64,000 bases of DNA, taken from NCBI GenBank assembly GCA_003279635.1, contig QCHK01000002.1, positions 1 to 64,000 of the forward strand, written 5' to 3'. Of this stretch, positions 1 through 64,000 are shown one piece after another. The notes beneath the pieces are model-generated. The model made no database searches. It saw only the letters and a program-made list of their open reading frames with translations, and was not told where the DNA came from. Within the stretch, counting starts at the first letter, position 1; every line of letters starts with the position of its first letter. The position numbers and the translations under genes were made by a program. The DNA is from Prochlorococcus sp. AG-402-B05 (GTDB taxonomy: Bacteria; Cyanobacteriota; Cyanobacteriia; PCC-6307; Cyanobiaceae).

Positions 1-2701
1 TAATGCAAATCTAACTAATGCAGATTTAAGTAATGCAGATTTAAGTGGTTTATCTTCTAGTGGAGTTAGTGGTAATCCTAGTAGTTTGCCAAATGATTGG
101 CATTTTGCATACTTAGGTAATGAAAATTATCCAACTGTTAGTTCATTAGTTGGTCCGGAAGCAAATCTTAGTGGTGTAAATCTTAGTGGGTTAAACCTCA
201 CAGGTGTAAACTTAACTGCTGCAGATCTAACTGCTGCAGATTTAACGAATACGAATTTAACCGGAGCAAACCTAAACAATACAACTAAAAATGAATCTAC
301 AATATTTCGTGAATATTCAACGAATGGAATCACAGCTAGCACAGCGATAGGTGACACGGTATCTGTATCGTGGAATAATGAAACTTATGACGGTGATGGC
401 TATAATACTAATTATGTTCCAACCTATCAATGGCAATCATCATCTGATGATGGATTAAATTGGACTGATATTTCAGGAGCAGATTCAGCATCATATATAG
501 TTGAAGCATCCAATGGTGGTAATGACATTCGTGCACATATTGAATATGTCGATGGAGAAGGTTTTGATAATGATGTCTATTCTGAGTCGTTTAATGCTAG
601 AGCACAGATCATTGGACCATCAGGTGCTGCTGGAGATCTAACAAGCACAATCACAATCGATGAAAATATTAAAACGATTACCAATTTTGATGCCAATGAA
701 GATGTGACATGGCGGCTAACAGCTTCAGGTGATGGAGATTTATTTGAGATTGATGAAAATAGTGGTGTCTTATCTTTTATTGAAGCAGCTGACTATGAAG
801 ACTCACAGGCTGTAGATGGTGGCCAGATCTATAGAGTTACTGTTGAAGCTGTTGATGATAATGGTGGTGTAACAACTCAGGCATTAACTGTAACCGTAGA
901 AGATGTTTGGGACACAGCACTAAATTATTACTACAAAATTACTGATCAATTTGGTAATGAAGTAACTGAATTAGCTGGTTTGTCATCCGATGGTATGACA
1001 AAAAATTGGGCTCGAACAGGTAATAATACTAAAAAATATAGTGATACTAACTATAACTTAGAATTCTTTGCCAAAACAACGATATTTGAAGAAACGGAAG
1101 CTCAGACAGCTTATAATGTTGCCTTAGACGACTATCAAAATGCAGTTTCAAATGGTGATCCAAATGTTAATGAAATAAAAGGCACCTTAGATACAGCCAA
1201 AGTGACATTGGAAGCAGAACAAGCTTTAGGAATTGCAGTACAATCATTAACTACATTTGAATTCGACCTTGATTTAGATAATTTCTTTAATTTCGAGGAG
1301 ACAAGTGATGTTACTTTTAGTTCAGACTTGGAGGTCTCAAAACATAGCGATGCTGTCGTTGGTGGTAATACGTTATCAGTAGCTGGCGTATTCTTAGATA
1401 ATGTTTTAGATGATCATGGTAATTTACTGAATGAAGAATCCACTGATATTGGTTTGGAAGGAAATTATCAGTCTTTATTTACTATCAATGATTTGACCTT
1501 AGACTCTCAATATTCCGGTGATTCCGGTAATGAGAGTTTTGATCTTGGTGTCTCATCACATTTAGCTTCAACCGTATTTACAGATGATAGTGATGCTGAT
1601 GTTGGTAATAATGACTATACAAGTATAGACATTAAGAATGGATTGGAGCTAAAGCTCGATCAAGATACAGCAATTCTATATGACTCAAAACCAGGAGGAA
1701 AATTAAGCACGATTGATGCAGAAGTAAAATTAGTTGAAGTGGCTACAATGTTTGGTACTCAATTAGATATTGGTTCCAATGCTTTTGCTCCGATGGTACG
1801 TTGGGGAGATACAGTAGTAGCTAAATCTTATTTTGCAAATTTAGGTACAGCTGGTTTTGATATAGAAGACTTGACACTTAATCATGGATCTGATGTTACC
1901 TTTAAGACAGATTGGAACAGTGCTACAGACGATCAAAAGGCTGCACATAGATCAAAAAATAATTACCAAACTATTTGGAACCCCGAAGCAAATATAGATA
2001 TTGATTTAGGGACTACTACCACTAGAGGTGCCGGAGGTTTAGGAGATGATTTAGATGAATTAGTTTTCGCTGGTTATAAATATTCTGATGAAGGATTGGA
2101 TTATTCAAATATGCAAGGTGAAGAAATGTTCTCGATAGAATACACATTTAAATTTGAATCTGATCAATCAACTTCTAAGGGTGATATTTCTTCAGCTAAT
2201 TTTGATATTTTTTCTTTAAGTTATAATGGAACAGAAGGAACGGATCTAATTACTAACAGTAGTGATCGAATACAAAAAACCCTTGTAACATTTGGTGGGG
2301 ATGTTAGTTATGACGGTAATGTTTCGATGATTGATATTGCATATTTAAACTATGGTGCAGTTTTGCAAGAAAATGGAAATTACACAAGTCAAGTTGATCC
2401 AGATGGTAATGGAGTTATAGATATATCTGATTTACAAATATTATCTTCAGATTGGGGTAAAACATTATACGACGATACTTCTTTAATGGATAAAATTTCT
2501 GCTGACTATTTTGAAATGCAAGAGCTAAAGTTGGAAACAACTGAATTAGAAGATTTTCAAACTGCATTAAATGGTTCAGATTTAATAATGCAACTAGGAA
2601 CTGATGATCGCCTAGGCCTATATGATGATCATTCTTATATTAAGGAAATTGCAAATAATGACATAGATGTATTTGATTCAGCTATTAATCCATGGTCTTA
2701 A
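1..2701 (+). CDS. Large secreted surface protein with pentapeptide repeats, Ig-like, cadherin-like and dockerin-like modules (5'-partial)
   Basis: The reading frame is open from base 2, so the gene begins left of the window; a TTG at 86 is only an internal codon. Visible in order: pentapeptide repeats of the A(D/N)LxN type (about 2-46 and 160-280), an Ig-like segment with a YQWQSSSDDGLNWTDISGA stretch (about 330-600), a cadherin-like repeat (about 640-910), then a module shared with the next protein (about 920-2701). That module contains an amphipathic insert (about 1090-1230), cohesin-like strands around TFEFDLDLDNF, and two 12-residue calcium-type loops, DVSYDGNVSMID and DPDGNGVIDISD (about 2293-2440), spaced like a type I dockerin. 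No catalytic motif is seen. The downstream ABC/HlyD genes suggest type I secretion to the surface. The domain calls are by eye; the cohesin-like call is the weakest. Confidence 0.85.
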   Translation, partial: NANLTNADLSNADLSGLSSSGVSGNPSSLPNDWHFAYLGNENYPTVSSLVGPEANLSGVNLSGLNLTGVNLTAADLTAADLTNTNLTGANLNNTTKNESTIFREYSTNGITASTAIGDTVSVSWNNETYDGDGYNTNYVPTYQWQSSSDDGLNWTDISGADSASYIVEASNGGNDIRAHIEYVDGEGFDNDVYSESFNARAQIIGPSGAAGDLTSTITIDENIKTITNFDANEDVTWRLTASGDGDLFEIDENSGVLSFIEAADYEDSQAVDGGQIYRVTVEAVDDNGGVTTQALTVTVEDVWDTALNYYYKITDQFGNEVTELAGLSSDGMTKNWARTGNNTKKYSDTNYNLEFFAKTTIFEETEAQTAYNVALDDYQNAVSNGDPNVNEIKGTLDTAKVTLEAEQALGIAVQSLTTFEFDLDLDNFFNFEETSDVTFSSDLEVSKHSDAVVGGNTLSVAGVFLDNVLDDHGNLLNEESTDIGLEGNYQSLFTINDLTLDSQYSGDSGNESFDLGVSSHLASTVFTDDSDADVGNNDYTSIDIKNGLELKLDQDTAILYDSKPGGKLSTIDAEVKLVEVATMFGTQLDIGSNAFAPMVRWGDTVVAKSYFANLGTAGFDIEDLTLNHGSDVTFKTDWNSATDDQKAAHRSKNNYQTIWNPEANIDIDLGTTTTRGAGGLGDDLDELVFAGYKYSDEGLDYSNMQGEEMFSIEYTFKFESDQSTSKGDISSANFDIFSLSYNGTEGTDLITNSSDRIQKTLVTFGGDVSYDGNVSMIDIAYLNYGAVLQENGNYTSQVDPDGNGVIDISDLQILSSDWGKTLYDDTSLMDKISADYFEMQELKLETTELEDFQTALNGSDLIMQLGTDDRLGLYDDHSYIKEIANNDIDVFDSAINPWS

Positions 2702-3138
2702 ATTCTTAAATATACTAAATTATTTTTCTTTAATTATTTATCAATTTATCAATATTTTATGAAAAAAATGCAACCGTATCAAAATCACATTACGCATTAA
2801 TGCTCATTTTATTGAAGATAATATGAGTTAACCGACAAGTTAAAAAGTAAAAAATCAGATTCATATTTTTATACCAAAAAACATTTCCTTTTTTTTTTTA
2901 GATTTTACAATTTTTTATATAAATGATTTTTAATACTTTTAATACTATTTTATTGTAACTTTCTGAACCTTTTTCTTTGTAATCTCTTCCTGCTCAGTAG
3001 ATTGGTCTTTTTTTTCTTTGTCTATATTCCTTGCTTTGAAAAAAAACTATTTAATTTTAAAATTGCGTGAATGACAGATCCCTATCTAGCTGTTATATTA
3101 TTTGTATATTCTATTTTGAGAATTCAAGAGGTATCTAA
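2702..3138. other. 437-bp AT-rich spacer between two secreted-protein genes
   Basis: I see no convincing gene here. It holds a short GCATTAATGC palindrome (2794-2803), an 11-T run (2889-2899) with no convincing hairpin before it, and a strong sigma-70-type promoter candidate near its right end. The length is unusual for this compact genome and suggests that the downstream genes are transcribed separately from the partial gene at the left edge. Confidence 0.6.
3071..3099 (+). promoter_or_regulatory. Sigma-70-type promoter candidate for the secreted-protein and secretion genes
   Basis: A -35-like ATGACA (3071-3076) lies 17 bp upstream of a -10-like TATATT (3094-3099), with an extended -10 TG at 3091-3092. 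Each hexamer matches the consensus at five of six positions with ideal spacing. A Shine-Dalgarno-like AAGAGG (3126-3131) sits 7 bases before the ATG at 3139, giving a leader of about 33 bases if transcription starts near 3106. Confidence 0.6.
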
Positions 3139-5091
3139 ATGGCTTTCACCTATTATTTCAGCAATGTCCGAGACTCAGACGGTAATTTAGTTGAAGATTT
3201 TGCTGATATAAGCTTTTTATCAGGTGCCAGCGATAACCACAGTCTTATTGATGAGGCTTTTAAAGAGTCATATACGTTAGATGTCTTTGTTAAAACAGAT
3301 TCTGCGGCTCAATCTCTAGAAACCTATGAGTTTGATATTGACTTCGGAATCTTCGATGTCGCATCGAACGTTTCTGCTGCCGACAAAGAATCCTATGCTA
3401 ATGCTCTAACTTCTGCTCAAGCTGCTTTAGCAGACCTTGGTGTTGATGCTTCAGATGCAGAAATTGCAGCTGCACAAGCTGCTGTTGATGCTGCAAATGT
3501 TAATAAGATTGCTGCGTATAGAGAGGCATCAGTATCAAATTTCTGGAATGATCAAGTTGCTACAGGACAATATAATGACGGAAGTAAGCTAACAGTAACT
3601 GGTGCAATGCTAGATGGCGTTGCTACCAATACCGGTACACAAGTTTCAAGTGTAGCGACTAAATTATTTACAGTAACTGATCTAACTTTAAACGCCAATG
3701 ATCTTTATGCCATTCAATCTGATACTCAGAATTATTCGTTAGGTACCTCAGTTAAAGTTAATCTTGAACAAACAACTGTTAGAAACCTAAATCAAGATTC
3801 AGATAGTTCTAGCTTAATTAAATACGCTACTTCTGGAGATACTTCTAATGACATAGAATTTAATACCCTTGATACACTTTCTCAATCAGCTGCAGATGCT
3901 GCCGTAACTGCTGCTGCTGCTAACGTAAGTGATGCTGCTGATGTCGTAACTGCTGCTCAGGCCGTTATTGATGGTGGTGATGATAGTGCAACTGCTGCTG
4001 CTGCTCTAGCTACTGCAGAAACATCTCTAGCTACTGCAGTAGCAGCTCAAGAATCTGCTATCAAAGATGCTAACAATGCTAACGTAACTGCTTATACTGG
4101 TGGAGGCTTTGACGGTGTAACAGCAGATGTGAATCTAAGAGAACTAGCTACTGTCTTAGGTACTCAAAGAGAAACAGGTTCTAATGAATTTAGTAATTTA
4201 ATTCGCTTTGGTGACACAGTTGATGCTGTTAGCTACTTCACTAACGTAGGTAATACATCATTCTTGGCTACTGACATTTCAATTTCTACTGACGATCCTT
4301 CTATTGCTTCTATCTCTAATACAGGTGATGCAGGTGCAACAACTGTTCATACCTTTGATGATTCAGAGTTAGTGCATGGTGGTTGGACTACGGTTGAGTT
4401 TGCTGAAGAAGCTCCTGTTAGTACTCAAGTAATAGATTATTCAAATGTTGCTGGTGCAGCAGGTGAATCTGAATTTGCAATTTCATACAAAGTTACAGTT
4501 GGACAAAGTGAAGATCAGGCTGCAACTGTTGAGGGAACGTCTTTAAATGCATCTGTTTCTGATCTATTTGATCTTTCTTCTAGCCAAAACGCTTATAACT
4601 TTACCTATTCAAATGCTAAAACTAATACAACAAATAACGTAATTACATATCAAGGTGATCTCAATTATGACGGTAAAGTATCGATGCAAGACATTGCATA
4701 TCTAAATGCTGGAGCTGCTGCAGGAAACAATGCAAGTGATGTAGATGCTGATCATAGTGGTACAATTGATATCAATGATCTTGCCATTATTGACACAGAT
4801 TGGGAACAAAGCATTCACGATACTGATGGAACGCAATTCTCTAATGGTACTTCTCAATTAGACGATTTCCAGTACAACAATGATGTTGATGCTACTTATA
4901 GTGCAAGTAATGGAGGAAATGACTGGACAACACTTAATTTAGGTACTTTAGCTGGAAGTTTAAATGTTGAACTTGATTTAGGATCTGATTCCATAACAAC
5001 AACAACAAATGGATTCTCTAACTCTGACTTCGATATTGCAGCTGGTATGGATTTGGTAAGCACTATTTTAGATACAGGTAACATAAGCTAA
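3139..5091 (+). CDS. Secreted protein with alanine-rich inserts and dockerin-like calcium module
   Basis: A 650-residue protein without a Sec signal peptide. It matches the C-terminal module of the preceding protein: both begin the module with a YY(F/K)-type strand, share cohesin-like strands (ETYEFDIDF, residues 61-69) and share a segment of the form GTQ..(T/I)GSN.F....R.GDTV.A.SYF.N (residues about 341-370). Residues 507-552 hold paired 12-residue loops, DLNYDGKVSMQD and DADHSGTIDIND, matching the dockerin/EF-hand pattern D-x-(N/D)-x-(D/S)-G-x-(V/I)-x3-D. Two alanine-rich helical inserts (about 76-131 and 248-316) interrupt the module and look recently expanded, with GCT-rich codon runs. 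A good ribosome-binding site supports the start. The likely role is a type I-secreted structural or adhesive surface protein; the function is inferred from composition and neighbours. Confidence 0.85.
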   Translation: MAFTYYFSNVRDSDGNLVEDFADISFLSGASDNHSLIDEAFKESYTLDVFVKTDSAAQSLETYEFDIDFGIFDVASNVSAADKESYANALTSAQAALADLGVDASDAEIAAAQAAVDAANVNKIAAYREASVSNFWNDQVATGQYNDGSKLTVTGAMLDGVATNTGTQVSSVATKLFTVTDLTLNANDLYAIQSDTQNYSLGTSVKVNLEQTTVRNLNQDSDSSSLIKYATSGDTSNDIEFNTLDTLSQSAADAAVTAAAANVSDAADVVTAAQAVIDGGDDSATAAAALATAETSLATAVAAQESAIKDANNANVTAYTGGGFDGVTADVNLRELATVLGTQRETGSNEFSNLIRFGDTVDAVSYFTNVGNTSFLATDISISTDDPSIASISNTGDAGATTVHTFDDSELVHGGWTTVEFAEEAPVSTQVIDYSNVAGAAGESEFAISYKVTVGQSEDQAATVEGTSLNASVSDLFDLSSSQNAYNFTYSNAKTNTTNNVITYQGDLNYDGKVSMQDIAYLNAGAAAGNNASDVDADHSGTIDINDLAIIDTDWEQSIHDTDGTQFSNGTSQLDDFQYNNDVDATYSASNGGNDWTTLNLGTLAGSLNVELDLGSDSITTTTNGFSNSDFDIAAGMDLVSTILDTGNIS

Positions 5092-5103
5092 TTTTTGTAT
5101 TTC

Positions 5104-5126
5104 TGATCATATAAAATGTATGATCA
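5104..5126 (+). promoter_or_regulatory. Hairpin enclosing the start codon of the giant gene
   Basis: TGATCATA (5104-5111) and TATGATCA (5119-5126) form a perfect 8-bp inverted repeat. The 7-base loop TAAAATG ends with the ATG at 5116-5118. No Shine-Dalgarno sequence is visible in the 24-base spacer from the preceding stop. Exposing the AUG in a loop could set translation of this very long message relative to its upstream partner. The stem is mostly A-T, so its stability is uncertain. Confidence 0.45.
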
Positions 5127-8100
5127 TGATATTCATTCTGAAAAGTTTTTATCTATATTAGAAGAATATTCTGATTTAGATACAAATAACATTAATCCTG
5201 ATTTAGAAATCTTACCAGATTTTCTAAATCAGGATTTTAATTTATCTATTAATACTAATTCTGATAATCGTTTTTTTTCAATTAGTGATAAGAACGGTGT
5301 AAAAAGTGAGTCATCATTAAATGAATTAGACAACAAGCTTATATCTATATCTAAGGATAATAAATATATCTATACCAATAATTTAGATGTTCATTGGGAT
5401 GATCAATCTATTTTCAAAGGTATGTCTGGTAATGATATTTTTTATTCAAATAATTTTTCTAATAATAATCATTCAAGTCCTTATGATATATATTTGGCTT
5501 CATTAGGCGATGACAATTATATTGGCTCCGATAATAATTATCAACTTATTGATTATTCGTTTGTAGCTGATAATTATTCTGGTGGGTTCCAATTATCTAA
5601 TGATTTAGATTTACTCTCTTTAGATGTTTCTTATTCTCCTTTATTTATAGATCAAATTACTTCAGATAATATTTTAGTTTATAAAAATTCTTCAATTAAA
5701 TCTGACAACATTGATTTGTTGGAAAATATTGAGTTTGTTAATCTTGGTCATTTTGATGATCAGCTTATTACTGGTAATAAACCCTTTAGGTCCAACATTG
5801 ATTTTGGTAAGGGCGATGATCAAGTAATTGTTAATAGTGAATATATTCCAACTGATTTTAATCATTTTCTTAATCTTGAGAAGGTTATATGGAATCAGAC
5901 CAACTTGAATGGTGAATCACTTTTAGATGAGAGTGCTAATCTTATTTCTCATGAATTTGATGTAAATCAAATTTATGAGGATGAGATTTCAACTATAGCT
6001 ATTGGTAACTATCTTGATCAATTAGGATCAGATTCGACTCCTGAATACGTTTTTAGGACTTTTGATCAAAATTTAACTTCAAATAATCTTTCTTCTTGGC
6101 TATCTATTAATGAAATTGATGCTAATCCATATAACATTAATTTAAAAGAGGTCATTGTTGATTATGAATTTGTAGATGATATCGATAATAATGTTACTTG
6201 GTTAGAAATTAATGCATACGATTTCAGAACAAATGGATCAGGATTAATTGGACTAGAAGTTGATGTTGATTGGGATCCTTCATTACTTTCTTTGGAGCCG
6301 AGCTTACATAATTCAAAGAATGTTTTCGGAAATAATTTTCCTTTTTTCCAAAATGTAGGAGTTTTGGATACTGAGTTAAATGAAATTACTAATCAACCAG
6401 AGCGATCATTTTTACAAGGGATTGTTGCAGGCTCATTGCCTGCTGCTGGTCGTGGACAAGCATTGGGTGATATGAGCGATAATTCCGGTTCTGCTTTGAC
6501 TAATTGGGCAAGAATTCCTTTTAAATATACTTCAGATCATTCAAGTATTGATGTTAATTTAAATATTATTCTATCTCCAGCTCGTCAAGGTCAGCATGTT
6601 AAACCCGATGAAATTATCATCCTCCCTAAGAATAAGCCTAAAGTTAATGTTTTAGAAGTTAGACCATCATATTTAGAGATAGGTTCTCACCTAATAGTTA
6701 TAGATAATAATGTTGATTCTTTTAATCATATATTAAATGTTAAACCTGTTAATGATCCACCTATAGCATTATCTGAAGATGATCTGCCATCTAATTTCTT
6801 TAATTCTGTTATTTATCAGGATTCTAATTATTCTTTAGATCTTGATCAAATTTTTTATGATGAGGATGATAATGTTTTGAAGTATGAGTTGATTTCTGAC
6901 ACACCCTGGTTATCTATTGATGATAATAATTTGTTATTTGGTACTCCTTTAAATAAGGATGTTGGTTTTCATAACGTAAGTGTTAAAGCTATAGATAGTA
7001 ATAATTATGATGCTATTAGTACTTTTGAGTTGGAAGTTATTAATATTAACGATGCTCCTGAGGCATTATTAGATATAAGAACTACTAATTTATCTCAGGG
7101 AGATAGTTTTACTATCTCTTTAGAAGATAATACTTTCTATGATAAGGATTTCAGTGTAAATTCTTCAGAAAAATTCTTATATAGCATTGAAAATAGTCCT
7201 GATTGGATATTACTAGATCCCCTAACGGGTAGACTTTCTGGTGTCCCTTTAAATAAGGATGTTGGACAATCTATTATTAATTTACGAGCTACTGATTTAG
7301 CTGGTGAATTTGCAGAAATACCTGTAACATTCAACGTAAGTAATATTAACGACTCTCCTCAAAGAACAGCTAATATACCTTCATTTGATAATCCTATTCG
7401 AATAAATGTAGATGAATATAGGGAGATTAATTTTTCTGAGTGGTTCTCTGATATTGATTTATTAGTTGATCAAAATGAAGATCTTACTTTTCAATTGTTC
7501 GTCGAGGACAATTCTGCAGAATTTATAACTATAGATCAATTTAAATTTAATAATCCAGAATCAAATTGGATTGATTTTGATGATACTAATGAGTTGATAA
7601 GTTTTAATCCAACTTCGAATCTTATCGGGACTCAATATATAAAGGTATCTGCCATTGATTCTTCTGATTCGATGGCTTCAGCTTTAATTCCAATTCAAGT
7701 TAATTATATAAATAATAGTCCTCAAATTAATACTATTAGCTTCTCTCAATTTAGCTCTGAAATTAGTATTAATGGTGTTAATAGTTTTAATTTTAAGCAA
7801 GATCTTGCTGAATCTTCCAGTTCGAATCTATCTTCTGGTATTGAAATCAATTTAACTGAACAATCAGATTTCAGTATTGAAATACCATTTTCTGTCGTTA
7901 ATGATGTTGATTTAGGTATTGATCCTAATGAAGCGCTAACGTATCAATTTTCTCCTTTAAGAAACTCTAATGGAGAGCATGTTGATACTGAATTATTACC
8001 AATATTTTTAGATTCTGATAATTTAAGAATTCATGGTAATACTTCTGATTTAGGTCTTAATGAATCTGGAGGTTTGAGTGAATGGAATACTACATTGAAA

Positions 8101-11100
8101 GTTACTGATAATTCAGGTGATTTTGTTGAGTTAGATATCATTCTTTTTCTGCAAAGAACTAATAAATCATTGTCAGTTGAGTTAGTTGAAGAACAGTTAA
8201 TAAGGGAAGAGGGAAGTAGTTTTAATTTAAGTGAATTTATTAATATAGAGAAACCCGACATAGATGGACAAATAATATTTCTATCAATAGAACAAAAAAT
8301 TGAGGATAATGAGATTTTTAACCTACTAAGTTCTAATTTTTCTCCAATAGTAACTCAAATTGCAGATAAAAAGAAATGGGAAATATCCGGATCATATGAA
8401 GATATATTAGCTTTTTTAACTGATTCTAATTTGTCAAATCAAGGTAACTCTTTTTATATTGGAGAAACTATTTTTACAGTAAATTTAAGGACTGAATTAG
8501 GCCTAACAGGTTTATCATCTGAAACTGTATCTAAGGATTTTTCTTTTATATCAACCCCTATCCCCAGTGTTCCAGTTTGGGATGCTGAATCTAATTTTGT
8601 AGCTAATAATGACCCACTCTTATTTACACCAATTGGTTCTTTGCTAAAGGCACAAAGTTCTGACCCAAGAGAGTATTTAACATACAATATTAAATTACCA
8701 AATGATAGAGTTGATCTTTTACTAACAGATAATAATGGAGATTCTATAGGTCAAAGGCAAGGCGACTATTATGTGTTATCTGAATCCGAATGGGAATCTG
8801 TTTTACTTAGAAGTGTCGATGGAAACATAAATGAAGCTGAAATTGAGATTTATTCAACTTCTTATGAACCAGGTACTCCGTTATTCCAATCTTCAATCAC
8901 AAGATCTTTGATTATTAAGGCTTCACCCTTTATTAATGGAGAGCCTGATATTGGAACGATTGCTCCTTTTGTTGCACAAAGGGCTGGTGAGCCTATGGAA
9001 ATTAATGTAAATATAATTTCTCCTCAATATACAAGAAATACCATTCTTGAGATTGAATTGCCTTTAGGAACCGAGTTGGACATTAAGAATAGAGATGATG
9101 CACAATTATTTTTAATTTCTGAGGAAAATGGTTTTTCAAAATATAGAACTAATTTTAAAAATAATGATACTAATTACATTGATAATTTTGTCTTTGTTAT
9201 GTCTAGTGAGGAGGAATTTAAAGGAGAATTTGTTACTAAAATTACAGCATATAATACTTTTTTAGAAGATTATGATTCTTTTACCTCTATCAGTAAAATT
9301 GATGGGGATATAAAAAATAATTTTACTTCTGCATCTGATCAAGTCGAGGAAAGTTGGGAGGTAGTGCAGGTTGCCAAGCAACCTGAGTTTCCAGAAAATG
9401 ATAACCTGAATTTATTAAACTTTGAAAATAATTCCGGTTTACTTCATCTACCTTTTAGAAGGGGAGAGAATAATAATGGTAACAGGAATCCTTCAGAAGC
9501 TTTAACATTTTCAATTTCTAATATCCCTTCTGGGTATGCCTTAGCCACCTTGCAGGATGGAATATATAAAACAGTTGGAGCTACAGATAAATTTGGAACC
9601 ATAACACTTTTCTCTTTGCCTTCTTTATCTGAAGATACTGAAATTGCTAGCATTGATAATTTTATTCCATTATTAGATGGAAATTTGTTTTTACTGCCTC
9701 TTAGTGAATCAGTACCTTCCCTTTCTAGTTTTAATCAATTATTTTTATCTCTAGGGGCCTCTATTTCTGGTCAACCTGGTGGTGATTCTCGTTCTTTAAT
9801 TGCCACAACAACTCTTCAATTAGATGGCTCTTTAGAGAAATTACCTTTAGTGGGAAGTTTTAATACAGTTGTTGACCCTTTAATTATAGATTTTAATAGA
9901 GATGGAAAAATCGAATTGTCATCTGTATCAAATTCAAATAATAGCTTTGAATTTGAAATGATACCTGGTTCAGGCCCACTGTATACTTCGTGGCTTTCTG
10001 AGAATTCAAATTCAAATGGTAATTTAGATTCTGCATTTGTTATTTTAAATGATGATTCTAATGATTCAAATAATGGTGACATTGTAATTGAATCAATTAC
10101 TGAAATATTTTCAGAATATTTTCAATCAGAGAATGGATCTAGAACTTTTAATTCAGGTATTTCAGCTTTTAAAAGTTTAGATTCAAATAATGATGGAAAT
10201 TTAAATAGTAGTGATACCTATTGGAATGAAATATCTTTATGGTTTGATAATGGAGACGGTATAGTATCTAATGATGAAATAAGAAATTTCTCTGATTATG
10301 TTTCAAATGTAGATTTTAATAATGTCGAAACTATTGCTAATCAACCTGAATGGTCTAACAATAATTCTATTTTGAGAAAACTCACAATAGAAGGTGTTGG
10401 AGAAGAAGATTTTTATGATATTTACGATATTGGTTTGAATGTTTTAACTTCTACAGGTGATACTATACAACTTGATTTAAAAGATAGTAATGATAAAAAT
10501 ATAATTGAGATTGATGAAAATGGAGATTTTGGAATATTAAATTTAGAATCGCAAAATAGTGACACTTGGCTAGAAAATGGATTAGATTCACTTACTCTTG
10601 TTAGATTAATTGGCTTACCTGATCAAATAAAACCTTCTATAGGTGTTAAAGATTCACGGAATGATTGGTTATTTACATGGGCAGATTACCATCAGAATGG
10701 AGATAAGATTGAATTAATTACTGATGCTTTTTGGAGTGGAGATGTAAATATTAGTGCGATGCTAAGTCAATTACAACCTGATGGAAGTTTAAATAGTTCT
10801 TCTATTAAATCAATAGCTGTTAATGTTAAGCCTATAGCTAATAAACCATATATTGTTACTAGTGATATTTCATTGAAAGAAGATGAAATGGTAGTTCTTT
10901 CTGATTTGATATCAGATATATATTTATTGGATAGAGATGGATCTGAGGAATTATCTGTTGAGATATCATCTTTACCAAATGGTTTTCAAATATTAAAAGA
11001 AGAAAATAATTTGAAGAGACCGATTTTACCTATAGATGATATTTATTCATTTAATTTAGATGAATTAAATAAATTATTTATAACTCCTACTAAAGATATT

Positions 11101-14100
11101 TCTGGCAGTTTTGATATTGATATTGCCGCCGTATCAACAGAGAGAGCTAATAATAATATTAATAAAAATATAAAAACAACAAATATCATAATAAGCGGTT
11201 TAGCTGATGCACCAAATGATGTTATTTTAAAACCAGATATTCCAGATCTATTTGAAGGTCAATCTATACCCTTAAATGATATTGTTGATACAGATTCGGA
11301 TATAGTTAAGCTTAATGATTTAGACGGCTCAGAATTTTCTCGTGTTGAAATTATTTTACCTGAGCAAATTAAATTGGTAAATAATAATAACAATAGTTGG
11401 ATGCCGGTTTCTATTATTTCAGATGATAATTTAAGTACTTATTTGATTAACGAAATCGATATTGTTGATCTTTCAATTACTGATCAAGGTTTTTCAACTA
11501 ATAAATCTTTTGAACTTGTTTTCACAAGAATATCTCAGGAGATTGATTCTGGTAGTTCATCTAGAAGTTTATCTAGAAATATTTCAATACCTTTTATTAG
11601 AAATGCAATAGCTGCCGAATATATTATTGAGGAAATAAATGTTAAGGAGGATATGTTAACACAATCACTTGAAAATTATATTAATGTAATACCCAACTCT
11701 GATGATGATTTAATAAGTTTTAGGATTCTTAACATTCCAAGTAATATTTCTTTGGTTAATTCTGAGCATATTCCATATATTATTTCATCTGAAAACAATT
11801 ACTTAGAATTTCAAAATTTATCCAACTTGTATCTTAAACCAGATGATAATTTATCTGGTAGTTATCAGCTTGATTTTAAAATAATCAGTACGCCTCCCTT
11901 AGGAGGTCAAATAGCAGAAACAGATATAGTCTCAACAATATTAAATATAGAGGGTGTCCCTGATACACCACAATTATTAATTGATAGTAATATATTAGAT
12001 TTAAATATTAAAGATAATGGTTGGGTAGACATTTACGATTTGAAAATGTCAATTGATTCTCATGATAAAGATAATTCTGAGGAATATAGTTTGATTTTAG
12101 ACTTTCTTGATTCTAAGGGAAATAAAATTGATAACAGTGATTATCTCTTGAATATAAAAAATAATATATTAGCTGATAATTCTATTGAGATTTCTAGTAA
12201 ATCTCTAAATCAACTGAGTATCTTTATTGGTGAAACTTTCAATGATATTTTTTTAAGTCTTACTCCTCAAAGTTTTGAAGGTTCTAGTAAGGAACTTGGT
12301 GAGACTTTCCTTATGAAGATTAATCATAATATTGAGGAAGTAGTTATAAAGGCTCCTCTTTTGGAAATTCAATCTAATCTTGATGCTTTAGAAGACCAAC
12401 CAGTACCTTTACTTTCGCAGAATAATGGAGTCATAAATGCGACTCATCGAGGAAATGGATTGGGTCAAAGTCTCTATCTTCAGTTAAGTTCATTACCTGT
12501 TGATTCTAAAATTGTTAAATACCTTGGTGAAGACCAAAATGGTCCAATTTTCAGTCAAGCAATTAACAAAAATGAAGATGGTACGCTATTAGATAATATT
12601 AAATTGCCTTATTCTCAGTTCCTTGATTTGTTTTGGTTAGCTTCAAAAGATCAAACCGGTTTATTTAGTTTTGATGTTCATGCAATAAGTATTGGAGATG
12701 AGACTGGTGAGGAAAAACAATCAAATACTGAAAAGATTGTAGTTACTCTACAATCTGTTAATGACCCACCAACTATTGTTGATGCCTCTGATCTTCCTTC
12801 GATCAATGAGGGGGAAGTTGCTAGTTTTGATTTAAAAGATAGATTTAGGGATTCTGATAATGATATTAATAATCTAATAATTAGTGTGAATTTAATTGAT
12901 TTGGATGGTAACACCAATCCTCTTCCAAATTGGATATCTCTTTCTTCTGATTCAGTTCTAACTATTTCTCCTCAAAATATAGATGTTGGCTCATATAATC
13001 TCCAAATTAAAGCTATTGATCCATTAGGTTTAGAATGTAAGCAAGTTATTAATTTAGATATAGGTAATATTAATACAGGACCTTATATGAATAACGATGT
13101 TTTAGTAAATTGGGATCAGATTATTGAAGACAATAAAATAATTTATGGGAATCAACTTTTTCTAAGAGACGAAATGCAAGTTTCTTTGTTGAGTTTATTT
13201 AGAGATGAGGATTTAATACATGGCGATTCACTTAATTTTTCTATCAGCCAAGATGGTCAATCATGGTCTAATGAGATTAATCAACTAGCCTCTGTATCTC
13301 AATTCAAAGTATTATCTATTTTACCAATTGGTAAAGATAAAGTGGGAGATAATAATTTTTTTCTTAAGGCTACTGACGATTTAGGAGCTTCTATAATATT
13401 GAATATGCGAGTTAATGTTTTAAATACAAATGAACCTCCTGTTGTTGTTCGTGAAAGTGCAATAAATGTAAAGAATTTAGTTTGGGAAGAACGAATTAAT
13501 TTAATACCTGAAAATGTTTTTGATCTTAATTTAGAGGGATTATTTGTTGATCCAGACATTAATAGTAATTTGAGTGAAATTAGTCCAAGCAATTTCCCCT
13601 CTTGGTTGATTTATGAGAAATCTGAATCAAATTCGGGCGGCAGGATTTATGGTACTCCTCAACCACATCATGTTGGGGTTACAACTCTTAGCTTTAGTTG
13701 TTTTGATCAATATGGAGAGACTGTTACATATAATTTGATTATTGATGTGGCGAATATCAATGATGCTCCAGTAGTTGTTGAGAACCCAGACTTATCAACA
13801 TTTGGTGATTTAATTAATAATATTTCTACTCTTAATCAAGGCGATTATGCTAGGCTTGATCCTTCAATTCTATTTTATGATGATGATATAAAATATGGTG
13901 ATTCTTTAACCTATAAAATCAATAAGGTTTTAGATCAATCAGGAGAAGTTATTGAGAATGACTGGCTGAATTTAAAATTTAAATCAAGCGATATTCCAAA
14001 TGTTAATGATAAGTTTGTTTTACAACCAGTAATTTATTTGTTAAACCAGGATGGTTCAAAAGGTGATGTCATATTAGCTAATGAAATAGATAAATTAGAA

Positions 14101-17100
14101 CCAAATACTTCTGTAATTGTTCAGATTGAAGGTCATGATATGAGAGATACAGAGAGTAAAGGGGTAATAACAGCAGATTTTGACTTAACTTGGACTAATT
14201 CTCTTGAAATAATTGATGCATCTACCTTGCTTACTTCTGATTTACCCTTGTTTCCCAAGATTACAAAATCAGGAAATGGAATTAGATTTCAAGCAGGTGC
14301 TGCTCCAGCATTAGGAATGGGGAAGTCAATAGGAGCTGATGGTTCTGAAATGATCGCTAGATTTGAGGCAATTATTAAAAATCCTTCAGCAAAGTTAGAT
14401 ATATCGCTTAATGCCGGTACTGGTGATTTTAGAGATGGCTTTTCAGATGGTTCTGGATTTAGACTAGATGAAACAAATCAGTATATTCATTCTGTTTCTA
14501 ATAAGGAACAATCCATTTTAGAGATTCTCGCCCCATCAAATAGGGATGTTGGGTTATATACTATATATGTTGAGGCTAAGGATCAAAATGGAGAAGTTGT
14601 TGAAGCGATTCTTCCTCTAAATATAAAGAATATAAATGACAATCCTAATATAATTAAAAGAACAGAGGAGTATTTTCGTTCATGGTTTAGCGAACCAAAA
14701 ATTGAAGGTGATATATATAAATCTAATATATCTAGGCTATTTGATGATGATGATTTAATTTATGGAGATAAACTAAATGTAAGCATTCTCCCCGATATTG
14801 ATACTAATGTACAAGACATTGGGAAATATTTAAAGCTTGAATATAATTCCTCTGGTGAAATAGGTGTGGAAATAAAACTAATGCCAGGTTCTAATCAAAC
14901 AATTACTGATAGGTTTAAACTAAGAGTAAATGATTTAGAAAATCAATCTATAGAAACTGATTGGTTTGATATAATTATTGATCCTATTTCTAATATCACA
15001 GATTTAAATAAAGGCTTAAGTCTAACACCTCTTGAGGATAATGAATTAGGAAACTTATCAAGGAAGAATTTAAGTCTAAATTTAGGATCTATTTTTCCAT
15101 TTAATTATCCAGAAGTATACGATAAATCAGGTGATGAGTTGTTTTTAAATATTAGTAGTAATTCAGATCAGTTTGAATTAAGATCTACAAATTTTGATGT
15201 TCAAGATATTTCTGATATATCTGTTGAACTTGACCATAAAATGTTAAGCATTAATCTAACAGCTTTCGAAGAAATCAGAGGAGATGATTTATTTGATATG
15301 AGTTCATTATTTCTGGACTTATCTCCAAATATACTACAAAAAATACCCTCAAATTTAGATACATCACAAAGCAAATATGGTATACCTTTAGAAGTTTGGA
15401 CCTCAACAAGAGTTAAAGATGATTATTTTAACAAATTTGGAATATCTGAAAGTCAAAAGAACACTATTTGGATACCAATATTAAATTCAACCCCTCAATT
15501 TATTCCTCAAAATACATCATTTATTAATAAAAATAATTTAAATCAAACAAGTACTTTATTTAAATTATCAGAAGTATTTATCGATGAAGATCCTAATGAT
15601 TCATTAGAATGGGATATAGTATTACCTAAAGCTCTTGAAGGAATTGTTGAAATTGATAAAGTTAATGGAGATATATCTTTTTCTGAAAATATAAATTATA
15701 TTGATAACTTACCTCATGGTATTCATCGAATTATCGTTAATTCTAAAGATACTAATCACCTTTTAGGTGATTCATTGACTGGATCTGCAAAGGGTACTTT
15801 AAAATTAAATATTGTTTCTAATACGGAATTGGATTCAACAATAAATGGGATTAATAAGATTATTGCCTCAAGTAAAGAAGAGTTAAATGAAATATTTTTA
15901 AAAGATAAAAACTTAACTGAACTTTCCTCATCAGAGAAGGAGGTTGTTGAAATTTTTAGGATTTTAGATGTTGATGTAAATAAAAGAGATAATGTTATTG
16001 AAAATCTTAGTAACGGCTCATTATCGATTATTGGAGCAACTCTTAATAAAAATTCAATTGTTATGTTAGATGCCTCGATTAATGAGGATTCTGTATTCTT
16101 AGAATCTTCACAAAAAGATGTTTCTAATGAATTAATTGAAACTACTTCTAGGATACTTGATACGGATAGAGAAATCCTATCACCTCTCGGAGAAATATTA
16201 TTTTCTATTGATTCAAATAAAGAAACTGCCTCTTTTGTAGATTTAATCCTTGAAGATGGTGGTGTAGATTTAGATACAATTATTAAAACAAATTCGTCCG
16301 GAATTCCATTTATATTTAACTCCGATATCATATCATTAAATGAAGAAAGTGATGACAAAGTCAACGACTATTTAAACTCTATACCTTTTAAACTATATAA
16401 CTACGACACAAATGAAGAAATTTTTTCAGTTAATTCATCTTCCAAATCTAATATTAATGAACTTTTTGCGGAGAATAATATTAATGAAATTAAGAATATT
16501 GACGGATCAGCTTATTTAATTGATACAGATGGTGACCTGTCTATTGATAGAATACGTTTACTATTAATTGATCAAGGTTTCTTTGATACTGATGACCGAA
16601 TAGGTATTATCGGAGATCCTTTAATACCTATTCAAACTAATTTGTTGAGTGAAGATACTTCCTTGATTGATGAGCCGCCACCAGAAATCTCTAGTTCCTC
16701 ATCGTCACCAAATAATTCATCTATTAATATTAATTTTACTAGTAGTTCTGTGTTTCAAAGTTTGGGTGTTGCTGAATTAATAGTAGAGGAGATTTCAGAT
16801 TTTGACTTGTTACCTAGATCAGTCAATCTTGATTCTGGTTTTTCTGAATCTTTTCAAATTAAATCAATAGTAGGTGATAATGATATCGGTACTAATAATC
16901 TAAACTCTGATTCATTTGCCTCAAGTTTATTTTCCAATATGTCTGGTTTATTCAAATCAGTTGGCGATAGTATGTTTAACAATGATATATATCAGGATTT
17001 ATTTCAAAACGAAAATAGTTCATTCTCTTTAGAAAAAGCTTTAGCTTTTTTATTCTTACCTGTAGTTGGAGAAAGAGTTATAACATCTGTGGCAAAGGGT

Positions 17101-17589
17101 ATCAAAAAAGATCTCAAATTAGATATCATAAGAAGAGATGAGAATATTTCTGGCCGTTGGAAATTACCTGATAGGTATGGATATTCAAGATTTGTTGAAC
17201 TTGGAACTAAAAAATTGGAATTACATGTTAATGACTTTAGCAATAATAATTCTTCTGATATAAACCTACTCCCTGGATTTGATAATGATGGTTCATCTTT
17301 TCTTTCGTTATTAATTTACAATTCCTCCGAACCTGGACGAATTGTTAGAAGCCTCTCTAGATCTCAAAAATACTTTACTCGTAGAGAATCTTTTGATATG
17401 GATTGGGGTAAATGGTTAGAAACTAATTTTAATAGTGATACTTTTTTAAATGATCCTATTTTATCAAGACAAAAACTATCAAAACTTTCAAATATAGTTA
17501 CTATGTATCATAATGAAAATCCTATTATGTCTGATATAATAATGTTTGCACAGATTTCAGATTGTTTGCAAGAATTGGAGATTGAATGA
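5116..17589 (+). CDS. Giant 4157-residue cadherin/CADG-like surface protein, probable type I secretion substrate
   Basis: One uninterrupted frame, Asp/Asn/Ser/Ile-rich, with no signal peptide. Degenerate RTX-like motifs occur near the N-terminus (GNDIF, LGDDNY, GKGDDQV; residues about 108-240). A cohesin-like strand follows (GLEVDVDWDPSLLSL, about 380). Tandem cadherin-like/CADG or He_PIG repeats end in NDPP, NDAP, NDSP or NNSP signatures (about 545, 645, 745, 866), with a second block at about 2548-3172. The middle carries DxDGSE-type adhesin repeats and, near 1590-1720, calcium-loop motifs such as DFNRDGKIE and DSNNDGNLNSSD. Near 3800-3842, a DTDGDLSIDR segment resembles choice-of-anchor U. 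The last 300 residues are unlike the repeats and include a hydrophobic stretch (ALAFLFLPVVG, about 3974). The isomerase, ABC and HlyD genes follow directly. The likely role is adhesin or surface-layer component; no enzyme motif was recognised. Confidence 0.88.
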   Translation: MYDHDIHSEKFLSILEEYSDLDTNNINPDLEILPDFLNQDFNLSINTNSDNRFFSISDKNGVKSESSLNELDNKLISISKDNKYIYTNNLDVHWDDQSIFKGMSGNDIFYSNNFSNNNHSSPYDIYLASLGDDNYIGSDNNYQLIDYSFVADNYSGGFQLSNDLDLLSLDVSYSPLFIDQITSDNILVYKNSSIKSDNIDLLENIEFVNLGHFDDQLITGNKPFRSNIDFGKGDDQVIVNSEYIPTDFNHFLNLEKVIWNQTNLNGESLLDESANLISHEFDVNQIYEDEISTIAIGNYLDQLGSDSTPEYVFRTFDQNLTSNNLSSWLSINEIDANPYNINLKEVIVDYEFVDDIDNNVTWLEINAYDFRTNGSGLIGLEVDVDWDPSLLSLEPSLHNSKNVFGNNFPFFQNVGVLDTELNEITNQPERSFLQGIVAGSLPAAGRGQALGDMSDNSGSALTNWARIPFKYTSDHSSIDVNLNIILSPARQGQHVKPDEIIILPKNKPKVNVLEVRPSYLEIGSHLIVIDNNVDSFNHILNVKPVNDPPIALSEDDLPSNFFNSVIYQDSNYSLDLDQIFYDEDDNVLKYELISDTPWLSIDDNNLLFGTPLNKDVGFHNVSVKAIDSNNYDAISTFELEVININDAPEALLDIRTTNLSQGDSFTISLEDNTFYDKDFSVNSSEKFLYSIENSPDWILLDPLTGRLSGVPLNKDVGQSIINLRATDLAGEFAEIPVTFNVSNINDSPQRTANIPSFDNPIRINVDEYREINFSEWFSDIDLLVDQNEDLTFQLFVEDNSAEFITIDQFKFNNPESNWIDFDDTNELISFNPTSNLIGTQYIKVSAIDSSDSMASALIPIQVNYINNSPQINTISFSQFSSEISINGVNSFNFKQDLAESSSSNLSSGIEINLTEQSDFSIEIPFSVVNDVDLGIDPNEALTYQFSPLRNSNGEHVDTELLPIFLDSDNLRIHGNTSDLGLNESGGLSEWNTTLKVTDNSGDFVELDIILFLQRTNKSLSVELVEEQLIREEGSSFNLSEFINIEKPDIDGQIIFLSIEQKIEDNEIFNLLSSNFSPIVTQIADKKKWEISGSYEDILAFLTDSNLSNQGNSFYIGETIFTVNLRTELGLTGLSSETVSKDFSFISTPIPSVPVWDAESNFVANNDPLLFTPIGSLLKAQSSDPREYLTYNIKLPNDRVDLLLTDNNGDSIGQRQGDYYVLSESEWESVLLRSVDGNINEAEIEIYSTSYEPGTPLFQSSITRSLIIKASPFINGEPDIGTIAPFVAQRAGEPMEINVNIISPQYTRNTILEIELPLGTELDIKNRDDAQLFLISEENGFSKYRTNFKNNDTNYIDNFVFVMSSEEEFKGEFVTKITAYNTFLEDYDSFTSISKIDGDIKNNFTSASDQVEESWEVVQVAKQPEFPENDNLNLLNFENNSGLLHLPFRRGENNNGNRNPSEALTFSISNIPSGYALATLQDGIYKTVGATDKFGTITLFSLPSLSEDTEIASIDNFIPLLDGNLFLLPLSESVPSLSSFNQLFLSLGASISGQPGGDSRSLIATTTLQLDGSLEKLPLVGSFNTVVDPLIIDFNRDGKIELSSVSNSNNSFEFEMIPGSGPLYTSWLSENSNSNGNLDSAFVILNDDSNDSNNGDIVIESITEIFSEYFQSENGSRTFNSGISAFKSLDSNNDGNLNSSDTYWNEISLWFDNGDGIVSNDEIRNFSDYVSNVDFNNVETIANQPEWSNNNSILRKLTIEGVGEEDFYDIYDIGLNVLTSTGDTIQLDLKDSNDKNIIEIDENGDFGILNLESQNSDTWLENGLDSLTLVRLIGLPDQIKPSIGVKDSRNDWLFTWADYHQNGDKIELITDAFWSGDVNISAMLSQLQPDGSLNSSSIKSIAVNVKPIANKPYIVTSDISLKEDEMVVLSDLISDIYLLDRDGSEELSVEISSLPNGFQILKEENNLKRPILPIDDIYSFNLDELNKLFITPTKDISGSFDIDIAAVSTERANNNINKNIKTTNIIISGLADAPNDVILKPDIPDLFEGQSIPLNDIVDTDSDIVKLNDLDGSEFSRVEIILPEQIKLVNNNNNSWMPVSIISDDNLSTYLINEIDIVDLSITDQGFSTNKSFELVFTRISQEIDSGSSSRSLSRNISIPFIRNAIAAEYIIEEINVKEDMLTQSLENYINVIPNSDDDLISFRILNIPSNISLVNSEHIPYIISSENNYLEFQNLSNLYLKPDDNLSGSYQLDFKIISTPPLGGQIAETDIVSTILNIEGVPDTPQLLIDSNILDLNIKDNGWVDIYDLKMSIDSHDKDNSEEYSLILDFLDSKGNKIDNSDYLLNIKNNILADNSIEISSKSLNQLSIFIGETFNDIFLSLTPQSFEGSSKELGETFLMKINHNIEEVVIKAPLLEIQSNLDALEDQPVPLLSQNNGVINATHRGNGLGQSLYLQLSSLPVDSKIVKYLGEDQNGPIFSQAINKNEDGTLLDNIKLPYSQFLDLFWLASKDQTGLFSFDVHAISIGDETGEEKQSNTEKIVVTLQSVNDPPTIVDASDLPSINEGEVASFDLKDRFRDSDNDINNLIISVNLIDLDGNTNPLPNWISLSSDSVLTISPQNIDVGSYNLQIKAIDPLGLECKQVINLDIGNINTGPYMNNDVLVNWDQIIEDNKIIYGNQLFLRDEMQVSLLSLFRDEDLIHGDSLNFSISQDGQSWSNEINQLASVSQFKVLSILPIGKDKVGDNNFFLKATDDLGASIILNMRVNVLNTNEPPVVVRESAINVKNLVWEERINLIPENVFDLNLEGLFVDPDINSNLSEISPSNFPSWLIYEKSESNSGGRIYGTPQPHHVGVTTLSFSCFDQYGETVTYNLIIDVANINDAPVVVENPDLSTFGDLINNISTLNQGDYARLDPSILFYDDDIKYGDSLTYKINKVLDQSGEVIENDWLNLKFKSSDIPNVNDKFVLQPVIYLLNQDGSKGDVILANEIDKLEPNTSVIVQIEGHDMRDTESKGVITADFDLTWTNSLEIIDASTLLTSDLPLFPKITKSGNGIRFQAGAAPALGMGKSIGADGSEMIARFEAIIKNPSAKLDISLNAGTGDFRDGFSDGSGFRLDETNQYIHSVSNKEQSILEILAPSNRDVGLYTIYVEAKDQNGEVVEAILPLNIKNINDNPNIIKRTEEYFRSWFSEPKIEGDIYKSNISRLFDDDDLIYGDKLNVSILPDIDTNVQDIGKYLKLEYNSSGEIGVEIKLMPGSNQTITDRFKLRVNDLENQSIETDWFDIIIDPISNITDLNKGLSLTPLEDNELGNLSRKNLSLNLGSIFPFNYPEVYDKSGDELFLNISSNSDQFELRSTNFDVQDISDISVELDHKMLSINLTAFEEIRGDDLFDMSSLFLDLSPNILQKIPSNLDTSQSKYGIPLEVWTSTRVKDDYFNKFGISESQKNTIWIPILNSTPQFIPQNTSFINKNNLNQTSTLFKLSEVFIDEDPNDSLEWDIVLPKALEGIVEIDKVNGDISFSENINYIDNLPHGIHRIIVNSKDTNHLLGDSLTGSAKGTLKLNIVSNTELDSTINGINKIIASSKEELNEIFLKDKNLTELSSSEKEVVEIFRILDVDVNKRDNVIENLSNGSLSIIGATLNKNSIVMLDASINEDSVFLESSQKDVSNELIETTSRILDTDREILSPLGEILFSIDSNKETASFVDLILEDGGVDLDTIIKTNSSGIPFIFNSDIISLNEESDDKVNDYLNSIPFKLYNYDTNEEIFSVNSSSKSNINELFAENNINEIKNIDGSAYLIDTDGDLSIDRIRLLLIDQGFFDTDDRIGIIGDPLIPIQTNLLSEDTSLIDEPPPEISSSSSSPNNSSININFTSSSVFQSLGVAELIVEEISDFDLLPRSVNLDSGFSESFQIKSIVGDNDIGTNNLNSDSFASSLFSNMSGLFKSVGDSMFNNDIYQDLFQNENSSFSLEKALAFLFLPVVGERVITSVAKGIKKDLKLDIIRRDENISGRWKLPDRYGYSRFVELGTKKLELHVNDFSNNNSSDINLLPGFDNDGSSFLSLLIYNSSEPGRIVRSLSRSQKYFTRRESFDMDWGKWLETNFNSDTFLNDPILSRQKLSKLSNIVTMYHNENPIMSDIIMFAQISDCLQELEIE

Positions 17590-17664
17590 GATTAGTTTTC
17601 ATATCGTAATAATTTATGCCTGTACAAGGAATTGTTTTTATGATAACTAAAATAAAAGATTTAT

Positions 17665-18393
17665 ATGTCTAGTAAAGAATATGAAGTTTTACTTGATGAC
17701 TTAGCTCGATTTAATTTACTTGAAGAGTTGTCAAAAAATAAAGCTGAAGAGAAATTTATCAATGATTATGAGTTTTTAAATAATGCATACGTCGCTTCTG
17801 ATTCAGAAGCTATTGAAACTTTTAAAGAACTATTCAAAATCAAATCGGATGATCAGATTGATAATTTTAAAAAAGCTAGAAAACTCAATTCTAATAAATT
17901 ATTCTTGAATTATGCTCATTTTGTTAATAAGAAAAAGCTGATTATTAACGATATGATGAAAGGCCAAGGTGAGTCTATTTTCCTTAAACTTAAAGATCGC
18001 CTTGATAGAGTGCTTTATAGTATTTTGAGGGTTAATGATAACAATAAAGCATTTGATCTTTATTATTCTATTGAATCAAAGGAAATTGAATTTGGAGATG
18101 CGGCTAAACAACATAGTCAAGGACCAGAAAATAAAACTCAAGGTATAGTAGGACCTGTTGATTTGACTACACCCCACCCCGATATTGCCGCAAGGTTGAG
18201 GACTGCAAAACCCAGGCAACTTTTTCCTCCATTTAAGCTTGATCAGGATTACGCAATTTTGAGACTAGAGTATAGATTTGACAGTGAATACAATGAAACA
18301 ACTTTGAATTATTTAGGAAATGTTGTATTGAAAAGCAAGATAAAACCCGATTTAATCTCAATTTATAAGGAATTACTGGGATCTAATAACTAA
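17665..18393 (+). CDS. Parvulin-type (PpiC/SurA-like) peptidyl-prolyl isomerase of a secretion cluster
   Basis: A 242-residue protein with a helical, SurA-like N-terminal half and a parvulin-like C-terminal half. The segment from about 130 to 220 runs AFDLYYSIES..EFGDAAKQHSQGPE, then GPVDL and a LRTAKPRQLFPPFKLDQDYAILRLE stretch split here for length; this is the family pattern in cyanobacterial isomerases that sit beside type I exporters. There is no signal peptide, so it probably acts in the cytoplasm, holding the long secreted proteins in a secretion-competent or correctly isomerised state. It starts 75 bp after the giant gene, and its TAA overlaps the ABC gene's ATG by one base (TAATG), which argues for translational coupling. 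Family assignment is fairly secure; the client assignment is inferred from position. Confidence 0.8.
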   Translation: MSSKEYEVLLDDLARFNLLEELSKNKAEEKFINDYEFLNNAYVASDSEAIETFKELFKIKSDDQIDNFKKARKLNSNKLFLNYAHFVNKKKLIINDMMKGQGESIFLKLKDRLDRVLYSILRVNDNNKAFDLYYSIESKEIEFGDAAKQHSQGPENKTQGIVGPVDLTTPHPDIAARLRTAKPRQLFPPFKLDQDYAILRLEYRFDSEYNETTLNYLGNVVLKSKIKPDLISIYKELLGSNN

Positions 18394-21311
18394 TGAAAAT
18401 TTCAAAAGATACTTTAAAAAAAATTAAAGATTTAATTTCTCCGGATGAGAATCTTCAGCATAATGAACCTGGCTCTTTGATCTTTTCCGAACGAGAATCA
18501 CCTGGTAAATTTTTAGTTTTATGTTCTGGATCTGTTAGATGCATTGATGATAGTAAAAGTTTTAATTCTCTAACTCTCGCTAAGTTTGATTCTCCATGTG
18601 TTTTCGGAATCTCTAGCCAATTTGGATTGATTTTTAATGAGATAATAAGAGCATCTTCTTCTTGCTCATATTATCTTGTTGATTATGAAAAAGTTGATTT
18701 ATCATTACAGTTTGAATTGCGAAAGATAAGAAACAATGTTATTTCTTGTTTTGAATCATTATATATATATAATCTATCTTTAAAAAAAGATATTTTATCT
18801 GATTTAGAGACAAATAACTCTAACGATTTTTATAAGAAGCTATATATCTACGATCATCGAGTTTATTCAAATTCTTCTGATGTTTTTATTTATGCTGATA
18901 AAGAAAAGAAAGGATTTATATATGGTCAGCAAATTACGATCGGCACGATAAGAAAATATTTTAATTCTGTTGACTTACCTAGGATTATTTGCATAGGAAG
19001 TAAACAATTTAATTCAAATGATGTTCCTTTAAAAAATATTATAAATGATTATAAACCTCAAAATAATATTGAATCAAAAAATAATTTAAAATCTAGTGTA
19101 AATGGTTCAAATAATAAATTTAACTCAAAGAAAAATAATATTCCTATTGATAAACTATGTGGATTTGTACCTGTTAGAGGTAGGGGAAGAGAAGAATCCT
19201 ATTTCGCATGCTTGTCTATGATTGTTGAATTTTATAAATTACCAACTAGAAAAGATACTATTCAGAAGGCAGCGGAATTTCTTGATAAAAATAATAATGA
19301 GAGGATTCGTCAACTATTAATTGTATTAGATAACATTGGTATTAATGCTCGAACAGTTAGATTTAACAAAGATAAACCTTCTTCCATACCTTATCCATCT
19401 ATTTGGCTTGATGAGAAACAAACTTGTCATCTCGTCCTTTCAACTAATAGCAGAGAAATAGTTATTTTCTCCCCAGATACAGGCCTTAGTAGTTTAAAAA
19501 TAAGAGAGGCTAGTGAAAGATTTAAAGACTTAAATCTTATTATATCCATAAGTCTTGGATTACATGCTCCTAAAAAGCGATTTAATATTGCATGGTTATT
19601 ACCTTATCTTGGAAAATATAAGACTCAGCTTGTTGAAGTTTTTGCTGCGAGTTTTCTTAATCAAATATTTGCTTTAGCTACCCCTTTATTATTTCAGCAA
19701 ATCATAGACAGAGTTATAAGTAAAGGTGCAAATGAGGCTCTAACTCCTTTAGTGGTTTTAATGTCCGTATTTGTTCTACTTGAGATCACTTTTTCTTCTT
19801 TAAGAACATTTCAATTTGTTGAGATAACTAATAGAATTGATATAAATCTTGGATCAACTATTTTATCAAGATTGCTAAGATTGAATGCAAAGTTCTTTGA
19901 TACTCGTCCTGTAGGAGAATTATCTAGTAGATTAAATGAATTGGAGAATATTAGGAAATTTCTAACTGGTACAGCATTAACAGTTTTACTTGATTCGATT
20001 TTTTCTGTTTTATATATAGCTGTATTGTTTTTTTATAGTCCTCAGTTAACAATTTTAATTTTAATCTCCATACCTTTACTTATATTAGTTACAGTTGGGG
20101 CAACTCCAATTACACAAAAATTAATTAGACAAAGAGCAGAGGCTCAGGCTAAAACAAATGCTTATTTAGTTGAAATATTAGGAGGTATTCAAACTGTTAA
20201 ATTACAGAACTCTGAATTATCAACAAGAAGAGAGTGGGAGAATAGGCACTTAAATACTATAAATCAAAGCTTTAAAGCAATACTTGCCAATACAGCAAGT
20301 ACAAATGCTAGTCAATTAGTAAACAAAATTTCCAATATAGGAGTCATAGGCTTTGGTACATATCTTGTTTTACAGAACAAATTAACTTTAGGAGAATTAA
20401 TTGCATTTAGGATTATTAGTGGTAATATTACGCAACCTTTATTAAGGTTAGCTAGCTCGTGGCAAAGTTTTCAAGAGTTATCTTTGTCTTTACAAAGAGT
20501 AGGAGATATTATTAATCAACCACTTGAAATCAACGATAACGAAGATGCCAATATTATGATGCCTGAGATAAAAGGAGATATATCTTTTAGTGAAGTATCT
20601 TATGCCTACTCAAATACTGCAAAACCAGTATTATCATCTGTAAGTATATCTTCAAAAGCTGGTGAGTTTGTAGCTTTACTAGGTCAGAGTGGTTGCGGTA
20701 AAAGTACTTTATTAAAAATGATACCAAGACTTTATAATCCTTCTTCAGGTAGAATATTTATTGATAATCTTGATATTTCTAAGGTAGAGCTATATTCATT
20801 AAGAAATCAAATAGGATTTGTTCCTCAAGATTGTTTGTTATTTGAAGGTAATATATTTAGTAATATTGCTATTGGTAAGAGTAAAGTTGATAGTTCAAAG
20901 GTTGTTGAGGCGGCAAAACTTGCATGTGCGCATGATTTTATTATGAATTTACCATATGGTTATGGAACACCAATTGGAGAGAAAGGAAGTGGGTTATCTG
21001 GCGGGCAAAGACAACGGATTGCTCTTGCACGTATGTTGCTTGAAAATCCAAATATGGTAATTTTAGATGAAGCAACATCTGCATTAGATGTCGATACAGA
21101 AAGACAGGTTTTAGCTAATTTAAAAGTAAAATTTGCAAAAAAAACTCTACTGGTTATAACTCATCGTTTATCCACAACTTCAGATGCTGATAGGATTGTC
21201 GTTATGGATGCGGGGCGAATTGATTCTATGGGTTCACACTCTGAATTAATGAATTTAAAAGGAAGGTACTATGCATTGTATAAATCTCAATTTGGTGAAG
21301 ATGATAGCTGA
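18393..21311 (+). CDS. Type I secretion ABC exporter with cyclic-nucleotide-binding-like and degenerate C39 domains
   Basis: A 972-residue HlyB-type inner-membrane ATPase. Residues about 20-150 resemble a cyclic-nucleotide-binding fold (PGSLIFSERESPGKFLVLCSG). A C39 peptidase-like domain (about 255-390) keeps the His (H346) and Asp (D362), but the catalytic Cys position is Ser269 (motif EESYFACL in place of DCGxACL). It should therefore bind substrate rather than cleave leader peptides, as in HlyB. The transmembrane domain spans about 425-700. The nucleotide-binding domain has Walker A GQSGCGKST (about 764), signature LSGGQRQR (about 868), Walker B MVILDEATSALD (about 889) and H-loop THRLST (about 923). 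It overlaps its neighbours by one base on both sides (TAATG, TGATG). A TolC-like partner must be encoded elsewhere. Confidence 0.93.
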   Translation: MKISKDTLKKIKDLISPDENLQHNEPGSLIFSERESPGKFLVLCSGSVRCIDDSKSFNSLTLAKFDSPCVFGISSQFGLIFNEIIRASSSCSYYLVDYEKVDLSLQFELRKIRNNVISCFESLYIYNLSLKKDILSDLETNNSNDFYKKLYIYDHRVYSNSSDVFIYADKEKKGFIYGQQITIGTIRKYFNSVDLPRIICIGSKQFNSNDVPLKNIINDYKPQNNIESKNNLKSSVNGSNNKFNSKKNNIPIDKLCGFVPVRGRGREESYFACLSMIVEFYKLPTRKDTIQKAAEFLDKNNNERIRQLLIVLDNIGINARTVRFNKDKPSSIPYPSIWLDEKQTCHLVLSTNSREIVIFSPDTGLSSLKIREASERFKDLNLIISISLGLHAPKKRFNIAWLLPYLGKYKTQLVEVFAASFLNQIFALATPLLFQQIIDRVISKGANEALTPLVVLMSVFVLLEITFSSLRTFQFVEITNRIDINLGSTILSRLLRLNAKFFDTRPVGELSSRLNELENIRKFLTGTALTVLLDSIFSVLYIAVLFFYSPQLTILILISIPLLILVTVGATPITQKLIRQRAEAQAKTNAYLVEILGGIQTVKLQNSELSTRREWENRHLNTINQSFKAILANTASTNASQLVNKISNIGVIGFGTYLVLQNKLTLGELIAFRIISGNITQPLLRLASSWQSFQELSLSLQRVGDIINQPLEINDNEDANIMMPEIKGDISFSEVSYAYSNTAKPVLSSVSISSKAGEFVALLGQSGCGKSTLLKMIPRLYNPSSGRIFIDNLDISKVELYSLRNQIGFVPQDCLLFEGNIFSNIAIGKSKVDSSKVVEAAKLACAHDFIMNLPYGYGTPIGEKGSGLSGGQRQRIALARMLLENPNMVILDEATSALDVDTERQVLANLKVKFAKKTLLVITHRLSTTSDADRIVVMDAGRIDSMGSHSELMNLKGRYYALYKSQFGEDDS

Positions 21312-22924
21312 TGAAAAGAAAATATTCAAAAAGCTATTTTTTAACAAAATTAATTTTTCATATTAAAAAGAATATAAGGTTTTTAAGATTTAACTTTAGG
21401 AGGTCTTTATCAAAAATAATTAAGTTAAATTTTTATAAATTAATTAAAGGTTTTAGTATTTATATACGTACTTTAAAATTAAATCTAATATTACCCTTTT
21501 ACACTAAAAAAATCATAAGATTTTTAAGGTATAATTTCATTAAGTTATTAATAAAAATAAAAAAATTAAACCTTATTAAATTAACTAAAGGTATTAAATA
21601 TTTTCTTTCTTATTTAAATTTTTATGTTAAGTATTTTCTGGGTAAAAAGCATTTAAAATATGTTTATTCTTTCTTTATTTGTCTAGATAAAATTAGTTAT
21701 TACCTCTATAAATTACTATCTTTATTTATCCAATATTTAAGAAGTTTTATTTTTCATCTGATTAGATTATATATAAAAATATTCAAAAAATTAAAAATAA
21801 AAATATTAAAAATATTAAGAATTTTAAAAATTATTTCTCCTAGAAAAACTCAACCTGAAATTAATGATTCAGAAGTTATTGATTTAGGTCTTTTACCTCC
21901 GCCACCGATTTGGTCAAGAATATTTATTTGGACATTAAGTTTAGGTAGTATATTTTTAATCACGTGGTCATTTGTAGCTAAAGTAGAAGATACTGTTACT
22001 GTTACTGGTGAAATAACTACTATAAAACCTAAGGTTGTAGTTAATTCAACCGATCAAGGTGTAATATCAAGAATCTATGTTAAGCCAAATCAGCGAGTTG
22101 AAGAAGGAGATTACTTACTAAGCTTTGAGGATGAAGAAACTAAACTTAGAATTAATAGTGCAAGAACAAGATTAGATTTGCTGGATTCAGAGGCTAAAGT
22201 TATATCTGATGATTACTTAATTAAAATGGAAAAATATAATGAAAATTATAAGGTGCAGTCATTATTATTTCAGAAGTTAAAGAATCTGTATATCGCTGGT
22301 GCTATAACAGAGTTTGAATATTTAGAAAATGAATCTAAAGTTAATCAATTATTATTAGATATTAAACAGTTAAAAATACAGTTCGGAAGAGATTTAATTA
22401 ACAATAAAAAGAGCACTCAGGAAATCAGTTCCTTGTTACTTGAGTTGTTAGAGAAAAAGAAAAGATTCAATATTAAATCACCAATTACAGGATATATTTT
22501 AGATTTAAAATATCAAACAGTTGGTCAAATTGTTAAGAGGGATGATCAAATAGCTTCAATTATTCCGGAAAAAGATTTTATCGCTAGAGTGATGATACCT
22601 TCTAAACTAAGGGCTCCAGTATATTTAAATATGAGTGCAACGGTAGAAGTTGATGCTTTTCCTTCAGGAGATTTTGGATCAATTAAATCAGTTATTACTT
22701 CTCTATCTCCTACCTCTACCTCTGTCTCTAGGCAAGAAACTCAAAGGTCATACATGGCAGATTTATCTTTGTTAGGTGCTGAGTCACCAGAAAAATTAGA
22801 AATTTCAGAACTAAGACCAGGCATGTCTATTATAGCCAAATTAAAACTAAGGAAAAAACCTGTGATAGCATCTATTTTTAATATTCTTAGTGATTTATTT
22901 ACACCACTTTCTGAAGAGAAATAA
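21311..22924 (+). CDS. HlyD-family membrane-fusion protein with a long cationic N-terminal extension
   Basis: A 537-residue periplasmic adaptor for the preceding ABC exporter. The HlyD core starts at about 180: a proline-rich lead-in (LLPPPPIWSR), one membrane helix (about 203-223), a biotinyl-lipoyl-like half (GEITTIKPKVVVNSTDQGVI), a coiled-coil arm (about 270-400) and the second lipoyl half (KSPITGYILDLKYQTVG). The first 178 residues are unlike the family's usual short N-terminus. They are nearly all Lys/Arg plus Ile/Leu/Phe/Tyr with a single acidic residue, encoded by extremely AT-rich DNA. Residues 20-52 and 67-99 form an imperfect internal repeat (IRFLRFNF / IRFLRYNF). The extension may associate with the inner membrane or bind the acidic substrates. 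The ATG overlaps the ABC stop codon; a later start would remove the extension but none is clearly better. Confidence 0.9.
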   Translation: MKRKYSKSYFLTKLIFHIKKNIRFLRFNFRRSLSKIIKLNFYKLIKGFSIYIRTLKLNLILPFYTKKIIRFLRYNFIKLLIKIKKLNLIKLTKGIKYFLSYLNFYVKYFLGKKHLKYVYSFFICLDKISYYLYKLLSLFIQYLRSFIFHLIRLYIKIFKKLKIKILKILRILKIISPRKTQPEINDSEVIDLGLLPPPPIWSRIFIWTLSLGSIFLITWSFVAKVEDTVTVTGEITTIKPKVVVNSTDQGVISRIYVKPNQRVEEGDYLLSFEDEETKLRINSARTRLDLLDSEAKVISDDYLIKMEKYNENYKVQSLLFQKLKNLYIAGAITEFEYLENESKVNQLLLDIKQLKIQFGRDLINNKKSTQEISSLLLELLEKKKRFNIKSPITGYILDLKYQTVGQIVKRDDQIASIIPEKDFIARVMIPSKLRAPVYLNMSATVEVDAFPSGDFGSIKSVITSLSPTSTSVSRQETQRSYMADLSLLGAESPEKLEISELRPGMSIIAKLKLRKKPVIASIFNILSDLFTPLSEEK

Positions 22925-22936
22925 TATATTAATTTT

Positions 22937-23158
22937 TTATTCTTGAATAGGATTGATAGTTTTTAGTTTTTCACTAATTTGAGCTGCCATGGTCTGCCTT
23001 CCAACAGTTAATACTTTAAGAGTATCCTCATGAAATCTTAGCTGTGCATCTGATACCTGCATTCCCCTAATTAATTCCTTGACTTCCTGAGGCAAGCTGT
23101 TAATATCATATTTCTTGCCTTCAAACGTAAGGATTGGTTTCTTGTTTGAATCAGTCAA
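22937..23158 (-). CDS. Small DUF6447-like protein
   Basis: A 73-residue soluble protein of the pattern KPILTFEGKKYDINSLPQEVKEL...QVSDAQLRFHEDTLKVLTVGRQTMA. I recognise it as resembling DUF6447, a short family of unknown function in marine cyanobacteria. The N-terminal half looks like a small beta-hairpin unit and the rest like a helix that could dimerise. It uses a TTG start and faces the hlyD gene with only 12 bp between their stop codons, so it is transcribed separately from the secretion operon. The function is unknown; any link to secretion rests only on position. Confidence 0.7.
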   Translation of the reverse strand: MTDSNKKPILTFEGKKYDINSLPQEVKELIRGMQVSDAQLRFHEDTLKVLTVGRQTMAAQISEKLKTINPIQE

Positions 23159-23622
23159 TTTATTTTTTAAAAATTTATAATACCATACATATCTATATGT
23201 TTACAGTTTCATTGCTAAAAGTTGTTATTACCACATAATCAGTCTTATTTAAGAATGTGGTTATTTATTTCTAGTTAGTTGATATTTCGTATAATAAAAG
23301 ATTTAGTCATATTTAAGAAGCTTAATATTCTTCTATTCTAGTTACCTTGTCTTGACAAAGTTGCAAAATAGGGAGGTCTACTTAGATATGAATTAGGTGA
23401 AAGTCTTTGAGAGTATGTTGGAATAGGAATTAAGATACCAATTAAAAATCAAAGCCAAGGATTAAATCATCGAAGTCTTTATCTCCACCTCCGTTTTTAT
23501 CTTCAAGCCCTATCCGTCTGTTTTTTGCTTAAATATTCTGCTTTCTTCCTTGAAGCAACCATCCGAAAATGGCTAAGTTGCTTTCTTTTAATTGATTATT
23601 TATGAATGTGCAACTTACAAAT
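23159..23622. other. 464-bp spacer between fabG and the DUF6447-like gene
   Basis: There is no intact gene longer than about 40 codons. On the minus strand, 23562-23442 shows a start-like ATG with 19 codons and then, one base out of frame, a tail reading GLEDKNGGGDKDFDDLILGF before a stop. This looks like a tiny frameshifted protein (see its separate entry). The right part lies downstream of fabG; the left edge should carry the promoter of the small leftward gene (AT-rich, TATTAT-like element upstream of its TTG). Confidence 0.5.
23442..23562 (-). pseudogene. Possible short protein split by a frameshift in an A-run
   Basis: On the minus strand, ATG at 23562 opens MVASRKKAEYLSKK..., which stops after 19 codons. 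A one-base shift at the six-A run in GCAAAAAACAG joins it to NRRIGLEDKNGGGDKDF followed by DDLILGFDF and a TAA at 23442. The tail has an ordered acidic/hydrophobic composition unlike random AT-rich sequence. It could be a decaying gene, a programmed frameshift, an assembly indel in the homopolymer, or chance. No good ribosome-binding site is visible. Confidence 0.25.
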
Positions 23623-24375
23623 TTAACTCATAACCATCCCACCATCAACCTGAATTACCTGACCGGTTATGTAAGAAGCCGAAGGATCCGCTGCTAAAAA
23701 CCTCACTGCCCCTGCAACATCTTCAGGGTTGCCGAATCGTCCAAGCGGGATAGCAGAAAGGATTGACTCACTATTCAGATTTTTTGTCATATCAGTTGAA
23801 ATAAAACCAGGGGCAACTGCATTTACAGTGATTCCTCTGCTTGCAAATTCTTTTGCAGCACTTTGTGTTAGACCTACTACTCCTGCCTTGGCTGCAGAAT
23901 AATTTGCTTGCCCTGGGTTGCCCATCAACCCAACTACAGAGGTTATGTTGATAATTCTTCCTTTTTTTTGTTTCAACATCTGCCTAGATACCGCTCTTGT
24001 GCAATAAAAAACACCACTCAAGTTAAGGTCTAAAACTTTCTTCCAATCGTCCGTTTTCATTCTCATTAAAAGGCCATCTTTAGTTATCCCTGCGTTATTG
24101 ACTAGAACATCAATTTTATTATTTTTCTCCAATACTGTTTTTATTAATTCATTTACCGAGTTTTCATTAGAAATATCAGCTTGAAGAGGGTATGCCTTCC
24201 CTCCAAAGGAGTTTATTTCTGATACGACTTTATTTGCATTCTCCAAAGATGAAGAATAATTGATGATTACTTCTGCTCCTTCCTTCGCTAGAAAAATTGC
24301 AATAGCCTTACCAATCCCCCTGCTTGCACCAGTTACAATTGCAGTCTGACCTTCAAGTAATTTTGATAATGTCAT
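23623..24375 (-). CDS. fabG: 3-oxoacyl-[acyl-carrier-protein] reductase
   Basis: A 250-residue short-chain dehydrogenase that reduces 3-oxoacyl-ACP with NADPH in the type II fatty-acid elongation cycle (cytoplasm). The nucleotide-binding TGASRGIGKA motif is at about 14-23, NNAGIT at about 92, the catalytic Ser in NITSVVG at about 144 and the YSAAK Tyr/Lys pair at about 158-162. It ends with the FabG-type tail (SASYITGQVIQVDGG). Length and motifs fit FabG rather than a generic SDR. It points away from ispD across a 159-bp divergent spacer that must hold both promoters. Confidence 0.95.
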   Translation of the reverse strand: MTLSKLLEGQTAIVTGASRGIGKAIAIFLAKEGAEVIINYSSSLENANKVVSEINSFGGKAYPLQADISNENSVNELIKTVLEKNNKIDVLVNNAGITKDGLLMRMKTDDWKKVLDLNLSGVFYCTRAVSRQMLKQKKGRIINITSVVGLMGNPGQANYSAAKAGVVGLTQSAAKEFASRGITVNAVAPGFISTDMTKNLNSESILSAIPLGRFGNPEDVAGAVRFLAADPSASYITGQVIQVDGGMVMS

Positions 24376-24534
24376 AATCTTATGATTTTAAAATCGTTAG
24401 AATCCGATAGTTATTTTATTTAACTTACTATTGAGTTACTTGCTTTTTATAAAGACTTTAAGCTCAGCCAGTAAAAATAGTTATTTTTACTGGTCGAATA
24501 TATTGAATAAATAATCAATGAAGGGGGATCAGTT

Positions 24535-25212
24535 TTGCATTTGTTAATTGCGGCGGCAGGAAGTGGAAGTCGAATGGGTGCTGATAGAAATAAACTCCTT
24601 TTGAAGGTTGCAGGTAAGACGGTTTTAGAATGGACTCTAAAAGCAGCTTTCGAGGCTAAAACAATTTCTTGGATTGGAATTATTGGACAACCCAAAGATA
24701 AAAATCCCATTTGTTCAATTCTTGATAACTCAGTAAAGGCAGTTCAATGGATCAATGGAGGATCAACAAGACAGCAGTCAGTTCAACTGGGATTAGCTGC
24801 CCTTCCAAATGATGCAAAGTCTGTGCTGATTCATGATGGAGCAAGATGCTTGGTGAGATCATTCGTTTTTGATGAGATCTCAAAGATTGTTTCCAAGGGA
24901 CAATCTGTTATTGCTGCTTCACAAGTCACTGACACCATAAAAAAGGTTGATATAGATGGTGAGATTATTGAGAGCCCTCCTCGCTCAGATTTATGGGCTG
25001 CGCAGACACCTCAGGGTTTTCCAGTAAATAAACTGAAGCATGCTCATAGTGAAGCAATCTCCAAAGGATGGAATGTAACCGATGATGCATCCTTGTTTGA
25101 ACGTTTAGGATTGCCAGTGAAAATATATGATGCAGGACCTTCAAATATTAAAGTGACAACTCCATTTGATCTCGTAATAGCAGAGTCTTTATTGTCTACT
25201 TTAAAAGACTAA
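24535..25212 (+). CDS. ispD: 2-C-methyl-D-erythritol 4-phosphate cytidylyltransferase
   Basis: A 225-residue enzyme of the MEP isoprenoid pathway that makes CDP-methylerythritol from MEP and CTP, supplying precursors for carotenoids, phytol and quinones. The N-terminal [18 protein letters not shown] is the CTP-binding loop; DGARCLV and the C-terminal VTDDASLFE are family motifs. Translation appears to start at TTG (24535), preceded by AAGGGGG about ten bases upstream; the ATG at 24518 is out of frame. The last 17 bp overlap the 3' end of the convergent LD-carboxypeptidase gene. Confidence 0.95.
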
Positions 25213-26071
25213 GGCTCCCTTTGTCGCCATTCAAGATGGCTTGACTACCTAGTGGAAGTGATGCATTCCCACAGCAGTGTCCAATAGGCAGACTTGAAAC
25301 GATTGGGATTTTAAGGTCTTGTGTTCGGTCTTTGAAAATATCAAGAAGCTTAAACGTCTTTGATTTGTCGACGTCCTTCTCATTATCACAACTTGTAAAT
25401 GAACCAAAACCCAGTCCAGATAGCTGATGTAGAACTCCAGCCAATCTTAAGTGAGTTAGCATTCTGTCAATTCTGTAGGGAGCTTCTCCAATATCTTCGA
25501 TGATTAGAATTGATTTTTTGAAACTTGGGAGATGTTCAGTCCCAATTAAGTGAGTCAGGACAGTGAGGTTGCCAACTATCAGAGGCCCCTTTGAAATTCC
25601 TCCCCCCCACGGCTCCCCATAAATATCTGGTACGCAATTGCCAAACAAAATTGATTTAAGCCTGTCTTTACTCCAATCTGGTTCGGAACCTAAAGTTGTA
25701 ATTAGTGGACCATGAATGCCTCCTTGAAACCCACTGGCTAGCCGCGCAAGAAGTAGGGAAGTCAAATCAGAAAAGCCTATCATCCAACCTTCTTTCCATG
25801 GTTGTTGTTTTTCTAGCAATCTTGCTGATCCCCACCCACCTCGAGCAAAAGCCAAGAGAGGGTAATGATTGTTTGGGTGTAATTCATTAAATCTAACTTC
25901 ATCATTACCTGCTAAATAACCCCATGACCTATCTATTTCATCGAAATGGTTACATATCAATCCCCATTCCTGAAGGACTTTGATCCCGGAGTGAAGATCT
26001 TCTTTTTTAGTTATTGGTGAACTTGCCGCAACTATGTGGAAATGATCTCCTTTCTTTATAGGTTCAGTCAT
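25196..26071 (-). CDS. ldcA: LD-carboxypeptidase (peptidase family S66, LdcA-like)
   Basis: A 291-residue member of the muramoyl-tetrapeptide carboxypeptidase family, which removes the terminal D-Ala from murein tetrapeptides during peptidoglycan recycling. The pattern starts [10 protein letters not shown] and continues with the [13 protein letters not shown] motif carrying the probable nucleophilic serine, GFSDLTSLL, the IHGPLITTL segment, and an [21 protein letters not shown] stretch (cut here at Leu-Ala-Gly). Length is normal. It lies 25 bp downstream of the ubiA gene in the same direction and probably shares its transcript; its end overlaps ispD by 17 bp. Confidence 0.88.
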
Positions 26072-26096
26072 TTGCGAATCTTGGTCAGTACATTAA

Positions 26097-26987
26097 TTAA
26101 ATAATCTTGCTGAAGATCATGCCAAGAAGTAATAAGCTGCCAAGTCTCACTTGATTGCTGAAATGCAAACCTGAAGTCTTAATACCTTTTGATTTTGAAC
26201 TTAATAAGAAAACCTCTCTTTGCATTCCTAAAGTAGTTATCAACCAAAAAGGCCAATATATTAATCCTAAATTTGCTTTAAAAGCAGCAAGAGCTAGAAA
26301 AATACAAGTTAAAAAGTAGCAAAGAGAAACTGTTTTTAATGACTTTCCCCCGAGACTGATCGCACTGCTATTTAGACCAATTACTTTGTCTTCACTTTCA
26401 TCTGCCATTGCATAAACAGTATCAAAACCGAAAGTCCAAAGAATAGTTGCAAGCCAACAAAATATTAATGTTACTCCTCCTGCTAAAGAAGATTCACTTG
26501 CTGCCCAAGGTATTAAAATTGAAAAACCCCAGCAAATAGAAAGAATAAGTTGGGGATATTGAAACCATCTTTTCGCTGATGGATATAAAAGAATAAAAGG
26601 TAATGATAGGGATGAAAGGAGAAGGCATAAATTCCTACTTTCTTGTGGGATTGAAAGAACTATAAATAGACTAAAAAATAACATTAAAATTAGTAGTATC
26701 CATGCTGCCTTTAGAGATACTTTTCCATTGGCCAATGGTCTCTCTTTTGTTCTTATTACCTTCTTGTCAAACTTTCTGTCCCAAATATCATTAGCGATAC
26801 ATCCAGCACCGCTTACAAATAATCCACCTGAAATTATTATTCCCAAAATCAATAGAGAAGGAGGGGCTGCAGGAGTTAGCCAAAGAGACCAGCCAGCGGG
26901 AATGAGAAGTATCAATCTTCCGCTGGGTTTGTTCCATCTAAGAAGTTGAAAATAATATCCCATTTTTTGGGTAAAAAGATTATTCAC
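26097..26987 (-). CDS. ubiA: 4-hydroxybenzoate polyprenyltransferase (UbiA family)
   Basis: A 296-residue integral membrane prenyltransferase. Both Asp-rich motifs are present: NDIWDRKFD (about 66-74) and DTVYAMADESED (about 188-199), which bind the prenyl diphosphate through magnesium. Hydrophobic helices fill the rest. In cyanobacteria the UbiA homologue attaches the solanesyl chain to 4-hydroxybenzoate on the route to plastoquinone. The RTKERPLANGKVS stretch is typical of UbiA proper rather than of the chlorophyll or tocopherol enzymes. It is first in a leftward pair with the LD-carboxypeptidase gene and diverges from ppx. Confidence 0.92.
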   Translation of the reverse strand: MNNLFTQKMGYYFQLLRWNKPSGRLILLIPAGWSLWLTPAAPPSLLILGIIISGGLFVSGAGCIANDIWDRKFDKKVIRTKERPLANGKVSLKAAWILLILMLFFSLFIVLSIPQESRNLCLLLSSLSLPFILLYPSAKRWFQYPQLILSICWGFSILIPWAASESSLAGGVTLIFCWLATILWTFGFDTVYAMADESEDKVIGLNSSAISLGGKSLKTVSLCYFLTCIFLALAAFKANLGLIYWPFWLITTLGMQREVFLLSSKSKGIKTSGLHFSNQVRLGSLLLLGMIFSKII

Positions 26988-27072
26988 GAAAATTCAAATT
27001 GATAATGATTTATAAGGTCTTCTCAATGGGGTGCTGAGGGTGTCAGAGTATTGAGGTTAAACCTACTTATTT

Positions 27073-28707
27073 ATGTTAGGTGACTCAATAAATAATTCCT
27101 CTGAAAGGAATTCTATTGAATTAGATCTTGGCGAAAAGCAAGATGCTGAATTATCCCGTGTGGCAACAATTGATATTGGCACCAACTCAACGCATTTGTT
27201 AATTGCAAAGATTGAGCGAAAATTAAATACTTTTAGTATTGAACTTGCAGAGAAGTCGACAACACGACTAGGAGAAAGAGATCCTCAGACAGGAGACCTT
27301 ACATTCCTTGCTATGAATAGAGCTTTTTCAACATTAAAGAGGTTTAAGGATTTATCAGAAAGTTATAAAGTTGAGAGTCTTATTATTGCGGCTACAAGTG
27401 CAGTTAGAGAAGCACCAAATGGGAAAATCTTTATTGCTGAAATTAAAAAGAAGATAGGCTTAGATGTTGAATTGATAAGCGGAGCAGAAGAAGCAAGATT
27501 GATTTATCTAGGTGTACTTTCAGGGATGCAATTTGGAAATAAACCTCATCTCGTCCTAGACATTGGAGGAGGTTCGACAGAATTAATCCTTGCTGATAGC
27601 TCTGAGGCTCGAGCATTAACAAGTACAAAGATTGGAGCAGTAAGATTGCAAAGAGAATTTATTAAAAAAGATCCAATATCCTCTCAAAATGAATTGTTTT
27701 TAAGGTCATTTATCAGAGGCTCTATGGAGTCTGCAATTGATAAAGTATCTAAGAGAATTGAAGCGGGAGAAATACCAGTTTTAGTAGCAACTAGTGGAAC
27801 TGCTATGGCTATTGGGTCGTTACTATCTAATAAAGAAAATCATATGCAATCAAAATTACAAGGATATAAAATCACAAAAAATAATTTAGATATAATTGTT
27901 AGTCAGTTAATTAAAATGACACCTTCTGAACGGAGTCAATTATCGTCATTAAGTGAAAGAAGATCTGAGATTATTGTTCCAGGCGCTTTGATTTTGCAAA
28001 CCATAATGAATATGGTCGATGTTAATGAAATTATTTTAAGTGAAAGAGCTCTTCGGGAAGGATTGGTTGTTGATTGGATGTGTCGAAATAATTATTTAAA
28101 AGATCAGCTGAGCTTTCAAGGATCAATTAGAGAAAGAACAGTTATTCATCAAGCGAAAAGATTTGGTGTTAATTCAAAACGATCAAAAAGTGTATCAGAA
28201 TTTGCACTTACTTTTTATGATCAGACTAAGGGGATTTTGCATAATGATAATGGTGGAGGTAGAGATCTTTTGTGGGCAGCAGCTAAGCTTCACGCATGTG
28301 GTAAACAAATTAACATAAGTGCCTATCACAAGCATTCGTGGTATTTAATCAAAAATGGAGAGCTCTTAGGTTATTCCCAAAGTGAGCATTTAATGGTTGC
28401 TGCTATTGCAAGGTATCACAGGAAAAGTTTTCCAAAAAAAAGACATGAATCTTGGCAATTATTGGTTGATGAAAGTCAAAGAAGTTTGGTTGCAGATATG
28501 TCTTTACTTCTTCGACTTTCATGCTCTTTGGATAGAAGGCCAGAACCTTTGGTATCCAAAATAGTTATTGAAGCTAATAACAAGAAAGTTAATATAGAGC
28601 TGATTCCTAATAACTTAGGCCAAAATTTAGATCTTGAGAAATGGAGCTTAACTAAGGCAATTTTACTTGTTAAAAAGATTATGGATGTTGATATAAATAT
28701 ACTTTAA
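27073..28707 (+). CDS. ppx: Exopolyphosphatase / guanosine pentaphosphatase (Ppx/GppA family)
   Basis: A 544-residue protein that hydrolyses polyphosphate termini and/or pppGpp. The actin-like ATPase fold shows DIGTNSTHLLI (about 24) and DIGGGSTELIL (about 165), the two phosphate-binding loops, plus ATSGTAMAIG (about 238). The C-terminal third is HD-like (LHACGKQINI, SEHLMVAAIARYHRK). Total length agrees with cyanobacterial Ppx. The annotated ATG lies about 30 residues before the conserved fold. Its last four bases overlap the convergent RodZ-like gene. Confidence 0.92.
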   Translation: MLGDSINNSSERNSIELDLGEKQDAELSRVATIDIGTNSTHLLIAKIERKLNTFSIELAEKSTTRLGERDPQTGDLTFLAMNRAFSTLKRFKDLSESYKVESLIIAATSAVREAPNGKIFIAEIKKKIGLDVELISGAEEARLIYLGVLSGMQFGNKPHLVLDIGGGSTELILADSSEARALTSTKIGAVRLQREFIKKDPISSQNELFLRSFIRGSMESAIDKVSKRIEAGEIPVLVATSGTAMAIGSLLSNKENHMQSKLQGYKITKNNLDIIVSQLIKMTPSERSQLSSLSERRSEIIVPGALILQTIMNMVDVNEIILSERALREGLVVDWMCRNNYLKDQLSFQGSIRERTVIHQAKRFGVNSKRSKSVSEFALTFYDQTKGILHNDNGGGRDLLWAAAKLHACGKQINISAYHKHSWYLIKNGELLGYSQSEHLMVAAIARYHRKSFPKKRHESWQLLVDESQRSLVADMSLLLRLSCSLDRRPEPLVSKIVIEANNKKVNIELIPNNLGQNLDLEKWSLTKAILLVKKIMDVDINIL

Positions 28708-29201
28708 GAAGATATCTTTTTGTCTAATAAAAAAATATCACTTCGCTGAGGATTAAGGGAATCATTTTGTCCTTTTTGAATATATTTTAATAGCATAATG
28801 GAAGTAAATAATCCTAAAGCACCCGATAAAATTACAATGATAAATGGATTGAAGTTTTTGTTTTTTCTAGTATTTTTCTTCTTCATCACAGGGCTAGGTT
28901 TAGGTTCATTTTTTTTCTTTTCATTAAGTTCTTCAAGAATAAAACTGCTATCTAAGTTTAATTTCTCGGCAATTCTTCGAACCATTGCTCTAATAAAAAC
29001 TTTTTCAGGAAGTACGCTTTCGTCCCCTGACTCAAGTGCAATCAATTGTTCTTTCCCAATTCTGAGTGAGGAAGATAGATCCTCTACTGAAAGATTTCTA
29101 CCTTGTCGGGCTTCTCTGAGAAACTCACCAACAGTTCGTAATGAGGATTTTTTATTTGCGACATGAGAACTACCGCTTTTTCTTTCTTCACTTTTTTCCA
29201 A
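28704..29201 (-). CDS. RodZ-like helix-turn-helix membrane protein
   Basis: A 165-residue protein. Residues about 20-88 form an HTH_25/Xre-like domain (VGEFLREARQGRNLSVEDLS ... QLIALESGDESVLPEKVFIRA), followed by a Lys/Asn-rich linker and one membrane helix (PFIIVILSGALGLFTSIMLL, about 120-139). This is the layout of RodZ, which links MreB to the membrane, but the periplasmic domain is reduced to about 25 residues. It is therefore a shortened RodZ relative, possibly in cell-shape control; a DNA-binding role is less likely. It is convergent with ppx and overlaps it by 4 bp. Confidence 0.75.
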   Translation of the reverse strand: MEKSEERKSGSSHVANKKSSLRTVGEFLREARQGRNLSVEDLSSSLRIGKEQLIALESGDESVLPEKVFIRAMVRRIAEKLNLDSSFILEELNEKKKNEPKPSPVMKKKNTRKNKNFNPFIIVILSGALGLFTSIMLLKYIQKGQNDSLNPQRSDIFLLDKKISS

Positions 29202-29318
29202 TTAAAAACCTTTTGGGTATTTAGATTATTCTAAAGGCTCTGTAAAGTCGTTTGTCTCTAAAAGATAATTTATCTCTAGCTCTAGTCATTGTTAAAATAC
29301 AATCCTTAGTTTTTATCT

Positions 29319-30071
29319 TTAACTCGACCTAAATAAATGTGAATGAGTAGGATTATAAAGCTTTGATCTATTATTACCGATCTTTAGAGTTGGACTGATT
29401 ATATATAAAGTTGTTCTGATCAAATTTTGTTCTTGAGATGTTTTTGCCATCTCAGTCAAAGGTATGACTTTTATCCATTCGTCTGGCCAAGTTACTCTAT
29501 ATGCAATTGCTACAGGGGTGTTCGCAGGATAATACTTTATAAGTATGGATTGCACTTCTTCCACATGTCTTGCACTTAGGTAGAGACATAAAGAAGATTG
29601 AATAGATGCTAGCTTTTGAAGGCTCTCCCTTTCTGGTTTTCCTGTCCTACCATCAGCTCTGCTTAGTATTATTGTTTGAGTTAAATCTGGAACTGTTAGT
29701 TCGAATCCTAAAGTTGCTGCTGTTGCTTGATATGCGCTTACTCCTGGTACTACTTCTACATCAATCCCTTCATCATTTAATCTGCATATTTGTTCTGATA
29801 GGGCTCCATATAAGCAAGGATCACCATCATGGAGACGAACAATTTTTTTACCTTCCTTATGCTTTTTAATTAAGATTAAAAGGATTTCTTCTAGTGTTAA
29901 TGAACTTGTCTTTATCTTTTCACAATCATCTTTAACAAGTTTTGTTATTTGTATAGGAATGAGAGAGTCTGTCCAAACAAGAACATCTGCTGATTTAAGT
30001 CTTTGTTGAGCTCTTATTGTCATTAAGTCTAAAGCGCCTGGACCTGCGCCAACAATTGAAATTGGATTCAT
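29319..30071 (-). CDS. cobM: Precorrin-4 C11-methyltransferase
   Basis: A 250-residue SAM-dependent tetrapyrrole methylase of the cobalamin pathway, adding the C11 methyl group to the corrin ring precursor. It starts with [18 protein letters not shown], then shows the [16 protein letters not shown] substrate loop, [16 protein letters not shown] and [12 protein letters not shown], the CobM/CbiF pattern. Marine picocyanobacteria make a pseudocobalamin, so a complete pathway is expected elsewhere. The ATG overlaps the end of lgt by 4 bp, so it is the last gene of the petC-petA-lgt-cobM run. Confidence 0.93.
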
Positions 30072-30982
30072 TGATTTCTCCCATTAATTGAGGAAGGATC
30101 GGGGAGTGCTTTTTTAGAAACATAAATTCTCCATATTCCTAATAAACCTGCACTAATTAAAAATAAGCTAATAAATTGTGCGATTCTTAGTCCTCCTTCA
30201 CAAAAAGGTGGAACCCCACCCAAGCAGAGAGGATCAGTTCTTAAGCCTTCTATCCAAAACCTGCCTAAGCTGTAAGAGATTAAATACAAGCAACTTAAGC
30301 TACCAGGTGGAAGCTTAAGTTCTTTTTTATTTGCCTTTCTAAAAAGAAAAATCAGTATGCCAAAAACAAAAATATTCCATACTGATTCATAAAGAAAGGT
30401 AGGGTGAAAATAATCTTGTGTTGAGAAGATTTCTGGCCTAAATCTATAAGGTATAAATAATTTCCAAGGTAAATTTGTAGGTATCCCAAAAGCTTCATTA
30501 TTAAAAAAATTTCCCCATCTACCTATTGCTTGGCCTAATGCAACTGAGGGGACTAAAATATCAATAACATCCCAAAAAGGTTCTTGTCTCCAGCGGCAAA
30601 AAAATATAATGGACAATGTACCCATTATCAGTGCCCCATGAATTGCAATTCCTCCTCCCCAGATTTCTAGCGCACTAGGAATAGGAATATTTAAGTTCAG
30701 GAAATTAATTGAACTCCAGAAGTTTTTGCCAGTGTAATTTCTCCATTCAAATGCAACATAATAAATTCTTGCACCAATTACAGATGTCAAAACTAAAATA
30801 GGAAGTAAATCGTTAATAAGGCTTTTTTTTAATCCTTTTTTTGAGGCCAACTCACTTGATAAATTTAGACCTACTAAAACTGAAATAGCTATTAGCAATC
30901 CATACCACCTTAAAGAAAAAGGGCCCAGTTGAAACAACTCAGGCCCAGGTGATCTAAGCGCTAAAAAAATATCTTCCATCAA
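30068..30982 (-). CDS. lgt: Prolipoprotein diacylglyceryl transferase
   Basis: A 304-residue inner-membrane enzyme that transfers diacylglycerol from phosphatidylglycerol to the lipobox cysteine of prolipoproteins. The Lgt signature [13 protein letters not shown] is at about 151-163, IHGAL with the essential His at about 114, and several membrane helices surround them. The C-terminal [17 protein letters not shown] segment is also typical. It lies 10 bp after petA and overlaps cobM by 4 bp, suggesting cotranscription with the b6f genes. Confidence 0.95.
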
Positions 30983-30992
30983 CTAGTTGAAT

Positions 30993-31958
30993 TTATATTC
31001 CTTCAGCAGCTTGAACTTTTTCTACTTGTTTCTTTTTAAGAACTAGCATTATTTGGGATAAGCCAACTCCTATAAAGAAAATTATCATTCCAATAACTCT
31101 TGCTTTACTTTGTAAAACTATCTCTTTGTCAAGTTGACCAAAACCTCCAACATTTGGATCTTCAGTTAATTTTGCACCTTTCTCAATAGTGTCGCCTTCT
31201 TTTATTAATAATGAAGTCCCTGCAGGAAGATTTTCAGTAAAACTTTCTCCTTCTTCATTGTTTAGATTAATTATTTGTGTTCCATCTTCGTTAGTTTCTA
31301 TTGAAGTTATTGTCCCTGAATTTGTTGCAGTAAACAAATTGTTATTGCTCTTCTCACCAGTTGGATAAACTTGACCTCTTCCTCTATTACCCCCTACATG
31401 AATTGAGTACTTTCCAAAATTGTAATTGCTGTCTTTTCTTGGATCAGGAGATAATACAGGGAAGACAATCTCTCTATTTTGATCCCCAGGTAAAGGACCT
31501 ACTAAAATAATATTTTCTTGTTCTTCGCTGTATTGGGTGAAGTAAACACCTTGTGTCTCTTCTTTTATTTCATCAGTCCATCTTTCTTGAGGTGCAAGTT
31601 TAAATCCATCTGGAAGCATTACAACTGCACCGACTTGGAGAGGAACTTTGCTTCCATCAGCTCCAATCTCTTGTAGGTCCTTTTTATAGGGTATTTCTAC
31701 GACTGTTTTGAAAACACTATCAGCAGCAACTGCCTGAGGCACTTCAGCTCTTGTTGGCATACTAGCTACATGACAATTAGCACAAACAATTTTTCCAGTT
31801 GCCTCTCTAGGATTTTCAAATTTTTGTTGAGCCCAAAATGGGTAGGCCCAAGTTGGTTGAGGAATTAAAAATATTGAAAATCCAATAAAAACTGAAAAGA
31901 GAATAAGTTTTAATGAACGACTCATGGTTTTAGAAATGGTATAAAAGTTTTTTTTCAT
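30993..31958 (-). CDS. petA: Cytochrome f precursor (b6f complex)
   Basis: A 321-residue apocytochrome f. An N-terminal signal peptide (about 1-38) ends near WAYPFWAQQ, so the mature Tyr1 supplies the axial haem ligand. The haem-binding motif CANCH follows at about 59-63. The large lumenal domain ends in a single C-terminal membrane helix ([16 protein letters not shown], about 292-307). It receives electrons from the Rieske protein and passes them to plastocyanin or cytochrome c6. It lies 7 bp downstream of petC in the standard cyanobacterial petCA order. Confidence 0.97.
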
Positions 31959-31965
31959 TTATTTA

Positions 31966-32502
31966 TCATCCCCACCAAGGATCAGTACCAGTTCGAAAAT
32001 CAGTTTCTGTCCACTGACTTACTAGAACTTGATCATCCTCAATTGAGACATGAGCTATGGCTAGAGATAGAGGGGCTGGTCCTCTAACAACTTTTCCTGT
32101 TGAATCGTATTGACTTCCATGACATGGACACATATATTTATTTGCTCCGCTATTCCATGGCACTACACAACCGAGGTGAGTACAAATAGCATTGATTCCG
32201 TAACTAGTAATTGCATCCTCGCCTTCAACTATTAGGTAGGTTGGATCACCTTTAAGTCCTTGAACCAAACTTCTATCACCAACTGGATGGGTTGATAGCC
32301 AACCACTTGCACTTACATTATCTCCTAACTCATCTTTTGCATTTGTTCCACCACCACCACCACCAGCCCTATATGGGGTGAAGTATTGGGCTACTGGATA
32401 TAACGCTCCTAAAGCAACCCCTGTAACTGTTCCAAAAGTAAGCAGATTCATGAACTGCCTTCTGCCCATTGAGGGCACATCTGCAGTTGTCATTTGTGTC
32501 AT
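31966..32502 (-). CDS. petC: Rieske iron-sulfur protein of the cytochrome b6f complex
   Basis: A 178-residue Rieske subunit. An N-terminal twin-arginine-like MGRRQFMN precedes a membrane anchor ([19 protein letters not shown]), then a Gly-rich hinge (GGGGGG). The cluster-binding boxes CTHLGC and CPCHGSQ are at about 109-114 and 127-133, each with the Cys and His ligands and the disulfide cysteines. It transfers electrons from plastoquinol to cytochrome f. It is the promoter-proximal gene of petC-petA-lgt-cobM and diverges from the DUF3067 gene across about 60-80 bp. Confidence 0.97.
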
Positions 32503-32564
32503 TACAGACGTTCACCTATATAAAGATATTAGACCAGAATGGACACATAAAGGGTTATTAATCT

Positions 32565-32948
32565 ATGCCAAGACTGGCTTTTGACATGAGTTTTAAATCT
32601 AATGAATTGAATACTGGTAGCTTTTCTTCTCCAATTCCCTTGGAAGTAGACGAAGTAGTGGGTTGCTTAAGAAGGCGATGGGGTGTCACATATGATTTGA
32701 AATTGTTAATCAAAAAAGACAAAATATATTTACAAATGATGTGGGGATTTTTAGAACAACAATCTTTTCCATTGGACGAGGAGACCTTTAGAGAGAATTT
32801 AAATCGAACCCTAGAAATTATTAATCGGGCAGGTCAATCAGGTTTCGTAAGAAATTGGTTGAAAAATGTACAGGCAAAGCCAAGACTTGGAAGAGCAATA
32901 ACTTTACCTTTGCCTATGGATCAAAGGATGGACGAATTTGTCCTTTGA
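32565..32948 (+). CDS. DUF3067 family protein
   Basis: Up to 127 residues. A second ATG at 32586 (MSFKSNELNT) is a plausible start; the first is used here only as the longest frame. The conserved core runs PLEVDEVVGCLRRRWGVTYDLKLL, broken here at its Leu pair, then YLQMMWGFLEQQSFPLDE and TLEIINRAGQSGFVRNWL, which is the DUF3067 pattern found in cyanobacteria and plastids. The function is unknown; its place beside petC, petA and tatC is shared with relatives and hints at thylakoid biogenesis. The last 35 bp overlap the 3' end of tatC on the other strand. Confidence 0.8.
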   Translation: MPRLAFDMSFKSNELNTGSFSSPIPLEVDEVVGCLRRRWGVTYDLKLLIKKDKIYLQMMWGFLEQQSFPLDEETFRENLNRTLEIINRAGQSGFVRNWLKNVQAKPRLGRAITLPLPMDQRMDEFVL

Positions 32949-33633
32949 GATTTGTTGTTAAGGCCACTAACCCAATTCCAACAAAAAACAAAAAAGTTAT
33001 CGATGTTGAGAGAAGAAGCATGGTTATGGGATCAGTCGATGGAGTTAAAACAGCTCCTGCAACTGCTGAAGCCATTACTACTAATCTCCAAGCTGATAAC
33101 ATCTTTTTCCAAGAAATTATTTCTAGGAACCCCAAAATCAATTGAAGAATTGGTAACTGGAAGGCTAAACCTGTTGAGAGCATTAGCAGAAGTACGAAAT
33201 CTAAATATTTTTCTATTGACCAAAGTGGTTCAACCACATCAGCACCATAACTTACAAGAAATCCCAAAGCTGCGGGTATTAAAGCCTTCCAAGCAAAGAA
33301 AATTCCTAAGAAAAATAAAATTGCTGAACCTGCAACTGATGGTGCTATTAAAAGCTTTTCTTTTTTTGTTAGACCAGGAAGGATGAACTTTAAAAATTGG
33401 AAAAGTATGAAAGGAAGAGAGAGAGTAAGCCCTCCATAACCTGCAACTTTTATTGAAGTAAATAAAAATTCACCGGGTGCTACTTGTAAAAATTGTATTT
33501 TCCCCGCTGGCATCTCTAATGCTTGTACAAGCTTCCTGACAAATAACAAGCAAAAACCTGATGAAAGAAGAACTGCAATAAGACTTTTTAGGATCCTTTG
33601 ACGAAGTTCTTCAAGATGATCAACCAAAGGCAT
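32914..33633 (-). CDS. tatC: Twin-arginine translocase subunit TatC
   Basis: A 239-residue polytopic protein that recognises twin-arginine signals and forms the Tat translocon core; the nearby Rieske protein is a typical Tat client. The N-terminal MPLVDHLEELRQRILKSL and the sequence around FLFVRKLVQALEMP fit TatC, and about six membrane helices follow. The start is uncertain. The frame stays open for 35 more codons upstream, reading like a hydrophilic N-terminus (SPNKNENISKAPPPIRIKGK), yet contains no ATG, GTG or TTG, only CTG and ATT candidates. The annotated ATG lies inside a strong hairpin (33628-33653) and lacks a Shine-Dalgarno sequence. Confidence 0.92.
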   Translation of the reverse strand: MPLVDHLEELRQRILKSLIAVLLSSGFCLLFVRKLVQALEMPAGKIQFLQVAPGEFLFTSIKVAGYGGLTLSLPFILFQFLKFILPGLTKKEKLLIAPSVAGSAILFFLGIFFAWKALIPAALGFLVSYGADVVEPLWSIEKYLDFVLLLMLSTGLAFQLPILQLILGFLEIISWKKMLSAWRLVVMASAVAGAVLTPSTDPITMLLLSTSITFLFFVGIGLVALTTNLKGQIRPSFDP

Positions 33634-33653
33634 CTCAAGGGTTTGAGATGCCT
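33628..33653 (-). promoter_or_regulatory. Strong hairpin covering the tatC start codon
   Basis: AGGCATCTCAA (33628-33638) and TTGAGATGCCT (33643-33653) form a perfect 11-bp stem with a 4-base loop. The annotated tatC ATG (33633-33631, minus strand) is buried in the 3' arm of the hairpin in the mRNA. It has no following T-run, so it is not a standard terminator. It could block initiation at this ATG, act as a processing site, or lie within coding sequence if translation starts upstream. Confidence 0.6.
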
Positions 33654-33864
33654 CATATGAATTAGCTTTTCCCTTGATCCTTATAGGAGGAGGAGCTTTT
33701 GAAATATTTTCGTTTTTGTTGGGGCTATTCAGGTTAATTTAGCTTAATAGACTTATTTTAGTAGTAAATTGAGTTTGTAAGTAGTAAATAAGAAATTTTG
33801 CTAGATATTTTATGAGTGATAAATAGATAAATTATTAATAATTCCTCTTTCGGGATAAAGTTTT

Positions 33865-34161
33865 TTACTTGTTTTTTGTTGGGTCAGGCAAAATAAAAGG
33901 AGGACAATCATTTAGTGAAGATTCACCATAACTAGCATATTCTTTGTAACCACCCATTTTTCCGTTGGTTTTCATTAAAGCGCTTGTAAAAGCTAATAAA
34001 AGAAAGACTGTTGGAGCACCAATTATTAAAGCAGCACCAAATAAATATCCAATTAAAAACTCTGGAAAAGTGTGATTACCAAGAAACTCATGCGTGCCTA
34101 GCAAAAAGTCAATCATTTTAAACTGGTCTAATGAAGCTGATAGTAAGTCATTGAAGTTCAC
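33865..34161 (-). CDS. Small single-pass membrane protein of unknown function
   Basis: A 98-residue protein with one clear membrane helix (LIGYLFGAALIIGAPTVFLLL, split at about 36-56) followed by a conserved-looking polar tail with KTNGKMGGYKEYASYG and a proline-rich end. An internal ATG (Met16, MIDFLLGTHEFLGN) may be the true start. The size and style resemble small thylakoid proteins, but I could not match it to a named photosystem or b6f subunit. The first codon overlaps the stop of the NFACT gene by 4 bp, suggesting a shared transcript. Confidence 0.65.
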   Translation of the reverse strand: MNFNDLLSASLDQFKMIDFLLGTHEFLGNHTFPEFLIGYLFGAALIIGAPTVFLLLAFTSALMKTNGKMGGYKEYASYGESSLNDCPPFILPDPTKNK

Positions 34162-35861
34162 TTCTGGTAGAAATATTTCGCAGCTCTCTCAGCTTTTCCC
34201 CACAGGACCTTCCCACCCATATAACTAACTGTCCCAGGTAGTGATCCTGATAGCCTTTTTAGATTCTCAATTGGAACCATATTTACTGGTGTAAGTTTGT
34301 TGCCTCTCGCTCGGCTAAAAAAAGAAGCCAGATCAGCAGCTAATTGAATATCTATCTCATCCACAAGTCCATCAGATGATTTCAGTACAACATGGCTTCC
34401 TGGTATTTCTTGAGCATGAAACCAAAGATCTCCTTTTTTCCCTTTCTTTAAACTGATTAATTCGTTTTGCCTGTTATTACCTCCTATTTGAATTTTTAGA
34501 CCGCTAGGACTCTGAATCTCTTTTATATTTAATGAATTTTCTTTTTTTCTCTTTAATTTAAATTTAGAATTATTTTTTTTGATGCAAATATATTCTTCAA
34601 CTTCTTCTTTAAGTTCAATAATTGATTCTAGCTTATTTTTATTATCCTCATTCTCTTCATATATAAATGAATCAAGAAATGATTCAAAGCATTGAATCTC
34701 TGATAATTTCTTCTTGTGAAAATTGATTCTATTGACAATTGATTCTCGAGATCTTTTTTTTCTTTTAGCTTCTTTAAAAAGACTTTGAGCTTCAATTATT
34801 TGCTTCTTTGTAGGGGAAGGTAAAGTGAGTAAGCTTTTAGCTTTATTTTGCATGGTTATATATTCAGAAATATTTTTAATTAGTAATTCCTGAACATCTA
34901 GCTTTCTTTTTTCATGGCCTTTACAATTTGCCAGATCTTGTTTCAATTTTTCTCTAATAGAATTTATTTTTCTTTCTACGATTTTATTCGAATAATACAT
35001 GCTAAGGCTAAGTCCTATTTTTTTATTTTTAGCTGTTGATTCTTTTTTCCCCCAGACAATATAATCTGTTGGGCCTTCGAAGTTAATAGTGTAATTACTA
35101 TTCTCAAGATCTAATAACCACTCTTTCCATCTTTTATATATTGCTTCCCAAGTTTCTAATTCAATACTTGTTACTGGTTTATTTATTATTTTTAGTGATT
35201 CGTTATAATCACTGCTCACAATTTGTAATGTTAGAGCAGGACTTATTCCTTGATAAGTATCTTTAAGGCTATTCTTAAATGTTGATGGTACTAAACATAT
35301 ATTCTCTTTCCATGAATTGAATGGTTCAGATAATACAGGAACTAAGCCTTTAAGAGGTGGAGGAGATGTATAGATATCTCCTGTTCCTATTGGCCTTAAT
35401 CTTGATTGACTCTCTTTGATTTGTTTCCCAAGAGTAATTACTTTACCTGATCTGTCTAAAAGTAGAATGTTGCTGTGTCTACCCATCAGTTCGACTATTA
35501 ATTCTTTCTCTATTTCTTTACCAGGTCTACTAGAAAACTTAAACCTTACTATTCTTTCATAACCAATTTGCGTTATATCTACTAAAGCTAAATTGACTAA
35601 TAAATGTTTTATTTGTTTAGCTAATGTACTTTTCTCGCCATATCTTTTTGGAGGCGGTATTGATACAATTATTGGGGACTCAGGAAGCCAACTTATTTCG
35701 ATCCATGTTAGTTTTTCTAGGGTTCTAAGTCCTAATTGAATGGTATGTGAATCAATTTGTTGTGCAGCCTCAAATCGACTTGGAACTATGTCTTGGCTAA
35801 GTTCAAATACAACCGCTTTAAGGGTTGTTAAGTCCATTATTTGAATTGGAACTTTGTTCAT
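34158..35861 (-). CDS. NFACT family protein (RqcH/FbpA-like)
   Basis: A 567-residue member of the family that includes bacterial RqcH and eukaryotic Rqc2/NEMF, which bind split large ribosomal subunits and tRNA in ribosome quality control. The NFACT-N domain (about 9-270) starts at MDLTTLKAVVFEL, so Met9 is a likely start. A long Lys/Glu-rich coiled coil follows (about 290-430). The NFACT-R domain holds IQIGGNNRQNELIS and KGDLWFHAQEIPGSHVVLK, then VSYMGGKVLWGKA near the end. Older annotations call such proteins fibronectin-binding. It is 68 bp from the divergent gmk gene. Confidence 0.88.
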   Translation of the reverse strand: MNKVPIQIMDLTTLKAVVFELSQDIVPSRFEAAQQIDSHTIQLGLRTLEKLTWIEISWLPESPIIVSIPPPKRYGEKSTLAKQIKHLLVNLALVDITQIGYERIVRFKFSSRPGKEIEKELIVELMGRHSNILLLDRSGKVITLGKQIKESQSRLRPIGTGDIYTSPPPLKGLVPVLSEPFNSWKENICLVPSTFKNSLKDTYQGISPALTLQIVSSDYNESLKIINKPVTSIELETWEAIYKRWKEWLLDLENSNYTINFEGPTDYIVWGKKESTAKNKKIGLSLSMYYSNKIVERKINSIREKLKQDLANCKGHEKRKLDVQELLIKNISEYITMQNKAKSLLTLPSPTKKQIIEAQSLFKEAKRKKRSRESIVNRINFHKKKLSEIQCFESFLDSFIYEENEDNKNKLESIIELKEEVEEYICIKKNNSKFKLKRKKENSLNIKEIQSPSGLKIQIGGNNRQNELISLKKGKKGDLWFHAQEIPGSHVVLKSSDGLVDEIDIQLAADLASFFSRARGNKLTPVNMVPIENLKRLSGSLPGTVSYMGGKVLWGKAERAAKYFYQK

Positions 35862-35929
35862 CTATCATCCTTTCAAATTCATAAATAATGTAATTAACCT
35901 TTGCTAGGCAAATTAGATAGGATTTATTT

Positions 35930-36490
35930 ATGCCGTCTTTAGGAAATCTTACTGTTCTTACTGGCCCTAGCGGGGTGGGTAAAGGAACAATTGTTAGGAA
36001 AATCCTCGAAAGTCATAGTGATGTATGGCTTTCTATTTCTGCTACTACTCGTCAGCCAAGATCTGGAGAAATTGAGGGAGAGCATTATTTCTTCTTAGAG
36101 AAAAAAAAATTTCAAGAAATAATTGATAAAGATGGTTTCCTTGAGTGGGCTTCATTCTCTAATAATTTTTATGGAACTCCAAAAAAAATAGTTAAAGAAA
36201 AGATTGAAAAGGGAACAAATGTTCTTCTAGAAATTGAACTAGAGGGTGCTCGACAAATTCGAAAGTCTTTTCCGGAGGCATTTCAAATATTTTTAGCACC
36301 ACCTAATTTATATGAACTTGAAAAAAGAATTAGAGGAAGAGGAACTGAAACAGAAGAATCTATTAGAGATCGTTTGTCCATAGCTGAAAAAGAACTTATT
36401 GCTCAAAAAGAGTTTGACGCTGTAGTTATTAATGAAGATATAGAAAAAGCCTTCAAGGAAATTGAAGGCTTTATGGGATTAAAACTTTAA
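35930..36490 (+). CDS. gmk: Guanylate kinase
   Basis: A 186-residue enzyme that phosphorylates GMP to GDP with ATP. The P-loop GPSGVGKGTI is at about 12-21, the SATTRQPRSGEIEGEHYFF GMP-binding region at about 37-55, and the RIRGRGTETEE lid region at about 126-136. Length is typical. It stands alone, with psaJ ending 21 bp beyond its stop on the other strand. In Prochlorococcus-like genomes gmk commonly neighbours psaJ-psaF, as here. Confidence 0.96.
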   Translation: MPSLGNLTVLTGPSGVGKGTIVRKILESHSDVWLSISATTRQPRSGEIEGEHYFFLEKKKFQEIIDKDGFLEWASFSNNFYGTPKKIVKEKIEKGTNVLLEIELEGARQIRKSFPEAFQIFLAPPNLYELEKRIRGRGTETEESIRDRLSIAEKELIAQKEFDAVVINEDIEKAFKEIEGFMGLKL

Positions 36491-36511
36491 TTTAATTAAT
36501 AATTTCTTTTT

Positions 36512-36649
36512 TTAAAAAGACATTGGGTGGAAAAGTAAGTCTGGTACGAATCTATTGAATTCAACGATAATACCTGCTGTGAGAGTGATCCAAATCGTAG
36601 CTACAACGGGGGCTGATCTAAACCATTTAGTGCGGAATAATTGAAACAT
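36512..36649 (-). CDS. psaJ: Photosystem I reaction centre subunit IX (PsaJ)
   Basis: A 45-residue protein read on the minus strand, easily missed because of its size. It begins [18 protein letters not shown], continues with one membrane helix ([16 protein letters not shown]), and ends [10 protein letters not shown]. The [16 protein letters not shown] and DLLFHPMS blocks match PsaJ closely. PsaJ is a single-helix thylakoid subunit that supports PsaF at the plastocyanin/cytochrome c6 docking side. It lies 47 bp downstream of psaF in the same direction, the usual psaFJ operon. Confidence 0.95.
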
Positions 36650-36696
36650 GATTGAAATAAGTTAAGTGACTTTTAGGGATTAATAAATAACTAAAT

Positions 36697-37254
36697 TTAG
36701 CCTCTTGGACCATTAAGAGAAACGTTATTGTCTTTTGCCCTGAGTTCTCCATTTTTACCTTCTCTATTAGCTTGAATTGGCCAAGCGGCTCCTCTTTTCA
36801 AACATTGCCAGGCGAGTGAAGTGTCGATGATGATTTCGTATTCTGCTGCGTTCTTTTTGCCTCTAACAGCTCTTACATACTCCCTACCAGACCAACCAAT
36901 AATCCCAGCAATATAGATAAACATTACTCCTGGGATAAGTAGATCTCCTTCATGACCTCTGTTGATCCATGCACCCCAAGGTTCAATGGGTGGACCAATT
37001 ATTAGATGAGGCAGCCCGTCGTCTCCGCAAAGGGCTTTGCTATATCTTTCAAATCTTTTTATGGCTTGATCTGTGGAGGCGGTACTTGCTCTCTCTTGGA
37101 AACGGGGATTATCAGCGCAAGAAACTAAAGCAGAAGCAGTAAAATCTGTAGGAGCTCTATCAGCGTTTAGTGCGGGGCCTGGTCTTGCATTAGCTATTGG
37201 AGCTATTCCTAAGAAAAGAAATGCTGAAAGAAGAATTGATAAAAGACGACTCAT
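36697..37254 (-). CDS. psaF: Photosystem I reaction centre subunit III (PsaF)
   Basis: A 185-residue precursor. The signal peptide (about 1-23, cleaved after an ANA-type site) directs the N-terminal domain to the lumen. The mature part has SCADNPRFQERA and the CGDDGLPHLIIGP segment, with two cysteines for the disulfide. A membrane helix follows (LLIPGVMFIYIAGIIGWSGR) and a stromal tail. It helps dock the soluble electron donor to photosystem I. It is the first gene of psaF-psaJ and diverges from tsaD across about 70 bp. Confidence 0.97.
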   Translation of the reverse strand: MSRLLSILLSAFLFLGIAPIANARPGPALNADRAPTDFTASALVSCADNPRFQERASTASTDQAIKRFERYSKALCGDDGLPHLIIGPPIEPWGAWINRGHEGDLLIPGVMFIYIAGIIGWSGREYVRAVRGKKNAAEYEIIIDTSLAWQCLKRGAAWPIQANREGKNGELRAKDNNVSLNGPRG

Positions 37255-37326
37255 GAGTTCTGATTTTTATCTGTGCCCTGTTTTAATGGGATTTCAATAC
37301 TAAACTTAGTTGATCAATAGCTAGAA

Positions 37327-38397
37327 ATGTCAATAATTTTATCCCTCGAAACAAGTTGTGACGAGTCTGCAGCGGCTTTGGTTTCTAATGATAAAGGAAA
37401 AATTGATTTGTTAGCTAATGAAATAGCTTCACAAATTGATGAACATTCTAATTGGGGTGGTGTTGTTCCAGAAATCGCTTCAAGAAGACATTTAGAAAAC
37501 CTTCCATTTTTAATTGAAGAGGTTTTTGCAAAATCAAAATTACAGATAAAAGATATAGATGCAGTAGCCGCAACTGTTACTCCAGGATTAGCAGGATCAC
37601 TATTGGTCGGATCAATTACGGCAAGAACTTTAGCTAATTTACATCAAATTCCATTCTTAGGTATCCATCATTTGGAGGGACATCTTTCCTCAATATATTT
37701 GTCAGGAAACCATCCTAAACCTCCTTTTTTAGTCTTATTGGTTAGTGGAGGACACACTGAATTGATAAAAGTAGATGTTAAACATAAGTATCAACGTCTT
37801 GGTAGAAGTCATGATGATGCGGCTGGAGAAGCTTTTGATAAGGTTGCAAGACTTTTGGGACTTTCATATCCAGGGGGCCCTGAAATTCAAAAAATAGCTA
37901 AATCGGGAGACCCAAAAAAATTTTTATTTCCAAAAGGAAGAGTCTCTAAACCTGAAGGTGGTTTTTATCCATATGACTTTTCTTTTAGTGGTTTAAAAAC
38001 GGCTGTATTTCGCCAGATAGAAAAAATTAGATCAGAAAATAAAAAATTACCAATAGAGGATATTGCTGCAAGTTTTGAATACATAGTGGCTGAGGTCTTA
38101 GTAGAGAGGAGCTTTAAATGTGCCCTTGACCAAGGTTTAAATTCTCTTGTTTTAGTTGGAGGAGTTGCTGCAAATGTGAGATTAAGGGAAATGATGCTTG
38201 CAAAAGCATCTAAAAATTCAATTGATATTACTCTTGCACCAATGGAATTTTGTACTGATAATGCGGCAATGATTGGGGCGGCAGCTTTGTTAAGATTGTC
38301 AACTGAAGGCTTTAAAAGTTCAATGGAATTAGGTGTATCTGCTCGTTGGCCACTAGAAAAATCTGATTTACTTTATGATCCGATTCCTCCTTTTTAA
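37327..38397 (+). CDS. tsaD: tRNA N6-adenosine threonylcarbamoyltransferase
   Basis: A 356-residue protein of the TsaD/Kae1/Gcp family that places the threonylcarbamoyl group on A37 of ANN-decoding tRNAs. [16 protein letters not shown] opens the ASKHA fold; the metal ligands are in HHLEGHLSS (about 114-122); [11 protein letters not shown] and the C-terminal [13 protein letters not shown] are also diagnostic. Length is normal for the bacterial enzyme. It diverges from psaF and is followed 30 bp later by an hli gene in the same direction. Confidence 0.96.
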
Positions 38398-38427
38398 TTT
38401 ATATTTTTAACCTTTTAATCTTTAATT

Positions 38428-38610
38428 ATGTCTTTAAAAGAAAGTGATGAAGAAAATAAATCCACCAAGCTTGCAAGCTCAAATGAACTTAATTCATGGA
38501 AGAGAGGATTCACTCCTCAAGCTGAGATTTGGAATGGCAGAATGGCAATTGCAGGTTTAATTATTGTATTAATTATTCTTTTAGCATCAAATTTGTTTTT
38601 TTCTGGCTAG
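38428..38610 (+). CDS. High-light-inducible (Hli/Scp) chlorophyll-binding protein
   Basis: A 60-residue one-helix protein. The helix contains the chlorophyll a/b-binding signature AEIWNGRMAIAGLI (about 32-45), whose Glu and Asn/Arg bind chlorophyll and form the interhelical salt bridge. Picocyanobacterial Hli proteins bind chlorophyll and carotenoid during stress and photosystem assembly. The N-terminal 25 residues are polar (KESDEENKSTKLASSNE). It may be co-transcribed with tsaD. Its exact Hli subtype cannot be decided here. Confidence 0.93.
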   Translation: MSLKESDEENKSTKLASSNELNSWKRGFTPQAEIWNGRMAIAGLIIVLIILLASNLFFSG

Positions 38611-38653
38611 AAAAAAGTATACTTTAAGTTAATATTTAGTTTGAATTTTTTGG

Positions 38654-39175
38654 TTGTCATTTTGCTTATTTAGTGAATGCCGGTCCTATCGATGGATCTT
38701 AAAAAGAGAGTTATTAAGTGGAAAAAAGACCATACTCTTTATTGGCTTGAATCCTTCAAAAGCTAATTCTTCCCATAACGATAGGACTCTAATTCGGATA
38801 ATTAATTTTTCTTCGAGATGGAATTATAAAAATATCTATATAATTAATCTCTTTGGCCTGATTTCCAAGTCTCCTCTTCAACTATCAAAAAGCAATGATC
38901 CAATAGGAGAAAATAATGATTTAATTACTTTAAAATCATTAGAATTTTGGCGGGAAAATAATAATTGTGATTTGTGGTTAGGATGGGGTGATAAAGGTCA
39001 ATTAAATGGACGTGATCTTAAAGTTCTAAAATTAATAAAAAATTTTTCAAATTTGAAATCCAATAAAAATAATTATTCCAAACGTGTTTTAAGTCTTGGC
39101 CTGAGTAAAAAAGGTAACCCTCGTCACCCTCTCTATATGCCTAATAAATCTTTCTTAAGAAGGTTTGATCTATAA
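38654..39175 (+). CDS. DUF1643 family protein
   Basis: A 173-residue protein. RYRW-like CRSYRWILKREL is followed by ILFIGLNPSKANSSHNDRTL, split here before its end, then NIYIINLFGLISKSP and LWLGWGDKGQLNGRD: the DUF1643 pattern, with the ILFIGLNPS(K/T)A motif as its most conserved part. The family is of unknown function and is often found on mobile or accessory DNA. The TTG start is a guess; an in-frame start near the conserved core may be right. Its lysine/asparagine-rich C-terminal part is AT-rich. It follows the hli gene by 43 bp. Confidence 0.8.
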   Translation: MSFCLFSECRSYRWILKRELLSGKKTILFIGLNPSKANSSHNDRTLIRIINFSSRWNYKNIYIINLFGLISKSPLQLSKSNDPIGENNDLITLKSLEFWRENNNCDLWLGWGDKGQLNGRDLKVLKLIKNFSNLKSNKNNYSKRVLSLGLSKKGNPRHPLYMPNKSFLRRFDL

Positions 39176-39345
39176 TTTCGAATTGGTTTTGTCAGTTATT
39201 TTCTAAACGAGAATACATAAATAATATTTGGATTGAAAGGGTTGCTACTCTATAAGAATATGTAAGTAAAATCATCTTATTAACTTATTTATTTTCTTAG
39301 GTAGATTTAATGGATACTCTCTTATGTCTTCATTGCTAGTTATTT

Positions 39346-40590
39346 ATGACTCCTGAGCGACTGGGTTTGCTCTGGGGCATCACAGTTTTTTCTGGGGCTG
39401 GAGCAAGATTACTATCAGTGCTAACAGGACTTCCTGGGGTGGTTTTATTGTTGCTATCTGGCTTGTTGATTGGGAGATCAGGTCTTGGATTGGTTGAACC
39501 TTTAGATCTAGGTAAGGGGTTGGAGACAATAGTTGGTTTGTTGGTAAGCCTTGTTTTGTTTGATGGTGGTTTGAATCTTCGATTTCCTGGAGGGGCAATC
39601 AAGTCAATAGTTCTAAGAATTTCCTCGATTAGATTAATTATTTCATTGGCAGCTGGCTTCTTTGCTGCACATTGGTTCGCAGGACTTGGTTGGTCAGTCG
39701 CAGGAGTTTATAGCGCGATTGTTCTTGCTACTGGGCCAACGGTTGTAACTCCTTTAGTTCGACAAATTCGACTTGCATCGCCATTGAGTGATGTTCTTGA
39801 AGCTGAAGGTTTGATTCTCGAACCTATTGGAGCAGTGCTTGCGCTTTTGTTGTTAGAGCTTGTTGTTGGAGATTTACATGGCTGGAGAGAGCTTTTTCTT
39901 GGTTTGCTTTCAAGGCTTGGAGGAGGAGTTTTAATTGGGTCACTCGCAGGTCTTTTCCTTTCAGAGGGTTTGAAGCGCTTACGTTCTGAGCCTTATATCG
40001 GGATCAGATTGCAACTTACCCTTGGAGTGGTTTTTCTTCTTTATGGCGTATGTGAATGGTTGTTACCTGAATCAGGATTGCCGGCATCTGTTGCGGCAGG
40101 GTTTGTTGTAGGACAAAGACCTTCGACACAGGCGAATGAACTTGATAAATTAATAAGAGAATTAGCTCAGTTAGCAATAACTATGCTTTTTCCTCTATTA
40201 GCAGCCGACGTTTCATGGGGTGAATTGAGTCCTTTGGGCTGGGGGGGGATAACTTGTGTACTTTTTTTGATGATCATAGTGAGACCAATAGCTGTATCGA
40301 TAGCAACTTATGGATTGCCTCTTGATAATAAACAAAGATTATTTCTTGGTTGGTTAGCTCCCCGTGGAATAGTCACTGCAGCAGTTGCCTCTTTATTCTC
40401 AATTAGATTGGAGCAGGCAGGCGTTTTAGGAGCTGGAAAACTTCAGGGATTAGTTTTCTTGACAATATTAATGACAGTAGGTATTCAAGGCTTAACAGCT
40501 CAACCATTGGCAAAAATTTTGGGTCTATTGGATGAAGATAAAGATTTAGATAAGCCGACTAATTCGGGCTCTATCTTTACTGAATCTTGA
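39346..40590 (+). CDS. Cation/proton antiporter (CPA1/NhaP-type)
   Basis: A 414-residue polytopic protein with about 12 hydrophobic segments. The motif [12 protein letters not shown] (about 65-76), [15 protein letters not shown] (about 124-138) and the [13 protein letters not shown] and [15 protein letters not shown] segments mark a monovalent cation:proton antiporter that exports sodium in exchange for protons at the cytoplasmic membrane, useful in sea water. Cation specificity is not readable from sequence. The last 45 bp overlap the 3' end of gltX on the opposite strand, the longest convergent overlap in the window. Confidence 0.88.
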
Positions 40591-41976
40591 TAGTAAAATC
40601 CAACTTTGAATTAAATCAGGACCATTGAGAGTTCCAAAAAGCGCAGCTCTAAGACTTTTCATAACAAGACCTTTTTTTACTTCGCATCTTTTCGTAGCTT
40701 GATTAATTAAATCAAGAGCTTTCTCTTTAGAAAAGGATGCAGCATCTCTGTCCCCCAACTTTTCAAGAATAAACTTTAAAATTACAGTTGCTTCTTTGAT
40801 TTCCAATTGCTTTTTGCCATCATCACTTAATTCTGGCTCTTCAAAAAAAGGTTTAGCTTGGTCTACTCCATCATTAATAAGAACCATGGATGGCCCTATT
40901 AACCCTACGAGATTGATTCCCCATTCATGACTTGGAATATGCCATTCTTTTTCTTTAAATAAAGGATCTAAATTTTCTAGTAGAGTTTCTGCTGACATCT
41001 CATGGATTACTTGAGAGTTGAGCCAGTTCAATTTGTCCCAATCAAATTTGGCTGAAGCTTTATTTACCTTTTTAAAACTGAAAATCTTTGAGATTTCTGA
41101 TATTTTGAATCTTTCATTAATCCCCTCTGGAACTGACCAGCCAAGAAGAGTCATATAATTTGCCATCGCTTCAGATGTGTAACCCATTTTCTTGAATTCA
41201 GAAATTGAAGTAACTCCATCCCTCTTGGACAGTTTTTTACCTTCAGAATTAAGAATCAAAGGAGTATGAGCGAAAACGGGAATATTAAGATCTAGAGCCT
41301 CGTAAAGAAGAATTTGCTTTGCAGTATTTGAAAGATGATCTTCTCCCCTTATTACATGAGAAATTTGCATTGCTGAATCATCTGCAACAACTACTAAATT
41401 GTATAAGGGATCTCCAATTGACTCTGCTGGTGCTCTTCTTGCAATGACCATATCACCGCCTAAATCTTTTCCACTCCAAGTCATTTTTCCTCGAATTAAG
41501 TCATTCCATGAAATTAATTTTTGATCACTGATTTTGAATCTGATAACAGGTTCTCTTCCCGCTGTTATAAATTCTGCTTCTTGTTCTGAAGTTAAATTTC
41601 TGTGCCTATTGTCGTATTTTGGAGCTAAACCATTTTTCTTTTGGGTTTCTCTCATTTCATCGAGTTCAGCTTCTGATGCGTAACATTTATATGCAAATCC
41701 TTTATCAATAAGAGTTTTTATAATTTGTTTATGTTCATTTACTCTTTCACTTTGAATTGTTGGGGATTCATCCCAGTTGATTCCTAGCCACTGGAGCCCA
41801 TCATATATGTTTTTTATATATTCTTCTTTCGATCTTTCAAGATCAGTATCTTCAATTCTTAGGAGAAAAGTACCACCTTCTTTTTTCGCAAAAAGCCAGT
41901 TAAATAGTGCAGTCCTCGCTGTCCCTAGATGGAGTGTTCCTGTTGGACTTGGTGCCAATCTTACCCTAACTTTCAA
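40546..41976 (-). CDS. gltX: Glutamyl-tRNA synthetase
   Basis: A 476-residue class I synthetase charging tRNA-Glu, which also feeds the five-carbon tetrapyrrole pathway in cyanobacteria. The HIGH-type motif is [14 protein letters not shown] (about 9-22) and the KMSKS-type motif is KLSKRDG (about 245-251). Between them sits the [19 protein letters not shown]-type tRNA acceptor region. The anticodon-binding C-terminal part ends in [14 protein letters not shown]. The gene is followed upstream, on the same strand, by tRNA-Asp 21 bp away. Its 3' end overlaps the antiporter gene by 45 bp. Confidence 0.97.
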
Positions 41977-41997
41977 AGCTCTATTTCAATTTAGATA

Positions 41998-42071
41998 CGG
42001 GACCGACGGGATTCGAACCCGCAACTTCCGCCGTGACAGGGCGGTGCTCTAACCAGTTGAACTACGGTCCC
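41998..42071 (-). tRNA. tRNA-Asp (GTC)
   Basis: Read on the minus strand, the acceptor stem GGGACCG pairs fully with CGGTCCC and the discriminator base is G. The anticodon stem-loop CCGCC-CTGTCAC-GGCGG carries GTC. The T-arm contains GGTTCGAATCC. The length is 74 bases without an encoded CCA. It lies 21 bp upstream of gltX on the same strand. Confidence 0.97.
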
Positions 42072-42271
42072 AGCTTTAGGCACTAGAAAGGATTTGATCT
42101 TTTATTAGAAATCCTTTTTATTTACCCAATGAGTATCATCCTAAAAATGCCTTCTAGTCAACTAAGAATTAATATTGTTGACTTAGTAAAACTAACTTTA
42201 TAAGGTTTTTTCAATCTAATTCTCCATAAAGAGAGATGCTCATGAAATAAAACTAAATAAGTAGATGACTT

Positions 42272-42460
42272 TTAAGGACGGAACCCTGCAGGCTCTATGA
42301 GCCTAACTTGATTCCCACGAGCGGTGAACTCGCGACCTTGGTCGCTTTGCACTACAACACGGCCACCTGATTTTACACGAATAACTCGAGCTCTGACCCA
42401 GCCTAATGCGGCTGACTCAAGAACTTTTACGACATCGCCAGGTTGAAGATCCAACTCCAT
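42272..42460 (-). CDS. Small SH3/KOW-like conserved protein
   Basis: A 62-residue protein, strongly beta-rich: LQPGDVVKVLESAALGWVRA then RVIRVKSGGRVVVQSDQG and FTARGNQVRLIEPAGFRP. The layout of short strands around GDxVxV and GGRVVV resembles a small SH3-like or KOW barrel, a fold often used to bind nucleic acid or protein. The DNA is clearly less AT-rich than its surroundings, in line with strong expression or constraint. I do not recognise a named family. It lies between tRNA-Asp and tRNA-Trp on the same strand, upstream of which is rplS, so a translation-related role is possible but unproven. Confidence 0.75.
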   Translation of the reverse strand: MELDLQPGDVVKVLESAALGWVRARVIRVKSGGRVVVQSDQGREFTARGNQVRLIEPAGFRP

Positions 42461-42495
42461 TCTTTAAAAAAGTAACTGCAAAAAAGGTTTTCGAA

Positions 42496-42568
42496 CGCGC
42501 CGTGGAGGACTTGAACCCCCGACATCAGGTTTTGGAGACCTGCGTTCTACCAACTGAACTAACGGCGC
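42496..42568 (-). tRNA. tRNA-Trp (CCA)
   Basis: Read on the minus strand, the acceptor stem GCGCCGT pairs fully with ACGGCGC, with discriminator G. The anticodon stem CAGGT/ACCTG holds the loop CTCCAAA with anticodon CCA. The T-arm reads GGGGGTTCAAGTCCTCC. The length is 73 bases with no encoded CCA. It sits 60 bp downstream of rplS. Confidence 0.97.
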
Positions 42569-42628
42569 ATTTTATATACCCTTTAAGTCATTGTTGACCA
42601 ATGACTTTTGATTGAGGAGGCCGAAACC

Positions 42629-43114
42629 TCAGCGGTCGAAGCGCTGCTTTACGCGGGTGGCTTTGCCCACTCGCTCACGCAGATAGAAAAGCTTCGCTCT
42701 TCTTACTTTACCTCGGCGTTCAACCTTAATCGATGCAACTTGTGGACTGTGAACTAGAAAAATCCTTTCAACTCCTATTCCCTGAAAAATTCTCCTTACG
42801 GTAATTGTTTGATGAATTCCTCCATGTCTCTTTGCTATAACAACACCCTCATAAGGCTGAACCCTCTCCTTATTGCCCTCACTTATTCGGACACCAACAC
42901 GAACGGTATCTCCAACGTAGATATCAGGTAGTTCTTTGGTTAGTTGCGCGTCTTCAAAAGTCTTTATTATTTCTGCAGGAGAGAGATTCTTAATTGAAAT
43001 TTTCTTTCCTTTAGATTTTGTTTCAGAAGCTTTTTTTACCCCAGAATCCTCTGCAGCATCTTCAATTTTTACCTCTTCTGATGAGGGCTCTTTCGAATCA
43101 ACGGACATCACCAA
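42629..43114 (-). CDS. rplS: Large ribosomal subunit protein L19
   Basis: A 161-residue protein. The conserved L19 domain spans about 55-161: [18 protein letters not shown], then [20 protein letters not shown] and [21 protein letters not shown]. It helps form the bridge between ribosomal subunits. The first 50 residues are an acidic/lysine-rich extension ([11 protein letters not shown] ... KSKGKK) not present in most bacterial L19 proteins but common in picocyanobacteria. The precise start is ambiguous between Met1 and Met3 (MVMSVDS). It is followed by tRNA-Trp on the same strand. Confidence 0.96.
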
Positions 43115-43413
43115 TTGCTCTTTATTTGGCCGAACTTATATTGTAACTGCTGGTTTCTCAAATTTAAAAAAATTTTATATATCTGATCTTTTTTATCTCT
43201 ATTTGACCATGATTTTCCGAGTTAGCTTTTATTCAGTCATTGATTGGTTGTTGAAAAGAAAAACTAGTCTTCTCTGCTTTTTCGATAATATGGAAATTTT
43301 ATTAAAGATAAAGAATTTTTTTAGTGAAACTGTGCCTATTCATTTGATAGTTTATCTATTGTTAGAATGTTAATAAATTGCAAATTTTGAGGTTTTTACT
43401 TTTTCCTTAAACA

Positions 43414-44253
43414 ATGAATCTTTTCTCTGATCTTCTTTCTTCTGAAAACTCAAAAATCCCTATCAATAATGGTCCTGTTATTAAACAAGGGAGAGGAGTT
43501 GAAATTAAATCTTCAAGAGAGATAGAAATTATGCGTAAATCCAGCAAAATAGTTGCAACTGTATTGAGTGAAATTAGAGACTTAGTTAAACCTGGAATGT
43601 CTACGTTGGACCTAGATAACTATGCTGAAAAACGAATAAGAGATCATGATGCTATTCCAAGCTTTAAAGGATATCATGGCTTCCCAGGAAGTATATGTTC
43701 AAGTATAAATAACGAAGTTGTTCATGGAATACCAAGTAAGAAGAAAATTATTAATGACGGAGATTTGATTAAAGTAGATACGGGAGCTTTTTATAATGGT
43801 TACCATGGAGACAGTTGTATAACTATATGCGTTGGTAACACGTCAGATAAAGCAAATGAACTAAGTAGAGTCGCGAGAGAAGCTTTGATGCTTGGAATAG
43901 AACAGATTAAGCCACAAAACAAACTTCTTGATATTGCAGGTGCAATAGAAGATTATGTGAAAGCTAATGGTTATAGTGTCGTCGAGGATTACACAGGGCA
44001 TGGAGTAGGTAGGAACCTTCACGAAGAACCCTCGGTGTTTAATTTCAGAACTAATGATTTACCAAATGTCACTCTAAGAGAGGGGATGACTATTGCAGTG
44101 GAACCTATAATTAATCTTGGGTCAAAATACTGCAAGACCCTTCGTGATGGATGGACAGTTATTACAAAAGATGGAAATCTATCTGCTCAATGGGAACATA
44201 CTGTTTTGGTTACCGAAAATGGTTGCGAAATCTTAACTGATAGAGGTGATTGA
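43414..44253 (+). CDS. map: Methionine aminopeptidase, type I
   Basis: A 279-residue cytosolic metalloprotease that removes the initiator Met. The catalytic core (about 30-279) shows [34 protein letters not shown] with the metal-binding Asp residues, [12 protein letters not shown] with the metal-binding His, and AVEPI and [12 protein letters not shown] with the Glu ligands. The first 30 residues are a non-conserved extension. It ends 2 bp from the convergent SDR gene. Confidence 0.96.
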
Positions 44254-44255
44254 TT

Positions 44256-45020
44256 TCATTTTGATGGGGTATGATTTGAGTAAATTTTATTTATAAATCT
44301 TGAGTATAAGATTCTAATTGATTCAACGAATGGCATTATTAAATGTGTTATGGGATTAGGGGATACTATTACTAAATAATCCTCTTTCTCTGCTTTTTGG
44401 ATTATTTTTTTTGCCACAAATTCAGGTCTCATTATTCCTTGTGGGTTTAATTTCGATTTAAAAGGACCTAATATTAATTTTTTGATGATAAAAGAATTTC
44501 TTTTTTCCATTAATAATTTACTTTTTTTTAAACTTATAAGTTCACCTATTAGACGTTTTGTTATTTCATATACTGGACTAAAAGCTATTTGAATCTCTGC
44601 TTCAGAAGTATTAACCCATACTTCCTTTGAATTGTACTTATTTAAATTATTTGATAGTGCTAAATCCTCAAAGATTTCTATTAATCTCAAATGACTAAGG
44701 GAATTTATTTCTAAGGCTTTATTTATTTCATTTGATTCAATAATTCCTTTTGGATTAAATCCATGATTAAGTATTAAAATGTCAATATTAGCAAGACTAT
44801 TTGAAAGGAGTCTTTCTTTTCCACAGGACCATAGAATCCATTCATCAGGTTTGCTTCCCTCAGAGTTACTATTATTTTTTTTGTCATGAGTCAAGCCAAT
44901 TAAATAAGCCCCTTCTTTTTTCAGCACATCAATAAGAGACTTGCCTAGGCTTCCATTCGCACCGGTTATGGCAATTTTTAAACCTTTAAACCTTGATTTG
45001 TCTGACAAGCTTTTGTTCAT
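44256..45020 (-). CDS. Short-chain dehydrogenase/reductase-like protein
   Basis: A 254-residue Rossmann protein. The N-terminal AITGANGSLGKSLIDVLKKEGA is an SDR nucleotide-binding loop (trimmed here), followed by ILILNHGFNPKG in place of the usual NNAG. The catalytic Tyr is probably in the SPVYEITKRLIGE segment, a YxxxK match, although the preceding Ser is not obvious. A C-terminal hydrophobic patch (YLVIVSPNPITHLIMPFVESI) suggests membrane contact. The substrate is unknown; similar proteins are common in Prochlorococcus. It is convergent with map at 2 bp. Confidence 0.8.
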   Translation of the reverse strand: MNKSLSDKSRFKGLKIAITGANGSLGKSLIDVLKKEGAYLIGLTHDKKNNSNSEGSKPDEWILWSCGKERLLSNSLANIDILILNHGFNPKGIIESNEINKALEINSLSHLRLIEIFEDLALSNNLNKYNSKEVWVNTSEAEIQIAFSPVYEITKRLIGELISLKKSKLLMEKRNSFIIKKLILGPFKSKLNPQGIMRPEFVAKKIIQKAEKEDYLVIVSPNPITHLIMPFVESIRILYSRFINKIYSNHTPSK

Positions 45021-45169
45021 TTAGTCGAATTCATTGTATTTCTTGTGAAAAAATTAGGAATTACTTGAGAATATTTGTCTAATTAGAATTTTATACAGAT
45101 TTAGTGTTGAGAACTTTTTCAAAAAGCCTAAACTTATAAAGTATTAATCTCCCATCAGGTCTTTAATTA

Positions 45170-46261
45170 ATGACCAAGACCTTTCTAATTGGATCATGCG
45201 AACCATTTAGCGGTAAGTCAGCATTAGTTCTTGGTATAGCAAGAAATTTAATTGCTTCAAATCATTTGGTTAGATTTGGCAAACCATTAGCCACAAGCCT
45301 TGAATTAAATGTCTCTGAAAGAGGAGACATTCAAGATATGATTGATGATGATGTCAAGTTCGTTGGGGAGACATTACAATTATCTGCTGAGAATTTAATT
45401 CCTTCCATTCAACTTTTGGCGGCTTCAACTGCTAGTGAGAGGATTCAAAAAAATATTTTAGATCCGGGGAGGGGATTTGATGAGTTCCAGCTATCTCTTA
45501 ATTCTTCAATTGAGGCTATCAATATTCTTGAAGCAGCAGGTAGTTTGCATGAGGGCTTATTGTATGGATTAAGTCTCACTCAACTTGCTAAGGGTTTAAA
45601 CGCTAAAGTCTTACTCGCTCATTTCTGGCAAGATAGTAGGAGTGTTGAAGCTTTATTGGAGGCTAAAAATCAGCTAGGCGATCATTTAAGTGGTGTTATT
45701 TTAAATGCTGTTGACCCTGATCAAATCAAAGATATTAAAGAAAATATAGTTCCATCTCTTAAGGCGTTAGGTTTAGATGTCTTTGGAGTAATGCCTAGGT
45801 CTCCTTTGTTGAGGAGTGTCACTGTTGAAGAATTGGTGAGACGTTTAAATGCTCGAGTTATTTGTTGCTCTGACAGGCTTGAGTTAATGGTCGAGACATT
45901 AAGTATAGGCGCGATGAGTGTTAATTCTGCAATGGAATTTTTTCGAAGAAGGCGTAATATGGCCGTAGTGACCGGAGCAGATCGAACAGATATCCAATTG
46001 GCGGCTTTGGAAGCTTCGACTCAATGTTTAATATTAACAGGAGCTGGCGAACCACTGCCACAATTGATTAATAGATCAGAAGAGTTAGATGTTCCATTGC
46101 TAAAAGTTGATAGGGATACTCTTTCAACGGTTGAGGTCATTGAACAAGCCTTTGGTCATGTTCGTCTTCATGAGGCAGTCAAAGCTACTTATGCTTTTCG
46201 CTTAGTACAAGAACATTGTGATCTCGATCGAATCTTTAAAACTTTAGGAATTTCTTCTTGA
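45170..46261 (+). CDS. BioD/PTA-N-like P-loop protein with DRTGG domain
   Basis: A 363-residue protein matching the phosphotransacetylase-like family of cyanobacteria. An N-terminal BioD-like P-loop domain (about 1-200) begins IGSCEPFSGKSALVLGIARN; the C-terminal half is a DRTGG domain (about 215-325: VVTGADRTDIQLAALEAS ... LILTGAGEP). These are the two N-terminal domains of long Pta enzymes, but the acetyltransferase domain itself is missing, so it is more likely regulatory than an enzyme of acetate metabolism. It is followed 40 bp later by a Rossmann-fold protein gene in the same direction. Confidence 0.85.
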   Translation: MTKTFLIGSCEPFSGKSALVLGIARNLIASNHLVRFGKPLATSLELNVSERGDIQDMIDDDVKFVGETLQLSAENLIPSIQLLAASTASERIQKNILDPGRGFDEFQLSLNSSIEAINILEAAGSLHEGLLYGLSLTQLAKGLNAKVLLAHFWQDSRSVEALLEAKNQLGDHLSGVILNAVDPDQIKDIKENIVPSLKALGLDVFGVMPRSPLLRSVTVEELVRRLNARVICCSDRLELMVETLSIGAMSVNSAMEFFRRRRNMAVVTGADRTDIQLAALEASTQCLILTGAGEPLPQLINRSEELDVPLLKVDRDTLSTVEVIEQAFGHVRLHEAVKATYAFRLVQEHCDLDRIFKTLGISS

Positions 46262-46301
46262 GTTAATGAATAATGGCTACCTTAAGATTATCTGAATTAG
46301 T

Positions 46302-46820
46302 ATGTCCTTGAGTCGATCACTCGATCTTCCTGCATTGGGACGAGTTGATACTCTCGCTCAAGAATTGGCCTTGTTGAAAAACGAGGGGAAAAGAAGAATT
46401 GCTTTTTTAGGTAGTCGGCATGTACCTGTAGTCTCTATTCATATTGTTGAATTAATAGCTAGGTCTTTGGCTCAAGAGGGCCATTCGATAATCACTTCAG
46501 GTTCTCAAGGTGTAAATGCTGCAGTAATTAGAGCGGTTCTGGATGTTAATCCCTCTCTCTTAACTGTTTTGCTGCCTCAGTCCCTTGATAGGCAAACTGC
46601 CGAGGTCAAGGATCTTCTTGGTGGGGTTTTACATCTAATAGAGAAAGAAGATAATAATGATTTGCCTTTGCCAATGGCAAGCAGTCTTTGTAATCAAGAA
46701 ATTATTAACAGATGTGATCAATTAATTTGTTTTGCATTTCATGACAGTGAAACATTATTGAGTAGTTGTCATAGTGCCGAAGATATGGGAAAAATAGTGA
46801 GCCTTATGTTTTTTGATTGA
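46302..46820 (+). CDS. DprA-like Rossmann-fold protein
   Basis: A 172-residue protein. KRRIAFLGSRHVPVVSIHIV, trimmed here, and HSIITSGSQGVNAAVIRAVL resemble the nucleotide-binding core of the DNA-processing (DprA) and LOG-like families: a GSR turn followed by SGSQGVNA. The protein lacks the N- and C-terminal domains of full DprA and contains NRCDQLICFAFHDS near the end. A role in DNA processing is a guess from fold alone. It follows the BioD/PTA-like gene closely and may be co-transcribed with it. Confidence 0.65.
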   Translation: MSLSRSLDLPALGRVDTLAQELALLKNEGKRRIAFLGSRHVPVVSIHIVELIARSLAQEGHSIITSGSQGVNAAVIRAVLDVNPSLLTVLLPQSLDRQTAEVKDLLGGVLHLIEKEDNNDLPLPMASSLCNQEIINRCDQLICFAFHDSETLLSSCHSAEDMGKIVSLMFFD

Positions 46821-46943
46821 TTTTCAATCAAAGATAATCATCTACTTTTAGATACTTTTTTAACCTACCAAATATCTCATGAGTATATTTATAAGCAATT
46901 TTGGCTTTTTTTTATAAAATGGTGAAAACAAATAGAAATTTTT

Positions 46944-47441
46944 ATGCCCTCTTCTTATTCTTTTGACGTGGTTTCAGAATTTGATCAGCAGGAATTAGTA
47001 AATGCCATTGATCAATTGAGGAGAGAAGTTGATCAAAGGTATGATCTCAAAGACTCAAAGACAAAAATAGACATTAAAGAAGATGAACTATCTATTGTTT
47101 CTCTTAGCGATATGACAATTGAATCTGTAAAAGATATTTTATTACAAAAAGCTACTAAAAGAAATTTATCATTAAAGATATTTGATTTTCAAAAGATTGA
47201 AACTATAGGAGGAAATATGGTAATGCAAATTGTTAAACTAAAGAAAGGACTGTCTCAAGAAATATCAAAAAAATTAAGTAAGTTAGTTCGAGATAATATG
47301 AAGAAAGTAACTGCGTCAATACAAGGAGATAGTTTGAGAATAACAGGTAAAAATAAAGATGATTTGCAATCTGCAATTAATTTAATTAAGACACAGGAGG
47401 AGGAATTGGATGTAGCTCTTCAATTTCAAAATTATAGATAA
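46944..47441 (+). CDS. yajQ: YajQ family nucleotide-binding protein
   Basis: A 165-residue protein matching the YajQ family. SSYSFDVVSEFDQQELVNAI and RYDLKDSKTKIDIKEDELSI are the N-terminal signatures, and EISKKLSKLVRDNMKKV plus ASIQGDSLRITGKNKDDLQS are the C-terminal ones; the two halves form repeated ferredoxin-like folds. Relatives bind tRNA/nucleotides, and one has been described as a cyclic-di-GMP effector; the function here is uncertain. It is followed 42 bp later by a 64-residue gene. Confidence 0.93.
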   Translation: MPSSYSFDVVSEFDQQELVNAIDQLRREVDQRYDLKDSKTKIDIKEDELSIVSLSDMTIESVKDILLQKATKRNLSLKIFDFQKIETIGGNMVMQIVKLKKGLSQEISKKLSKLVRDNMKKVTASIQGDSLRITGKNKDDLQSAINLIKTQEEELDVALQFQNYR

Positions 47442-47483
47442 TTTGTAAATATATAGAAACTTTAGTTTTTCAGTTTTTTTGCC

Positions 47484-47678
47484 ATGGATTCATTAATACA
47501 AAAACTCTCTAAAAAAGCAATTTATCTATCCGGAAAGTCAAAAAAAGAACTAGAAAGAACTTGTTGGATGATTGTTCATGAGTATAAGCATGGAGCAATG
47601 CCAACTGAATATGATATTAGAGAGATTGACGAAGAACTATATTTGGAGGTTTTAAGAATTGCTAAAGAGATGATTTAA
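47484..47678 (+). CDS. Small conserved hypothetical protein
   Basis: A 64-residue, charged, probably helical protein: SLIQKLSKKAIYLSGKSKKE, then RTCWMIVHEYKHGAMPTEYD and an acidic tail (REIDEELYLEVLRIAKEMI). I do not recognise a family. The codon usage is like that of its neighbours, and the ATG is preceded by a clean leader after yajQ, so it is probably a real gene and may be transcribed with yajQ. Confidence 0.6.
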   Translation: MDSLIQKLSKKAIYLSGKSKKELERTCWMIVHEYKHGAMPTEYDIREIDEELYLEVLRIAKEMI

Positions 47679-47815
47679 TTAAATAAGGAGGATATTTTTA
47701 GTTGCCGAAATGTTCTTCTCACTGAAATTTAAATATTAGGTAATTATTTTTTCTACCTAACAAATTACACAATATTTTCTAAATCAACATAAAATCTTCT
47801 TAGATAATATTTTTT

Positions 47816-48622
47816 ATGACAACTCCCTTTCGCAATGTGACTCCGAATGGACCAGGTGGCACAACAACTCTTCTACTTGTCCTTTCTTTTACTGGTTTTT
47901 TACTCCTTACTCAAGCATTTTTTGTAGTTCCTGCTGGTCAAGTTTCAGTAGTAACCACATTAGGAAAGGTAAGCGGGGGATCACGCAAACCTGGCTTGAA
48001 TTTCAAAGTTCCTTTTGTTCAGAATACCTACCCATTTAATGTGCAAACACAAGTTAGACCTGAAAAATTTGATTCATTAACAAAAGATTTGCAAGTTATT
48101 TCTGCAACTGCCACTGTTAAATATGCTCTAAAACCCAATGAAGCTGGAAGAGTTTTTAAAACTATATCTTATAACGACAGAGAGATATATAACAGGATTA
48201 TTCAACCATCACTACTTAAAGCTCTCAAGTCAGTCTTCTCAAAGTATGAGTTGGTAACCATAGCTAGTTCTTGGAGTGATATTTCAGAATTAGTTGAGGA
48301 TACGGTTGCAGAGGAACTAAATAAGTTTGACTATGTGGATGTTCAATCTCTTGATTTAACTGGTTTAACAATTGCAGATGAATATCGAGCAGCTATTGAA
48401 GAAAAACAAATTGCAGAGCAAAAACTTTTAAGAGCTCAAACTGAAGTTAAAATTGCTGAGCAAGAAGCTCTTAGATACGACACATTAAATAAAAGTCTTG
48501 ATGATCAAGTTCTTTTTAAATTGTTTTTAGATAAATGGAATGGTGAGACACAAGTTGTTCCCTCTTTGCCAGGAAATACATCAGGAAATCTTCCAGTTAT
48601 TGTAGGGGGAAGAAATAGATAG
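47816..48622 (+). CDS. SPFH/band-7 (prohibitin-like) membrane protein
   Basis: A 268-residue protein. One N-terminal membrane helix (TTTLLLVLSFTGFLLLTQAF, about 15-34) is followed by VPAGQVSVVTTLGKVSG, the start of the SPFH domain, with FKVPFVQNTYPFNVQTQVR and EEKQIAEQKLLRAQTEVKIA, the latter an Ala/Glu/Lys coiled coil. Prohibitin-like proteins form rings on membranes that scaffold or control proteases such as FtsH. The stop lies at the start of a TAGA tetranucleotide run (48616-48630). A bidirectional terminator follows. Confidence 0.9.
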   Translation: MTTPFRNVTPNGPGGTTTLLLVLSFTGFLLLTQAFFVVPAGQVSVVTTLGKVSGGSRKPGLNFKVPFVQNTYPFNVQTQVRPEKFDSLTKDLQVISATATVKYALKPNEAGRVFKTISYNDREIYNRIIQPSLLKALKSVFSKYELVTIASSWSDISELVEDTVAEELNKFDYVDVQSLDLTGLTIADEYRAAIEEKQIAEQKLLRAQTEVKIAEQEALRYDTLNKSLDDQVLFKLFLDKWNGETQVVPSLPGNTSGNLPVIVGGRNR

Positions 48623-48649
48623 ATAGATAGTAATTAAATATAAATAATT

Positions 48650-48685
48650 AAAAAACCAATTTAAGTTTTCTTGAATTGGTTTTTT
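48650..48685. terminator. Bidirectional intrinsic terminator between the band-7 gene and hemL
   Basis: AAAAAACCAATT (48650-48661) pairs with AATTGGTTTTTT (48674-48685), extended inward by TAAG/CTTG with one U-G wobble and closed by a TTTT loop. The hairpin is followed by a T-run on both strands. It sits between two convergent genes, touching the hemL stop codon. Confidence 0.85.
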
Positions 48686-48686
48686 A

Positions 48687-49985
48687 TTATTTAATTTCAG
48701 AAAAGCTTTCTTGAAAAGCTTTTATTGTTGAAGTTATATCGTCTTCAGAATGTGCGAGTGAAGTAAATCCAGCTTCAAATGCACTTGGAGCTAAGTAAAC
48801 CCCTTTTTGAAGCATGATTCTATGCAGTTTGCTGAAAAGCTCAGTATCAGTAGATTTAGCTTCTTCAAAGTTTCTAACTGGTCCTTCACAGAGATAAAAA
48901 CCAAACATAGCGCTAATGCTTTGACCATGAATGGCAAAATTTGATTCTTTAGCAGCTGTAACGATTCCATCGACAAGCTTTTTCGTAAGAGCTTCTAATT
49001 TTTCATAGCTACCTTCTTGTTTGAGGAGCTCAAGAGTTTTTATACCAGCTGTCATGGCTAGAGGATTGCCGCTCAACGTACCGGCTTGATACATAGGACC
49101 AGAAGGCGAAACCATTGACATGATCTCCTTGCGACCTCCATAGGCTCCTACTGGAAGCCCTCCTCCAATTACCTTGCCCAAAGTGGTTAAGTCAGGAGTT
49201 ACTCCAAAACGCTCTTGGGCTCCTCCATAGCTGATTCTAAAACCAGTCATTACTTCATCAAAAACTAAAAGAGCTCCGTTCTCCTGCGTTACCTCTCTTA
49301 ATCCTTCTAAAAACCCAGGTTCAGGGGTGATAAAGCCTGCATTCCCTACAACAGGCTCAAGGATGACTCCAGAAATAGCATCTGGGTTTTCAGCGAAAAG
49401 CTCTTTTACAGCTTCAAGATCGTTATAAGGAGCAGTAAGTGTATTTGCGGTTGTACTTCTTGGTACACCTGGTGAGTCTGGTAAGCCAAGTGTTGCTACT
49501 CCTGAACCAGCTTTCACTAAAAACATATCTGCATGCCCGTGATAGCAGCCCTCGAATTTGATAACTTTATCCCTGCCAGTAAAAGCTCTCATTAGCCGAA
49601 GAACTGCCATGCAAGCTTCCGTTCCGCTATTGACAAACCGGACCATCTCAACGCTTGGGACAGCATCAATGACCATCTCAGCAAGCTTGTTCTCGAGAAA
49701 ACAAGGCGCTCCAAAGCTTGTGCCTTTCTCAAGTGTCTCTTGAAGGGCTGCAATTACCTCGGGGTGGGCATGTCCACAAATCGCTGGGCCCCAGCTGCCT
49801 ACATAATCGATGTATCTGTTTCCATCAACATCCCAGGCATAAGGACCTTTAACTCGATCAAAAACGATTGGATCTCCTTCAACAGATTTGAAAGCTCTCA
49901 CAGGTGAACTGACTCCACCAGGCATCAAATTTTTGGCAGCACCAAAAATCTCTTCAGATCTTTTTGTGTTCAACGCGTCTGTCAC
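48687..49985 (-). CDS. hemL: Glutamate-1-semialdehyde 2,1-aminomutase
   Basis: A 432-residue PLP enzyme making 5-aminolevulinate from glutamate-1-semialdehyde, the entry to chlorophyll, haem and corrin synthesis. [54 protein letters not shown] and FDEVMTGFR are all present, and the PLP lysine is in [18 protein letters not shown]. Length is typical for cyanobacteria. It is convergent with the band-7 gene, sharing a terminator. Confidence 0.97.
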
Positions 49986-50241
49986 AGCACCTCAGCGAAT
50001 GAGCTCATAAACACAGGTCGTCATAATGGCCTAAAAGTGACTGATTCGTCTAAATTTTTGAATCTGTTCAGCATCTGGTTATTTTTTTTAATCCTCAATA
50101 AAGTCTATCTTCCTAATTGAATTTAATCTTAAAAACAAGTAACAGTAAGACTTTTTTGGATATGATGCCCTTTAAATTCAATTGTTTTTGGTTGATTGTA
50201 AATATTTGATTTGTTAATTCTGTGATGATTTGAAAATAGAA

Positions 50242-50275
50242 AAAAATGAATTTTTTAGTAGAAAAATTCATTTTT
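50242..50275 (-). terminator. AT-rich hairpin at the xth stop codon, probable terminator
   Basis: AAAAATGAATTTTT (50242-50255) and AAAAATTCATTTTT (50262-50275) form a perfect 14-bp inverted repeat with a 6-base loop. The xth stop codon lies at its edge. The hairpin is followed on the minus strand by a T-rich stretch. Only two stem pairs are G-C, so termination strength is uncertain. Confidence 0.5.
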
Positions 50276-51082
50276 AATATCTGATGGAGGCCAGTTGATA
50301 TCTACAACCACAGGTGCGTGATCACTAGGTTTCTCTTTAGATCTTTGTTCTTTATCGATCCAACAACTATTGGCACAACTAAGAATATCCTCTGTTAGGT
50401 AAATATGATCGATCCTCCAACCCTTGTCTCTTTCCCAGGCTGAATGGCGATAATCCCACCAAGACCAATTTTTCTCTCCGGGCTCAAAAATCCTAAAAAC
50501 ATCTTCTAATTCCTCTCCTAAAGCATCTTTGAGTAATTTCCTCTCTTTGGAAGAAGCCATAATTGACTCTTTATATTTACTTGGTGTATGAATATCTCTA
50601 TCTTCAGGGGCAATATTAAAGTCTCCTAGTAAACATATTGGCGTGTCATTTTCATTGATTTCCCTTAAATAAACCTTTAGACATTCTAGCCATTTTTCTT
50701 TATAAATAAACTTATCTGAATTTAAAGATGATCCATTTGGAACATAAACATTTATTATTCTAATATCATTGATATCAGCACTTATAATTCTTTTCTGCTC
50801 ACTTAATATAGATAAATCTTGATAGTCTTTGATTACTTCATTAAACCCAATCTTTATATTATTAATTGGGAATCGACTTATTACTGCTACTCCATTGTAA
50901 GACTTTTGGCCAGAGATTGAAACCTCATATCCAAGGTTTGAAAAAATTTCAATTGGAAAAAACTTATCTTCTGTTTTTGTTTCTTGTAAGCAAAGAATGT
51001 CAATCTTGTTAGTGATGAGCCATTCTTTTACATGATCTATTCTTGAACGAATAGAATTCACATTCCAGGTTGCAACAAGCAA
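50255..51082 (-). CDS. xth: Exodeoxyribonuclease III (AP endonuclease)
   Basis: A 275-residue enzyme of base-excision repair that cleaves at abasic sites and removes 3' blocks. The Mg-binding and catalytic residues appear in order: TWNVNSIRSR (N), LCLQETKTED (E), GDFNIAP (D/N), the WSWWDYRHSAWERDKGWRID loop with DH, and SDHAPVVVDI near the end. Length is normal for this family. It stands alone, and its 3' end is covered by an AT-rich hairpin. Confidence 0.96.
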   Translation of the reverse strand: MLVATWNVNSIRSRIDHVKEWLITNKIDILCLQETKTEDKFFPIEIFSNLGYEVSISGQKSYNGVAVISRFPINNIKIGFNEVIKDYQDLSILSEQKRIISADINDIRIINVYVPNGSSLNSDKFIYKEKWLECLKVYLREINENDTPICLLGDFNIAPEDRDIHTPSKYKESIMASSKERKLLKDALGEELEDVFRIFEPGEKNWSWWDYRHSAWERDKGWRIDHIYLTEDILSCANSCWIDKEQRSKEKPSDHAPVVVDINWPPSDIKNEFFY

Positions 51083-51140
51083 GACTTTAAAATTTTATTT
51101 CTTAAGTTATTATCATGTAGATTCAGACGAAAATTTAGTT

Positions 51141-51476
51141 TTGAAGCAAACTGCACGTTTTATTAATGCTCAATTATTGTTTGCTTTATTTTGTTTGGCT
51201 CCAATTTTAATTACGGTAGGTCAAGTTTTTGCTCCCCCAAGAACAGTAAGAATTTCGGAACTAAAAAATTATTCAACTGATGAGAAAAGAGATATTTACA
51301 GCACTTTTGATACAGAAGATCAAATTGATCAAGGTTTACCAATAGATCCATTTGATTTGATGAACCGTCTTAAGCAAGTAGGAGCTATGAATAATGCTAC
51401 AACCCCATCAGATGCACTCGATGCAGCTCTCAATGCATTTGATCAGTCAGACGATGAAAATGTCCCAAATAAATAA
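51141..51476 (+). CDS. Small exported protein of unknown function
   Basis: A 111-residue protein with an N-terminal hydrophobic signal or anchor segment (LLFALFCLAPILITVGQVFA, about 13-32), followed by APPRTVRISELKNYSTDEKR and an acidic tail. The start is a TTG; no better in-frame start was seen. I do not recognise the family. It follows the divergent xth gene by 58 bp and precedes a 215-residue unknown gene by 69 bp in the same direction. Confidence 0.6.
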   Translation: MKQTARFINAQLLFALFCLAPILITVGQVFAPPRTVRISELKNYSTDEKRDIYSTFDTEDQIDQGLPIDPFDLMNRLKQVGAMNNATTPSDALDAALNAFDQSDDENVPNK

Positions 51477-51545
51477 AAACACAATATTATCAATAGGATT
51501 TTGGTAAATTTAAGATTTGTACCTAATGGCCTGTTTATTAAATAG

Positions 51546-52193
51546 ATGAAGAACCATCCAATCCCCTCGGTCACTGATCCATTGCAATACCGAGCAATTG
51601 GATTAGTTAGAGGTATTTACAAGCCTCAAGACGATGACACCTTTACTCGTGGAGCTCTAATTGATTCAAATGGTAATGAAATAGATTCAGTTGTCCTTGG
51701 AAGAGTAATAACCTTGATTAGAAATCACGTCCCTCTAGAAAAACCTCACCTCTGGGTCGTATATCCAAGATGTAGAAATAATCAAAATCTTCATTTGCAA
51801 ATCACAGGTATTTGGGAACCGAGTACTTTAAAAAAAGAACTTCTGGATAGAGAGGAATTGAATGAAGATTCAGTTTTGAAGGTTGATTCTGATTCTTTAT
51901 TGGAAGGTGATGATTATTTTTCAATAAGAGGAGAATTGATTTTTACTAAGCCAGAAGAAAAGGAGGTAGTTATTAAAATTCGTCAAAAGCCAAGAAATCA
52001 GCAAAAAAAAGCTTTACCTTTCAAATTGAATCTTAAAGGTGAAATACCTATTAATCATTTAAAACATTTTATTAGTCTTGATGTTCGACGTGTTGACTAT
52101 CAACTTTTTGTTGAGGATTTTCAAATAATAGCCCCTCTTTCTCAACAACAAATAAACAATAAAAGTAGGAAAATAATAAAAAATAAAAATTAG
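51546..52193 (+). CDS. Conserved cyanobacterial protein of unknown function
   Basis: A 215-residue soluble protein. The N-terminal half reads like a globular beta domain (LQYRAIGLVRGIYKPQDDDT, then FTRGALIDSNGNEIDSVVLG and VVYPRCRNNQNLHLQITGIW). It ends in a strongly basic tail (INNKSRKIIKNKN) that could contact RNA or acidic surfaces. The RAIGLVRGIY and WVVYPR patterns recur in cyanobacterial proteins of unknown role, but I assign no function. Confidence 0.7.
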   Translation: MKNHPIPSVTDPLQYRAIGLVRGIYKPQDDDTFTRGALIDSNGNEIDSVVLGRVITLIRNHVPLEKPHLWVVYPRCRNNQNLHLQITGIWEPSTLKKELLDREELNEDSVLKVDSDSLLEGDDYFSIRGELIFTKPEEKEVVIKIRQKPRNQQKKALPFKLNLKGEIPINHLKHFISLDVRRVDYQLFVEDFQIIAPLSQQQINNKSRKIIKNKN

Positions 52194-52257
52194 TCTTATT
52201 CGATAATTTTATATATATGTATTTTATCTATAAAACTTAATATATATTTACTCATAA

Positions 52258-53481
52258 ATGAAATCTATTTTTATTGATTGTAGTCTTGGCATATCTGGAG
52301 ATATGCTCGCATCAGCTTTTTTCGATTTAGGTGTTCCGCACTCTATTTTCCTCGATAACTTAGTAAGTTTAAATATAGATAAAAATTATAAAATCAAATT
52401 TAATGAGGGAGATAGTGAAGGCATAAAAGGTATTTTCTGTACAAAAAACGAAATGCAATTTAAGGAATTATCTAGAAGTTTTAATGAGATAAAGAACTTA
52501 CTTCTCGATTCAAGCCTGAATGATTTTGTGAAGAAAAAGTCTATTAAGGTTTTTGAAATTCTTGCTGAAGCAGAAGCAGTTGTTCACGGGCATCAACTCT
52601 CAGATGTACATTTCCATGAACTAGGTTCAATTGATTCTATTCTTGATATCGTTAATGTTTGCTCCGCTATAGATTTTTTAAAGCCATACAAGATTTATTT
52701 TTCAAATCCACCTTCTGGAAAAGGAATCGTGTCCACTTCACATGGCCCTCTCCCTGTCCCAGTGCCTACTGTTCTAGAGATAGCGAAGCAAAATAAAATA
52801 CCATTAATGGTGCTTGATGATAAATATTTTGGTGAAATAACAACTCCTACTGGTATCGCATTAATTGCAACTTTTATAGATAAGTTTGGCCAGCCAGATA
52901 ATATAAATATTCAAAATATTGGGATTGGATTAGGAAGTAAAAATATTTCTCGACCTAACTTTTTACGTATTCTGCTAATAGATGAAAATGATGAAAATAT
53001 AGAAAATAATAAACCTTCTTATGAAACTATAATTTCTCAGGAGGCTTGGATTGATGACTCCACACCTGAAGATGTTGCGGTTTTAATCGATAGATTAAGA
53101 TCTGCAGGTGCCATTGATGTTATTTCTTATTCGGTCGATATGAAAAAAAATAGAAAAGGTATATGTATAAAAGCTATTGTCTATCCCAAGCATAGAAAAT
53201 TACTGCGTGAAGTCTGGTTTAACTATAGTACAACAATTGGAATAAGAGAAAATAAGATTAGTCGCTGGATACTTCCAAGAAGAACAGTGAGTCATAAAAC
53301 TAAATTTGGGATAGTTAATGTTAAACAAGCAATGAGACCAAATGGTCAGAATTCAATAAAAATAGAACATAAAGACTTGACTCGAATAACTTTAAAATCA
53401 GGAATTCCAATTGAAGAGATACGTCAGAAATTAATCATTGAATTATCAGAATTTTATGAAATAGATGATTGGTCTTTTTGA
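52258..53481 (+). CDS. larC: LarC-family nickel insertion protein
   Basis: A 407-residue member of the LarC/DUF111 family, which inserts nickel to form the nickel-pincer cofactor in other bacteria. IFIDCSLGISGDMLASAFFD at the start, VVHGHQLSDVHFHELGSIDS with its histidines and the GKGIVSTSHGPLPVPVPTVL segment are characteristic; IGIGLGSKNISRPNFLR follows. No LarB, LarE or lactate racemase gene is visible here, so its actual cofactor role in this organism is uncertain. It overlaps the next gene by 13 bp if the longest start of that gene is used. Confidence 0.85.
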   Translation: MKSIFIDCSLGISGDMLASAFFDLGVPHSIFLDNLVSLNIDKNYKIKFNEGDSEGIKGIFCTKNEMQFKELSRSFNEIKNLLLDSSLNDFVKKKSIKVFEILAEAEAVVHGHQLSDVHFHELGSIDSILDIVNVCSAIDFLKPYKIYFSNPPSGKGIVSTSHGPLPVPVPTVLEIAKQNKIPLMVLDDKYFGEITTPTGIALIATFIDKFGQPDNINIQNIGIGLGSKNISRPNFLRILLIDENDENIENNKPSYETIISQEAWIDDSTPEDVAVLIDRLRSAGAIDVISYSVDMKKNRKGICIKAIVYPKHRKLLREVWFNYSTTIGIRENKISRWILPRRTVSHKTKFGIVNVKQAMRPNGQNSIKIEHKDLTRITLKSGIPIEEIRQKLIIELSEFYEIDDWSF

Positions 53482-54446
53482 CAATTAATTTTACTATGAA
53501 TCAAATCATCAGAAAAAGTCTTGTTTTTGGAATGATTTCTAAAATTAACATTAAACTGTTGATAACATTAATTTGTTTTGCTTTTCTTGGGAATTCAATA
53601 TATGGAAATTTTGATTCATTATCTAATCAGATAATAACTAGTGATCAGATGTTATGGCTATTTTGGGGTGGTGTATTTAGTTTCTTTAGTATAATTATTA
53701 ATGCTTATGCATGGAAGCTTTTAATCAATAACATTGGTTGTAGTATTAATAATTTGAATATAATAAAACTTTTTTTAGCTACAAATATATATAAATATTT
53801 GCCGGGTGGAATATGGCATTTTGTGTCTAGATATAAGACCTTACGGTTAGAACTTTCAAATGAAAAATCAATTGAATCTATTTTATTAGAGCCAATCTTA
53901 ATGCTAGTTGCAGGATTTATTTTTATACCTTTTAGAGGTTTTAATATATCGGTTTATATACTTTGTTGGTCATCTACTTTACTCTTTTTGCCAGAATTTA
54001 GACAATTTCTAATCAAAAAATTAAAAGAATTGAAGGCAAAAGCTTTTACTAATAATGATAATATAGAACATATATATTTATCGCAAAATAGCCGAGATGT
54101 TTCAATAAGGATGTTTTATCCATATAAGCCACTATTTGTAGAAATTATTTTTATTTTTTTCAGATTTCTTGGCTTTTTATGTTGTGTAAATGCATTTTCT
54201 CTTGGGTCATTAATCTCTCAAGGTGAATTAATATCTTCCTTTTCCTTGGCATGGGTAATTGGTCTTATTGTTCCTGCAGCACCTGGAGGTTTAGGTGTGT
54301 TTGAATCTGTTATTTTATTTAGTCTTGGCTCACATTTGCCAGAGGCACCTCTCTTGACCTCATTGCTTTGCTATCGACTAGTCTCAACAGTTTCTGATAT
54401 ATTGACAACTTTGATTTATCCAATTATAAAATTATTTAAAGTTTAA
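53469..54446 (+). CDS. Multipass flippase/synthase-like membrane protein (UPF0104 type)
   Basis: Up to 325 residues; the ATG at 53496 (MNQIIRKSLVFG) is the more likely start because the first nine codons overlap larC. About seven hydrophobic segments, the motif YKYLPGGIWHFVSRYKTL (about 110-127) and the C-terminal WVIGLIVPAAPGGLGVFES (about 270-288) match the lysylphosphatidylglycerol synthase transmembrane region / UPF0104 family. Such proteins move or modify lipids, but without the soluble synthase domain the substrate is unknown. Confidence 0.75.
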   Translation: MVFLTINFTMNQIIRKSLVFGMISKINIKLLITLICFAFLGNSIYGNFDSLSNQIITSDQMLWLFWGGVFSFFSIIINAYAWKLLINNIGCSINNLNIIKLFLATNIYKYLPGGIWHFVSRYKTLRLELSNEKSIESILLEPILMLVAGFIFIPFRGFNISVYILCWSSTLLFLPEFRQFLIKKLKELKAKAFTNNDNIEHIYLSQNSRDVSIRMFYPYKPLFVEIIFIFFRFLGFLCCVNAFSLGSLISQGELISSFSLAWVIGLIVPAAPGGLGVFESVILFSLGSHLPEAPLLTSLLCYRLVSTVSDILTTLIYPIIKLFKV

Positions 54447-54466
54447 GTATCTATTTTATATTTATT

Positions 54467-56053
54467 TTAGTTATTTCTGTTATTTAAGCTTGGTATTAGG
54501 GCTAAAGAGGCTATTAATCCCAGGCAAATTATTATCATTGAAGGTAAGATAGATTCTGCTACTCTTTCATCTCCTGCATATTGGAATATTCGTACTGAAA
54601 GCGTATCAAAATCAAAGGGTCTTAATATAAAAGTTAGTGGTAATTCCTTTATTGTGTCAACAAAAACAAGAAGAATACCCACCAACATAGGCCCTTTGAG
54701 AAGTGGCAGATGTATTTTTAAAAGGATCTCTGACCAGTTCTTTCCGAGATTTATGGCTGCATTATCTATATTTGGTGAAATCCTCTCAAGGCCGGCATCA
54801 AGGCCCCCTTTTGAAACAGCTAAGAATCGAATGCTATACCCCCAGATTAGTAAGCTTAAGATGTTGATTTGCCAGATGTTTCCTTTAAAGGAAAGTAGAG
54901 CAAGGGCTAAAACAGATCCAGGAATTGCATAGCCAATACTTGATAAGAAGGTCAATATATTGAGCCATTGATGATTATTCCATCTCTTAGAAATTGCTAA
55001 AAACAATGATATAAATATCGTTATTAATGAAACAACTAAGGCTAAGCTAAAGCTTCTAATAGTTAATCCAATTAAATCTGTATTGAAGCCTTTATTTATT
55101 TGATCAATATTTATTATTGCCCATGTAATTGGAATACCCAATGTAAGCATTGGAGGAGTAAAGGTTATAACTTGGGCAAGGAATAGATTTATACCTTTTA
55201 ATTTCCATTTTTGTGAATCTCGACTAATTGTTTCGTCTGTCCATCGTTTACTTTTTTCTCTTGATTTGCGTTCAATTGCAACTAATAGAAAAACTAAAAT
55301 CAGGGCAAATATGGCAAGAGCAATTGCACTTGAGGGCTCACCTTCCTCTACCCAACTCTCAAGTATTCCCGCTGAAATACTTGGAATATTTAAAAGTTGA
55401 ACGGCACCTAACTCATTTATGATTTCCATCGCCATTAAAGCTAACCCCGCAGTAATTGAGGGAATTGCCATTGGCATAGATATTCTAAAAAAACTTTTCC
55501 AAGGACCTATCCCAAGAGTTCTGCATGCTTCAATTTGTTTTCTTCCGCCATTCTCAAAACTTTCTGTACTTAGTAGAAATACATATGGGTAGGTTGTGAA
55601 TGCCATTATTAGTACACCCCAAAACATACCGGTAATTCTGATTGAATTAATACTGCCGAGGTCAATGAACGTAGCTGCTAAAAGATAAGCTGGAGTGGCA
55701 AAAGGAATTAGTTGGCAAACCCTAAGTATTTTTTTTCCTTTGAAATGGCAATTGGCTAAAATCCAACCATTTGCAATACCTAAAAATCCTCCTAGAGTTA
55801 GAGAAAAAATCAATAGTAAAAGTGTTCCTTTTATTTCATTAAGATTGGCTGTAGTTAAATAAATAGAACCTTTTTGAATACCATATAAACCCTCTTTTAC
55901 GAGTGTAAATAACGGCCATAAAATAAAAAATGTTATTAGAATTACTAAGTACTTTAATATGTAGCGACTATTGTTTAATCCAATTAGCTTATAAACAAAT
56001 TTAATATTGTTTTCTTTGTTGACGGCCTTTGAATTGGATTTGATGTTGTTCAA
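54467..56053 (-). CDS. futB: Iron(III) ABC transporter permease (FutB/FbpB type)
   Basis: A 528-residue permease with two fused binding-protein-dependent transport domains and about twelve membrane segments. The EAA-type loops are EACRTLGIGPWKSFFRISMP (about 176-195) and AAINLGKNWSEILLKIHLP (about 430-448), which contact the ATPase. Length and order fit FutB/FbpB, importing ferric iron delivered by a periplasmic FutA protein. Neither FutA nor the ATPase is encoded in the window. It is the last gene of a leftward run yjbQ-phhB-cobW-futB (gaps of 1, 7 and 15 bp). Confidence 0.87.
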   Translation of the reverse strand: MNNIKSNSKAVNKENNIKFVYKLIGLNNSRYILKYLVILITFFILWPLFTLVKEGLYGIQKGSIYLTTANLNEIKGTLLLLIFSLTLGGFLGIANGWILANCHFKGKKILRVCQLIPFATPAYLLAATFIDLGSINSIRITGMFWGVLIMAFTTYPYVFLLSTESFENGGRKQIEACRTLGIGPWKSFFRISMPMAIPSITAGLALMAMEIINELGAVQLLNIPSISAGILESWVEEGEPSSAIALAIFALILVFLLVAIERKSREKSKRWTDETISRDSQKWKLKGINLFLAQVITFTPPMLTLGIPITWAIINIDQINKGFNTDLIGLTIRSFSLALVVSLITIFISLFLAISKRWNNHQWLNILTFLSSIGYAIPGSVLALALLSFKGNIWQINILSLLIWGYSIRFLAVSKGGLDAGLERISPNIDNAAINLGKNWSEILLKIHLPLLKGPMLVGILLVFVDTIKELPLTFILRPFDFDTLSVRIFQYAGDERVAESILPSMIIICLGLIASLALIPSLNNRNN

Positions 56054-56068
56054 TTTGTTCTTTAGTGA

Positions 56069-57103
56069 TTATTTGTCAATACATGCATTTAATTGAGAGA
56101 GTATTTCTTCTTTATCTAATTCTTTTCCAATAAAGACGAGCTGATTATTTCTTTCCTCTCCCCATTCACTATCTTCAATAGAAATTCTTTTTCCAGCAAG
56201 GTGAAAGACATGTCTCCTTTCGCTTTCGCTGAACCAAAGAATACCCTTTGCTCTGAAAACATTACTTTTTAATTGATTGTCTAGAAAATATTGGAATTTT
56301 CTAAGAGAGAAAGGTTCTTTAGTTTGAAAAGACACAGAAAGAAAATCTTCAATTTTATTATCTTCCTCTAAGTGTTCATGTTTATGAGAGTGTTCATGTT
56401 TATGAGAGTGTTCATGAACCGATTCTTTTTGATTAATTAGATCAGTTTCAAATAGACCCACACTTAATAATAGATTCAGAGGAATATTTCCTTTAATGCT
56501 TTTTAAGATTCTCACATCATTTTTTATTTCTTTTAACTTCTCTATGGTTTCTTCTATATTTTTATTAGTTACTAAATCACATTTGTTTAGAAGTAAAATA
56601 TCACCATAGATTACCTGTGATCTTCCTATTGAACTTTCTAAAGCAACATCATTAAAGTTCTCAGCATCAATTAGAGTTATAATTGAGTCTAATCTTGTTT
56701 GATCTCTTAACTCACTTCCAAGTAATGTCATCGCAACTGGAAGAGGATCGGCTAATCCTGTAGTTTCAATGATAATGTAGTCTAACTTCTTGTTGACATT
56801 AATTAACTTTTCTATTGCTTCTACTAACTCACCATTTATAGAGCAACAAATACATCCATTACTTAGTTCTACCATTTCTTCATCAGTCTTAATTATTAAC
56901 TCATTATCAATTCCTATTTCACCAAACTCGTTAACTAATACAGCTGTCTTTATACCTTCCTGATTAGTAAGTATATGATTTAATAAAGTTGTTTTACCTG
57001 AGCCTAAAAACCCTGATATAATTGTAATAGGTATATTTGTTTTGGAAACTATATTTTTTTTAAGATTAGATTCGCTAGTGTTCATTTTAATTGTAGTAAA
57101 CAA
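56069..57103 (-). CDS. CobW/COG0523 GTP-dependent metallochaperone with His-rich loop
   Basis: A 344-residue P-loop GTPase: Walker A GFLGSGKTTLLNH (about 33-45), the metal-binding CxCC motif in NGCICCSINGEL (about 83-94), and NKCD (about 173-176). A histidine loop, HEHSHKHEHSHKHEH (about 230-244), links to the CobW C-terminal domain (FQTKEPFSLRKFQYFLDNQL). The family hands over metals such as Zn or Co; which one is used here cannot be read, but its place between phhB and an iron permease gene suggests metal-limited conditions. The loop is encoded by an 18-bp tandem repeat. Confidence 0.9.
   Translation of the reverse strand: MFTTIKMNTSESNLKKNIVSKTNIPITIISGFLGSGKTTLLNHILTNQEGIKTAVLVNEFGEIGIDNELIIKTDEEMVELSNGCICCSINGELVEAIEKLINVNKKLDYIIIETTGLADPLPVAMTLLGSELRDQTRLDSIITLIDAENFNDVALESSIGRSQVIYGDILLLNKCDLVTNKNIEETIEKLKEIKNDVRILKSIKGNIPLNLLLSVGLFETDLINQKESVHEHSHKHEHSHKHEHLEEDNKIEDFLSVSFQTKEPFSLRKFQYFLDNQLKSNVFRAKGILWFSESERRHVFHLAGKRISIEDSEWGEERNNQLVFIGKELDKEEILSQLNACIDK
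56373..56416 (-). repeat. 18-bp tandem repeat encoding the His-rich loop of the CobW protein
   Basis: TGTTCATGTTTATGAGAG is repeated exactly at 56373-56390 and 56391-56408, followed by the first eight bases of a third copy (56409-56416). On the coding strand it yields HSHKHE units. In-frame copy-number change would lengthen or shorten the metal-binding loop without breaking the gene. Confidence 0.9.
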
Positions 57104-57110
57104 TAATAAA

Positions 57111-57416
57111 TTAGTTCTTTATTAATTTATCAATAGACTCAGCAAGCTTTATATCATTGCTAGTGATTCCACCTTTGTCATGAGTTGTTAAATTGATTTT
57201 AACTTTATTATATGTATTCTGCCAATCTGGATGATGATCGATTTTCTCAGATAAAAGAGCGACCTTACTCATAAAGCCAAAAGCCTCAATGAAATTATCA
57301 AATTTAAATTCTTTCTTTATCATTTTATTGTCTATTATCCAAGACGGATTCTTTTCTATAAAAGAATCTAGTTGCTTTTTCTCTATTAAGGAAACCATGG
57401 GTTTTTCATACTTCAC
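57111..57416 (-). CDS. phhB: Pterin-4a-carbinolamine dehydratase
   Basis: A 101-residue protein. The family signature appears as [20 protein letters not shown] (about 56-75), with the catalytic HHP histidines, followed by [20 protein letters not shown]. It dehydrates pterin-4a-carbinolamine and is often linked to folate or pterin metabolism; in this setting a neighbour of a CobW protein is a known zinc-stress association in other bacteria. It is 1 bp from yjbQ and 7 bp from the CobW gene. Confidence 0.92.
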
Positions 57417-57417
57417 T

Positions 57418-57879
57418 TTAATTTAAATCAAAATCACCAATTGCATGTAATTGTAATGACCTTGATTTATTTGATGCTCTATGTTCCCATATATAGATGG
57501 CTTGCCATAAGCCTATTTCTAATTTACCATTAACAACACTAAAGCTTAAATTATTAGAAGTAAGCATTGTTCTTATATGAGCAGGCATATCGTCTAAACC
57601 TTCTTCTGAATGAAGATATTCTATTTTTTTACGACTTCTGTCAATGGGATAAACTCCCTCCTCTGGCACAATAGCATTCATGTAAGCTGATAGGTCTTTA
57701 AGAACATTAATATCCGCATTTTCATTTATAATTAAACTACAGCTTGTATGCTTTAGAAAAATAAGAAGTATTCCTTTTTTAAGCTTTTTATATTTGATCC
57801 AATTATTAATGTTTTTTGTTATGTCAATAAAACCTTGTCCCTTCGTCTTAAAATCTATAGTTGATAAAACCTGTTCCAT
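57418..57879 (-). CDS. yjbQ: YjbQ family protein (UPF0047)
   Basis: A 153-residue protein of the YjbQ/UPF0047 family. [20 protein letters not shown] with its conserved Thr-Ser-Cys and [20 protein letters not shown] followed by [16 protein letters not shown], with the C-terminal WEHR, match the family well. A weak thiamine-phosphate synthase activity has been reported for relatives, but its real role is uncertain. It appears to be the first gene of the leftward yjbQ-phhB-cobW-futB run; an inverted repeat lies 17 bp upstream. Confidence 0.9.
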
Positions 57880-57895
57880 TTCTAATAAACTGTCT

Positions 57896-57924
57896 AACCT
57901 GACTGTATTAAATACTAACAGGTT
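57896..57924 (-). promoter_or_regulatory. Inverted repeat upstream of the yjbQ-phhB-cobW-futB run
   Basis: AACCTG (57896-57901) and CAGGTT (57919-57924) form the outer arms of an interrupted palindrome whose centre, GTAT-TAA-ATAC, is a second, inner palindrome. It lies 17 bp before the yjbQ start and overlaps a TAATAC-like -10 on the minus strand. It could be an operator for a metal regulator, but it does not match the cyanobacterial Zur-box pattern I know. Confidence 0.4.
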
Positions 57925-58109
57925 TGTTCCTTTCTTATTAAGTTAAGTATTTTGAATCTGATCTTGAAAAAAAGATATAAGCTGTTTGATTCTTAAATCA
58001 TGAATAATTTAATTAAGAACTTAGGATTTAAATTATTTAAAATTGGTCAAATATTGATCTCTTTTCATCCATTTGATATTAACATTACACAAATATCAAA
58101 TGGAATACT

Positions 58110-59639
58110 TTGTCAAAGTCTGCTTGGCAACTTTTGGGTGGTTACCTAAAAGATACGCAGTTGTTGGGATCTATACAAAGCACTCTCTACTGGGATCAAA
58201 ATACATCTATGCCTATTGCTGGTTCCACTTGGAGAGGAGAGCAATTAAGTCTTTTAGCTAAGCAACTTCATGCAAGACAAAGTTCTGAACAGTTCGAAAT
58301 TTTAATAAAAGAAGCTAAATCTGAACTTCAAAATTTAAAAGAAAAAGACGATTTTGAATCACAACTTATGACAGATAGGTTTAGAAATATTGAGTTGCTT
58401 GAGCAAGATTTCAATAGACAGAAAAGTTTGGATCCTAAATTGGTTGTTGAGCTTGCAACATCAAAGTCTGAAGGTTATATGTGTTGGCAGGAAGCTAGGA
58501 AGAATAATGATTTCAAAAGTTTTTCTCCTGCGCTTAAGAAATTAATTTCATTACGAACAGAACAATCTAATCAGCTCGGTGAAGATAGAAGTTGCTGGGA
58601 GACACTTGCCCAACCTTTTGAACCCAACTTAACGATTAATCGTGTAAGCGAACTATTTGAACCTTTAAAAAAAAGATTGCCAGAATTGATTCATAAGGCT
58701 GAGACAATAACCAACAAAAAGAGGAAAAAATGGGATTTAGCAATTAGCGATCAAGAAAAACTCTGTCAAATACTTTTAAATGATTGGTCTAGGGATCCTT
58801 CTAACACCGCTATAGCTAAGTCCCCTCATCCCTTCTCTATAACTTTAGGTCCCGATGATTATCGAATTACGACTCGAATAGTTAAAGGTCAGCCACTTTC
58901 CTGCTTATTGGCTACTGCCCATGAGTGGGGACATTCTCTTTACGAACAAGGCCTGCCTTCTGAAAGTCACCAATGGTTTGCATGGCCGCTAGGTCAAGCT
59001 ACCTCTATGGCTGTACATGAGAGCCAATCTCTGTTTTGGGAAAATAGAATTGCTAGGAGCTTTTCATTTGCAAAGTCTTTTTGGCATCATTTTGAGAATG
59101 CAGGTGCTCCAATTCACTCTGGAGATGATTTATGGATCAATCTAAATCCATTTACTCCAGGATTGAATCGAGTAGAGGCCGATGAACTCAGTTATGGCTT
59201 GCACATAATGATTAGGACTGACTTGGAAATTGATCTTCTAGAGAGAGGGCTTTCGGTAGACGATCTACCTAATGAATGGAATAAAAGGTATTTGAACCTT
59301 CTAGGTGTTTCTCCAGAAAATGATATTGAAGGATGTTTGCAAGATGTGCACTGGAGCGAAGGGATGTTTGGTTATTTTCCTTCTTATTTGCTTGGTCATC
59401 TTATTAGCGCTCAGTTAACAAAAACTCTTGAAGAAGATTTAGGAAAAATTGAAAATATTATTGAATCTAAGGAAATCAGTAAAATATTGGGTTGGCTTCG
59501 CAAAAATGTTCATCATTATGGGAGAAGTTTAGATTCCGAGGAACTTGTCAAGGAGGTCTCTGGGGCAACATTATCACCAAATTATTTTCTTGATTACTTA
59601 GATAATAAACTTGAAAAGCTTTCTAAAATCGCTTATTAA
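58110..59639 (+). CDS. Carboxypeptidase M32 (Taq type)
   Basis: A 509-residue zinc metallopeptidase removing C-terminal amino acids from peptides in the cytoplasm. The zinc motif HEWGH is in LLATAHEWGHSLYEQG (about 270-285), a variant of the family's HExxH; the third ligand Glu is in AVHESQSLFWENRIARS (about 307-323). TPGLNRVEADELSYGLHIMI and the C-terminal GYFPSYLLGHLISAQL are also family features. Translation probably begins at TTG 58110, matching the conserved first helix. Length is typical. Confidence 0.93.
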   Translation: MSKSAWQLLGGYLKDTQLLGSIQSTLYWDQNTSMPIAGSTWRGEQLSLLAKQLHARQSSEQFEILIKEAKSELQNLKEKDDFESQLMTDRFRNIELLEQDFNRQKSLDPKLVVELATSKSEGYMCWQEARKNNDFKSFSPALKKLISLRTEQSNQLGEDRSCWETLAQPFEPNLTINRVSELFEPLKKRLPELIHKAETITNKKRKKWDLAISDQEKLCQILLNDWSRDPSNTAIAKSPHPFSITLGPDDYRITTRIVKGQPLSCLLATAHEWGHSLYEQGLPSESHQWFAWPLGQATSMAVHESQSLFWENRIARSFSFAKSFWHHFENAGAPIHSGDDLWINLNPFTPGLNRVEADELSYGLHIMIRTDLEIDLLERGLSVDDLPNEWNKRYLNLLGVSPENDIEGCLQDVHWSEGMFGYFPSYLLGHLISAQLTKTLEEDLGKIENIIESKEISKILGWLRKNVHHYGRSLDSEELVKEVSGATLSPNYFLDYLDNKLEKLSKIAY

Positions 59640-59733
59640 AATATACTTTTTCTAGCATAAAAATTAATTAGAGCATATTTCTTGTTGAAACTTTTTTTAA
59701 TTATCTGCCACAACATCATTTGCATTTGCTGCG

Positions 59734-60354
59734 TTGATTTACCATGTAAGAACACAAAAAAATACTATGGCTAACCTTGACCAAGCACCTAGCAGAACAA
59801 TGCCTAATCTGCTTCATGTATTACCTGCGTTTGCCAATGAATCTGAACTTAAAGTCAATACAATTGTTGAGTTAAATTCAAATACTATAAATAAATACGA
59901 GCTTATTACTGAAACCGGGCATTTAAAGCTTGATCGAGTTGGATATTCATCTCTCTCCTACCCATTTGCTTATGGATGTCTTCCACGTACTTGGGATGAA
60001 GACGGAGACCCATTAGATATCGAAATTGTGAATGTTACAGAGCCTTTGGTTCCCGGTTCAATTGTTGAGGCAAGGATTATAGGAATAATGACTTTTGATG
60101 ATGGAGGTGAAGTTGACGACAAAGTTATTGGCGTAATAGCCGATGACAAGAGGATGGATCACATACAAAGCTTTGAACAATTAGGTAAGCATTGGATTAA
60201 TGAAACAACTTATTATTGGGAGCATTATAAGGATCTTAAAAAGCCAGGAACTTGTACTGTAAATGGTTTCTTTGGTGTTGAAAAAGCAGTTCAGATTATT
60301 AAATCCTGCGAGGAGCGTTACTTATCTGAAATAGATCCTAATTTAATTAATTAG
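59734..60354 (+). CDS. ppa: Inorganic pyrophosphatase (family I)
   Basis: The ATG at 59767 (MANLDQAPSRTMPNL, 195 residues) is preferred to the TTG at 59734, since the conserved cyanobacterial N-terminus begins there. LKLDRVGYSSLSYPFAYGCL and the signature DEDGDPLDI, with its metal-binding Asp residues, identify a soluble family I pyrophosphatase. It hydrolyses pyrophosphate and drives biosynthesis forward. It is followed by hemC on the other strand, convergent at 14 bp. Confidence 0.96.
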   Translation: MIYHVRTQKNTMANLDQAPSRTMPNLLHVLPAFANESELKVNTIVELNSNTINKYELITETGHLKLDRVGYSSLSYPFAYGCLPRTWDEDGDPLDIEIVNVTEPLVPGSIVEARIIGIMTFDDGGEVDDKVIGVIADDKRMDHIQSFEQLGKHWINETTYYWEHYKDLKKPGTCTVNGFFGVEKAVQIIKSCEERYLSEIDPNLIN

Positions 60355-60368
60355 ATTTTATGAATGAT

Positions 60369-61322
60369 TTAGGCCCTTGCGGACTTGAATATCTCTTCGA
60401 GTATTTCTCCTGCTCCAAGGCCTTTTAATTCATTGGCTAAGTCTATGCCTATTTCCTCTGCGGAGCTTACCGATCCTTTTTTTATGTCTCTAATTAATCT
60501 TTTGCCATCTAAACTTGCGACCATTCCTTCAAGAATTAATTCATCGTTGTTAATTTCCGTTCTAACGCCTATTGGAACTTGACATCCTCCTTCAAGCTCT
60601 CTGAGGAAAGACCTTTCTGCTAAACATCTTTTAGATGTTGATTCGTGTTCAAGTGTTTTTAAAATATCTAACACCTCTTGTTGACCACTTACACATTCAA
60701 TACCAAGAGCTCCCTGTCCTACAGCATGGAGTGAAATATCTGTTGGAATTAACTGATGTATTCGATTAGCAAAACCAAGTCTTTGCAATCCAGCAGCAGC
60801 CAAGATAAGACAGTCATATACTCCTGAGTCAAGCTTTTCTAATCGTGTAATAACATTTCCTCGTACATCTTTAAAAACAAGATGTGGATAATGATATCGC
60901 AATTGAGCAAGCCTTCTTAAGGAACTAGTCCCAACTACAGAACCTTCTGGCAAAGTCTCTAGTTGGTGAATTCGATTTTTCTCGTTAACGACTAGCGCGT
61001 CTGAAGGATCTTCCCTTTGTGTGATGCAGCCAAGAATTAATCCCTCTGGAAGGTTCGTGGGTAAATCCTTAAGTGAGTGGACTGCAATTTCGGCATGACC
61101 AAGAAGCATTTGAGCTTCAAGCTCTTTAGTGAAAAGACCTTTATCTCCTATTTTTGCTAAAGCTACATCAAGTATTTTGTCACCCTGCGTAGCCATTGCT
61201 TCGATAGTAATAGCAAGATCAGGATGTGCTTTTTGTAGTTCATCTCGTACCCAGTTCGTCTGAACCATGGCCAGCTGGCTTCGGCGAGAGGCGATGCGCA
61301 GTTGGTCTAGTGTCATTAGCAA
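60369..61322 (-). CDS. hemC: Hydroxymethylbilane synthase (porphobilinogen deaminase)
   Basis: A 317-residue enzyme joining four porphobilinogens into hydroxymethylbilane for chlorophyll and haem. [49 protein letters not shown] and [16 protein letters not shown] are all typical. The dipyrromethane cofactor Cys is in [10 protein letters not shown] (about 243-252). Met3 (MTLDQLRI, 61316) is the more probable start. It is convergent with ppa and separated from rpoD by about 150 bp. Confidence 0.96.
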
Positions 61323-61476
61323 ATATTTTCTATTTCTTTACCTTAAGCAGTCAACCTTACCAAATTAAAATTCTTGGAAAATAATTTAATAAGGTTGATG
61401 TGAAATGAAATCTATGATCTAAACAATTTTTTGTATTTGTTGCTTGGGAAAGTAAAGGTTATTTAGTTTAATTTTT

Positions 61477-62736
61477 TTAATTTAGCTTGATATATTCTTT
61501 AAGAACCCCGTTTCTATTTGGATGGCGAAGCTTTCTGAGAGCCTTAGCCTCTATTTGTCTAATCCTTTCTCTAGTTACATCAAAAATTTGTCCAATTTCT
61601 TCAAGGGTTTTCATTCTTCCATCATCTAAGCCATAACGAAGTCTTAGAACATCCCTCTCTCTGGGACTTAATGTAGCGAGAACACCCTCCAAATCTTCTC
61701 TTAATAAGGTTTTTGCCACATCTTGTTCAGGATTTTCTATGTCTGCTTCAATAAAGTCACCAAGTCTAGAATCTTCTTCTTTCCCGATAGGGGTCTCAAG
61801 AGAAATGGGGAGCTGAGCGCTTTTGGCAATGAATCTGAGTTTCTCAATCGTCATTTCCATGCTTTCGGCGATTTCTTCCTCGGTTGGTTTCCTTCCAAAC
61901 TCTTGACTTAAAACTTTAGTGGTTTTCTTGATCCTTGAAATTGTTTCGTATAAATGCACAGGCAAACGAATTGTTCTGCTTTGATCTGCAATTGCTCTAG
62001 TGATAGCCTGTCTTATCCACCAAGTAGCGTAAGTTGAGAATTTATATCCTTTCTCATGATCAAATTTTTCAGCTGCACGAATTAGACCAAGACTTCCTTC
62101 TTGAATAAGATCTTGAAAAGACAACCCTCTATTCATATATTTCTTGGCAATTGAAACTACTAATCGTAGATTCGATTGCACCATTTTTTCTTTTGCTCGT
62201 CTACCAAGCATTAATCGCCTGCGGAAGCGAGTTAATGGCATTTCTGCAAGAACTGCCCATTCTTTGACTGATGGAAAATGTCCATTCTCGCTTTCAAATT
62301 GTGCAGCTTCTTCCTCTAATTGAAGAAGATCTGCTATCTTTCTGGCTAATTCAATTTCTTCGTCTGGCCTGAGAAGTCTTATACGGCCAATCTCTTGTAG
62401 ATAAACCCTAATCGAGTCTTCGGTATAAACACCCTTTGGTCCTATTTTTATACTTGCTAAGGCTTTAGCTGCTGCTTCTTGAGCACTTGATAGAACAGAG
62501 GCATTATCCTCATCATCCAGATCGATATCTGCTTCAGGCACTTTATTTGCTTCAGCAATTAATTTATCCGCCTCTAGATCTAAATCAATTTTTAGATCAT
62601 TTGAAGATTCTTGAGGAAGAGTTTGGGTTTCTTTAGTCACGTTTACTTTGGCAGCTGTGTTTTTAATTTTTTTGGAATTGTTTTTAGTTTCCTGAGTAAT
62701 TGAAATATTTTTAGATGTCTGTTTTTCCTTTAACAT
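61477..62736 (-). CDS. rpoD: Principal RNA polymerase sigma factor (SigA type)
   Basis: A 419-residue group 1 sigma-70 factor. An acidic/lysine-rich N-terminus (1-95) precedes region 1.2 ([16 protein letters not shown]), region 2 ([20 protein letters not shown], then [20 protein letters not shown] and [19 protein letters not shown], which melts the -10 element), region 3 ([17 protein letters not shown]) and region 4 ([20 protein letters not shown] and [18 protein letters not shown], the -35 binding helix-turn-helix). Completeness and residue pattern favour the housekeeping factor over the group 2 alternatives. It diverges from priA across a 369-bp spacer. Confidence 0.95.
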
Positions 62737-63105
62737 GATTTACCCGATGGTTTTGTGGTCTGTTGCAGAGCTCAGGTTATTACCCGAAAAAATGGTAGGA
62801 ATCTCCTAGAGATAATATTTCAGGAAAAACTATTTAATTTGTAAAATTTCAACAAAAGCAATCTAATTTGAGATTGTCCTTAATCGGGATAAATCTTGCG
62901 AAAAATCACATGAAATCAATATGGACTTGAAATTATGAAAGATGTTTTGTTGAAGAATGGAAATGTGTAAGCAAGGAAGTCAGGGGATTTCTCAGACCGG
63001 CTTATCTCGGAATTGGAATTTTCCTATTCTTGATAAAGCTTCTAGTCTTCCCTCTGGGTGGAATTTTGCTAGTTCCACAACAACTTTAAAGTTGTTCACA
63101 ATCCA
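62737..63105. other. Divergent rpoD-priA spacer with a G+C-richer, hairpin-rich core
   Basis: By hand count, 62971-63080 has about 44% G+C (48 of 110), well above the surrounding spacers. It contains consecutive inverted repeats: CCC/GGG at 63050-63058, GTGGAA/TTCCAC (63058-63063 and 63073-63078), and an 18-bp palindrome (63079-63096). Short open frames cross it on both strands: plus 62963-63112 (49 codons, ending inside priA's first codons) and minus 63099-62992 (GTG start, 35 codons, VNNFKVVVELAKFHPEGRL...). It may be a conserved leader, a small RNA or a small gene; the choice cannot be made from one sequence. Confidence 0.45.
63079..63096. repeat. 18-bp perfect palindrome just before priA
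   Basis: AACAACTTTAAAGTTGTT is perfectly self-complementary and ends nine bases before the priA ATG. It could serve as a protein-binding operator or fold into a 7-bp hairpin with a TTAA loop. An adjoining GTGGAA/TTCCAC hairpin abuts it directly on the left. Confidence 0.6.
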
Positions 63106-64000
63106 ATGGTAGAAAAAATTTCTAAAGTCGGCAAGTATTTAAAAAATATGAATCCTTTTATATTTGATATTTGGTTACATGTAGGTCGTGAGGGGCGATG
63201 TTTTTCATATCAAGATGGAAATAATTTAGATATTGATTTAGGCGATGTTGTGACAGTGCGTCTGAAAGGGCAACGCATGCAAGGGTTGGTCGTTAAGAAG
63301 ATGAAAAAAAATATAAATAGTACACACCAAAATTTAAATAATTTTTTGCTTAATAATGTAGAAACATTGGTTCAAAAAGCAGCTATCAAAAAAGAATGGA
63401 GAGAGTGGCTAGAAGAAATTGCGCTTGATTTATATGTAAGTGATTTTCAGATGCTTAAGACCGCGTTACCTCCTGGTTGGTTAGGAAGGTCGAAACTATC
63501 GAATAGACCTAAAAAACTCTGGTGGGTAAAATTGTCTAACAATAATCATGAGGGAAAGATATCTTCTCGACAGATTGAGTTAAAGAAAAATCTTCTCTTA
63601 AATGGAGGGGGAAAATGGCAAAAGGATTTGGAGTCTGAAGGATTTTCTTCTGTATTGATTAGAAACTTTGTCTCAGTTGGTTGCGGAGAAAGAGAAAAAC
63701 GTCTTTTTCTTTTCAATTCTTTTGATAATGAAGAATCTAAGGATGAAAATATTTTAAAGATTGAGGAACCTCAACCTTTAACGCTAGAGCAAAAATTAGC
63801 AAAAGAAAAATATGAGTCTCTTGCAAATGGATCAGCTCTTTTGCTTTGGGGTGTTACTGGGTCTGGTAAGACGGAGGTATACCTACAAATTGCAGCGCTT
63901 GAGTTGTCTGAAAGTAGACATTGTCTTATCCTTACACCCGAAATTGGGTTGGTACCACAATTAGTTGACCGCTTTCGAAAAAGATTTGGGTTAAACGTTT
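63106..64000 (+). CDS. priA: Primosomal replication protein N' (PriA helicase), 3'-partial
   Basis: The frame runs off the right edge, giving about 298 residues. The N-terminal DNA-binding domain reads IWLHVGREGRCFSYQDG and VVTVRLKGQRMQGLVVKK. The helicase begins with Walker A LWGVTGSGKTEVYLQIAALE and motif Ia LTPEIGLVPQLVDRFRKRFG, both PriA-type. PriA restarts collapsed replication forks. ATG 63106 is used; a later ATG at 63148 would also keep all conserved sequence. A stop codon at 63070-63072 limits any earlier start. It diverges from rpoD. Confidence 0.93.
   Translation, partial: MVEKISKVGKYLKNMNPFIFDIWLHVGREGRCFSYQDGNNLDIDLGDVVTVRLKGQRMQGLVVKKMKKNINSTHQNLNNFLLNNVETLVQKAAIKKEWREWLEEIALDLYVSDFQMLKTALPPGWLGRSKLSNRPKKLWWVKLSNNNHEGKISSRQIELKKNLLLNGGGKWQKDLESEGFSSVLIRNFVSVGCGEREKRLFLFNSFDNEESKDENILKIEEPQPLTLEQKLAKEKYESLANGSALLLWGVTGSGKTEVYLQIAALELSESRHCLILTPEIGLVPQLVDRFRKRFGLNV

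Follow-up and report, generated by a model that had tools for sequence, protein, structure and literature searches.

Two questions are raised by the tatC locus of Prochlorococcus sp. AG-402-B05: at which codon does translation begin, and does a hairpin lying over the first ATG of the gene control access to that codon? In the window (the whole stretch of DNA that was analysed, 64,000 nucleotides), the tatC frame delimited by the ATG/GTG/TTG rule encodes 239 amino acids, and its ATG (33633-33631, minus strand) sits inside one arm of the hairpin. The arms, AGGCATCTCAA (33628-33638) and TTGAGATGCCT (33643-33653), pair perfectly. Between the TAA at 33741-33739 and this ATG, the frame comprises 35 open codons (33738-33634), with no ATG, GTG or TTG among them. 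The first-pass annotation had described both the 11-bp hairpin over the ATG and the ATG-less open frame, and these descriptions and the coordinates of the arms and of the ATG were verified; it had proposed either a non-standard start with the hairpin inside the gene, or a hairpin regulating access to the ATG. The features needed to choose between these readings are the following:

33633-32914, minus strand: tatC open reading frame by the ATG/GTG/TTG rule, 239 amino acids, ATG start
32914..33732, minus strand: inferred tatC coding sequence from CTG to stop, 272 residues, matching TIGR00945 and PF00902
33730..33732, minus strand: CTG codon, inferred tatC start, shared by all 35 same-genus sequences and by 38 of 106 from other genera
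33634..33729, minus strand: N-terminal extension (codons 2-33), lost with the ATG start, with a conserved PPPI motif and a coding substitution pattern
33631..33633, minus strand: internal ATG, Met34 of the long form, the start under the ATG/GTG/TTG rule
33628..33653, minus strand: perfect 11-bp hairpin with a 4-base loop, within the inferred tatC coding sequence
33739..33741, minus strand: in-frame TAA stop, separated from the CTG by two codons
33755..33763, minus strand: conserved TACTAAAAT block, 22 nt upstream of the CTG, possible -10 promoter element, from an alignment of 33 of 35 sequences

To place the start, the 5' region of tatC was compared among relatives. Of 41 same-genus genomes, 35 yielded the gene, own included; among named genomes the scan covered the best 80 of 147 tatC loci, and 62 same-genus loci gave 35 distinct 5' regions, own included. 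From the CTG on, the 32 codons contain no in-frame stop in any of the 35 sequences, while the other two frames are interrupted in 33 and in all 35 of them. Within codons 2-32 of the extension, the 33 equal-length sequences differ 3531, 3275 and 5586 times at the first, second and third codon positions, and synonymous single differences are more numerous in frame (2637) than in the shifted frames (1127 and 1209). The PPPI motif and the internal Met34 codon are both invariant in the per-codon profile (33 of the 35 sequences, L024 and L027 being left out), and some relatives do carry an ATG, GTG or TTG inside the extension. By this substitution pattern, the upstream extension is under protein-coding constraint. 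The 272-residue product is recognized as TatC by NCBIfam TIGR00945 with 218.1 bits (cut-off 132.7) and by Pfam PF00902 with 193.3 bits (cut-off 25.1), the latter over residues 38-242 of the long form.

Near the 5' end of the upstream frame lie two near-cognate codons, ATT (33738-33736) and CTG (33732-33730). They had been given as the only possible starts, which is slightly incomplete since the frame also contains a second ATT nine codons after the CTG, as well as ATA and ATC codons. The CTG is present in all 35 distinct same-genus 5' regions. As a leucine codon it is rare, accounting for 39 of the 1646 Leu codons (2.4%) of same-genus TatC bodies, and a single codon (TTA) is used by all 34 compared sequences in only one of the 29 columns where Leu is invariant. 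The ATT, at codon -2, is replaced by ATC, ACT, AAT, AGG and others among 33 sequences, and was rejected as the tatC start for this lack of conservation. A stop stands at codon -3 in 29 of the 33 profiled sequences; two codons separate the in-frame stop from the CTG in 31 of 35, and 3, 4, 5 and 8 codons do so in the other four. The frame is thus coding from the fixed CTG on and unconserved ahead of it, where the ATT varies and a stop is present in all 35 sequences, and tatC most likely starts at the CTG. We estimate at about 0.86 the probability that translation begins at 33732-33730, with fMet carried by the ordinary initiator tRNA, to give a 272-residue TatC that has the hairpin inside its gene. 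The alignment of N-termini and upstream DNA proposed in the first-pass annotation thus gives good support, from sequence, to its suggestion of a non-standard start.

The extension could also be translated from elsewhere, i.e. from the ATT or ATC found two codons before the CTG in 21 of 33 sequences, or by a frameshift from an upstream open reading frame. We consider this highly improbable: codon -2 is unconserved, every one of the 35 sequences has an in-frame stop upstream of the CTG with 2-8 codons in between, and in 23 of 35 no ATG is present in any frame within 60 nt upstream.

Several observations on the DNA around the CTG bear on how it could be used as a start. The base at +4 is a purine (A or G) in each of the 73 CTG sequences (35 of the genus and 38 from outside). 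Counting against the CTG start, Shine-Dalgarno-like 4-mers occur upstream in only 1 of the 35 genus sequences and 5 of the 38 others. Consensus RNA folding of 33 sequences gave no consensus pair around the CTG. The TACTAAAAT block is largely conserved in the upstream alignment (33 of 35 sequences, L015 and L028 being left out), and no sigma-70-type promoter came out of a consensus scan of 33550-33950. As a separate observation, codon 3 of the CTG-started gene (33726-33724) is AGC in 33 of 35 sequences, although it serves for only 4 of 600 Ser residues in the same-genus tatC genes, so that the DNA beside the CTG start seems to be constrained at the nucleotide level, beyond the amino acids.

As a control, five syntenic relatives were compared with the window over 44 of its frames, all lying in 18390-63770. 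Where the sequences agree, no frame has a longer conserved in-frame run ahead of a canonical codon than tatC, with 33-35 codons in six of six sequences, and an invariant CTG precedes its ATG by 33 codons; the next longest runs are those of 57418-57942 (21 codons) and 51036-51476 (19 codons in five sequences and 17 in one). A loose criterion flagged 17 frames besides tatC. Seven of them (24511-25212, 40546-41985, 51036-51476, 54467-56068, 56069-57118, 57418-57942 and 58083-59639) were viewed singly and, judged by eye, none has a coding extension comparable to that of tatC. In most of these seven, all or nearly all sequences have a canonical codon in the same column, and the upstream match at 40546-41985 looks like a neighbouring tRNA gene. 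Invariant near-cognate codons are found in other control frames, an ATA 8 codons (24511-25212) and an ATT 2 codons (56069-57118) before the canonical column, so that a codon unchanged in six genomes is not by itself a specific sign. Larger gaps than that of tatC exist in some sequences: 197 codons for 58083-59639 in a single one of the six sequences, its frame being cut. For 63546-63770 the gaps are 1, none, none, 59 and 59 in five sequences. It can also be observed that the 21 in-frame codons before the ATG at 57879 (57880-57942, minus strand) are similar in the six genomes and hold no canonical start.

The same sequences allow the role of the hairpin to be considered. If the ATG at 33633 were the sole start, it would be sequestered by a regulatory hairpin, and the stem itself is in agreement with such a role: a 61-nt RNA around it folds to -20.7 kcal/mol with a z of -3.2, a stability equalled by 1 of 200 shuffles. 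It had been presented as the strongest small hairpin of the window; it is real, perfect and stable, and it is not the longest, which is that at 50242-50275 with 14 bp. The window contains 5 perfect stems of at least 11 bp (loops 3-8) against a mean of 0.53 and a maximum of 4 in 30 dinucleotide shuffles, indicating that perfect hairpins are enriched across the whole window and that the tatC hairpin is part of this general excess. The other perfect hairpins, at 50242-50275, 24468-24493, 36446-36472 and 9928-9956, have stems of 11-14 bp and loops of 4-7.

The search for compensatory changes in the stem, which the first-pass annotation had suggested as a check, gave a mixed answer. The stem is perfect in 8 of the 35 distinct same-genus sequences, own included, and the remainder have 2-10 Watson-Crick pairs. 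The hairpin alignment comprised 34 of the 35 genus sequences (L028 was left out), i.e. 31 distinct aligned rows, in which standard pairs occupy 86.2% of the pair cells, a percentage reached by 1 of 500 shuffles. The covariation score (0.080) exceeds those of all slides of the partner (at most 0.052) and of all 500 shuffles, an excess that relatedness alone can cause; for this reason, a structure drawn from one of the aligned sequences exceeds its slides. Three cells show changes on both sides of their pair; with the partner slid, the count is 5 at -2, 4 at -1 and 0-1 at the other four slides. We consider covariation as weak evidence for a stem in tatC. Together with the coding and conserved frame that runs upstream as far as the conserved CTG, these data make a sole start at a sequestered ATG very hard to believe; regulation of access to the ATG finds little support, and the hairpin was set aside as an unlikely regulator on account of the few perfect stems and the weak and mixed covariation. 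That annotation would have been contradicted by relatives in which both the upstream frame and the hairpin are unconserved; the frame is conserved and the perfect hairpin is not. The hairpin is probably the by-product of two coding stretches (EASQ and LEMP) that happen to be complementary in this group.

A further alternative, which overlaps with the CTG start, is a dual initiation in which the CTG would give the long TatC at a low rate and the ATG in the hairpin a short one, the ribosomes coming from the CTG opening the hairpin and setting the ratio. The strength of the hairpin in the window sequence and the invariance of the internal Met codon are in agreement with this, as is the beginning of the TatC domain matches at residues 36-38 of the long form, since a protein started at Met34 would retain them. 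The same Met is also present in relatives that have an ATG start upstream, and can thus be kept for protein reasons; Shine-Dalgarno-like 4-mers lie 4-17 nt before the internal ATG in 2 of 33 sequences (26 of 33 when the 25 nt before it are considered), and the perfect hairpin is not kept among relatives. Dual initiation is regarded as unlikely.

The next point is how widely the CTG is shared. Outside the genus, a CTG occupies the same aligned column in 38 of 106 distinct sequences, and at least one CTG sequence was found in 25 of the 55 other genera examined (33 of 84 genomes); with the genus of the window, CTG stands at the aligned tatC start in 26 of 56 genera. The CTG is also seen in tatC of Synechococcus WH7803 (L049). 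For most genera this census drew on one or a few genomes, best matches first, and L201, which has no 5' end, is uncounted. Genera g40 and g53 are mixed, and g40 is ambiguous as a CTG genus because an ATG follows 15 codons after the CTG. CTG makes up at most 10% of the Leu codons of their own TatC in 22 of the 38 sequences. In six of the 38 (L029, L079, L148, L150, L153 and L160) an ATG, GTG or TTG is also present 3-4 codons upstream, and only 7 of the 38 have no canonical codon at all before the core.

Counting against a general CTG start, the remaining 68 of the 106 sequences do not have the CTG. Many relatives have an ATG, GTG or TTG at its position or within two columns: ATG in the column in 17, GTG two columns on in 13, TTG two columns on in one (L157), TTG in the column in two (L057, L064) and GTG in the column in two (L116, L192). 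We take the 17 sequences with ATG in the column to be freshwater and Cyanobium-like types. Short N-termini with an ATG start are found in 7 of 7 genomes examined of genus g18 and in 4 of 5 of g11. A few tatC genes have neither a clear canonical nor a CTG start: L121 (ATT or an upstream GTG), L159 and L041 (CTA in the start column) and L039 (nothing obvious).

On a quick tree of 92 rows, which include 10 of the 35 genus sequences and of which 44 of the 88 inner branches are left open, the CTG label clusters, needing 13 changes by the group table against 28.7 in shuffles. A two-state count of CTG versus not gives 9 changes, seven "unclear" rows being excluded; two rows with a short N-terminus (L197 and L198) were labelled as ATG rather than as short ATG, which leaves this comparison unaffected. 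As the branches of the tree are weakly supported, CTG may have arisen once or several times. Taken together, tatC of this Prochlorococcus appears to begin at a CTG that is fixed in its genus and shared by many relatives.

This spread is unexpected in view of the rarity and weakness of CUG as a start. In an excerpt of PMC11497404, CUG accounts for 0.024% of bacterial start codons and initiates in E. coli at 0.86% of the AUG output, and in an excerpt of PMC5622118, covering 36 genome triplets, 2 of 61,358 ancestral AUG starts had turned to CUG. A relaxed initiator tRNA was considered and rejected: among the 30 of 35 tRNA matches that have loci, which were those examined, the initiator tRNA retains the usual three G-C pairs in its anticodon stem, so that no relaxed discrimination is seen. 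This tRNA is presumed to be the initiator from its stem and unpaired first position. It would read the CTG as fMet through a weak first-position pair; 33 codons, CTG included, would precede the internal Met in the 272-residue TatC, the translating ribosomes would open the hairpin inside the gene, and the weak CTG would keep TatC synthesis low. Since the initiator tRNA is normal, Shine-Dalgarno-like 4-mers are nearly absent and CUG gives 0.86% of AUG output, low initiation is expected, and we infer that it may suit TatC.

A tentative proposal, which we would not bet on, goes further: marine picocyanobacteria would keep a nearly inactive CUG on tatC as a dosage clamp, the output being set by rare initiation and following the levels or fidelity of initiation factors, while lineages with a short N-terminus, such as g18, use ATG. 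If true, many genera would have CUG as the only start of a translocase gene, a counterpart to the AUU of infC outside the translation machinery.

The comparison with infC, which encodes IF3 and starts at AUU, rests on a housekeeping gene having a non-canonical start codon. In all 35 genus sequences the coding frame of tatC reaches further upstream than the first ATG, GTG or TTG, and a near-cognate codon, the CTG, is conserved where the coding constraint begins, as expected of an infC-like class. According to work by Butler and by Brombach, both of 1987, the weak start codon of infC reportedly limits its expression. In contrast to infC, the codon is CUG rather than AUU, some tatC lineages have other start codons, and since tatC encodes no initiation factor, no autoregulatory loop of the infC type is evident.

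Other cases of near-cognate initiation resemble that of tatC in part. Unannotated extended or truncated N-termini arise from near-cognate starts in Salmonella, 4 of 26 from CUG, as stated in an excerpt of PMC11005335; the tatC N-terminus would likewise be extended through a near-cognate codon. The Salmonella proteoforms of that excerpt were found experimentally, beside the annotated form, whereas the tatC CTG, a start predicted from sequence, appears to be the sole start of the long protein and crosses genera. Chloroplast genes also have conserved non-AUG starts, for which a link to translational regulation is proposed; the natural cases named in the excerpt of PMC9845219 are UUG and GUG, whereas tatC has CUG, and a lack of GUS expression in the same excerpt is taken to concern CUG constructs. 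Among the matches listed from the open-licence PMC literature, no title is recognisable as dealing with a CTG start of tatC or with a conserved cyanobacterial CTG start, and none appears to report initiation at this codon by N-terminal peptide, toeprint or profiling. A bacterial survey reportedly devoted to non-AUG starts (arXiv:2008.10758) could include the case.

These ocean phototrophs are very abundant, and in their tatC nature provides a setting in which the active maintenance of a poor start codon can be examined. For annotation, a gene finder restricted to ATG, GTG and TTG would drop the N-terminus that carries the PPPI motif. At the other end of the gene, tatC shares its last 35 bases (32914-32948) with the 3' end of a DUF3067 gene that runs convergently on the plus strand (32565-32948).
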